DNA from: a virus
IMG/VR virus record: IMGVR_UViG_3300006802_000392
Span: 1-28,776 of that record
Strand: one strand, 5' to 3'
DNA: 28,776 nucleotides
In this document: piece by piece, positions 1 through 28,776 of the stretch
Numbering within the stretch: the first letter of the stretch is position 1
How the letters are laid out: each line of letters begins with the position of its first letter
Translations under genes and position numbers: made by a program
Notes under the pieces: model-generated
Seen by the model: the letters and a program-made list of their open reading frames with translations, nothing else
Database searches by the model: none
What the model was told of the DNA's origin: nothing

Positions 1-57
1 CCTATGGTGGCAACGCAGCCTCTTCAGGATGGATGGGACATTAATGCCTCTCGTTAA
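1..57 (+). CDS. 3' end of a CDS, possibly terminase large subunit (partial)
   Basis: An open frame enters from the left edge and ends at TAA 55-57. It encodes only 18 visible residues, ending PLQDGWDINASR. It overlaps the start of the next gene by 14 nt, the spacing typical of this operon. The identity is inferred from position only: in P22-like phages the large terminase subunit lies directly upstream of the portal gene. Too little sequence is present to see an ATPase or nuclease motif, so the functional name is a guess. Confidence 0.35.
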   Translation, partial: PMVATQPLQDGWDINASR

Positions 58-196
58 GAGCACCAGCAAGAACGCCTTTCGTAAAAACATCAAAGCGGAA
101 GTCGCCGCCGGTAAGCCGGTGAAACAGGCCGTCGCCATCGCCTACTCAACCAAGCGCAGCGCAGCCGCCAAGAAGGGCAAATCTTGTGGCAAGTGA
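44..196 (+). CDS. small basic phage protein (50 aa)
   Basis: ATG at 44 opens a 50-residue frame ending TGA 194-196. The product is rich in Lys, Arg, Ala and Ser, starts MPLVKSTSKNAFRKNIKAEV and carries the segment GKPVKQAVAIAYSTKRSAA. Short proteins of this pattern (a K-S-x-S-K start followed by G-K-P-x-K-Q-A-V-A-I-A) sit next to portal or terminase genes in many phages, but their role is unknown. The coding sequence overlaps the upstream partial gene and the portal start by 11 nt, so it is probably translationally coupled. A nucleic-acid-associated packaging role is possible from its charge, but this is inference. Confidence 0.75.
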   Translation: MPLVKSTSKNAFRKNIKAEVAAGKPVKQAVAIAYSTKRSAAAKKGKSCGK

Positions 197-2303
197 TGAT
201 GTCGTAGCGGCTGGCAAGGTCAGCGACAACCCGGACGATGACCGTCTGGCCACCATGCGTCACCGCTTTACGGTGGCGCAAGCCGCCTATAGCGACTCAC
301 GCGAAGACGAGCTGGACGACTTACGGTTCATGGCGGGCTCGCCAGACAACGCGTGGCAGTGGCCGGCGGATGTGCTGGCGACACGCGGCGCGGTGCAGGG
401 CCAGACGATCAACGCGCGGCCATGCCTGACGATCAACAAGCTGCCGCAGCACGTGCGGCTGGTCACGAACGAGCAGCGCCAGAACCGTCCGACTGCCCGC
501 GTCATCCCAGCCGATGAGAACGCTGACCCGCAGGTTGCGGAGATCTTCGACGGTATCGTGCGGCACATTGAGTATATGTCCGACGCGGACGTGGCCTATG
601 ACACGGCCTGCGACAACCAGGTCACATACGGCGAAGGTTACATCCGCATCCTGACGGAATACTGCAAAGAAGACTCGTTCGAACAGGACATCCGCATCGC
701 GCGCGTCCGTAGCAGCTTCAGCGTCTACATGGACCCGATGATCCAAGACCCGTGCGGTCAGGACGCCAATTGGTGCTTTATCACGGAAGACATTCCAAAG
801 GCTGAATACGAGCGTATGTACCCCGACGCCACGCCTGTGACCGGCATGATGTCTCAGGGCGTGGGCGACCAGACGCTCAGCATGTGGGTCAGCCAAGAGA
901 CTGTCCGCATCGCTGAGTATTTCTACGTTGAGCATCGCAAGGCGACGCTGAATCTATACCCGGACAACATCACGGCCTTTAAAGGCACGCCGGAGGATAA
1001 ACGGCTCATGGCCGCCTACGGTAAGCCGCTGCGTTCGCGCGAGAGCGACCGTAAGCAGGTCAAGTGGATCAAGACCAACGGCTATGAGGTGCTGGAGGAG
1101 CGCGAGTGGGCGGGTAAATATATCCCCGTGATCCGTGTCGTCGGCAACGAGTTCGAGGTCGACGGTCAGATCTACATTAGCGGTCTTGTGCGCAACGCCA
1201 AAGACGCGCAGCGCATGTATAACTATTGGGTCAGCCAAGAAGCGGAAATGCTCGCGCTGGCCCCCAAAGCGCCGTTTATTGGCTACGGCGGCCAGTTCGA
1301 GGGCTACGAAACCAACTGGAAGACGGCTAATACGAACAACTGGCCGTATCTGGAGGTCAATCCCGATGTTACCGACGGAGCCGGCAACCCGCTACCGCTA
1401 CCTGAACGCGCCCAGCCTCCGATGGCTCAAACGGGCCTTATTCAAGCCAAGATGGGGGCTGGCGAAGACATCAAATCGACCACTGGCCAGTACGATAGTA
1501 GCATTGGGGCGACTTCCAACGAGCGGACGGGTCGTGCGATCCTCGCTCGGGAGCGGCAAGGCGACACGAGCACTTATCATTATGTCGACAACCTCGCGCG
1601 GGCGGTAAAGTATGTCGCGCGCCAGCTCGTCGATCTGATTCCGAAGATCTACGACACGCAGCGCGTCGCCCGTATCATCAACGTCGAGGGTGAAGTCGGC
1701 ATGGCGCGCATCAATCCGGCCCAGCCGGAGGCGGTGCGGTCAATTGTCAACGAAGAGGGTATTGAGATCGCTAAGATCTACAATCCGAACGTCGGCACCT
1801 ATGATGTGCATGTGTCGTCTGGCCCCAGCTACATGACCCGTAAGCAGGAGGCGATGGACACAATGGGCCAGATCCTCCAGACCAACCCGGCGTTGTGGTC
1901 GGTTGCGGGCGATCTGTTCGTCAAGAACATGGACTGGCCGGGCGCGGAGACGATGGCCAAGCGGTTCGAAAAGATGCTCGACCCGAAAGTGCTTCAGGAC
2001 ACCGACGAGTCGCCGGAAGCGCAGGCCATGCGGATGCAGATGGAGCAGATGGCGCAGGAAATGGAGCAGACAACGGCCCAGATCCAGGCGCTTATGCAGT
2101 CCTACGAGATGCAGAAACTGGCTATTGATGAGCAAAACAGCCAGATTAAGGCTTATGAAGCTGAAACCAAGCGCATCTCGGCCACGCAGGCGGCCATGAC
2201 GCCAGAACAGGTTCAAGACATCGTTCAGGGCACCATTGCGGCGGCTATGGACGTGGGTGACATCGTGCCGGGCAACGCGGCCATGAGGGAAATGGGACAA
2301 TGA
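186..2303 (+). CDS. portal protein, P22 gp1-like
   Basis: The 705-residue product is close to the length of P22 portal (725) and matches that family. It has an N-terminal segment with DNAWQWP and LTINKLPQHV, followed by NEQRQNRPTARVIPAD. It also has a long middle domain with conserved Trp, Tyr and Gly, and a C-terminal Gln, Glu and Met-rich helical stretch at about 610-690 that would form the barrel. Portals form the dodecameric ring at one head vertex through which DNA is packaged and ejected. The start is GTG at 186, preceded by AGAAGG at good spacing; the first in-frame ATG lies 69 nt further in and would remove the N-terminus. The gene overlaps the small gene before it and the gene after it (ATGA). 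Confidence 0.93.
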   Translation: MASDDVVAAGKVSDNPDDDRLATMRHRFTVAQAAYSDSREDELDDLRFMAGSPDNAWQWPADVLATRGAVQGQTINARPCLTINKLPQHVRLVTNEQRQNRPTARVIPADENADPQVAEIFDGIVRHIEYMSDADVAYDTACDNQVTYGEGYIRILTEYCKEDSFEQDIRIARVRSSFSVYMDPMIQDPCGQDANWCFITEDIPKAEYERMYPDATPVTGMMSQGVGDQTLSMWVSQETVRIAEYFYVEHRKATLNLYPDNITAFKGTPEDKRLMAAYGKPLRSRESDRKQVKWIKTNGYEVLEEREWAGKYIPVIRVVGNEFEVDGQIYISGLVRNAKDAQRMYNYWVSQEAEMLALAPKAPFIGYGGQFEGYETNWKTANTNNWPYLEVNPDVTDGAGNPLPLPERAQPPMAQTGLIQAKMGAGEDIKSTTGQYDSSIGATSNERTGRAILARERQGDTSTYHYVDNLARAVKYVARQLVDLIPKIYDTQRVARIINVEGEVGMARINPAQPEAVRSIVNEEGIEIAKIYNPNVGTYDVHVSSGPSYMTRKQEAMDTMGQILQTNPALWSVAGDLFVKNMDWPGAETMAKRFEKMLDPKVLQDTDESPEAQAMRMQMEQMAQEMEQTTAQIQALMQSYEMQKLAIDEQNSQIKAYEAETKRISATQAAMTPEQVQDIVQGTIAAAMDVGDIVPGNAAMREMGQ

Positions 2304-2662
2304 GCTGCGCAGACTTGATCGGGCACCTGTTTTTAGCGCGGGATGTTACTCATTCCGTCCATCTCAACACGCGGTCTTACGCCAAGCATAAGGCTCTGGG
2401 CGGCTTTTACGGCAAAGTCATCGACTTAGCGGATGATCTGGCGGAAGCCTATCAGGGCCGACATGGGTTAATCGGCCCGATCACGCTGCATTCGGCGGAA
2501 AAGACCAACAATGTTGTTGATTTTCTTGAAGATTCGCTGAAAAAAGTCGAAAATTTACGCTATAAAGTTTGCGATAAAGAAGACACGGCTATTCAGAACA
2601 TCATTGATAGCATCGTGGACTTATACCTTTCCACCCTGTATAAATTGAAGTTCCTAGCTTAA
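2300..2662 (+). CDS. DUF5856-like phage protein (120 aa)
   Basis: The 120-residue protein overlaps the portal stop as ATGA. It contains the pattern H-x5-N-x2-SYAKHKALGGFY-x7-DLADDLAEAYQGRHG, which I recognise from phage DUF5856 proteins. These are all-helical and resemble small ferritin or Dps-like bundles. Conserved His, Asp and Glu residues in helices fit that fold, but I cannot confirm a metal site. The second half is Lys and Asp-rich helix (LEDSLKKVENLRYKV). Its role in the phage is unknown. Base composition shifts towards AT within this gene compared with the portal. Confidence 0.75.
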   Translation: MSCADLIGHLFLARDVTHSVHLNTRSYAKHKALGGFYGKVIDLADDLAEAYQGRHGLIGPITLHSAEKTNNVVDFLEDSLKKVENLRYKVCDKEDTAIQNIIDSIVDLYLSTLYKLKFLA

Positions 2663-2677
2663 TCTTCGGGGCGCATA

Positions 2678-4513
2678 ATGGCCGACGTAAAAATATCGCA
2701 GCTTCCGCAGGCGTCTTTGCCATTATCCGGCACAGAAGTATTTCCTCTAGTGCAGAATGGCGTGACTGTTCAAGCGCCTGTCGGCGGTAATGATTCGGTG
2801 CTGAATATAACCGCTTTGCGTGCGGTTACGCCCACGGCCGGTCGGAACATTTATGTCGATGGGTATTATGCTGAAGGTGATGGCGGCGGCGGCAATTTCT
2901 ACGGCGTAACCGGCGGCTCTTATACTGATAACGGCGGCACAATTATAACGCCAAATGGAGCAACAGATACAAGCGCTTGGATTAGAAATTCCAGTGACGT
3001 TGTAAATGCAAAATGGTTTGGCGCTGTGGGTGATGGCGTCACAAACGATACAACAGCAATACAAAACACGGTTAATTACGCGTGGCTTACCGGAAGAAAG
3101 GTTTATATACCTGCGGGTAATTATCTGGCAAAAATAACTGTCCCGCCCACACCTGGAGAATTTAGAGGAAAGATATTTTCTCTCACCGGAGACGGTGCGG
3201 CATACCCGTTTTTGGGGGACCCCTACATTGGAGGAACAAGAATTGTTTCCCCGGACACAGACCCTGTTCTGACATATAACAACACAATCGTTGGTAACGT
3301 TTCCTCCGGACATATTTATATTGAGGGTATTAGATTCCTTGCTAACAATACGACACAGGCATTGTATTTTCAGTCATTTTCGGACTTTTGCGTAATTGAC
3401 AAGTGTGAAGTTCGGCAAAACGGCGCTGGTAACGGCATACAATTCGACAGAGCTTATGGCGGGACTATCCAAAATACGCACGTTTTCAATAGCCAAATTG
3501 TTGCGCCTTATGGAACGGTAAGAACCGGAACAGCGATTGTTATGAATACGCTGACCAATTCCGGCGCGTTGCTTACTCTTCGCAAAGTGTCCGCTAGAGG
3601 GTTTAATACGGGCTATCTTGTCGGCGCAGCGACACCTAATAGTATTCTTTCCACCCGTCTTGACCAATGCGAATGCTCTACGATGACGACTGGCATTGTT
3701 GTCAATACGGGCACGTATAAAACGGTTGTCGATAACTGTTTCTTTGAGGGTATTGAAGGAACTTGTGTTGATGATAAAGGCACTGCTACGACTGTTTCTA
3801 ATTGCTTTATGGTAGGAACGTCGACAACGCCGTTTGGCATGGGCATAAATAGTTCGTATGCTACTCACGGGAATGTCTATTACGCAAATATGATGTTCTT
3901 GTCCCATTCTAATACTACAGGCATAGATTTATACACGGATGGCGACGCTCTGGGCCGTCGAAAAGTTGTCAGAGACAATTATATCTATAACAGCTCTGCG
4001 GCTGGATCTACGAATATAGTTGGCCTAAAACTTACTGGCTTGAACCCGACGCTGGCCGTCGAGGGTAACGATTTTAGGCCGATTAGAGCTTGGACTTCCG
4101 GCTCTGGGACTATAAAAATTGACGATCAATCGACCGGAACCATACGCGGAACGATACCGATTACTGATACGCTGAATGAATTTCAGTTGTACTCAAATGC
4201 CAGTATTTCGCTCGGAACTTCTGGAACTTTGACGCAGACTGCCGTAACAGGCGGCTCACTGGAAATGGGCGCAGGTTCATACGCCGATTTTATCCCGTCT
4301 ATTGCGACAAATGTTTCATCGCTATCAATGACAGGGGCAAAATACGGAAGACTTGTGATTCTGTATGTTGGGCCGTTAGGAACAATTCAAGATTCTCCGT
4401 TTATGATATTAGCCGGAAGTGTTAATTTTACCGGGGCGGGAATTTTAACCTTATACACTAGGATAATCGGCGGAACCGTTTATGCCTACGAACTATCAAG
4501 ATCTAACCTATAA
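2678..4513 (+). CDS. tailspike / receptor-binding protein with pectate-lyase-like beta-helix
   Basis: The 611-residue protein begins with a short anchor-like motif (VKISQLPQASLPLSGTEVFP) shared with the fibre protein at 10800. From about residue 107 it has NAKWFGAVGDGVTNDTTAIQ, the hallmark entry motif of the pectate-lyase_3 / tailspike beta-helix. Then follow roughly 300 residues of short Asn, Gly, Thr and Ile-rich beta repeats (for example GTIQNTHVF and VVDNCFFEG). The C-terminal 130 residues look like a trimerising or carbohydrate-binding beta domain. Such spikes bind, and often cleave, surface polysaccharide. Its place between portal and scaffold is unusual for a P22-like phage, and the DNA is clearly more AT-rich than the neighbouring portal and coat genes, suggesting exchange as a cassette. 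No catalytic residues can be assigned by eye. Confidence 0.88.
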   Translation: MADVKISQLPQASLPLSGTEVFPLVQNGVTVQAPVGGNDSVLNITALRAVTPTAGRNIYVDGYYAEGDGGGGNFYGVTGGSYTDNGGTIITPNGATDTSAWIRNSSDVVNAKWFGAVGDGVTNDTTAIQNTVNYAWLTGRKVYIPAGNYLAKITVPPTPGEFRGKIFSLTGDGAAYPFLGDPYIGGTRIVSPDTDPVLTYNNTIVGNVSSGHIYIEGIRFLANNTTQALYFQSFSDFCVIDKCEVRQNGAGNGIQFDRAYGGTIQNTHVFNSQIVAPYGTVRTGTAIVMNTLTNSGALLTLRKVSARGFNTGYLVGAATPNSILSTRLDQCECSTMTTGIVVNTGTYKTVVDNCFFEGIEGTCVDDKGTATTVSNCFMVGTSTTPFGMGINSSYATHGNVYYANMMFLSHSNTTGIDLYTDGDALGRRKVVRDNYIYNSSAAGSTNIVGLKLTGLNPTLAVEGNDFRPIRAWTSGSGTIKIDDQSTGTIRGTIPITDTLNEFQLYSNASISLGTSGTLTQTAVTGGSLEMGAGSYADFIPSIATNVSSLSMTGAKYGRLVILYVGPLGTIQDSPFMILAGSVNFTGAGILTLYTRIIGGTVYAYELSRSNL

Positions 4514-4527
4514 GATGAGAGGGTATC

Positions 4528-4803
4528 ATGGGGTTAAAATCTACGACTGTTTGTCTAGGCTATCAGCAAATCACGTCGCTTAGCGCTGCTACGGGGCTAA
4601 CAGTTCCAGTTGGCGCTACTTCAGCGCTTATTGTAGCCTCATCGCAAGCTATACGCTGGCGTGATGATGGTGTTAATCCTACGGCAAGCGTGGGAATGCC
4701 TGTCACTATCGACACGTATTTTAGCTATGATGGCGACCTAAATCGTATCAGGTTTATCGAACAGCTTTCTGGCGCGGCCCTGAATGTGAGCTACTACGCA
4801 TGA
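4528..4803 (+). CDS. small phage protein of tailspike cassette (91 aa)
   Basis: The 91-residue product is predominantly beta with few charges. It contains VPVGATSALIVASSQAIRWR followed by DDGVNPTASVGMP and ends IRFIEQLSGAALNVSYYA. This pattern recurs in small phage structural proteins of unknown role that are found near tail or fibre genes. It starts 14 nt after the tailspike and overlaps the next gene by 4 nt (ATGA). I infer a virion accessory of the receptor-binding apparatus, for example a small decoration or fibre-associated beta-sandwich. There is no direct functional motif. Confidence 0.72.
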   Translation: MGLKSTTVCLGYQQITSLSAATGLTVPVGATSALIVASSQAIRWRDDGVNPTASVGMPVTIDTYFSYDGDLNRIRFIEQLSGAALNVSYYA

Positions 4804-6452
4804 TCCGTTTTCGTAGCATTCTGAATGGCGATATACGCACTAAATGGCGGCGTGAATCTTTCGACGCTGGCTATGGATCGTTTGTGCCATTCAGTCCGCT
4901 ATTGGCAAATGTTTCACCTGCTATTCAGGCTAATTTTCTGGATTTAACCCCATATACTGCCCCCGTGTGGTTAGATAACAGCGGCACAACGGGCAACCGG
5001 ATGTATTATGACAGCACAGGAGTCCTAACGTGGGCTCCGGCGAATCTCATTCCGACATCCGCAACGCTGACAACGCAGACAATCACAAACGCGATAACCG
5101 CTGGCGGTGATTACATGCTGTCGGCAGAAGTAGCTGCCGGCGCAAGTGTAGCTGTAACAGGCGGCGCTACAGCCACATTAAATACCTCTAGTAGTTCGGT
5201 AGGTTCGCGGTATTATGTCAAGCTATCGGCTTTGTCGACGGGCTCGTTGACGTTGACAGTTACTGGAGCCGTCACTAATGCGCAATTAGAGCGTATCACA
5301 TACCAGACAACGCCTAGAACGCTAATAGCGACTACAGGAGCGCAAAAATTTCTCCCTAGATTTGACAGTTATTATGATACAACCGATAGCACTTGGAAAG
5401 CTAAAGGGCTATTGATAGAAGAAAGTCGTCAGAACCTTGCGACATATAGTGAGCAATTAAATAACTCAAACTGGACGCTTGGTTTTTCTGGCCTACTTGC
5501 TTTTGGAAGCGGCTCTATCGCCAATGACACTGTTGCTCCAGACGGAACGACAACAGCGGATAAAATTGTCGAGAACACTGCCGCTTCGGCGCAGCATAGA
5601 TTTTTCAATAATTCCGCGTTTACCGTAACTAACGGCGCAAGCGTAGCGTATTCAATATTTGTGAAAGCAGCAGGTAGAACATCGGTAAGGCTTACAGACA
5701 ACGCTTTGCAAGGGGCAACATTTGACTTAACGACAGGCGCGGTAAGTCTTGTGAGCGTTGGTGTTACTGCAACAGCAGTTCCCGCCGGAAACAATTGGTG
5801 GCGTATTGGAATTACCAAAACATCAGGGTCTGCGTCAGGGCGTATTGCTATCTATTTTGTTAAGGATGGGGCGACGACTTATACGGGCGACGGTGTGTCG
5901 GGCATTTATGCTTGGGGCGCGCAAGTTGAGAATAGTTCTCCTTCTGTGTCTAGCTATATTTCAACAGTAGCCGCTTCCGTGACTCGCTCTGCCGACATTA
6001 TAAGTCTTTCGGGCGCTGCCTTGACTGCGGCCGGCGCGGCTACAGGATCTGCTATTGTGCAAACGTCTGCGTGGTTAGACGCCAGCATTGTAAGAGATCT
6101 GTTATCCACATCTACAAGTCGTCGGTTGCTATATTCAAACAGCAGCAATACCGCGATTTCGACGACTAACGGAACGACTGCGCTTTCGGCAACGCTCGGT
6201 AGCGCCGGGACATTCACTGGGGGCTCGGCAAGAACTGGTATCGCGTGGGGGGCTTTGGGCCGGTCTATTGTTGGCAATAATGGCGTTTTGATTGCGGACG
6301 CTGTCGTATTAGGCTCTGGAGCCACCGTAAATCTTGGCGGCTATGCGTCCACCACTACTTTTGTGGGGTGGGTAGCATCTATGGCGCTATATGACCAAAA
6401 ACTTCCTAATGTCCTTCTAAAACAAAAGTCATCAGTAGGGGCGACATATTAA
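4800..6452 (+). CDS. fibre or head-spike protein with carbohydrate-binding-like domains (550 aa)
   Basis: Three beta-rich blocks are visible. Residues about 82-170 form a CBM-like sandwich ending GAVTNAQLER. Residues about 202-395 carry KGLLIEESRQNLATYSEQL followed by NNSNWT and then a second CBM-like domain (DGTTTADKIVENTAAS through WGAQVENSS). Residues about 400-550 resemble a laminin-G / concanavalin-like module. The phrase 'Q-N-L-A-T-Y-S-E-Q-x-N-x-x-x-W' is common in phage spike and fibre proteins that display carbohydrate-binding modules on the virion. The gene overlaps both neighbours by 1-4 nt and belongs to the AT-richer cassette. The role is inferred as adsorption to surface glycans. 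Confidence 0.75.
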   Translation: MIRFRSILNGDIRTKWRRESFDAGYGSFVPFSPLLANVSPAIQANFLDLTPYTAPVWLDNSGTTGNRMYYDSTGVLTWAPANLIPTSATLTTQTITNAITAGGDYMLSAEVAAGASVAVTGGATATLNTSSSSVGSRYYVKLSALSTGSLTLTVTGAVTNAQLERITYQTTPRTLIATTGAQKFLPRFDSYYDTTDSTWKAKGLLIEESRQNLATYSEQLNNSNWTLGFSGLLAFGSGSIANDTVAPDGTTTADKIVENTAASAQHRFFNNSAFTVTNGASVAYSIFVKAAGRTSVRLTDNALQGATFDLTTGAVSLVSVGVTATAVPAGNNWWRIGITKTSGSASGRIAIYFVKDGATTYTGDGVSGIYAWGAQVENSSPSVSSYISTVAASVTRSADIISLSGAALTAAGAATGSAIVQTSAWLDASIVRDLLSTSTSRRLLYSNSSNTAISTTNGTTALSATLGSAGTFTGGSARTGIAWGALGRSIVGNNGVLIADAVVLGSGATVNLGGYASTTTFVGWVASMALYDQKLPNVLLKQKSSVGATY

Positions 6453-6838
6453 TGCGCGAGATTGTATTTAACTCTGGCGATTATGCCACGCTCTTGGCGG
6501 ACGCAAAAAAGCTCGGCTTTATAGATGCTGACGGCAATATTGTCACAAACGGCGTGCTGGAAGATGGCGGTGGGTGGTTTCTAAATATTTGCGGGCTAAT
6601 CTATGAGACGATTACCGAACCTGTGGATATTGAAAACCCGCCGCCGTTGATCGCAAAAGAAGGGTATTGGGGTCGTCTTCGCGTAAACGGAACCCCAAAA
6701 TCAATGCCTGAATTTTCGAACGCGATCACGCAATATGTTTACCAAACTGGCACGGCGAAAACTCCGGGAAAATGGGTTAACGCCGCCACAAAAGATCCAG
6801 CGCCCGATTGGGTTGCGGATGTTGGCGTAATAGCCTAA
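6452..6838 (+). CDS. hypothetical protein of receptor-binding cassette (128 aa)
   Basis: I do not recognise this 128-residue protein. It starts on the last base of the upstream stop and is translationally coupled. The sequence is acidic to neutral, with Asp, Gly and Trp-rich turns (FIDADGNIVTNGVLEDGGG, then PPPLIAKEGYWGRLRVNG). It has no signal peptide or membrane segment. Being the last gene before the scaffold and sharing the AT-rich composition of the two adhesin genes, it may be a chaperone or small structural partner of the 550-residue fibre. That is context only. Confidence 0.65.
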   Translation: MREIVFNSGDYATLLADAKKLGFIDADGNIVTNGVLEDGGGWFLNICGLIYETITEPVDIENPPPLIAKEGYWGRLRVNGTPKSMPEFSNAITQYVYQTGTAKTPGKWVNAATKDPAPDWVADVGVIA

Positions 6839-6841
6839 TAT
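6813..6841 (+). promoter_or_regulatory. weak candidate promoter before scaffold/coat genes
   Basis: TTGCGG at 6813-6818 and TAATAT at 6836-6841 are 17 nt apart. They lie partly in the end of the 128-residue gene and the 42-nt gap before the scaffold gene. The match to a sigma70-type promoter is only moderate (TTG of the -35; T, A, A and T of the -10). Its location before the highly expressed coat genes makes it worth listing. A small inverted repeat (CTAGC 6853-6857 / GCTAG 6864-6868) lies between it and the strong ribosome site AGGAG. Confidence 0.2.
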
Positions 6842-6880
6842 AAACAAACCGACTAGCCGGACAGCTAGGTAGGAGACGTA

Positions 6881-7654
6881 ATGTCTGACGATGAACAGGC
6901 TGTAGCGGAGATCAGCCCCGCGCCGGAACCGGAAGCTACGGCAGCGCCGGAATCTGTTGATACGACGCCGGAGGAACAGCCGCATACAAAATCGTTCTCT
7001 CAAGAAGAGTTGGACGCGATTGTAAGCAAGCGCCTTGCAAGAGAACAGCGTAAATGGGAAAGAGAGCAAGCCCAACGGCTTCAGCAGGCCCAAAAGCCTG
7101 TAGCGCCTCCTCCCGCGCCGGATGATTTTGAGTCAGCTCAGCAATACGCGGAAGCGTTAGCCGAACAAAAAGCTCAAGAGCTTTTAGCGCGTCGAGAAGC
7201 CGAAGCCCAGCAAGCGGCTCTTTTAGAGTCCTATAAGGACCGCGAAGAAGAAGCTAGGGATCGTTACGAGGACTTTGAACAAGTCGCGTATAACCCCAGT
7301 CTTCCCGTCACGGACGTTATGGCTCAAGCGATTCAGGCTTCTGATATTGGGCCGGAGGTAATTTATTACCTTGGTTCCAACCCAAAAGAAGCCAGCCGCA
7401 TTTCCCGTCTGCCGCCAGTCTTGCAGGCAAAAGAGATCGGGAAGATCGAGGTCAATTTGGCCACGAACCCGCCGGTTAAGAAAACCTCAACCGCGCCCGC
7501 ACCTCTTGCTCCTGTCACAGCTACCCGGTCAAACTCAGGCCCACGTTACGACACGGCAGACCCCCGGTCTATCAAGTCGATGTCAACGTCGGAATGGATA
7601 GAAGCGGAACGGCAGCGTCAGATCAAGAAGTGGGAAGCGCAGAATCGGAGATAA
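6881..7654 (+). CDS. scaffolding protein, P22 gp8-like
   Basis: The 257-residue protein sits directly before the coat gene, the position of scaffold in P22-like phages (P22 gp8 is 303 residues). It has an acidic, Pro and Ala-rich N-terminus, then SFSQEELDAIVSKRLAREQR and long Glu, Gln, Lys and Ala-rich helices predicted to be coiled coil (about 40-130). A basic C-terminal tail ends EAERQRQIKKWEAQNRR, consistent with the positively charged helix-turn-helix that contacts coat protein in P22 scaffold. The motif DAIVSKRLxRExxKW is common in phage scaffolds. It acts inside the procapsid to shape the shell and then leaves. It has a strong ribosome site (AGGAG, 5 nt from ATG), and the coat gene starts 4 nt after its stop. 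Confidence 0.85.
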   Translation: MSDDEQAVAEISPAPEPEATAAPESVDTTPEEQPHTKSFSQEELDAIVSKRLAREQRKWEREQAQRLQQAQKPVAPPPAPDDFESAQQYAEALAEQKAQELLARREAEAQQAALLESYKDREEEARDRYEDFEQVAYNPSLPVTDVMAQAIQASDIGPEVIYYLGSNPKEASRISRLPPVLQAKEIGKIEVNLATNPPVKKTSTAPAPLAPVTATRSNSGPRYDTADPRSIKSMSTSEWIEAERQRQIKKWEAQNRR

Positions 7655-7657
7655 GGA

Positions 7658-8854
7658 ATGTCTAACTCAATTCTTACGATTGACATGATTACTCGCAAGG
7701 CTCTTGAAATCCTTGAGAATAATCTTGTCCTGACGCGCACCGTTAACCGCCAGTATGACGACTCTTTCGCCGTTGAAGGCGCTAAGATCGGCTCGACCCT
7801 GCGTATCCGCCTGCCCGACCGCGCTCTGGTCACGGACGGCGCTGCGCTCCAGGTTCAGGACGACAACGAGCAGTACACGACCCTGACTGTTTCTTCGCAG
7901 AAGCATATCGGCGTGAACTTCACGACCGCCGAACTGACCATGCAGTTGGACGACTTCGCGGAACGCGTGCTGAAGCCGCGTATTTCGCAGCTCGCCGCCA
8001 GCATCGACGCTGACGTTGCCAACTCGTTCAAATACATCGGCAACTCGGTCGGCACGCCCGGCACGACCCCGGCCACTTCGCTGGTTCTGTTGCAGGCGCA
8101 GCAGAAGCTGAACGAGAACGCCGCTGTCATGTCGCCGCGTTATGCGACGGTCAACCCGGCGGCTAACGCTGCGCTGATCGAAGGCATGAAGGGCCTGTTT
8201 AACCCGGTTTCGGCCATCAGCAAGCAGTTCAAAAACGGCATGTTTGGTGAAGGCATCCTCGGCTATGACGAGCTGAATATGTCTCAGTCGATCAAGCAGT
8301 TCACGACCGGCTCGCGCGCCGGCACCGTGACGGTCAGCACCTCGGTTACGACCGAAGGTTCGAAGACCATCGTTCTGACGGGCCTTGGCTCAACGGTTAT
8401 TAAAGCTGGCGACGTGTTCACGATCGCTGACTGCTATGCCGTTAACCCGCAGACCCGTGAGTCGACTGGCTCGCTGTATCAGTTCGTTGCTCTGGCTGAC
8501 GTTACGGCGTCCACCACGGCTTCGGTCACTGTTCCGGCGATGTATTCGGCTGGTCAGGCTCTCGCCACGGTCGACGCTCTGCCGGTCTCCGGTAAGGCCG
8601 TCACTTTCTACGGTTCTGCTTCGACGCAGTATCCGCAGAACCTGATCTACCATCGTGACGCTATTGCGTTCGCCACCGCCGATCTGCTTATGCCGCAGGG
8701 CGTCGACATGGCTTCGCGTCAGGTTCACAATGGTATCAGCCTGCGCGTCGTTCGCCAGTATGACATCAACAACGACCGCCTGCCGTGCCGTATTGACGTG
8801 CTGTATGGCTACTCGGTCATTCGTCCGCAGATGGCTGTCCGTCTGTGGGGCTAA
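7658..8854 (+). CDS. major capsid protein, P22 coat (gp5) family
   Basis: The 398-residue protein matches the P22 coat family. It begins SNSILTIDMITRKALEILEN with NNLVLTRTVNRQYDD next, followed by GSTLRIRLPDRALVTDGAAL, then FTTAELTMQLDDFAERVLKP and AASIDADVANSF. It carries a central beta-rich insertion (about residues 225-320, GTVTVSTSVTTEGSKTIVLT) like the I-domain of P22 gp5. P22 gp5 has 430 residues. The protein has the HK97-type fold and builds the icosahedral shell. Codon use is GC-richer and more uniform than in the preceding cassette, as expected for a very highly expressed gene. It is followed by a perfect UUCG-loop hairpin that probably limits read-through. Confidence 0.94.
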   Translation: MSNSILTIDMITRKALEILENNLVLTRTVNRQYDDSFAVEGAKIGSTLRIRLPDRALVTDGAALQVQDDNEQYTTLTVSSQKHIGVNFTTAELTMQLDDFAERVLKPRISQLAASIDADVANSFKYIGNSVGTPGTTPATSLVLLQAQQKLNENAAVMSPRYATVNPAANAALIEGMKGLFNPVSAISKQFKNGMFGEGILGYDELNMSQSIKQFTTGSRAGTVTVSTSVTTEGSKTIVLTGLGSTVIKAGDVFTIADCYAVNPQTRESTGSLYQFVALADVTASTTASVTVPAMYSAGQALATVDALPVSGKAVTFYGSASTQYPQNLIYHRDAIAFATADLLMPQGVDMASRQVHNGISLRVVRQYDINNDRLPCRIDVLYGYSVIRPQMAVRLWG

Positions 8855-8857
8855 TTT

Positions 8858-8877
8858 GATGGGGCTTCGGCCCCATC
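8858..8877 (+). terminator. UUCG-tetraloop hairpin after the coat gene
   Basis: GATGGGGC (8858-8865) pairs perfectly with GCCCCATC (8870-8877) across the loop TTCG. This gives an 8-bp stem closed by C(UUCG)G, the hyperstable tetraloop. It is followed by the pyrimidine-rich TTCTTCTAATT. It lies 4 nt after the coat stop and 25 nt before the next gene of the same direction. It is therefore likely a partial terminator or an mRNA 3'-end stabiliser that keeps coat mRNA abundant relative to downstream genes. Confidence 0.75.
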
Positions 8878-8902
8878 TTCTTCTAATTCAAGGAGTTAAT
8901 CC

Positions 8903-9376
8903 ATGACGACTACTTCTAACGCGGCGTATCCGCTTGAGACGTTTGGCCCCTACACCGCCATTCCGAATGGCGATGGTGGCTATCAGTATTCGGCGGGCAA
9001 CCGCACCGAACCGCTGGTTCTTCCGCAGGGTGCTCCGGCGGTTCTGACTGGCGCTACTGTTACGGTCACGGCGGCTAATCTGGCGGCGGGCATTGTTACG
9101 ATGGATTCCGGCGGCACGGACGCCGGCACCTATACGTTCCCGACAGGCGCGCTTATTGACGCGGCTTTCCCGAGTGTTGCGGTCAATGCGGCTTTTGACG
9201 TTGTCTTTATCAACATTGGCGACAATGCTGCTAATGACGTGACGTTCGGCGCGGGCACTGGTAACAGCATCGTTGGCAACGCGGTCGTCATCGACGGTGC
9301 TACCAACCCGTCTTCGGCTATCTTCAGTTTCCGTAAAACGGGCACGGCGGCGTATTCGATTTACCGCATCGCGTAA
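8903..9376 (+). CDS. small beta-rich virion protein, possible head decoration (157 aa)
   Basis: The 157-residue product is rich in Ala, Gly, Thr and Val with few charges, and reads as an all-beta domain (AVLTGATVTVTAANLAAGIV, then FDVVFINIGDNAANDVTF and FSFRKTGTAAYSIYRIA). I do not recognise a named family. It follows the coat gene with a good ribosome site (AAGGAG), and its GC-rich codon use matches that of the coat, which suggests high expression. A decoration or head-fibre role is plausible from position and composition but not proven. Confidence 0.7.
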   Translation: MTTTSNAAYPLETFGPYTAIPNGDGGYQYSAGNRTEPLVLPQGAPAVLTGATVTVTAANLAAGIVTMDSGGTDAGTYTFPTGALIDAAFPSVAVNAAFDVVFINIGDNAANDVTFGAGTGNSIVGNAVVIDGATNPSSAIFSFRKTGTAAYSIYRIA

Positions 9377-9391
9377 TTATAGGAGAAGGCA

Positions 9392-9847
9392 ATGCCTAAC
9401 ACTAAATCTGTCGGTGTTGCCTTCTCTGATCCCGAACTCGTTGCTGGCACGACCATCACGGGTGCGACGATCAGTGGAGGCACTATTTCTGGCGCTACTT
9501 CTGTAAGCGCGAGCGACATTACCACGACTGGCGGTCTGTATCTTAAATCGGCTACCGTCGCAGCGGCCGGTTCGACACAGGCCAATGCGGCGGCGGTTTC
9601 GGACGGCTTTACGCTCGTGTCGGCCGCAGACGGCACCAAGGGCGTTCTTTTGCCGCCGGCGATTGCTGGCCGCACGGTCATTCTGAAAAATAACGCCGGG
9701 TCGACCCTTAAAGTTTGGCCGTCGTCAGGAGATGGCATTAACGCCATTACTGTTGACTCCAACTTTACGATGCTGACGCTTACCGCATGTTTATTCGTGG
9801 CTTACGATTCGACGACGTGGTATTCAGTCCCGCTAGTTGCGTCCTAA
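9392..9847 (+). CDS. small beta-rich virion protein with GxTIxGxT repeats (151 aa)
   Basis: The 151-residue protein starts 16 nt after the previous gene. Its N-terminus holds short beta-repeat units (TTITGATISGGTISGATSVS), similar to a stretch in the fibre at 14166 (ISNTAITGGSISGATIDN). The C-terminal part (LLPPAIAGRTVILKNNAGST, then LKVWPSSGDGINAI and FVAYDSTTWYSVPL) is a small beta domain of a kind common in phage fibres and head fibres. I infer a decoration or short fibre protein. A UACG-loop hairpin follows its stop. Confidence 0.7.
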   Translation: MPNTKSVGVAFSDPELVAGTTITGATISGGTISGATSVSASDITTTGGLYLKSATVAAAGSTQANAAAVSDGFTLVSAADGTKGVLLPPAIAGRTVILKNNAGSTLKVWPSSGDGINAITVDSNFTMLTLTACLFVAYDSTTWYSVPLVAS

Positions 9848-9859
9848 TTCAATCTTACG

Positions 9860-9877
9860 GGCGGGCTACGGCCCGCC
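9860..9877 (+). terminator. UACG-tetraloop hairpin
   Basis: GGCGGGC (9860-9866) pairs perfectly with GCCCGCC (9871-9877) around TACG, a second hyperstable C(UNCG)G hairpin. No T-run follows, so a classical intrinsic terminator is less certain. An RNA 3'-end stabiliser or processing stop fits as well. It closes the coat/decoration group before the gp4-like tail genes. Confidence 0.6.
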
Positions 9878-9899
9878 TGGCCCTTACCATAGGTGAAAA

Positions 9900-10145
9900 A
9901 TGGCCCTGATTTATTTGCGTCATGAGCGTCATGGCGTTAAGATCGCTACGCTAGAAATGGAAGCCGAAGCCGACGAAGAAAACGGCTGGGAAAGGTTCGA
10001 TCCAAATGACAACGACAGCGGGCGATCAGATCAACGGAGCGTTGAGACTGTTGGGCGTCCTCGCCGAAGGAGAAACGCCTTCAGCAGAGACATCGCAGGA
10101 CGCGTTGACAGCGTTGAATCAGATGATCGACTCGTGGAATACTGA
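9900..10145 (+). CDS. small phage protein overlapping the gp4-like gene (81 aa)
   Basis: The 81-residue frame begins ALIYLRHERHGVKIATLEME with AEADEENGWERF next, a pattern I recognise in short phage proteins found just before gp4-type genes (Y-x-RH-x-x-HG-x-K-x-A, then NGW-x-R-F/Y). The last ~46 residues lie within the next gene in another frame and contain an Arg cluster (GRPRRRRN). Similar proteins elsewhere also end in a basic tail, so the overlap may be genuine dual coding rather than a late stop. No function is known. Confidence 0.62.
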   Translation: MALIYLRHERHGVKIATLEMEAEADEENGWERFDPNDNDSGRSDQRSVETVGRPRRRRNAFSRDIAGRVDSVESDDRLVEY

Positions 10146-10800
10146 GCGGCTATCGGTATTTGCCACACAAGATCAGATATTTACGTGGCCGTCCGGTGTG
10201 CGTGAGCTGGACATTGGTCCAACCGGCGACATTATTCTGAATAATGCGCTCTTGTCGACGCAAGAATCGGTGCCGCTTACGACGCAAAGCTCGTTTGAGA
10301 TCTTAGCAACTATTAAAGGCGGTCGCCCTATTCTGGTCGATGACGCCACATATTTCCGTGATCCGCAGACCAATGTGTCTTACGGTATCAAGCTGATTAA
10401 TCAGCAGCAATACGATGGTATTGCGGTCAAGACCGTCACTAGCACTTATCCACAAGTCATGTGGGTAAATATGTCTTTTCCGAATATTACTATGACGGTG
10501 TATCCAGTCCCTCTTAGGGCGCTTGAATTTCACCTGATCTCAGTCACGCCGCTTGATACGGCGGCTACTTTGGCCACGCCGCTGTCTTTTCCGCCAGGGT
10601 ATTTGCGCGCGTTCAGATATAATCTGGCCTGTGAAATGGCTCCTGAATTTGGCGTAGAGCCGTCCGCGCAAGTGCAACGCATTGCTATGTATAGCAAGCG
10701 AAATCTTAAGAGAATCAACAACCCGGATGATATTATGGCGCTGCCGTATAGCATTGTCGGGACACGTCAACGCTATAACATTTATGCGGGGAATTATTAA
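10006..10800 (+). CDS. tail accessory factor, P22 gp4-like head completion protein
   Basis: The 264-residue protein begins TTTAGDQINGALRLLGVLAE and continues TSQDALTALNQMIDSWNTER, the helical start typical of P22 gp4-type proteins. These bind the portal ring and begin tail assembly. It is longer than P22 gp4 (166), with an added beta-rich C-terminal half (YPQVMWVNMSFPNITMTVYP), as in many environmental podoviruses. The ATG at 10006 is preceded by GGGAAAGG and fits the family N-terminus, so the 140-nt overlap with the previous gene is probably real. It ends one base into the start of the next gene. Its gp10-like partner lies one gene downstream, matching the P22 neck order gp4-gp10. Confidence 0.85.
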   Translation: MTTTAGDQINGALRLLGVLAEGETPSAETSQDALTALNQMIDSWNTERLSVFATQDQIFTWPSGVRELDIGPTGDIILNNALLSTQESVPLTTQSSFEILATIKGGRPILVDDATYFRDPQTNVSYGIKLINQQQYDGIAVKTVTSTYPQVMWVNMSFPNITMTVYPVPLRALEFHLISVTPLDTAATLATPLSFPPGYLRAFRYNLACEMAPEFGVEPSAQVQRIAMYSKRNLKRINNPDDIMALPYSIVGTRQRYNIYAGNY

Positions 10801-11783
10801 TGTCTACCGTTAAGATCGCCGATCTTCCTGTCGCTACTAGCGTCGCTGACATAGCTGTTCTTCCTGTTGTTCAGGGCGACATCACTCAACAAGCAACTAG
10901 GACTACATTTCTTACCGGCATAACGCTGACAAATCCTAATATCGGGACGCCATCGGCCGGCACGCTGACTAATTGCACGGGATTGCCTATTGACGCTGGT
11001 ACTTACGGCACGCTTCCGGCTAGTCGTGGCGGGACTGGGCTTACAGCTTTGGGGTCAAATGTAGCCACTTTTTTGGCTACACCTACTTCAGCTAATCTTG
11101 CCGCCGCGTTGACGGACGAAACCGGCAGCGGCGTGGTCGTCTTCTCTAGTTCGCCGTCTTTAACAACGCCGGTTCTAGGCGTCGCTACGGCTACTAGCAT
11201 CAACAAAGTAGCTATAACTGCTCCAGCGACTTCGGCCACGCTTACGATTGCTAATGGCAAGACGCTCACAGCTAATAGCTCACTAACGCTGGCCGGTGTT
11301 GACGCTAAAACGCTCACTGTCAACAACTCTCTAACGCTGGCCGGCGTCGATGCCAAAACGCTCACTGTCAACAACTCGCTGACACTGGCTGGCACTGACG
11401 CGACCGTTATGACGTTTCCGACCACAAGCGCGACCATCGCGCGGACGGACGCGGCGCAGACATTTACCGGAGATCAGACTTATTTGGGATCGCAGATTGT
11501 CGCTGGGCTAAGATCTACTAGCGCCGCCGCGCCGACCATTGCTAGCGCAGCGACTATTGCCCCGACAACGCAGATTGTGTTTATTAGCGGCACGGCAGCT
11601 ATTGATACGATCACGCCGCCGTCCCCCATATCCCTTGGCGGCGGACAAATTACGTTTATCCCCACGGGTATTTTTACAACGACTACCGCCGGCAACATTG
11701 CTTTGGCGTCTACGGCCGTTGTTAGCCGGGCGTTAGTGATGACCTATGATGTCACTACCACTAAATGGTATCCGAGCTATTAA
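10800..11783 (+). CDS. tail fibre-like protein with short repeats (327 aa)
   Basis: The N-terminus (VKIADLPVATSVADIAVLPV, then VQGDITQQ) resembles that of the tailspike at 2678, so both may use the same virion-anchoring motif. It is followed by GTLPASRGGTGLTALG, a segment common in phage fibres. Three tandem 16-residue repeats of the type KTLTxNxSLTLAGVDA lie at residues 154-201 and are visible in the DNA at 11259-11402. The C-terminal beta domain ends DVTTTKWYPSY. The composition (Thr, Ala, Ser and Leu) is that of an elongated trimeric fibre shaft. It sits between the gp4-like and gp10-like genes and is likely attached to the neck or tail. Confidence 0.72.
   Translation: MSTVKIADLPVATSVADIAVLPVVQGDITQQATRTTFLTGITLTNPNIGTPSAGTLTNCTGLPIDAGTYGTLPASRGGTGLTALGSNVATFLATPTSANLAAALTDETGSGVVVFSSSPSLTTPVLGVATATSINKVAITAPATSATLTIANGKTLTANSSLTLAGVDAKTLTVNNSLTLAGVDAKTLTVNNSLTLAGTDATVMTFPTTSATIARTDAAQTFTGDQTYLGSQIVAGLRSTSAAAPTIASAATIAPTTQIVFISGTAAIDTITPPSPISLGGGQITFIPTGIFTTTTAGNIALASTAVVSRALVMTYDVTTTKWYPSY
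11259..11402 (+). repeat. three tandem 48-bp in-frame repeats in fibre gene
   Basis: Three consecutive 48-bp units (11259-11306, 11307-11354, 11355-11402) each encode a 16-residue unit of the form KTLTxNxSLTLAGxDA. Units 2 and 3 share long identical runs, such as AAAACGCTCACTGTCAACAA, while unit 1 and the end of unit 3 have diverged. The period keeps the reading frame, so unit number could change by recombination or slippage to lengthen or shorten the fibre shaft. Confidence 0.85.
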
Positions 11784-13313
11784 ATGAAAACACCGATCTT
11801 AGGCTCATCGTATGTTACCCGCAGCATTAACGCTGCGGATAATCGTATGGTGAATCTTTATCCTGAAATCGTGCCTGAAGGCGGCAAAGAGCCCGCATAT
11901 CTTATGCGCGCGCCGGGGTTACGTTTTCTGGCTACGCTTGGGGCCGGCCCTGTTCGTGGGCTCTGGACTTATGGTGGATACGGTTTTGCGGTTTCTGGCG
12001 ATAAACTTTACCGAATAGATTCATCTTGGAATGCGACCGTAAAAGGCACTGTTTCAGGATCTGGCCCTGTCAGCATGGTCGATAACGGCACTCAGCTATT
12101 TATCGCCTGTAATGGGCCTAGCTACATATATAATCTGACCACAGATGTGTTCGCACAAATCACCGATCCAGATTTTCCTGGGGCGGTTACTGTTGGGTAT
12201 ATCGATGGGTATTTTGTTTTTAATGAGCCCAATAGCCAACGGTTTTGGGTTACTTCGCTGCTTGACGGTCTTTCAGTCGACCCGCTAGACTTTGCTAGTG
12301 CTGAAGGTTCGCCTGACGGTCTCGTATCTCTAATCGTCGATCACCGCGAAGTCTGGCTCTTCGGCACTAACTCTGTCGAAGTCTGGTATGACGCCGGGCT
12401 TTTAGATTTTCCGCTTGCGCGTATTCAAGGCGCGTTTAACGAGATTGGTTGCGCGGCGGCATATTCTGTCGCCAAACTCGACAACGGGTTGTTTTGGCTG
12501 GGCGCAGACGCGCGGGGTAAAGGAATTATTTACCGGTCGCAGGGCTATACCGGGCAACGCATAAGCACGCACGCCGTTGAATGGCATATCCAACAATATT
12601 CTGACATTTCTGATGCTATTGGCTATACTTATCAACAGGATGGGCATTCATTTTATGTGCTGATTTTCCCTACCGCCAACACGACATGGGTTTATGACGT
12701 GGCGACAGGCGCTTGGCACGAGCGCGCTGGATGGGCGTATGATCAATTTACGCGCCATCGCAGCAATTGCCAGATGGCCTTTAATAATGAGATTGTTGTC
12801 GGCGATTATCAAAACGGCAATATTTACGCTTTTGATATGACCAAATACAGCGACAATGGAGATGTTCAAAAATGGCTTCGCCGTTGGCGCGCGCTTCCGA
12901 CTGGCCAGAATGATCTAAAACGCACAACGCAGCATAGTCTACAACTTGATTGTGAAACAGGCGTTGGGCTAGACGGGTATGATTTTACGACAGTTATTGT
13001 CGATTTACTTGCTTCTGAATCGGGGCCGTTAATTACGACCGAATCAGGAAATAATCTATTGTTGAATTTCGCCGTTACTGAAGGCGCTAACCCACAAGTC
13101 ATGCTTCGGTGGTCCGATGATGGCGGCCATACTTGGTCCAGCGAACATTGGAAATCTATGGGCAAAATCGGTCGATATGGGTTTAGAACAATCTGGCGGC
13201 GACTTGGGATGACCATGAAAATCCGTGACCGCGTATATGAGGTGTCAGGAACCGACCCGGTTAAGATTGCGGTTATGGGCGCTGAACTTCTTTTGAGCCC
13301 GACTAATGCCTAG
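11784..13313 (+). CDS. packaged DNA stabilisation protein, P22 gp10-like
   Basis: The 509-residue protein starts KTPILGSSYVTRSINAADNR with MVNLYPE next, the typical start of gp10-type neck proteins (P22 gp10 is 472 residues). It continues with repeated beta-blade segments: GLWTYGGYGFAVSGDKLYRI, then MVDNGTQLFIACNGPSYIYN, VDHREVWLFGTNSVEVWYDA and WLGADARGKGIIYRSQGYTG. These form the propeller-like ring that seals the portal channel under gp4 after DNA packaging. The whole length is intact. The gene abuts the upstream fibre gene and overlaps the downstream gene by 8 nt. Confidence 0.9.
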   Translation: MKTPILGSSYVTRSINAADNRMVNLYPEIVPEGGKEPAYLMRAPGLRFLATLGAGPVRGLWTYGGYGFAVSGDKLYRIDSSWNATVKGTVSGSGPVSMVDNGTQLFIACNGPSYIYNLTTDVFAQITDPDFPGAVTVGYIDGYFVFNEPNSQRFWVTSLLDGLSVDPLDFASAEGSPDGLVSLIVDHREVWLFGTNSVEVWYDAGLLDFPLARIQGAFNEIGCAAAYSVAKLDNGLFWLGADARGKGIIYRSQGYTGQRISTHAVEWHIQQYSDISDAIGYTYQQDGHSFYVLIFPTANTTWVYDVATGAWHERAGWAYDQFTRHRSNCQMAFNNEIVVGDYQNGNIYAFDMTKYSDNGDVQKWLRRWRALPTGQNDLKRTTQHSLQLDCETGVGLDGYDFTTVIVDLLASESGPLITTESGNNLLLNFAVTEGANPQVMLRWSDDGGHTWSSEHWKSMGKIGRYGFRTIWRRLGMTMKIRDRVYEVSGTDPVKIAVMGAELLLSPTNA

Positions 13314-14166
13314 CAGCCCCTTAAATATCACTCAGATCCCCGCGCTGCGCGTGCCAATTATTGATCCGCGGACCGGATTAATTTCGCGCGAATGGTATCT
13401 GTTTTTTTTCAGTTTATTTAATCTGACCGGAAGCGGCAGCAATGCAATCTCACTGGCCGACGTCCAAGTCGGGCAACCCGAATCGCAACTTGAAACACAA
13501 CAAGTTCTTGTTGATGCAGCGTTTCAGGCTCTTGGCGTAACGCCTAGCGAATCTGGATGGGAAGCATCTCAAGGGTCTATTGAAAATGCGTTACAGGGTT
13601 TTGGCGTATCACCAACTGATTCTGAATGGATAGCGCAACAATTATCTGTCTTTAACGGACTTGACGCTCTTGCAATAGCGCCGGCTTATACTCCGCAAGT
13701 TCCTGACATGCGTTATGGCGTATTTTCGGACACAACCACGCAAACGGCGGCGGCGATCAATACGGCGTATGCGGTTACGTTTAACACGACCGATTTGTCT
13801 AACGGCGTCTACATAGGGACACCTACGTCACGGGTATATGTAGATAGACTTGGAATATATAATTTTCAGTTCTCAGCCCAGTTGGACCAAGCCGCCTCCG
13901 CCGCGCATGACGTTTACATTTGGGCGGATATTAACGGCACAACGCAGCCAAATACCGGCACCAAAGTTACTCTTGTCGGCAATAACGCAGCATCCGTTGC
14001 AGCATGGAATTTTGTGTTTCGTCTGAACGCAGGTGACTATTTTCGACTTATGTGGTCTACTAACAACACGGCCTGTCAGATAACAGCGGCTGCGGCTGCG
14101 GCACTTGTCCCTGCTATCCCGTCTGTTATTTTGACCGTGACCGATAACATAGGAATTACACGCTAA
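13306..14166 (+). CDS. neck/tail structural protein with C1q-like C-terminal domain (286 aa)
   Basis: The N-terminus has ALRVPIIDPRTGLISREWYL followed by FFFSLFNLTGSG. This motif is shared by many podoviral structural proteins located next to gp10 or fibre genes, and probably docks the protein on the virion. The C-terminal ~140 residues (YGVFSDTTTQTAAAINTAYA through ILTVTDNIG) read as a jelly-roll similar to C1q-type domains. They include a YNFQFSAQLDQAASAAHDVY strand pair typical of that fold. The function is probably a tail appendage or adhesin tip. The overlaps (8 nt upstream, 1 nt downstream) show it is part of the late operon. Confidence 0.7.
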   Translation: MPSSPLNITQIPALRVPIIDPRTGLISREWYLFFFSLFNLTGSGSNAISLADVQVGQPESQLETQQVLVDAAFQALGVTPSESGWEASQGSIENALQGFGVSPTDSEWIAQQLSVFNGLDALAIAPAYTPQVPDMRYGVFSDTTTQTAAAINTAYAVTFNTTDLSNGVYIGTPTSRVYVDRLGIYNFQFSAQLDQAASAAHDVYIWADINGTTQPNTGTKVTLVGNNAASVAAWNFVFRLNAGDYFRLMWSTNNTACQITAAAAAALVPAIPSVILTVTDNIGITR

Positions 14167-15008
14167 TGGCTAATCTTGGCCCCGCTCCTAAGGCGCAATT
14201 TTTTACTGCTGAAGGCCAGCCGCTTGTCGGCGGTAAAGTTTACACTTATGCGGCAGGCACGACCACGCCATTGGCTACTTACACAAGCGCGTCAGGTGGC
14301 GCTAACACTAATCCGGTAATATTGGACGGTCGCGGCGAATGTAATCTTTGGTTTTCGCCGACTTCAACGTATAAAATTAAATTAACCGATAGCAACGACG
14401 TAGAGATCTATGCCGTCGATAACATTACTAGCACCGGATATGTTTCTGGCGGAACTATTGTTAGTAGCGCTATTGTTAACGGAACTATCTCTAACACGGC
14501 GATCACTGGCGGATCCATATCGGGCGCTACTATTGACAACACCATTATTGGGGGCACAACACCAACAACGGCTACGTTTACGACATTTTCTGGTGCTTGG
14601 GCGTCATTGCCGGCTGGAACGCGAATGCTGTTTGTTCAGACGGCTGCGCCTACTGGATGGACTAAATCAACGACTGACGACAATAAGGCGCTTCGAATTG
14701 TGTCTGGAACTGCTGGAACCGGCGGCTCTGTAGCGTTTACAACGGCGTTTAGTTCTCAATCTATTAGCGGCACAGTTGGCGATACCACGCTTACAATAAA
14801 CCAGATTCCGGCGCATACGCATTCATATACCGCGGCTGGCGGCGTAACCGTTGTCAATGGTGGCACATCCTTTAGCGCGCTAATAAATGCTTCCGGGCTT
14901 ACTACAGGTTCTCAGGGCGGCGGCCAACCACATACGCATAGCCTTACTGCTACAGCTCTTAATCTGGCTGTTCAGTATGTAGACGCCATCATAGCGGTAA
15001 AAAACTGA
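14166..15008 (+). CDS. tail fibre / collar-type protein with HxH motifs (280 aa)
   Basis: The N-terminal domain (PKAQFFTAEGQPLVGGKVYT, then YAAGTTTPLATYTSASGG and ILDGRGECNLWFSP) is a widespread phage fibre head domain. The middle part carries beta-repeat units (VNGTISNTAITGGSISGATI). The C-terminus resembles phage collar / short fibre tips. It contains FVQTAAPTGWTKSTTDDNKA, then QIPAHTHSYTAAGG and GGGQPHTHSL; the two HTH (His-Thr-His) motifs match the HxH metal-binding pattern of such trimeric tips. It probably forms a receptor-contacting appendage. It starts on the last base of the previous stop. Confidence 0.78.
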   Translation: MANLGPAPKAQFFTAEGQPLVGGKVYTYAAGTTTPLATYTSASGGANTNPVILDGRGECNLWFSPTSTYKIKLTDSNDVEIYAVDNITSTGYVSGGTIVSSAIVNGTISNTAITGGSISGATIDNTIIGGTTPTTATFTTFSGAWASLPAGTRMLFVQTAAPTGWTKSTTDDNKALRIVSGTAGTGGSVAFTTAFSSQSISGTVGDTTLTINQIPAHTHSYTAAGGVTVVNGGTSFSALINASGLTTGSQGGGQPHTHSLTATALNLAVQYVDAIIAVKN

Positions 15009-15265
15009 TGGAGCTGAAGAACGGAAATTTTTGCCCGCTTATTAAAAAAGACTGTGTGCAGCTTAAATGCGCATGGTTTACGCTTTTGCGCGGTACAAAC
15101 CCAAATACCGGCAAAGAAGTTGACGAATGGATGTGCGCCATCTCGGCCATGCCTATGCTCCAGATCGAGGTCGCCAAAGAGGCGCGCCAAGGCGCAGCGG
15201 CTACTGAATCATTCCGAAACGAAGTCGTTGCTTTTAATCAAGAACCTATCCGCCGCTTATCGTAA
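15008..15265 (+). CDS. small four-cysteine phage protein (85 aa)
   Basis: The 85-residue protein has Cys at 9, 16, 21 and 43 in the pattern C-P-L-I-x3-C-x4-C-AWFT...WMCAI, followed by a helical C-terminal half (KEARQGAAATESFRNEVVAF). I recognise this as a conserved small protein encoded among podoviral virion genes, without known role. The four cysteines could bind zinc or an Fe-S cluster. It is translationally coupled to the fibre gene, with a one-base overlap. Whether it is in the virion is unknown. Confidence 0.72.
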   Translation: MELKNGNFCPLIKKDCVQLKCAWFTLLRGTNPNTGKEVDEWMCAISAMPMLQIEVAKEARQGAAATESFRNEVVAFNQEPIRRLS

Positions 15266-15273
15266 GGTGCGCC

Positions 15274-15609
15274 ATGACCGTTACAGCAACAAATATTATC
15301 CCGTCTAAGACAGCCGAAAATGCGCAGACCACGCAATATACGTCGTCTGGCGTTACGACTATTATCGACAAGTTTACGGCGACTAATTATGGCGCTACGG
15401 CTGAAACGATCAGCGTTAATCTTGTCACTGTGACAGACGTAGCGGGCAATCAGAACTTGATCGTCAAGACTAAAACGCTTCAGCCTAGTGAATGCTATAC
15501 GTTCCCTGAAATTGTCGGGCATGTTCTGTCTAGCGGTAGTTTTATCTCTACTATTGCGAGCGCCGCTACCAGCATTAATATCCGCGCCAGCGGCCGTGTG
15601 GTGACGTAA
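15274..15609 (+). CDS. small beta-rich phage structural protein (111 aa)
   Basis: The 111-residue product (TATNIIPSKTAENAQTTQYT, then VTTIIDKFTATNYGATAETI and LIVKTKTLQPSECYTFPEIV, ending INIRASGRVVT) has alternating hydrophobic strands typical of a compact beta-sandwich. Similar small proteins occur in podovirus virion operons next to the four-cysteine protein. Family members are annotated only as structural or hypothetical. A small head, neck or fibre accessory is likely. It overlaps the next gene by one base. Confidence 0.68.
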   Translation: MTVTATNIIPSKTAENAQTTQYTSSGVTTIIDKFTATNYGATAETISVNLVTVTDVAGNQNLIVKTKTLQPSECYTFPEIVGHVLSSGSFISTIASAATSINIRASGRVVT

Positions 15610-15965
15610 TGGCGACGCGGATAGTTAAGAACCGTGATTTGGCGTTAAAAATAGGCTACGCCGCTACGGATTGGAACTATCCGATAACCTTTGACGAACA
15701 CGTTGCGCGCGCAAAAGGATGGAATGTAGACATTATAGAGCGAGATGGCCAACCAATAGGCGCTATTTTTGAGCGCGACGGCGAGATCCACTGCTCTATT
15801 TTGCCTCAGTGGCGGCGCAAATGGCTGACAAAAGGGCTTTTGAGACAGATTGTTGACCGCCCAGGATTTCATACACGGGTGGACGATGGACACGACTATA
15901 TGTATGGTATTCTGGCGCGACTTGGCATGAAAAGCCGCCCTGACGGCACGGTAGGAAGGATCTGA
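15609..15965 (+). CDS. GNAT-like internal protein, similar to T7 gp13-type (118 aa)
   Basis: The segment QPIGAIFERDGEIHCSILPQ, then WRRKWLTKGLLRQI, has the shape of an acetyltransferase core strand and motif A region. The Gln/Arg-x-x-Gly-x-Gly acetyl-CoA loop is degenerate (WRRKWLTKG). Phage proteins of this type, including the T7 internal core protein gp13 group, are GNAT-like folds used in virion assembly rather than catalysis. It sits just before the ejection protein genes, which agrees with that role. Enzyme activity is not supported by the visible residues. Confidence 0.6.
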   Translation: MATRIVKNRDLALKIGYAATDWNYPITFDEHVARAKGWNVDIIERDGQPIGAIFERDGEIHCSILPQWRRKWLTKGLLRQIVDRPGFHTRVDDGHDYMYGILARLGMKSRPDGTVGRI

Positions 15966-15967
15966 CT

Positions 15968-16645
15968 ATGGGGTGGGGTAAGGCCGCAGAGGCGCAAAAT
16001 CAAGCCACGCAAATGTCAATGCTTATGCAGGCTCAACAGGCCGCACAGGCGCAGCAGGCGCTTGAACGTGGACAGCAGCAAGCGACCGCCGCTTATCAGC
16101 CTTATCAACAGTTCGGCACAGAGGCGACCAATCAGTTGGCGATTTTGATGGGCCTGCGCCCCGGCGCTGGCTCTGGCTCGCTTATGCAGCAGCCCACGGC
16201 GGCGCAGCTTGAAATGGACCCTGGCTATGCCTTCCGTGAACAGCAGGGAATGCAGGCTGTTAACCGTTCGGCGGCGGCTCAAGCGGGGCTTCAGTCCGGA
16301 GCGGCGCTTAAAGCAGCGCAACGGTTTGGCCAAGACCTTGCCAGCCAAGAATACGGCAACGCATACAATCGCTTTATGGCTAATCGCGCCAATCAAATCG
16401 GACTGCTCCAGGGCGGCCAACAGACTGGCTTTAACGCGGCGCAAGGGACCGGCAACGCGGCGCTTGGCACCGCTACAAACTTGGCGCAGAACTATCAGAA
16501 TCTTGGCCAAGGTTTAGGTCAGGGCTACGCCAATATTGGCGCGGCTAACGCCAGCGCTTACATGGCCCCGACCAATCTTTTAGCGCAGGTGCTTGGCCAA
16601 GGCATTCAAGCGGCCGGTTATGCTTACGGACGGAGGCCGCAATAA
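15968..16645 (+). CDS. DNA ejection (internal virion) protein, Ala/Gln/Gly-rich (225 aa)
   Basis: The 225-residue protein starts with a Gln and Ala-rich helix (AQQAAQAQQALERGQQQATA) and contains the block MDPGYAFREQQGMQAVNRSA, followed by GAALKAAQRFGQDLASQEYG and NAYNRFMANRANQIGLLQGG. This block is a hallmark of podoviral DNA transfer proteins in the region corresponding to P22 gp7. Such proteins are packed in the head, leave with the DNA and help form a channel through the cell envelope. It is the first of three consecutive ejection-type genes. It overlaps the next gene by one base. Confidence 0.82.
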   Translation: MGWGKAAEAQNQATQMSMLMQAQQAAQAQQALERGQQQATAAYQPYQQFGTEATNQLAILMGLRPGAGSGSLMQQPTAAQLEMDPGYAFREQQGMQAVNRSAAAQAGLQSGAALKAAQRFGQDLASQEYGNAYNRFMANRANQIGLLQGGQQTGFNAAQGTGNAALGTATNLAQNYQNLGQGLGQGYANIGAANASAYMAPTNLLAQVLGQGIQAAGYAYGRRPQ

Positions 16646-18390
16646 TGGCCGTTCAATATACACCTATTCCTGAATTGCAGGTTCCTAACGTCAATTTTCT
16701 TGGCGCTATGGCGCAAGGCGAAGCCGCACGGCTGGCAGAGTTACAGGCCGCTAAAACCGCGCAGGCTATGGAATTACAAGGACGCGCAGCGCAGCGTCAA
16801 GAAGAAGAATCGGCGCTGAATGCCAAAGTTAAGCTACAAGAGCTTAACGATAAGATCCGCGCGCATGCTGTCTCGCGCTTAAGCGCCGTGCCAGAAGGCG
16901 ATCAGGAAGCCTATCTTAAGACGATTGGTGAATTTAAGGACATCTTTCCGGCCGAATACGAAGTGTTGTCTAAGCGCAAATGGGACGCGGACACGCGCCG
17001 CATGGTATTGTTAACGCCCGAACAGCAGTATAAACAAGAGACTAAAGACGTGCTGTTGCCGTCCGGTGAGACGCAAACTTACGGCTATAATCCCTATCTC
17101 GGCGGCGCTCCGGCTAAACCGATTGGCGGCCTTGTTGGCGCGGCGCAGTACGAGCCGGTTGAGGATAAGAATAAAAACATAATTGGCTACCGCGTTAAAG
17201 GAACTACACAGGTCATATCGCCGGAAGCGGCTGCGCCGGCATCAGATATGACAACGTCGCTTATTAAAGAACGCGAAGGCTACATTGAAAAGCCTAAGTA
17301 TGACGTGAATGCTTATCGCGCCGGCTATGGCAGCGACACGGTTACCCGCGCGGATGGCTCGATTGAACGCATCAAGCCCGGCATGTCGGTCAGTCGTGAA
17401 GACGCGGAGCGCGATCTCCAGCGCCGTATTCAGACTGAGTTTGTGCCGAAAGCGGCGGCTAAAGTCGGCGAAGAAAACTGGTCGCGCCTGCCGGAAAACG
17501 TGCGGGCGTCGCTTACGTCTATCGCTTACAACTACGGCACAATCCCCAGCCGCATCGTTCCGGCTGTGCAGTCCGGCAATCCTGAAACGATTGCGCGCGC
17601 GATTGAAAGTCTCGCTGGCGACAACAAAGGCGTCAACGCTGGGCGTCGTATGCAGGAAGCAAATATTGCGCGTGGCACGGCGTTCCCCGGCACTCGCGCT
17701 GTCCCGGCCTTCGCCGCTATGGGCTCGCCTGAATTTATGGGCGGCCCGCAAATTCAGCCGCCGATCAACATGATGGCCCCTGCGCCTGCGCCGGTTAATG
17801 CTATGGCTGCACCAATAGCCGCGCCTGCGCCCATCCCTGCACCTGCGCCGATGCCGCCGGTTCCATCTATGGAGATCAAGCCTAAGCGCACGTTTGCGAT
17901 TGGCACTGAAAAAGCTGCGCAGCAAAAGGCGGCGTTGGAAACTCTTCAGGATCTAGAAATTGATCCGGCGACCGGCGATGACCGCGTGGCGAAACTGATC
18001 CGCAAATCCACAAGCGGCGGTCTTGAGACAGGATTGGCTAAGACGGCGGAATATCTGACCGGCGAAGCTACGCCGGGTATGGTAGCCATAGCTGATCTTA
18101 AAGGCATTATTAACGACGCCGTTCTGTCTAGGCTTGGCGGCAATCTGGGTGCGCAAATATCTGACGATGATGTTAAATTCATCGAAAAAGCTATGGGCGA
18201 CATTGCCAATCCTGAGATTGGGTCAAACGCCCGATTGAGCGCGTGGAAAGAAGTTAAGCGCCGGTTGGCCAGATACGCGGATGTTGATCTGCCCGCGCCG
18301 CCCTCGCGCGGTAAAGCCGGTGAGATGAACGCACCTGCCGAAAAGCCGACAGAACGTAAACGCATCAAATTCATGGACTTGGGTGACTGA
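16645..18390 (+). CDS. internal virion / ejection protein with embedded T4-type lysozyme domain (581 aa)
   Basis: The N-terminal 200 residues are helical and Gln, Ala and Lys-rich. At about 204-345 lies a T4-lysozyme-type (GH24-like) domain. It contains LIKEREGYIEKPKYDVNAYR, then AGYGSDT, SREDAERDLQRRI, and LPENVRASLTSIAYNYGTIP. Glu211 and Asp220 have the same 9-residue spacing as catalytic Glu11 and Asp20 of T4 lysozyme. The usual Thr (Thr26) position appears to be Ala226. A Pro and Ala-rich linker (about 376-408) leads to a C-terminal helical domain (about 410-550, with QISDDDVKFIEKAMGDIANP). I infer that it is ejected with the DNA and locally opens peptidoglycan during infection. Confidence 0.82.
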   Translation: MAVQYTPIPELQVPNVNFLGAMAQGEAARLAELQAAKTAQAMELQGRAAQRQEEESALNAKVKLQELNDKIRAHAVSRLSAVPEGDQEAYLKTIGEFKDIFPAEYEVLSKRKWDADTRRMVLLTPEQQYKQETKDVLLPSGETQTYGYNPYLGGAPAKPIGGLVGAAQYEPVEDKNKNIIGYRVKGTTQVISPEAAAPASDMTTSLIKEREGYIEKPKYDVNAYRAGYGSDTVTRADGSIERIKPGMSVSREDAERDLQRRIQTEFVPKAAAKVGEENWSRLPENVRASLTSIAYNYGTIPSRIVPAVQSGNPETIARAIESLAGDNKGVNAGRRMQEANIARGTAFPGTRAVPAFAAMGSPEFMGGPQIQPPINMMAPAPAPVNAMAAPIAAPAPIPAPAPMPPVPSMEIKPKRTFAIGTEKAAQQKAALETLQDLEIDPATGDDRVAKLIRKSTSGGLETGLAKTAEYLTGEATPGMVAIADLKGIINDAVLSRLGGNLGAQISDDDVKFIEKAMGDIANPEIGSNARLSAWKEVKRRLARYADVDLPAPPSRGKAGEMNAPAEKPTERKRIKFMDLGD

Positions 18391-20234
18391 TGGACGTTGA
18401 ACTGCCGGACGGCACCGTTATTGAAGGCGTTCCTGAAGGAACGACTAAGGCTCAACTCATGGCCAAGCTGCGTAGCAGCGGGTATGACGTCAGTAAGCTT
18501 GCGCCACCTTCCGATGCAGGGAAATTTCGATTTGCGTCGCCGGAGACGGAACAAACCGGCGTCGAATTTATCGGCGGGTTGGCTAAAGCCGCTGAAGATT
18601 ATTTTGCTAAACGTCCGATGCCCGAATATGTCGAACGCGTCGCCGGGAATATTCCGCAAGACGTTATGGCCATTTCGCAGGGATTCACGCCCGAGGCGTT
18701 GGCGGCTACAGGGCAAGCGTTACGTGAACGCCCGGTCGAAACACTGTCAACTGTTGGCAGCGAAATGCTTCGCGGCGCAGGTAGGTTTGTTCGTGACCCG
18801 GCAGGCACTTTTGCCGAAGCGCCCATATCTACGCTGATGGGGCTTCAGGGCGCGCAGCTTCTTCGCGCGCCTAGCCGTTTTGCCGTCAATACTCTGGCCG
18901 AAGTTGCTGCGCCGCCAGTGCGCCGCGCGTTGTCGCCAGCCAATCGCATGATTTCTGACGTGTTTGGCGCGCCTGAAATCCAGCCTGCGCTTCAGGCTGC
19001 GCCCCCTGGCACGTCGGTTTCGCAGGCTCTGGCGGATCTTAACGCGCCGCGCGCTCAAGCCGTCGCCAGACAGGCGGCGGAGATTGTGCCGGAGGCGACC
19101 TACGGAGCGCGTCAGGCACAGGAAGCCTCGCGTGCGCAGCGCATGGCGCAGGTGGCCGGCACGCCGGAAGAATTGGCAGTTCTTGAAGAAGCGCGGTCGG
19201 CAGAAGCGGCAGCTAACTATGGCCGCGCTTTCGCGCAAATAATGCCGGAGACACCAGAGCTTACGTCTTTAATGGGTAAGCCATCTATTAAACGCGCGTT
19301 TAGCCGTGCGGCGCAGATTGCCAGCGAACGGGGGCGTCCGTTTAAGATCGGCGAAACAACCCCCGAAACCGTCACGCCATCTACAATATTGGATGAATTT
19401 GGCCGTCCAGTCCAAAAAGTAACGCCGGCTCAGACCGCTGAATTTCCAGTGGAAAGCCTTCATTATGTGAAGATGGCGTTGGATGATATGATTCGCGATC
19501 CAGAAACTTTTGGTATCGGCGCAACCGAAGTTTCCGCTATTAGAAACACACGGCGCAAGTTCATTTCACAGCTTGAAAAGAACGAAGCCTACGCAACGGC
19601 GCGTCAAAACTACGCCGAACAAAGCGCGCCAATCAACCGTATGCAAGTGGCCCAGCAACTCCAGAAAGCGCTTATTGCGCCGTTGACCGGCGAAGCTACG
19701 CGGGCTGGCGTATTCGCAACGGCGGCCGAAGAAGCGCCGCGCACCATACGAAAAGCCACGGGCCAGCAATTCTTCAATAAACTTGAAGATGTGCTTGATT
19801 CCGAAGATATGCAGGTTGTCAACGACATCCGTGATGAGTTCCGCCGTACCAAACTGGCTGACGAACAGGCTAAACTTGGCCGCGCCGCCGCGCCAGAGGT
19901 TGACGAATTGGCGTCCGCCAAGATTGCATCGGCTATGAATATTCCGTTCCTTAACCGGGCGTGGACGATTGCCAACACGATTGTTAAACGGTCGCTTGGT
20001 AAGATTGACGAAAAGCTCGCGACTGAGATCGGCATGATGATGCAAGATCCGGCCGAACTTAGCAAAGCCATAACTAAAGCTAAAGAGTATGAGGCCAAGA
20101 CGGCCGGCATAGTCGAAAAAGCAAGAGCCCGTCGCCAAGGTGTTGTCAAAGCCGCGCCGCGTCAGGCCATAGCTGGATCGGTCAGCTTTCAGAATGTCAT
20201 GGCCCCCGAAAACCGCAACGCGATGGCGAGATGA
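18390..20234 (+). CDS. internal virion / ejection protein (614 aa)
   Basis: The 614-residue protein begins DVELPDGTVIEGVPEGTTKA, then QLMAKLRSSGYD, the short 'polypeptide-DGT...G-T-x-A-x-x...K' motif common at the start of phage internal virion proteins. The rest is mainly long amphipathic helices rich in Ala, Glu, Arg and Gln, with no enzymatic motif. This is typical of large ejected core proteins (compare P22 gp16 and gp20 by position, not by visible identity). It is the third and last of the ejection block and immediately precedes lysis genes, to which it is linked by an ATGA overlap. Confidence 0.72.
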   Translation: MDVELPDGTVIEGVPEGTTKAQLMAKLRSSGYDVSKLAPPSDAGKFRFASPETEQTGVEFIGGLAKAAEDYFAKRPMPEYVERVAGNIPQDVMAISQGFTPEALAATGQALRERPVETLSTVGSEMLRGAGRFVRDPAGTFAEAPISTLMGLQGAQLLRAPSRFAVNTLAEVAAPPVRRALSPANRMISDVFGAPEIQPALQAAPPGTSVSQALADLNAPRAQAVARQAAEIVPEATYGARQAQEASRAQRMAQVAGTPEELAVLEEARSAEAAANYGRAFAQIMPETPELTSLMGKPSIKRAFSRAAQIASERGRPFKIGETTPETVTPSTILDEFGRPVQKVTPAQTAEFPVESLHYVKMALDDMIRDPETFGIGATEVSAIRNTRRKFISQLEKNEAYATARQNYAEQSAPINRMQVAQQLQKALIAPLTGEATRAGVFATAAEEAPRTIRKATGQQFFNKLEDVLDSEDMQVVNDIRDEFRRTKLADEQAKLGRAAAPEVDELASAKIASAMNIPFLNRAWTIANTIVKRSLGKIDEKLATEIGMMMQDPAELSKAITKAKEYEAKTAGIVEKARARRQGVVKAAPRQAIAGSVSFQNVMAPENRNAMAR

Positions 20235-20485
20235 TTATGGTCGAGTATCAAGTTCTCTTTGACGTGGCCATCGGCGTGATCGGTGTGTTGGGTGGCTGGA
20301 CGCTCAACACGGTCTGGGCGGCTGTAAAGGGTCTTCAGGAAGCCGATAAGGAGTTGGCCGAAAAGGTCGGGCAGATTGAGGTGCTAGTCGCCGGGCGCTA
20401 TGTGACCCGCGACGAGTTTAATCAGGTGCTGAATCAAGTTTTTGAAAGACTAGACCGCATCCGTGACTTGGTGAGCCGCCAATGA
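20231..20485 (+). CDS. small membrane protein of lysis cassette, possible holin/XhlA-like (84 aa)
   Basis: One hydrophobic segment (about residues 8-31, VLFDVAIGVIGVLGGWTLNT) is followed by a charged coiled coil (KGLQEADKELAEKVGQIEVL) and ends VLNQVFERLDRIRDLVSRQ. One TM plus a coiled-coil region resembles XhlA-type lysis accessory proteins and other phage proteins encoded just before endolysins. Here the coiled coil would be on the other side of the membrane from a short N-terminus. The start could be ATG 20231 or ATG 20237. It overlaps the endolysin start by 4 nt. Whether it makes the lethal hole is untested. Confidence 0.68.
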   Translation: MIMVEYQVLFDVAIGVIGVLGGWTLNTVWAAVKGLQEADKELAEKVGQIEVLVAGRYVTRDEFNQVLNQVFERLDRIRDLVSRQ

Positions 20486-20988
20486 AAGAGAACTACGACG
20501 CCTGCCTGAAGCAGACGCTGCGCTATGAAGGCGGCAAGGTCGACAACCCAAAAGATCCTGGCGGCCGGACTGCTTACGGTGTCACGCAAAATACCTACAA
20601 CGCGTGGAGAGCCAAGCACGGGCTTAGCCAGAAAGATGTGTTTCAGATTGCAGACTCAGAAGTCGCGGCGATCTATCGGCAGGAATACTGGGACAAGATC
20701 CGTGGCGACGATTTGCCGGACGGGCTGGACTTTGCTGTGTTCGATTTCGCCGTCAACAGCGGCGTCAGCCGCGCGTCTAAATACCTTCAGTCTATGGTCG
20801 GCGTCACGCAGGACGGCCAGATTGGCCCGAAGACAATCGCCGCCGCCAAAGCCTATCTTGGCGTCAGATTGACAGACATGCGACTAGGCTTCTTAAAAGG
20901 ACTACCGACATGGGCTACTTTTGGGCGTGGCTGGGCCAATCGGATAAACGACGTTTATGCTGTTGTGCGGGACTTATGCTCGCGCTGA
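20482..20988 (+). CDS. endolysin, GH108-type muramidase
   Basis: The 168-residue protein has LRYEGGKVDNPKDPGGRTAY, then GVTQNTYNAW at its N-terminus, the glycosyl hydrolase 108 signature with catalytic Glu16 in the EGG motif. It continues with IYRQEYWDKIRGDDLPDGLD, then FAVFDFAVNSGVSRASKYLQ, and a C-terminal peptidoglycan-binding_3-like region (VGVTQDGQIGPKTIAAAKAY). It cleaves the peptidoglycan sugar backbone to release progeny. No signal peptide or SAR-type N-terminal anchor is present, so a holin is needed for export. The last 79 nt of the gene also encode the start of a lipoprotein in another frame. Confidence 0.92.
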   Translation: MKENYDACLKQTLRYEGGKVDNPKDPGGRTAYGVTQNTYNAWRAKHGLSQKDVFQIADSEVAAIYRQEYWDKIRGDDLPDGLDFAVFDFAVNSGVSRASKYLQSMVGVTQDGQIGPKTIAAAKAYLGVRLTDMRLGFLKGLPTWATFGRGWANRINDVYAVVRDLCSR

Positions 20989-21056
20989 CAGGCTGCGCTG
21001 ATCTGAAGTATTACGAGTGCGTCGCGCGCGACCGCACGTCAAACCCGTGCAATTAG
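20910..21056 (+). CDS. small lipoprotein overlapping the endolysin gene (48 aa)
   Basis: ATG at 20910 opens a 48-residue frame inside the 3' end of the endolysin gene, ending TAG 21054-21056. An AAGGA ribosome site lies 8 nt upstream (20897-20901). The product has a short basic region (SDKRR), a hydrophobic stretch (LCCCAGLMLALTG) and a lipobox LTGC with the lipidated Cys at 29. The mature part would be only 20 residues (ADLKYYECVARDRTSNPCN after Cys29), with two further cysteines. The overlap with a lysis gene recalls Rz1-type outer spanins, although Pro-richness is lacking. Another start could be ATG 20976, which would leave only 26 residues. I infer an outer-membrane lipoprotein acting in lysis. 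Confidence 0.68.
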   Translation: MGYFWAWLGQSDKRRLCCCAGLMLALTGCADLKYYECVARDRTSNPCN

Positions 21057-21065
21057 GTAGTGGCC

Positions 21066-21287
21066 ATGTCCGCGGATCAAAGCCTGTTAAGCGCCTATAG
21101 ATCAAACCCATTAGTAACGGGTTTATTCATCCTAAATATATTGTCTATATTAGGGGCCGGTTATTTCTTAAATGAAAGCGACCGTCGAAATATAGACTAT
21201 CTCCGCGAGAGAGATAAAGACGTTCAGAAATTCAGAACGACTGTTTTAGAAGTAGTTAGCCATTGTGTTGTCCCAAAGGAGAGGTAA
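21066..21287 (+). CDS. small single-TM membrane protein of lysis cassette (73 aa)
   Basis: One strong hydrophobic segment (about residues 17-35, LVTGLFILNILSILGAGYFL) is followed by a charged helix (SDRRNIDYLRERDKDVQKFR) and ends VVSHCVVPKER. This is the layout of a small inner-membrane protein with a soluble coiled domain. An inner spanin or antiholin role is possible from its place in the cassette. ATG 21066 is preferred because TAGG lies about 8 nt before it; an in-frame GTG at 21060 would add two residues but is only 2 nt from that site. It is followed at once by the next gene, with AAAGGAGAGG as a strong ribosome site. Confidence 0.68.
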   Translation: MSADQSLLSAYRSNPLVTGLFILNILSILGAGYFLNESDRRNIDYLRERDKDVQKFRTTVLEVVSHCVVPKER

Positions 21288-21464
21288 ATGATTACGAATT
21301 GGATGACCACGATCCCCGGAATCCTGACGCTGCTGTCCGTGTTGTTTCATGCTTGGCAGACGAAAGACGTGAACTGGACGGATCTTCAGAACGCGCTTGT
21401 TGCGCTCGGCCTCGTCGCGGCTAAAGATTGGAACGTGACGGGCGGCTCGCGCGGTGAAGGTTGA
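21288..21464 (+). CDS. small hydrophobic protein, holin candidate (58 aa)
   Basis: ATG at 21288 directly follows the previous stop and gives a 58-residue product ending TGA 21462-21464. It is preceded by a strong AGGAGAGG ribosome site. Two hydrophobic stretches are seen (IPGILTLLSVLFHAW and LQNALVALGLVAA), then a tail KDWNVTGGSRGEG. Small phage lysis-region proteins ending in 'GLxAKDxNVTGG' are familiar from many phages and are commonly thought to be holin-like. The hydrophobic pattern supports membrane association, but the two segments are short, so hole formation is inference. Confidence 0.68.
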   Translation: MITNWMTTIPGILTLLSVLFHAWQTKDVNWTDLQNALVALGLVAAKDWNVTGGSRGEG

Positions 21465-21690
21465 AAGGGTCAGGTTGCGGAACCTAAGACCGTGGAAGAA
21501 ACTGCTGCTGATCTTGATAGCGGTAAGTTCTGAAGGCTGCGCCAGCGGGAGCACTTGTCCCCCGCTGGTCGACTATTCAGCCGAACTCCAAACCAAAGCG
21601 GCTAAAGAATTACGCGCTCTCCCCAACGACAGCGCTGTCGCTCGGCTTGTCGTCGATTACGGTCAGCTTCGTCGAACGTGCCGGCTTTAA
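21454..21690 (+). CDS. spanin-like lipoprotein (78 aa)
   Basis: The product has a basic N-terminus (RVRLRNLRPWKK), a hydrophobic stretch (LLLILIAVSSEGC) and a likely lipid-acceptor Cys at 29, though the Glu before Gly makes the lipobox atypical. The mature part is CASGSTCPPLVDYSAELQTK, then AAKELRALPNDSAVARLVVD, ending QLRRTCRL. Proteins with this 'CPPLVxYxxxxQxxAAxELRALPxxSAxAR' pattern occur in phage lysis cassettes and are believed to act as outer-membrane spanin components. Start is GTG 21454 or, with GAAAGGG about 5 nt upstream, TTG 21475. It overlaps the holin candidate by 11 nt and the convergent DUF6378-like gene by 81 nt. Confidence 0.7.
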   Translation: MKVERVRLRNLRPWKKLLLILIAVSSEGCASGSTCPPLVDYSAELQTKAAKELRALPNDSAVARLVVDYGQLRRTCRL

Positions 21691-21993
21691 GTTATGGCGC
21701 GTTTTATACTGGACCTGTTGGCGTGACGCCGCGTAATCGTCCGCAAACGTCGCCGCAAACAGTTCATAGTTTACCGCGTCGACATGGCTATCCTGGTGCG
21801 CCGGTGAGTTGAACGCGCGGGCGTTCTTGACGCAAGCAAGGATGATGGCGATCTCGTAGGGGTGAAAATCACGCCCAATTCGCAGCGTCGCCAGATCCGC
21901 CGCAAGCTGGAAATTGTTCTCAATACCGCCGTATCCCTGACCGCGCTGGTCAATAATCTTTGCAGCTTCATACAGTAGTTCTTGCGGGTTCAT
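21610..21993 (-). CDS. DUF6378-like phage protein (127 aa)
   Basis: The N-terminal 85 residues carry AAKIIDQRGQGYGGIENNFQ, then LAADLATLRIGRDFHPYEIA, IILACVKNARAFNSPAHQDS and HVDAVNYELFAATF. This is the pattern of the phage DUF6378 family (RG-x-x-YG-x-x-x-x-N, K-x-AR, DS-x-x-D-x-x-NY). The His, Asp and Glu arrangement resembles the MazG / all-alpha nucleotide pyrophosphohydrolase fold, but activity is not established. The start at 21993 has GGAG 7 nt upstream. Its C-terminal ~27 residues overlap the spanin-like gene tail-to-tail. It is the last gene of the leftward unit, and overlaps the preceding gene by 26 nt. Confidence 0.75.
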   Translation of the reverse strand: MNPQELLYEAAKIIDQRGQGYGGIENNFQLAADLATLRIGRDFHPYEIAIILACVKNARAFNSPAHQDSHVDAVNYELFAATFADDYAASRQQVQYKTRHNLKPARSTKLTVIDDKPSDSAVVGESA

Positions 21994-22180
21994 TTATCAT
22001 CTCCATGATGGCCGCCCTCTCTCTTAACATGCGCAGCACAGTGTAACGTTGATGCAGGCGCACAAGGATAGTCGAGCGCCGGGCGTGACGCTGTTCTTCC
22101 TCCAGTAGGTCTAAGACCTCCTGTTCTGTCAGATCGGCCAGCCGATCATTAAGTTCTTTCCATGTTAGACAGCTCGGCAA
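21968..22180 (-). CDS. small helical phage protein, TTG start (70 aa)
   Basis: The 70-residue, highly charged helical protein (TWKELNDRLADLTEQEVLDL, then LEEEQRHARRSTILVRLHQR and YTVLRMLRERAAIM) occurs between the helicase and the DUF6378-like gene. Similar short proteins with LTEAEVLxLLEEE...RRxSILxRLHQRY are familiar in phage replication regions, without known role. The start is TTG at 22180, supported by GGAG 7 nt upstream; no ATG is available in frame near it. It overlaps the helicase gene by 32 nt and the next gene by 26 nt, so translation is likely coupled. Confidence 0.7.
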   Translation of the reverse strand: MPSCLTWKELNDRLADLTEQEVLDLLEEEQRHARRSTILVRLHQRYTVLRMLRERAAIMEMINEPARTTV

Positions 22181-23438
22181 GGGCCAACTCCGCTAAAGAT
22201 TTCTTGTCGTGTAACGCATCCCATATGCGCTCGTCAATAGTTTTATTACACATGACGACATAACACCAGACCTCTCGCGTCTGGCCGCTGCGATGCAGCC
22301 GGCCCACGGTTTGTTCGAATAGCTCCAGCGACCACGGCAACGATAGAAACACGATCTTGTTGCCGCCAAACTGGAGGTTTAGCCCGTGGCCGGCGCTTTT
22401 GGGATGGATCGCCAAAAGTTCAACCTTGCCGGCGTTCCAGCGCTCGATGGCGTCGGGCGCATCTATTGTAGTAACATTAAATGATCTTTGAAGCTCGGCT
22501 AGTTCTTCTTTGTAATTGTAGACGACGATGGTGTTGTCTCGCTGGTTTTCGTCGAGGATGTCTCGGAGAGATTCAAACTTTTGGCGTCCAAACCACTGAG
22601 CAATGCCTTGGCTATCATAAGCGAAGCCGGAGGTAAGCTGCTGAAGTTTGTTTGTGACAGCAGCCGCTGTTGGAGCCGTGATCTCTTCATGCACATATTC
22701 CTTCTTCATGTTCTCGTATGGCGTGCGGTCGTCAAGATCGCAGCGCATTTCAACGACGTGTAACGGCGGCAGTTTATCCTTATACTCGCCAGGCTCTAGC
22801 ACGTATGTCGCCGGCTTGATCGTCTCCATGACTTTGGGCAGTGCTTGCGGTAGCGGCTCCCACTGGCCATAGTCGCGGTTGACGCAGTAAAAATATTGTT
22901 GAAGAAACGCACCTTTGCTGCGGCCTAGCAGCGTCTGGTCAATGACCTTGCACTGGCCGAACACGTCTTCTAGGCCGTTTGATGTAAACGATCCCGTCAG
23001 ACCCCAGCGGATCTTAAATTGATCAAGTATCTTAAGCAGGAATTTAAATCGTTTACCGGAAGGATTTTTGAGACGTGTCAGCTCGTCGAATACAATGCCA
23101 TCAAAGTCTTTCGGATCTATTGACGGGATGTTGTCATAGTTGGTGACGACTATATTCACGTCAGCAGCGAACGCTTTTTTGCGCTGCGCTGGCGTGCCAA
23201 CAGCGACAGCCATTCTCATGTGTTCGGCCCACTTCGGCCGCTCAACAGGCCACACGTCAGTGCAAACGCGCTTCGGCGCTAACACAAGCCAGCGGTCGCA
23301 ATAACCTTTAGCCGTCATGTCCGCCATCGCCGTCAATGTAATCGCTGTCTTGCCCGCGCCTACTGGCGCAAGTATCATGGCTCGGTCATGGGCGAAGAGG
23401 AAGTCGGCGGCGTCGTGTTGATACGGTCGTAAGTCCAT
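22149..23438 (-). CDS. SNF2-type (superfamily 2) DNA helicase/translocase (429 aa)
   Basis: Superfamily 2 motifs occur in order. LRPYQ (3-7) is the Q/I entry, APVGAGKTA (24-32) is Walker A with Lys30, and IVFDELTRLKN (115-125) is the Walker B equivalent, DEL rather than DEAH. LTGS (147-150) is motif III, HPKSAGHGLNLQ (345-356) is motif V, and QTVGRLHRSGQ (376-386) is motif VI with its arginine fingers. The order and the R-L-H-R-S-G-Q form are those of phage SNF2-like helicases. It likely remodels replication or recombination intermediates together with the VRR-NUC protein encoded just upstream. The start overlaps that gene by 64 nt. Transcription is opposite to the polymerase operon. Confidence 0.92.
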   Translation of the reverse strand: MDLRPYQHDAADFLFAHDRAMILAPVGAGKTAITLTAMADMTAKGYCDRWLVLAPKRVCTDVWPVERPKWAEHMRMAVAVGTPAQRKKAFAADVNIVVTNYDNIPSIDPKDFDGIVFDELTRLKNPSGKRFKFLLKILDQFKIRWGLTGSFTSNGLEDVFGQCKVIDQTLLGRSKGAFLQQYFYCVNRDYGQWEPLPQALPKVMETIKPATYVLEPGEYKDKLPPLHVVEMRCDLDDRTPYENMKKEYVHEEITAPTAAAVTNKLQQLTSGFAYDSQGIAQWFGRQKFESLRDILDENQRDNTIVVYNYKEELAELQRSFNVTTIDAPDAIERWNAGKVELLAIHPKSAGHGLNLQFGGNKIVFLSLPWSLELFEQTVGRLHRSGQTREVWCYVVMCNKTIDERIWDALHDKKSLAELALAELSNMERT

Positions 23439-23698
23439 CGGTCAACCTGTTCACGGCTCCAAAGACACGCATAATTTTGGTTAAGCCTGTGCATATCTTC
23501 GGCAAATATTTTTTGCAGCGCGGATAGTTTGCCGCCATCTTTTTTTAGCTCTACAAACCACGTTTCACCGTTTGGTAGACAAACGATCCGGTCGCTTACG
23601 CCGCGATTTGATAGAGAATTGAACTTGTATGCTATGCCGTTAAGCGATTGAACTGACTTAACAAAATAGCGCTCAATGTCTTTTTCTAGATCTTGCAT
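23375..23698 (-). CDS. VRR-NUC domain nuclease (107 aa)
   Basis: The 107-residue protein has VSDRIVCLPNGETWFVELKK, then DGGKLSALQKIFAE. Asp36, Glu50 and Lys52 form the PD-(D/E)xK core, and Gln62 lies in the following helix. GVSDR-x13-E-x-K-x4-G-x-L-S-x-x-Q is the VRR-NUC signature. Stand-alone phage VRR-NUC proteins cut branched DNA structures, and pairing with an SNF2 helicase is a common phage arrangement. It is the first gene of the leftward unit, starting at the divergent gap. No clear ribosome site precedes its ATG. The C-terminal 20 residues (NTTPPTSSSPMTEP) are disordered and overlap the helicase start. Confidence 0.9.
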   Translation of the reverse strand: MQDLEKDIERYFVKSVQSLNGIAYKFNSLSNRGVSDRIVCLPNGETWFVELKKDGGKLSALQKIFAEDMHRLNQNYACLWSREQVDRWTYDRINTTPPTSSSPMTEP

Positions 23699-23759
23699 AA
23701 AAAACTATTGACACACTCGTAAAGAAAAGTCTAGTGTCGAAACATTGAAAGGTAAGGTA
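23699..23759. promoter_or_regulatory. divergent control region between the two replication units
   Basis: This 61-bp gap separates the VRR-NUC start (leftward) and the Cas4-like nuclease start (rightward), so it should hold promoters for both. Rightward: TTGACA at 23708-23713, an 18-nt spacer and TAGTGT at 23732-23737, with the start codon 22 nt beyond. The -35 is a perfect consensus, while the -10 is weak. The segment TTGACAC (23708-23714) and GTGTCGAA (23734-23741) form an imperfect inverted repeat covering both promoter boxes, which could be an operator. I see no convincing leftward promoter. Confidence 0.55.
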
Positions 23760-24854
23760 ATGGCGCACAGCAATATCGTCGGCGGTTCGACCGCTAAACG
23801 TCTCATCAAATGCCCCGGTTCGCGGGCGCTGGTCAACACAGTCCCTGAAAAGCCCACAAGCAAATACGCTGAAGAAGGCTCGCGTCTGCATGACGCGATG
23901 CACATGATCTTGTCGCATGGCGGCAGTGTCGAAGATTATCCTGACAATGAGAAGTTAATCCTTGCACTTGACGCGCTGAACGAGATCGACCCTAATGCGG
24001 AGCTTGAGTTTGTCACGGAGGTGAACGTCCATTTCAATGACTTTCTTGCCGGAGTTTACGGTTCTTGCGATCTCGCTGGCCGTATACGCAATCGTGCGAT
24101 AATCCTCGACTGGAAGTTTGGGGATGGCGTTGCGGTAGACGCCGAAGAAAATGAACAGCTCATGTTCTACACGGCCGCAGGGATGCGGACGGAAGCGCTG
24201 CGCTGGGTTTTTGAAGGTGTTGACGAGATCGAACTCGTCATCGTGCAGCCGCCTTACGTTAAGCGCTGGGTGACGACGCCCGGTCGCATCAAGGCGTTTG
24301 AGCGCACGCTGTATGATGCCGTGCAGGCGTCATTCAAACCTAACGCGCCGTTCGCTGCTGGCGATCATTGTCGTTGGTGCGCCGCCAAGCCTGTCTGCCC
24401 GTTGCTTACAGGTCAGCTTGAGCGCGCTGTTGCGACTAAAGTTAAAGCTATTGATGTGGAGAAAGTCGGCAATGCTCTGGCGTTTGCGATCCTTGCGGAA
24501 GAATGGGCTAAAAGCGTCCGTGAACTGGCCCAGACGATGTTGGAAAACAACGCGCCAGTGCCGGGATGGAAGCTCGTCCCCAAGCGCGCCACTCGTCAAT
24601 GGGTTAATGATGAAGGAGCGCGTGAAGCTCTTGAGCAAATGGGGCTTGATTCCGAAGAATTGATTGTGACCGAACTGAAATCGCCGGCGCAAGTGGAGAA
24701 GGTGCTTAAAAAACACAAGCTCGAACTGCCGAAGGATCTCGTCGTCGCAGTCTCAACAGGTCATACAATCGCACCGGAGTCAGATCCGCGTCCGGCTGTC
24801 TTGACGATAGGCAAGGACATTCGTTCTGCCTTCTCTAAACTTGAGGTAAAGTAA
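23760..24854 (+). CDS. Cas4/RecB-like Fe-S exonuclease, DUF2800 family (364 aa)
   Basis: Counted from ATG 23760 (ribosome site AAAGGTAAGG), the protein has an N-terminal Cys18 in TAKRLIKCPGS and His44 in EEGSRLHDAMH. The PD-(D/E)xK core is GSCDLAG with Asp104, then ILDWKFG with Asp117 and Lys119, with Gln133 following. A C-terminal cysteine cluster has Cys204, Cys207 and Cys213 (CRWCAAKPVC). One N-terminal and three C-terminal cysteines are the 4Fe-4S arrangement of Cas4/AddB-type nucleases, and the layout matches phage DUF2800 proteins. It likely trims DNA ends during phage recombination or replication. A longer start at TTG 23745 is possible but lacks a ribosome site. It overlaps the next gene by one base. 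Confidence 0.88.
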   Translation: MAHSNIVGGSTAKRLIKCPGSRALVNTVPEKPTSKYAEEGSRLHDAMHMILSHGGSVEDYPDNEKLILALDALNEIDPNAELEFVTEVNVHFNDFLAGVYGSCDLAGRIRNRAIILDWKFGDGVAVDAEENEQLMFYTAAGMRTEALRWVFEGVDEIELVIVQPPYVKRWVTTPGRIKAFERTLYDAVQASFKPNAPFAAGDHCRWCAAKPVCPLLTGQLERAVATKVKAIDVEKVGNALAFAILAEEWAKSVRELAQTMLENNAPVPGWKLVPKRATRQWVNDEGAREALEQMGLDSEELIVTELKSPAQVEKVLKKHKLELPKDLVVAVSTGHTIAPESDPRPAVLTIGKDIRSAFSKLEVK

Positions 24855-25480
24855 TGTCTAATATTGTGAAGTTCGGCAACGCCAATCTCCCCACCGCTGC
24901 GTCTCTTGCTGAGTCGCTGCGTAAGCTCGACACCGAAGCTGCTGTCGGTTCTGCCATCCTGAAAATGGATAAGACCGGCCATTGGGTTTACGGTGCGGAT
25001 CAGACTGAGATCGACAAAGATGGACGCTGGGCGGTCAATCCGTTCTCGTTCGTTCACGGTTTCATTGCGTGGGGCGAAGGCGAGGTGCTTGGCGAGAAGA
25101 TGGTGTCCATTACGGAGCCGCTTCCCGAACTGGATGTGCCCCCGCCTGGCGCTAAGCGTGGATGGGAGCCGCAGGTTGGCATGAGCGTCAAGTGCTTAGA
25201 TGGTGAGGATGCTGGCGTTGAAGCGCGCTACACAGTCACATCTGTTGGTGGTAAGCGCTCTATGCATCAGCTCGCCATGAAGGTTGCCGATCAGGTCGAG
25301 AAGAATCAGGACGCGCCAGTGGCCGTCGTGAAACTCGGCTCGGAATATTATCAGCACAAGTCCTACGGTCGCGTCTACACTCCGGTGTTTGACGTGATCG
25401 AATGGATTTCGCTCGATGGCGCGCCGGCCGAATCGGTCGATGGCTCCGCTGGTGACACTGGCCGCCGTCGTCGCGGCTGA
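24854..25480 (+). CDS. phage ssDNA-binding-like protein (208 aa)
   Basis: The 208-residue protein (ILKMDKTGHWVYGADQTEID, then WAVNPFSFVHGFIAWGEGEV, GWEPQVGMSVKCLDGEDAGV, and QAPVAVVKLGSEYYQHKSYG by similarity of DAPVAVVKLGSEYYQHKSYG) is a conserved phage protein. It regularly follows the DUF2800-type nuclease in phage replication operons. It has a beta-rich body with many aromatic residues and an acidic-to-basic C-terminal tail (ESVDGSAGDTGRRRRG). That is suggestive of an OB-fold single-strand binding protein, but the usual acidic SSB tip is absent. The binding function is inferred from partner and composition. A strong terminator follows 9 nt after the stop. Confidence 0.7.
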   Translation: MSNIVKFGNANLPTAASLAESLRKLDTEAAVGSAILKMDKTGHWVYGADQTEIDKDGRWAVNPFSFVHGFIAWGEGEVLGEKMVSITEPLPELDVPPPGAKRGWEPQVGMSVKCLDGEDAGVEARYTVTSVGGKRSMHQLAMKVADQVEKNQDAPVAVVKLGSEYYQHKSYGRVYTPVFDVIEWISLDGAPAESVDGSAGDTGRRRRG

Positions 25481-25488
25481 TAATAGGG

Positions 25489-25523
25489 AGGGCGGCGTAG
25501 GGGAACTGCGCCGCCCTTTTTTT
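25489..25523 (+). terminator. strong intrinsic terminator / attenuator
   Basis: AGGGCGGCG (25489-25497) pairs perfectly with CGCCGCCCT (25509-25517). The loop is 11 nt, and T-run 25517-25523 follows at once. This is a textbook rho-independent terminator on the + strand. It lies inside a row of co-directional replication genes, and the next gene begins within 2 to 14 nt of the T-run. No separate promoter is visible in the gap. Confidence 0.9.
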
Positions 25524-25536
25524 CATGGGGCCAAAC

Positions 25537-26166
25537 ATGAGCTATCTTTTCCCTTACGCTGGCGATGATCGTCGTCGCGCTAAACTAAAGCCTAAAAAGC
25601 CTGCGCCGCTTCAGCATCCCAGACGCGTGCTGCCGCAGGCTCCGGTGCCGGAGCATGTGATTAGTTTTCAAGGTGTGGCGAATATGCCGCTTCCGTTACG
25701 TCAGATCATGCTTGAGGTGTGCAAAGAGCATAACGTCGTGCCGATAGATATTGTCGGCACGGACAGCCGTAAGCATGTCGTGCAGGCGCGACGGGTGTAT
25801 TGCATACGCGCTAAAGAGGAAACGAATTGCAGCTATAGCAAGATCGCACGGTCAATAAATAAAGACCATACGACCGTGATCTATTTCGTAAAACAGGGGT
25901 TGGCGGGCTGTTCATTAGAGCCGATGAAGGTGACGCATGTCCCCACGCCGCGCAAGCTGAAAGGCCCCGTCGTCGATCTGACTGCGTTAGAGCAACAGTA
26001 TTTTGACCTCTCGCAGGAAGGGCTCACGGATAAAGAGATCGCGCAGCGTATGGATAAATCATACGAAGCTGTGCGCCATTACCCCAAACGCATCAAGAGG
26101 AAAATGGCGCTGGCTCTTACATTGAAGGAGAAAGATGATGGGCTTTTATCAGGCGCAGAAAATTGA
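25537..26166 (+). CDS. DnaA domain IV-like DNA-binding protein with second HTH (209 aa)
   Basis: After a basic disordered N-terminus (RRRAKLKPKKPAPLQHPRR), residues about 50-122 match the DnaA C-terminal DNA-binding domain. They read PLRQIMLEVCKEHNVVPIDI, then VGTDSRKHVVQARRVYCIRA and SYSKIARSINKDHTTVIYFV, with the DnaA-box-reading signature DHTTV at 110-114. Residues about 149-190 (LTALEQQYFDLSQEGLTDKE, then IAQRMDKSYEAVRHYPKRIK) form a second HTH of the LuxR/sigma-4 type. There is no AAA+ ATPase domain. It may bind DnaA-box-like sites to start or regulate phage replication, or act as a transcription factor. ATG 25537 has GGGG 6 nt before it; ATG 25525, two bases after the terminator T-run, would add four residues. 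Confidence 0.82.
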   Translation: MSYLFPYAGDDRRRAKLKPKKPAPLQHPRRVLPQAPVPEHVISFQGVANMPLPLRQIMLEVCKEHNVVPIDIVGTDSRKHVVQARRVYCIRAKEETNCSYSKIARSINKDHTTVIYFVKQGLAGCSLEPMKVTHVPTPRKLKGPVVDLTALEQQYFDLSQEGLTDKEIAQRMDKSYEAVRHYPKRIKRKMALALTLKEKDDGLLSGAEN

Positions 26167-26407
26167 GAAGCTGGAAGCCGATAAAGAGTTGGCGGCGAAC
26201 TACAGAGACGCTTTTGAGATGCTGGCTAACCAAGCGCGGACGATTGAGAAAAAGCATGAACGCATCGCGGAACTTGAAGCAGCGCTGAAACCGTTTGCTG
26301 AATTAGACGCACATTGGGCTGGCGACAAAATGCCTCTTCAGCCTAAGTCGGTCATGCTCAACCCATTGCCGATTCTCTACGCAATAAAGGCTTTAAAAAA
26401 TGATTGA
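26135..26407 (+). CDS. small coiled-coil phage protein (90 aa)
   Basis: The 90-residue protein is mostly a charged coiled coil (KIEKLEADKELAANYRDAFE, then MLANQARTIEKKHERIAELE) and ends with PLPILYAIKALKND. Short coiled-coil proteins with 'IAELEAALKPFA' are common in phage early regions and have no assigned function. The start is ATG 26135 or ATG 26138, with AAGGAG just upstream. It overlaps the DnaA-like gene by 32 nt and the next small gene by 8 nt. Confidence 0.7.
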   Translation: MMGFYQAQKIEKLEADKELAANYRDAFEMLANQARTIEKKHERIAELEAALKPFAELDAHWAGDKMPLQPKSVMLNPLPILYAIKALKND

Positions 26408-26570
26408 AGATCTGTCACTATATCTTTTCTTTTACGGCTTCGGCCTAGCATCGGGAGTGTTTGTATCATGGTTAGAATCATATGCTGCGTCGCGCTCATA
26501 TCGTCATCAGCAGCCGCCCAAGAAATCAGTGTCTGGGGCGGATCAAACGGCCCGGTCGCGACTGAACTGA
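26400..26570 (+). CDS. small membrane protein (56 aa)
   Basis: ATG at 26400 overlaps the stop of the coiled-coil gene and opens a 56-residue frame ending TGA 26568-26570. Residues about 7-25 (LYLFFYGFGLASGVFVSWL) are one membrane segment. The remainder is a basic, Pro and Ser-rich tail (SRSYRHQQPPKKSVSGADQT). The AGG of the upstream AAAGG (26387-26391) is close enough to initiate, and translational coupling is likely. The last 103 nt also encode the N-terminus of the following secreted protein in another frame. I recognise no family; the frame could be chance, but its membrane segment plus exact coupling favour a real gene. Confidence 0.5.
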   Translation: MIEDLSLYLFFYGFGLASGVFVSWLESYAASRSYRHQQPPKKSVSGADQTARSRLN

Positions 26571-26707
26571 GCTATCCTAACGAGAACTTCTACTACACGC
26601 CCTACGGCCAGATCAGCGCGCCAAAGGTGGGTGACATGACTGTATACAACGGCCCTAATGGAGAGTATCTTGGCTACCGCTTAGAAGGAGGAAACAATGG
26701 CGAATGA
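26468..26707 (+). CDS. small exported protein with signal peptide (79 aa)
   Basis: The product starts with a cleavable signal peptide (VRIICCVALISSSAAAQ; likely cut between Ala17 and Gln18). The mature part of about 62 residues (EISVWGGSNGPVATELSYPN, then ENFYYTPYGQISAPKVGDMT and VYNGPNGEYLGYRLEGGNNG) is rich in Gly, Tyr and Asn and has no Cys. It resembles nothing I can name. An exported phage protein in the early region might modify the envelope, for example superinfection exclusion, but this is inference. GGGAG lies 12 nt before the ATG, slightly far. The C-terminus overlaps the HNH gene by 11 nt. Confidence 0.6.
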   Translation: MVRIICCVALISSSAAAQEISVWGGSNGPVATELSYPNENFYYTPYGQISAPKVGDMTVYNGPNGEYLGYRLEGGNNGE

Positions 26708-27131
26708 GATTTGGCGCGATGTCGTCGGGTTTGAAGACGCCTATCAAGTCAGCAATATGGGCCGCGTCAAATCCAAGTCGCGGCTAGTTGCTATGTCAGC
26801 ATCACATAAGTCGGTCGCTTATTTGAGCCGTCGTGAAGGGCGTTTGTTAAAACCGGGCAGAGCAAGCACCGGATATTTTACGGTTGCACTTGGGCGTGGT
26901 AATTCTAGAACATTGCACAGTTTAGTGGCCGAAGCCTTTATTGGCCCGTGTCCTATTGGCTATGAGGTTTTGCATATAGATGGCACACGAACAAATAATC
27001 GCGTCGATAATTTACGATACGGAACGCGGCACGAAAATATAATGGACGCCGTTAAACACGGAAGTTGGATGACTAAAGAACGTCATCAGGCGCTCGTCAA
27101 AGGTCGTCAAACACGATGGGGCGACCGATGA
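26697..27131 (+). CDS. HNH homing-type endonuclease with NUMOD4 domain (144 aa)
   Basis: The N-terminal NUMOD4 motif (EIWRDVVGFEDAYQVSNMGR, then VKSKSR) is followed by an HNH_3 nuclease core: LHSLVAEAFIGPCPIGYEVL, then HIDGTRTNNRVDNLRYGTRH. His74, His93, Asp95, Asn101 and Asn105 are candidate active-site residues. The C-terminal basic helix (MTKERHQALVKGRQTRWGDR) may bind DNA. Such genes are usually selfish free-standing homing endonucleases. It has a strong AAGGAGG ribosome site and overlaps the polymerase start as ATGA, so it has been neatly built into the operon. No intron is visible nearby. Confidence 0.9.
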   Translation: MANEIWRDVVGFEDAYQVSNMGRVKSKSRLVAMSASHKSVAYLSRREGRLLKPGRASTGYFTVALGRGNSRTLHSLVAEAFIGPCPIGYEVLHIDGTRTNNRVDNLRYGTRHENIMDAVKHGSWMTKERHQALVKGRQTRWGDR

Positions 27132-28776
27132 TATTTTGGTGCGATTTTGAAACCAAGAGTGAATGCGATCTGAAGACGACGGGCGTATATAACTATGCAC
27201 GACACCCATCCACGCAAGTTATCTGTATGTCCTACGCTTATGACGACGGCCTTGTGCAGACATGGCGGCCGGGCGAATCTATGCCGCCAATCAAAAGCCA
27301 GATCCGCGCTCATAACGCGGCGTTTGAGCGGCTTATCTTTTGGCATGTCCTAAAGATGGAGATTCCACTTGAGCAATTTTATTGCACTGCTGCGCAGGCT
27401 CGGGCGAACTGCGCGCCTGGTAGTCTCGAGGATGTTGGCAGATTCGCCGGCACGGATATGCGTAAGGATCATCGCGGGGCTGCTTTGGTGCGGGCTTGTT
27501 GTATTCCTCCTTTTAGAGATGATCTCGTACCCGAACTGATCGAATACTGCGAACAAGACGTGCGCACCATGCGCGCCGCCAGCAAAGCCATGCGGGAGTT
27601 GACGCCAGAAGAACTGGAGGACTATCATGTTAACGAGCGCATCAATGATCGTGGCGTTCTTGTCGATCAGCGTCTATGCCGCGCGGCGGTCAAATATGCG
27701 GCTGACGAACTTCAAGAGATCGAAGCTACGGTTAAGACCATCACGAACGGTGAGATCACGACTGTCAGAAGCCCTCGAATGCGAGAATGGGTCTTTGAAC
27801 GTGTTGGATCAGAAGCGCGTAAACTTATGGAACGTGCCGATAAAGTCTCAATCGACAAGTCAGTTCGGGCCAACTTACTGGCCATAGACGATCCCGAAGA
27901 GGTGCCTCCCGATGTCAGAGAAGTCATACAATGCGCCGATGACCTATGGGCGTCTTCTGTTGCTAAGTTTAATCGCCTTGATAACCTTGCTTGTGCTGAT
28001 AGTCGTGTTCGAGGCGCTTTTGTCTTTGCCGGCGGATCAGCGACAGGACGCGCTTCCTCGTATGGCGCACAAGTCCACAACTTCACACGTAAGTGCGCCG
28101 ATGACCCCGAAGCCGTGCGACATTCAATGGTTCGAGGTCATGCCATTGTGCCTAAATACGGACACCGTGTCACGGACGTATTGCGCGGTATGCTACGGCC
28201 AGCCCTGATACCTGAAAAAGGTAAGCAGTTCGTCGTCGCTGACTGGAGCGCCATCGAAGGTCGGGTCAACCCGTGGCTGTCCGGCAGAGGTGAGGATAAG
28301 TTACAGGCGTTCCGTGACAGGCTTGACCCTTACATTGTCAACGCGGCGGCTACGTTTCACGTCAAATATGAACAGGTCGATAAGTCGCAGCGTCAGGTCG
28401 GTAAAGTTCAGGAGCTGGCGTGCGGATTCGGCGGCGGTGTCGGAGCGTTCGCTGCAATGGGCCGCGTCTATGGTTTGCATTTGCCTGAGCCTGAAGCGAA
28501 ACGCATGGTCGACGCTTGGCGTCAGGCTAACCCGTGGTCTGTGCCGTTCTGGTCTGATCTTGAGGTTGCTTACATTCGTGCACTGCGCAATCCAGGTAAG
28601 ATATTCGAAGCTGGTAAAATAAAATACTTGGCCGACAAACAACACCTTTGGTATGCTCTGCCTTCTGGCCGGGTGCTTTGTTACCCGAACGCCCGGTTCG
28701 AAGAAGATGGTTCGATCACCTATTCAAAGGCGTCTTGGAAGCCTGCGGCGGATGCTAAAGAGTGGCCTCGGGGTCG
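27128..28776 (+). CDS. DNA polymerase, family A with 3'-5' exonuclease (partial, runs off the right edge)
   Basis: ATG at 27128 overlaps the HNH stop, and the frame stays open to the edge (549 codons). Exonuclease motifs are FWCDFET (Asp6, Glu8), AHNAAFE (Asn63) and EYCEQDV (Tyr140, Asp144). The polymerase part shows motif A, VVADWSAIEGRV, with catalytic Asp372. Motif B is QRQVGKVQELACGFGGGVGA, with Arg422 and Lys426; Leu430 takes the place of Phe762 of E. coli Pol I, and Phe434 that of Tyr766. Motif C (HDE) lies beyond the window. It replicates the phage genome with the proteins of this operon. Leu at position 762 is one of the three known phage variants and affects speed and fidelity. No 5' nuclease domain is present in the visible part. 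Confidence 0.93.
   Translation, partial: MIFWCDFETKSECDLKTTGVYNYARHPSTQVICMSYAYDDGLVQTWRPGESMPPIKSQIRAHNAAFERLIFWHVLKMEIPLEQFYCTAAQARANCAPGSLEDVGRFAGTDMRKDHRGAALVRACCIPPFRDDLVPELIEYCEQDVRTMRAASKAMRELTPEELEDYHVNERINDRGVLVDQRLCRAAVKYAADELQEIEATVKTITNGEITTVRSPRMREWVFERVGSEARKLMERADKVSIDKSVRANLLAIDDPEEVPPDVREVIQCADDLWASSVAKFNRLDNLACADSRVRGAFVFAGGSATGRASSYGAQVHNFTRKCADDPEAVRHSMVRGHAIVPKYGHRVTDVLRGMLRPALIPEKGKQFVVADWSAIEGRVNPWLSGRGEDKLQAFRDRLDPYIVNAAATFHVKYEQVDKSQRQVGKVQELACGFGGGVGAFAAMGRVYGLHLPEPEAKRMVDAWRQANPWSVPFWSDLEVAYIRALRNPGKIFEAGKIKYLADKQHLWYALPSGRVLCYPNARFEEDGSITYSKASWKPAADAKEWPRG

Follow-up and report, generated by a model that had tools for sequence, protein, structure and literature searches.

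Small phage lipoproteins decide re-infection and outer-membrane failure, and few of them are understood. The viral DNA analyzed here (IMG/VR record IMGVR_UViG_3300006802_000392; 28,776 nt, called the window below) carries a 48-residue frame that begins inside an endolysin gene and reads like a lipoprotein precursor. The question raised by this locus is whether such a short, partly overprinted frame is a gene and, if it is, whether its product works in lysis as had been supposed in the original prediction. The frame and the genes around it are listed in Table 1.

Table 1. Positions in the window of the frame under study, its parts and the genes considered with it
Feature	Position	Strand	Remarks
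Tail-fibre candidate	2678-4513		
Second tail protein	4800-6452		
Candidate i-spanin, N-terminal transmembrane (TM) segment plus coil	20231..20485	+	84 residues, no Cys; phrog_462 E 7e-9; spanin role putative
GH108 endolysin, overlapping the mini-lipoprotein gene from upstream	20482..20988	+	Pfam PF05838 Glyco_hydro_108 E 6e-29; phrog_315 endolysin E 2e-49
AAGGA ribosome-binding site of the mini-lipoprotein	20897..20901	+	8 nt to the ATG; predicted from the sequence and from the same or nearly the same site in close relatives
Mini-lipoprotein gene	20910..21056	+	ATG 20910, 48 codons and stop 21054-21056
Signal peptide, residues 1-28	20910..20993	+	KRR n-region, LTGC lipobox; codons 1-26 overlap the endolysin 3' end
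Mature part, CADLKYYECVARDRTSNPCN	20994..21053	+	20 residues
Codons C37 to C47, C-x9-C	21018..21050	+	presumed disulfide loop
Single-TM protein	21066..21287	+	73 residues (75 from GTG 21060), one Cys, variable insertion; no Pfam or PHROG match
Holin-like protein (..AKDWNVTGG)	21288..21464	+	58 residues; putative role, no PHROG or Pfam match
Second, larger lipoprotein-like frame (..SSEGC ASGSTCPPLVDYSAE..), candidate o-spanin	21454..21690	+	phrog_26778 E 1e-14; phrog_456 Rz-like spanin only E 0.09

A Conserved Lipoprotein Frame Overlapping the Endolysin Gene

The frame, whose product we call the mini-lipoprotein, is translated as MGYFWAWLGQSDKRRLCCCAGLMLALTG-CADLKYYECVARDRTSNPCN (signal peptide and mature part, respectively). 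Residues K13, R14 and R15 of the n-region stand ahead of a hydrophobic core, the lipobox consists of L26-T27-G28-C29, and two extra cysteines (C37 and C47) follow. The 48-residue length, the AAGGA site, the basic N-region, the hydrophobic core and the LTGC sequence described in the original prediction were all found in place. LTGC is a good lipobox, and the predicted protein has the features of a bacterial-type lipoprotein, i.e., of a signal peptidase II substrate. The start inside the endolysin gene, 79 nt before its end, was likewise borne out, with the endolysin stop codon counted. Because this overlap is limited to codons 1-26 and one base of codon 27, the overprinting affects the signal peptide, whereas the mature part is encoded on DNA of its own.

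Relatives of the frame are encoded in 73 viral loci; in the close ones, the ATG and the lipobox are retained together with a ribosome site that reads AAGGA or AAGGG. For 30 unique relatives of 144 nt, we calculated dN/dS as uncorrected Nei-Gojobori counts summed over pairs. In the non-overlapping part, the ratio was 0.17 in the mini-lipoprotein frame vs. 2.05 and 1.53 in the two other frames, which is strong evidence that the mature part is under purifying selection; in the overlap part, it was 0.85 in the mini-lipoprotein frame and 0.49 in the endolysin frame, which points to the endolysin as the more constrained product there. The original prediction had staked itself on conservation of the frame and lipobox in relatives and stands on this count, because both are conserved. 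That the frame is no gene but a by-product of endolysin coding and chance is a view to which its shortness and the overlap of its first 26 codons with another gene lend some color; we consider it highly improbable in the face of the low ratio outside the overlap and of the reappearance of this peptide, joined to different signal peptides, downstream of other endolysins and also where no endolysin was found. Very probably, then, the frame is a true gene, and it is conserved among many uncultured phages.

Collection and Characteristics of the Family

Family members have varied signal peptides, followed by the lipid Cys, 5-10 residues and the motif E-C-[ILV]-x-R-D-x-T-x-x-P-C-[NQH], the last position of which is usually the final residue of the protein. 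By combining sources, we collected 81 distinct precursors from uncultured viruses, with 59 distinct mature parts. The collection required a small residue before Cys or Phe at the lipobox; three loci in which no lipobox was seen (L143, L270 and L272), two with no start in range (L175 and L228) and identical copies were left out. Because one contig occurs as copies under several locus ids, counts refer to unique precursors; their starts were chosen by script, and TM prediction and gene calling were done by simple scripts.

A DNA-level scan for E-C-[hydrophobic]-x-R-D-x-T-x-x-P-C, which demanded neither a lipobox nor a C-terminus, found at least 120 stretches in uncultured virus contigs and 10 in 84,980 cellular genomes. 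According to the script, the motif stands at the end of a short lipobox-bearing frame in 112 of 114 newly fetched viral loci, among the matches listed, and in none of the 10 cellular stretches. The two viral exceptions are L194, with Phe for the lipid Cys, and L226, an unrelated frame. The Phe in L194 occurs in an otherwise intact protein, and may be a sequencing error or mark an unlipidated form. The E, C, R, D, T, P and C residues and their spacing are fixed by the motif scan, and therefore their invariance among the matches is no evidence of conservation. The same limit applies to the C-x9-C spacing of the internal Cys pair, which is found in 59/59 mature parts and is fixed by the collecting pattern. 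Two characteristics were free to vary: the mature part is 20 residues long in 67 of the 81 precursors, and the last Cys is followed by Asn in 51 of the 59 mature parts, by Gln in 7 and by His in 1. The lipobox Cys is present in 58 of these, and the net charge is 0 in 49. The signal peptides are of several unrelated-looking types, with lengths of 13 to 37 residues assigned by script, and a conserved tail, in a mature part mostly of one length, behind such different signal peptides suggests specific recognition rather than a spacer. In L188, the mini-lipoprotein forms the end of an 85-residue frame with an extra N-terminal hydrophobic segment, which means that two membrane segments may precede the lipid Cys; similar sequences are present in L263, L175, L228 and L391.

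Members of the family are short enough to be overlooked, and no convincing one turned up in the phage records and profile libraries searched, although unrelated cassettes share the conserved tail. A tblastn search with four family queries against 50,697 phage records, from which entries very near the window were possibly left out, gave nothing or only matches with E of 4 and above; those to Medea1, ort11 and a Bacillus phage were counted as chance because of their E-values. The window protein had no match in PHROG or Pfam; weak profile matches of other members (best E 0.0037) covered, in the five members inspected, the signal peptide and at most about 15 further residues. A search of titles and abstract beginnings in the literature found no description of the family motif or of a lipoprotein overlapping an endolysin gene. 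AlphaFold2 with a 37-row alignment gave one long helix with a mean pLDDT of 66 and a pTM of 0.26, and this model was set aside.

Gene Neighborhoods and a Possible Role in Lysis

An endolysin match lies within 900 nt upstream in 56 of the 81 precursors and belongs to one of four unrelated types: GH108 (29), M15/VanY (19), amidase (1) and a type whose example matches phrog_181 endolysins and which we take to be GH19-like (7). The start overlaps the endolysin gene by 79, 4 or 1 nt in 43 of 50 cases, corresponding to the three main endolysin clusters. On the other side, the mini-lipoprotein is often followed at 9-12 nt by the start of a holin-like gene, and more than one holin-like type follows the family. 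In 21 precursors there was no endolysin match upstream, and none was found in a further four with less than 450 nt of upstream sequence. Two of these endolysin-free loci lie among DNA-replication genes: the gene stands on the same strand with genes for PhoH, DNA ligase, a helicase loader and an ssDNA-binding protein in L201 and with helicase, exonuclease and Holliday junction resolvase genes in L221. It lies downstream of an exonuclease gene in L257 and of a 2OG-Fe(II) oxygenase gene in L191, and the two neighbors scanned in L174 belong to families of unknown function. One locus scored as without endolysin, L197, has downstream genes that nevertheless resemble a lysis cassette. Another member, L156, is followed by a frame that resembles an integrase gene, which hints at a temperate carrier.

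The position after four types of endolysins and before more than one type of holin-like gene, together with the recurrent overlaps, would suit an accessory lysis factor. Such a protein would be made together with the endolysin and holin, and would either weaken or permeabilize the outer membrane as colicin lysis lipoproteins do, or tune the holin or spanin step. Its tiny size also fits, as bacteriocin release proteins are tiny lipoproteins made with a lytic or toxin operon. The mini-lipoprotein differs from colicin lysis and bacteriocin release proteins in its conserved Cys loop, its C-terminal residue and its phage setting, and the mature part, mostly with net charge 0, is not cationic. No lysis-lipoprotein family was found among the Pfam matches of 37 members; the colicin lysis family is absent from the 10 Pfam families matched at E up to 1. 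That 21 precursors lack a recognized upstream endolysin also speaks against a lysis factor, though the T4 spanin genes are reported to stand apart from the T4 holin and endolysin genes (PMC6139136), and an endolysin-free context alone therefore does not exclude a lysis role. A function in lysis is possible but somewhat doubtful in our judgment, and is the main rival of the exclusion-type reading presented below.

The Endolysin-Holin Junction as an Exchange Slot

Another set of loci was obtained blind to the motif, with two holin-like proteins as queries, and 106 of these had enough upstream sequence. The family is present between the endolysin and holin in 46 of them (44 recognized by script, and L446 and the variant L115 by eye), membership itself being scored by the motif; 23 hold other tiny lipoproteins, each with two extra Cys, and 37 hold no lipoprotein in this slot. 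The 69 slot lipoproteins (68 by script and L446, which the filter missed) thus comprise 45 with the exact motif, the L115 protein ECIARDRASNPCN with one change from it, and the 23 others. The others are of the CSVEGAGFENSGRLRQKVVCKQVRPNYTECRNVD type (12), CASLYHACKDGLCR (4), CSTVAKCVVLDNTSTPCR (4), CSAPAKYLFECTVTQPSNCN (2) and CQAAKTIIDTCRDGLCR (1). The first type, found in L384, L385, L387-L390, L392, L393, L395, L398, L417 and L424, and its variants have a similar kind of signal peptide and a C-x9-C pair at the end; this commonest type gave no match at E up to 1 in the phage records.

In 24 of the 37 lipoprotein-free loci, the endolysin ends -4 to 10 nt from the holin start; the 37 include seven distant holin relatives (L368-L374) and four loci with a 37-residue TM frame in the slot. 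Because the queries were holins encoded next to the family, these counts are not population frequencies. As judged from this comparison of gene order, with slots that lack any lipoprotein, the mini-lipoprotein gene is accessory rather than a core part of the lysis cassette, and the endolysin-holin junction is an exchange slot. Similar observations come from the GH108 side. In 25 GH108 loci without the family (L056-L080), the filter found a lipoprotein 300-560 nt downstream in 22, and for the other three less than 500 nt of sequence was available. In L056, L060 and L061, the endolysin is followed at 3 nt by a small lipoprotein of a different kind. The holin-like protein matches one phage record, MW202483.1, in which only a lipoprotein of the CPPL type (described below) was found by the filter within 900 nt after the endolysin. 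Absence from many otherwise similar cassettes counts against a lysis factor, and the empty-slot relatives provide a natural with/without comparison.

Spanin Partners and a Second Lipoprotein

The original prediction regarded the mature part as too short for a classical spanin to span the periplasm and suggested that it acts as a disulfide-linked partner. Its 20 residues and two extra cysteines were confirmed, and both C37 and C47 are conserved among relatives, but the argument from length is weak, because it is the combined periplasmic length that counts. The reported range for spanin pairs is 62-300 residues, the shortest pair having 62 (PMC6139136), and the 20 residues of the mini-lipoprotein plus the periplasmic part of the 84-residue TM-coil protein, which we estimate at ~55 residues, would exceed this minimum if that protein is the partner. 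The mini-lipoprotein might be an o-spanin; it would bind a TM-coil protein, for instance the 84-residue one, with disulfides, and fuse or break the membranes. Like the o-spanins Rz1, LysC and PseT.2, it is a lipoprotein in a lysis cassette that overlaps a neighboring gene, and PseT.2 also has two extra Cys (PMC6139136). The window pair of a Cys-free TM-coil protein and a lipoprotein with two extra Cys matches the combination reported as commonest, i.e., zero Cys in the i-spanin and two in the o-spanin (PMC6139136). In tblastn, the 84-residue protein had a match before the endolysin in 26 of the 27 GH108 cassettes whose upstream sequence was long enough, which makes it a fair i-spanin candidate in such cassettes.

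It is not a candidate elsewhere, being found in only 2/19 M15, 0/6 GH19-like and 0/1 amidase cassettes. Other TM-coil proteins occur instead: that of L260 matches the phrog_1026 Rz-like spanin (E 2e-5) and has a relative in 6 of 18 M15 cassettes, and that of L198, a type present in several cassettes, has no spanin match and only phrog_22206 at E 0.007. When the 53 cassettes were compared, the same i-spanin partner was not kept across members, which makes o-spanin identity unlikely. The single-TM protein encoded next to the mini-lipoprotein was also considered as a disulfide partner and rejected, as its tblastn matches among the 53 cassettes were confined to the window and L120. In the 21 endolysin-free precursors, a loose script found no frame with an N-terminal membrane segment and a tail within 1 kb in 9 and some such frame in 12, and a stricter script left 12 of 21 without any candidate membrane partner. 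Most of the 12 candidate frames resemble cleavable signal peptides; L181 and L197 carry a TM-coil-like frame. In L181 and L221, a frame of 85 residues whose N-terminus bears a hydrophobic segment stops 17-18 nt short of the mini-lipoprotein and may encode a secreted or membrane partner, which would suit an o-spanin.

Most cassettes already have another lipoprotein-like frame whose product may fill this role. Of the unique precursors in a lysis context, 53 have 900 nt or more of downstream sequence. A second lipoprotein-like frame is present in 50 of these, 37 with a CPPL motif and 13 with a PIxWS motif; the frames were counted by these motifs, and a loose lipobox test was passed by 37/37 and 11/13, respectively. 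All 13 PIxWS frames match the phrog_1275 Rz-like spanin. Two CPPL examples match phrog_26778, a family of unknown function, the 37 CPPL frames being assigned to their type by motif. The three cassettes without either motif are L186, L189 and L198, and a looser scan saw CPPL in L186. These second lipoproteins share the cassettes and the extra Cys with the mini-lipoprotein, but are longer, are encoded after the holin-like gene in the cassettes inspected, and have the motifs CPPLVxYSA and PIxWS. The SSEGC lipobox of the window's second frame is unusual; it is also found in L054, and other relatives have FSGC.

A second lipoprotein-like frame in 50/53 cassettes, with Rz-like-spanin types in 13, argues against both an o-spanin and a lysis factor. 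Together with the restriction of the neighboring TM protein to 2/53 cassettes including the window and with the 37/106 slots empty of any lipoprotein, it also leaves the disulfide-linked spanin partner originally proposed without support. The mini-lipoprotein further differs from o-spanins in overlapping the endolysin rather than the i-spanin gene, in being very short and accessory, and in its conserved tail, whereas o-spanins are reported to be highly diverse, with 125 families (PMC6139136). In view of these points, we give the o-spanin explanation a low probability.

Comparison with Exclusion Lipoproteins and a Proposed Function

Small phage lipoproteins with an internal Cys pair are known from superinfection exclusion. 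Llp of T5 and Cor of T1 and phi80 are small exclusion lipoproteins with an intramolecular disulfide, and Llp docks on FhuA from the periplasmic side (PMC9586334); Rtp45, of about 6 kDa, has an intramolecular disulfide Cys30-Cys38 and docks on LptD, also from the periplasmic side (PMC12685063). The mini-lipoprotein resembles them in being a small phage lipoprotein with an internal Cys pair, for which a bond is presumed. Its mature part is shorter, however; Llp has a mature part of 61 residues, of which the usual 20 are about a third. The location also differs: cor lies downstream of tail fibre genes and llp beside pb5, in keeping with exclusion lipoproteins that track the receptor (PMC13164509, PMC9586334), whereas the mini-lipoprotein gene lies beside endolysin or replication genes. 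Profile comparison with Cor (phrog_1119) gave weak matches in 6 of 37 members (best E 0.038), and the match in the one member inspected consists of residues 1-24, i.e., a signal peptide of 15 residues plus nine; Llp and Rtp45 were compared by their descriptions.

On the precedents of Llp-FhuA and Rtp45-LptD, we adopt, tentatively and short of calling it probable, the reading that this accessory mini-lipoprotein uses its C-terminal Cys loop to dock on a conserved envelope protein of the host, much as superinfection-exclusion lipoproteins do. The mini-lipoprotein would probably be translated together with the endolysin; its signal peptide would be cleaved before C29, which, judging by the lipobox, would be lipidated, and C37 and C47 would probably close a nine-residue loop in the oxidizing periplasm. 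The conserved loop and C-terminal residue might then dock on the periplasmic side of one host envelope protein and lock it, in the way that Llp acts on FhuA and Rtp45 on LptD. The most likely benefit would be that re-adsorption or injection is blocked on infected cells and on the debris left after lysis. A conserved tail behind exchangeable signal peptides in varied neighborhoods suggests a conserved host target and not a phage protein that co-evolves with the peptide. The purifying selection that acts on the mature part, the accessory status, the other lipoprotein-like frame in 50/53 cassettes and the presence of the peptide at endolysin-free loci such as L201 are all in favor of the exclusion-type reading; the placement after endolysins in 56/81 precursors counts against it, as this fits a lysis role equally well or better.

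Records of 12 relatives bear on exclusion matched to the receptor. Identity of the major head protein is 93-98% in the 11 records that gave a match, and the mature peptide retains 15-17 of 20 residues in the 12. Only short or N-terminal stretches of the tail-fibre candidate were matched in 8 of the 12 records, and the second tail protein was matched in none of them; the records may be fragments, and both tail proteins are receptor-binding candidates only. Tail modules thus appear to be exchanged while the peptide changes little, unlike exclusion lipoproteins, which track the receptor. This does not fit receptor-matched exclusion, and a shared second receptor or a block of injection would be needed.

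Docking on a host envelope protein could also serve a purpose linked to neither superinfection nor lysis: the mini-lipoprotein might disable an essential, conserved outer-membrane or envelope machine, e.g., LptD, BamA or lipoprotein transport, for host takeover. Conservation of the tail across unrelated endolysins and neighborhoods would suit one such target, and Rtp45 is a small phage lipoprotein that docks on LptD (PMC12685063); the target is here purely conjectural and the gene is accessory, and we regard this explanation as rather unlikely.

A broader view, which we offer as a speculation more doubtful than not, is that a widely shared phage lipopeptide of ~20 mature residues, whose signal peptide is overprinted or exchangeable and whose Cys-loop tail is conserved, inhibits one conserved outer-membrane protein in a minimal form. 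A whole class of Cys-loop mini-lipoproteins would then use the endolysin-holin junction as an exchange slot; about five more tail types were seen there, and each might have a target of its own. If docking on a conserved envelope protein is true, the mini-lipoprotein would be among the smallest natural binders of such a target and would be easy to make.

Two other genes of the window deserve mention. A 581-residue protein encoded upstream of the lysis genes (16645-18390) has an internal endolysin-like domain (phrog_3572 E 7e-25) and is perhaps a virion-borne cell-wall enzyme. After the plus-strand lysis block, a DNA helicase gene (phrog_62) is located on the minus strand at 22149-23438.

Follow-up and report, generated by a model that had tools for sequence, protein, structure and literature searches.

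The DNA-binding domain of the bacterial replication initiator DnaA, encoded in a phage without an ATPase and followed by a second helix-turn-helix (HTH), raises the question of whether such a protein starts replication, interferes with the host or regulates phage genes. The locus lies in a 28.8-kb virus record, here called the window (the whole stretch of DNA analyzed, 28,776 nucleotides). The reading that we favor, at a probability of roughly one half, is that this protein is an exchangeable regulator with two DNA-binding HTHs and a retargeted specificity, acting on the early/replication region of the phage. The relevant features are as follows.

22149..23438, minus strand: SNF2-like DNA helicase (Pfam, PHROG)
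23375..23698, minus strand: VRR-NUC-like small nuclease (sub-threshold Pfam match)
23763..24854, plus strand: DUF2800 / PD-(D/E)XK exonuclease (Pfam, PHROG)
24854..25480, plus strand: 208-aa conserved protein, phrog_9528 (PHROG match)
25485..25523, plus strand: intrinsic terminator-like hairpin and U-tract, directly upstream of the two-HTH gene (RNA fold)
25537..26166, plus strand: two-HTH protein gene, 209 aa (DnaA domain IV and LuxR/sigma4-type HTH)
25702..25893, plus strand: DnaA domain IV, Bac_DnaA_C (Pfam E 3.4e-13; fold match)
~25864-25875, plus strand: DHTT recognition helix within DnaA domain IV
25978..26109, plus strand: second HTH of LuxR (GerE)/sigma-70 region 4 type (Pfam below cut-off; fold match)
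26697-27131: NUMOD4/HNH homing-type endonuclease (Pfam)
27134..28774, plus strand: DNA polymerase family A, PolA (Pfam), continuing past the window end

Reading the frame from its first ATG would give a 213-aa protein (25525-26166); the gene is more likely 25537-26166, because its ATG matches the starts of the homologues (M-S/A/T-Y/W-LFPYAG in L002 and L028-L033). The sequence-only reading had recognized in this protein a DnaA DNA-binding domain with the signature SINKDHTTV, a C-terminal LuxR-like HTH and no AAA+ domain, and all three observations were borne out. The SINKDHTTV motif is present, the Bac_DnaA_C match spans residues 60-123 in the numbering of the 213-aa protein (49.8 bits, cut-off 31.5), and the DnaA equivalog model TIGR00362 aligns over its last 70 positions (E 1.8e-10), scoring 40.5 bits against a cut-off of 343.9. 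Pfam searches of the 209-aa protein detected no AAA+ domain or Walker motif, and no catalytic domain was found in it. The second HTH (residues 152-195) matches GerE with E=1.8e-4 and 21.5 bits, under the 23.5 cut-off, Sigma70_r4_2 with E 2.1e-4, likewise below the curated cut-off, and the DosR C-terminal domain with E 7.5e-4. GerE is above cut-off in the homologue from L038 (8.8e-8, 32.1 bits). Pfam recovered no sigma region 2 in the window protein, just region-4-like and weak region-3 matches (E up to 1), and its PHROG search returned no DnaA-like family, phrog_27829 included, at E 0.1, whereas L069 does match. The two-domain layout without an ATPase in this open reading frame (ORF) is far beyond chance.

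An AlphaFold2 model built on 26 sequences, comprising the window protein and its relatives, predicts two ordered helical domains (pLDDT ~97) joined by a less certain linker and preceded by a low-confidence N-terminal tail. Model residues 52-129 superpose on the DNA-bound crystal structures 3pvp and 1j1v, in which domain IV of M. tuberculosis and E. coli DnaA, respectively, sits on DnaA boxes (Z 12.4); structure prediction, the check on which the sequence-only reading had staked its claim, thus yields domain IV. Residues 142-208 are predicted to form a four-helix HTH resembling those of the LuxR-type proteins EsrB (Z 8.5) and DesR (Z 8.4), so that the second HTH, the weaker of the two by sequence, is supported by its predicted fold and by the L038 homologue.

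The window protein shares the domain IV fold and the DHTT helix with bacterial DnaA (TIGR00362), but lacks its AAA+ domain III, domain I and Arg399 and adds the second HTH; as had been proposed, a double HTH without an ATPase is not a standard initiator. Stand-alone phage DnaA-like proteins (pelagiphage HTVC010P type, UOF77628, phrog_27829), for which we found no functional test, likewise carry DnaA_C without AAA+ near early/replication genes, but they are devoid of the C-terminal LuxR-type HTH. With LuxR/NarL (GerE) and sigma-70 region 4 proteins the window protein has in common a C-terminal HTH of four helices that resembles the DosR C-terminal domain, whereas the receiver, the ligand-binding domain and sigma region 2 are missing from it. 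Bac_DnaA_C is also reused outside DnaA as the C-terminal module of TnpA-REP HUH transposases of subclass 2.1, where it targets sites unlike DnaA boxes (PMC6006769), but there it is fused to an enzyme.

A profile scan of viral contigs yielded 81 distinct viral DnaA_C domain sequences, all in ORFs of <330 residues without a Walker motif; the stand-alone domain IV is therefore common in phages. It is known rather than new: pelagiphage genomes carry annotated examples (labeled DNA replication initiation or Bac_DnaA_C domain-containing), as does a Manatee Spring podovirus (UOF77628), and PHROG 27829 is named DnaA-like replication initiation protein. What is new here is the DnaA_C-HTH fusion, on which we found no paper in the open-access literature, the location of its gene immediately downstream of an intrinsic terminator, and the exchange of its alleles. 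At least seven viral contigs besides the window carry the fusion layout (L002, L028, L029, L031, L032, L033 and L038), with identities to the window protein of ~77-78% over the full length in L002, 52% in L028, 32% in L029-L032 and 34% in L033, a 62-kb contig whose flanking proteins, in the part fetched, do not match; the L038 fusion is a minimal version of 126 aa with both domains above Pfam cut-offs. In six further contigs (L013, L014, L015, L019, L020 and L023) the layout is split: a gene for a 67-73 aa HTH protein shares ~22 bp with the start of the DnaA_C gene, and this small HTH corresponds in alignment to the second HTH of the window protein. L148 has the reversed order: DnaA_C is encoded first, and a small overlapping gene downstream of it gives a weak HTH match. 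Since the two domains are fused in some phages and adjacent in others, they probably act together. By eye, a 218-aa protein in L101 (5614-6270) has its parts the other way round from the window protein, with an HTH-like segment ahead of DnaA_C.

Beyond viruses, a scan of bacterial genomes returned mainly full-length DnaAs, with L130 (Pseudohoeflea) as the sole clear stand-alone case; L108, L120 and L136 are possibly DnaAs truncated at contig ends. The phage hit H3 proved to be a full-length DnaA, and the plasmids searched gave no DnaA_C match.

The sequence-only reading had placed the gene in a replication operon. This stands insofar as exonuclease and polymerase genes adjoin it, and a DUF5906/RepB-primase protein is encoded downstream of PolA in L002, but a strong terminator-like hairpin separates the gene from the upstream operon. 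The window hairpin folds with -28.9 kcal/mol (z -6.5), and a hairpin with a different stem sequence occupies the same place in L002 (weaker, z -1.9), in L028, L029, L031 and L038 (z -3.6 to -4.7) and in L033 (z -3.5, without a good U-tract), so that a terminator-like hairpin precedes every fusion gene examined; in L029 a small ORF lies between the two. In L002 and L031 the ATG comes right after the U-tract, so close that a Shine-Dalgarno sequence does not fit in between, and a GGGAGG lies 5' of the hairpin; the window start codon comes shortly after the U-tract, not immediately. The arrangement of a start codon at or near the U-tract with a Shine-Dalgarno-like GGGAGG 5' of the hairpin is seen at 25478-25537 in the window, 7960-8004 in L002, 1205-1248 in L031 and 905-948 in L148. 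Folding of the hairpin would bring GGGAGG to a normal distance from the start codon, creating a hairpin-bridged ribosome site of the kind found in phage T4 genes.

In the relatives, the two-HTH gene occupies a slot flanked by the genes for the 208-aa protein and DNA polymerase A, which we surveyed with the 208-aa protein as query. Most contigs with a readable slot and a 208-aa protein at least 90% identical have DnaA_C there. The L138 slot instead holds a protein with a weak sigma4/LuxR-type HTH, that of L142/L143 small ORFs, and that of L151 (208-aa protein 73% identical), straight after the hairpin, a 121-aa HTH-only protein with a weak HTH and no DnaA_C. At nearly 60 further loci, mostly with a 61-70% identical 208-aa protein, the slot is without DnaA_C. 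Whole-contig searches located DnaA_C outside the slot in the L143, L151 and L163 contigs and detected none in five 37-41 kb contigs of distant kin with a related 208-aa protein/PolA pair. Most viral records are fragmentary, and such absences are therefore weak evidence. The interval between the 208-aa protein and PolA (window 25480-27116) ranges in length from ~0.7 to 3.4 kb among the relatives that bear DnaA_C, where small ORFs fill it; in the window it additionally holds the NUMOD4/HNH gene. A 121-aa protein in L038 (1889-2254, minus strand) with a C-terminal Sigma70_r4_2 HTH above cut-off resembles the HTH-only protein of the L151 slot. The 208-aa protein itself has no Pfam match and no credible PDB match; the notion of a single-stranded-DNA-binding protein, suggested by position alone, gains nothing from either database, and neither backs the family name of phrog_9528, nucleotidyltransferase, or any other function.

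The slot content diverges far more than its surroundings. Flanking proteins are 87-97% identical among relatives in which the two-HTH protein is 78, 52 or 32% identical; L028 and L029 in particular match the window at 93-97% identity in helicase, exonuclease, polymerase and 208-aa protein, compared to 52% and 32% in the two-HTH protein. The dS of the two-HTH gene is 1.99 for L028 (neighbors 0.34-0.75) and saturated for L029 (neighbors 0.23-0.84), and its dN/dS is 0.08-0.20 in the close relatives where it is computable. With dS elevated as well and a low dN/dS, recombinational replacement by old alleles under purifying selection explains these sequence patterns better than rapid adaptive evolution, which we rejected in its favor. 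The VRR-NUC-like gene (23375-23698, minus strand) is also divergent, at 62-66% against 87-97% for its neighbors, and may mark another site of exchange in the replication region.

In the E. coli DnaA complex, Arg399 and the DHTT helix contact DNA. The basic loop of domain IV enters the minor groove and the HTH helix the major groove, with a role for T435 (PMC11511705). The window protein keeps D433, H434 and T435, and has Ser in place of R399 and Arg in place of Q408. R399 is kept in 27/28 bacterial DnaAs versus 59/81 viral domains, and Q408 in 27/28 versus 24/81. DHTT is kept in most members, so DnaA-box reading may be partly retained, although DHTT conservation in the viral set is biased upward by a search pattern that partly contained DHTT (the loop and Q408 figures are unaffected). 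The proposed scan for clustered DnaA boxes showed neither enrichment nor clustering in the records covered: the window, itself a fragment, has two exact TTATNCACA sites 4.3 kb apart and 23 one-mismatch sites versus 17.8 expected, and no cluster above chance was detected in it or in 10 related records. Iterons and repeats near the gene did not exceed shuffled controls in the seven sequences scanned, most of them fragments, and scans of the window and related records revealed no operator or binding site for the two-HTH protein. An inverted repeat considered as an operator (TTGACAC-N19-GTGTC, 23708-23738), which overlaps a divergent promoter, is uninformative for this protein because the GTCTAGTGTC part of the promoter persists in L138, whose slot has no DnaA_C.

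These observations favor a regulator, an option that the sequence-only reading had included, on the grounds of the slot, the exchange and the transcription-type module that a LuxR/sigma4 HTH represents. The HTH-only proteins in the L138 and L151 slots argue in the same direction, as do the two contigs (37.5 and 39 kb) with two DnaA_C genes each (5923-6189 and 35649-35933 in the L147 record; 19962-20171 and 27700-27972 in the L149 record), which are easier to explain for a regulator than for an initiator. By eye, an extra copy from the L149 contig (L217 1486-1845) lies near an XRE-type repressor-like gene. In the proposed mechanism, a DnaA domain IV freed from its ATPase and retargeted would pair with a LuxR/sigma4-type HTH, and the two modules would bind two half-sites or two neighboring sites on phage DNA; binding would control transcription, and perhaps timing, of the early/replication region, and the protein would not itself open an origin. 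Its gene would be an exchangeable cassette in a variable slot and, lying directly behind a terminator, would probably be expressed via terminator read-through or a local promoter.

The main rival, which we consider possible but unlikely, is a phage origin-binding protein, in which DnaA_C marks the origin and the DUF5906 primase-helicase is brought in by the second HTH or by the N-terminal tail, in the manner of lambda O and other replisome organizers. Alleles would then be exchanged along with their origin, and lambda O alleles and origins do swap jointly. The position of the gene between exonuclease and PolA, with the DUF5906/RepB-primase gene downstream of PolA in L002, suits this account. 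So do the neighbors of 21 diverse stand-alone DnaA_C loci (helicases, DnaB, primase/helicase, replication-initiation and exonuclease families), which indicate an early/replication-region context rather than enrichment, and which weaken the regulator reading because they also fit a replication role. Against an origin binder stand the lack of iteron or DnaA-box clusters within and around the gene in the seven mostly fragmentary sequences, the two contigs with two DnaA_C copies, the five 37-41 kb contigs with none, and L138, whose exonuclease and 208-aa protein are 92-98% identical and whose 11.6-kb contig has no DnaA_C.

The sequence-only reading had also suggested that the protein may recruit or displace host DnaA at DnaA-box-like sites. 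Such a role has so far not been supported: the boxes are neither enriched nor clustered, the protein has an altered version of the basic loop with which DnaA reads one half of its box, and close relatives with near-identical replication neighbors have a very different allele or no DnaA_C. An antagonist of this kind, a free domain IV filling DnaA boxes at oriC or DnaA-controlled promoters and shutting off host initiation, is improbable. E. coli DnaA domain IV alone is sufficient for specific DNA binding (PMC5835720) and the window protein retains the DHTT recognition helix, but the antagonist fits poorly because a decoy should retain host specificity, yet R399 is Ser here and Q408 is replaced; furthermore, a fused second HTH and allele exchange between near-identical phages are unexpected for a simple decoy. 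Very improbable is a role as a DNA-targeting accessory to some nuclease or recombinase encoded in the variable slot, comparable to that of the Bac_DnaA_C tail in the TnpA-REP transposases. The NUMOD4/HNH gene lies close by, but neither L028 nor L029 shows it beside the fusion gene, and the window protein has no catalytic domain.

A more general form of the regulator reading, which we regard as speculative and doubtful, would make DnaA domain IV a retargetable, recombinationally exchanged specificity cassette that, together with a second HTH (fused or from an overlapping gene), sets which early/replication-region sites are recognized, such that phages with near-identical replication machinery differ in replicon or regulon specificity and the terminator must be read through. 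Phage stand-alone DnaA_C proteins are often annotated as replication initiation proteins despite the missing ATPase. The fused and split forms, the exchange and the lost DnaA-box contact suggest that some, perhaps many, of them bind DNA at new targets as regulators. Confirmation of this would put right the annotation of many phages and provide a natural series for how DnaA domain IV shifts specificity. Among the viral sequences, the DHTT recognition helix is itself changed in L220 (1537-1788) and L221 (1495-1740), which read RTHPAV and RTHAAV (THPA/THAA), pointing to altered DNA specificity.
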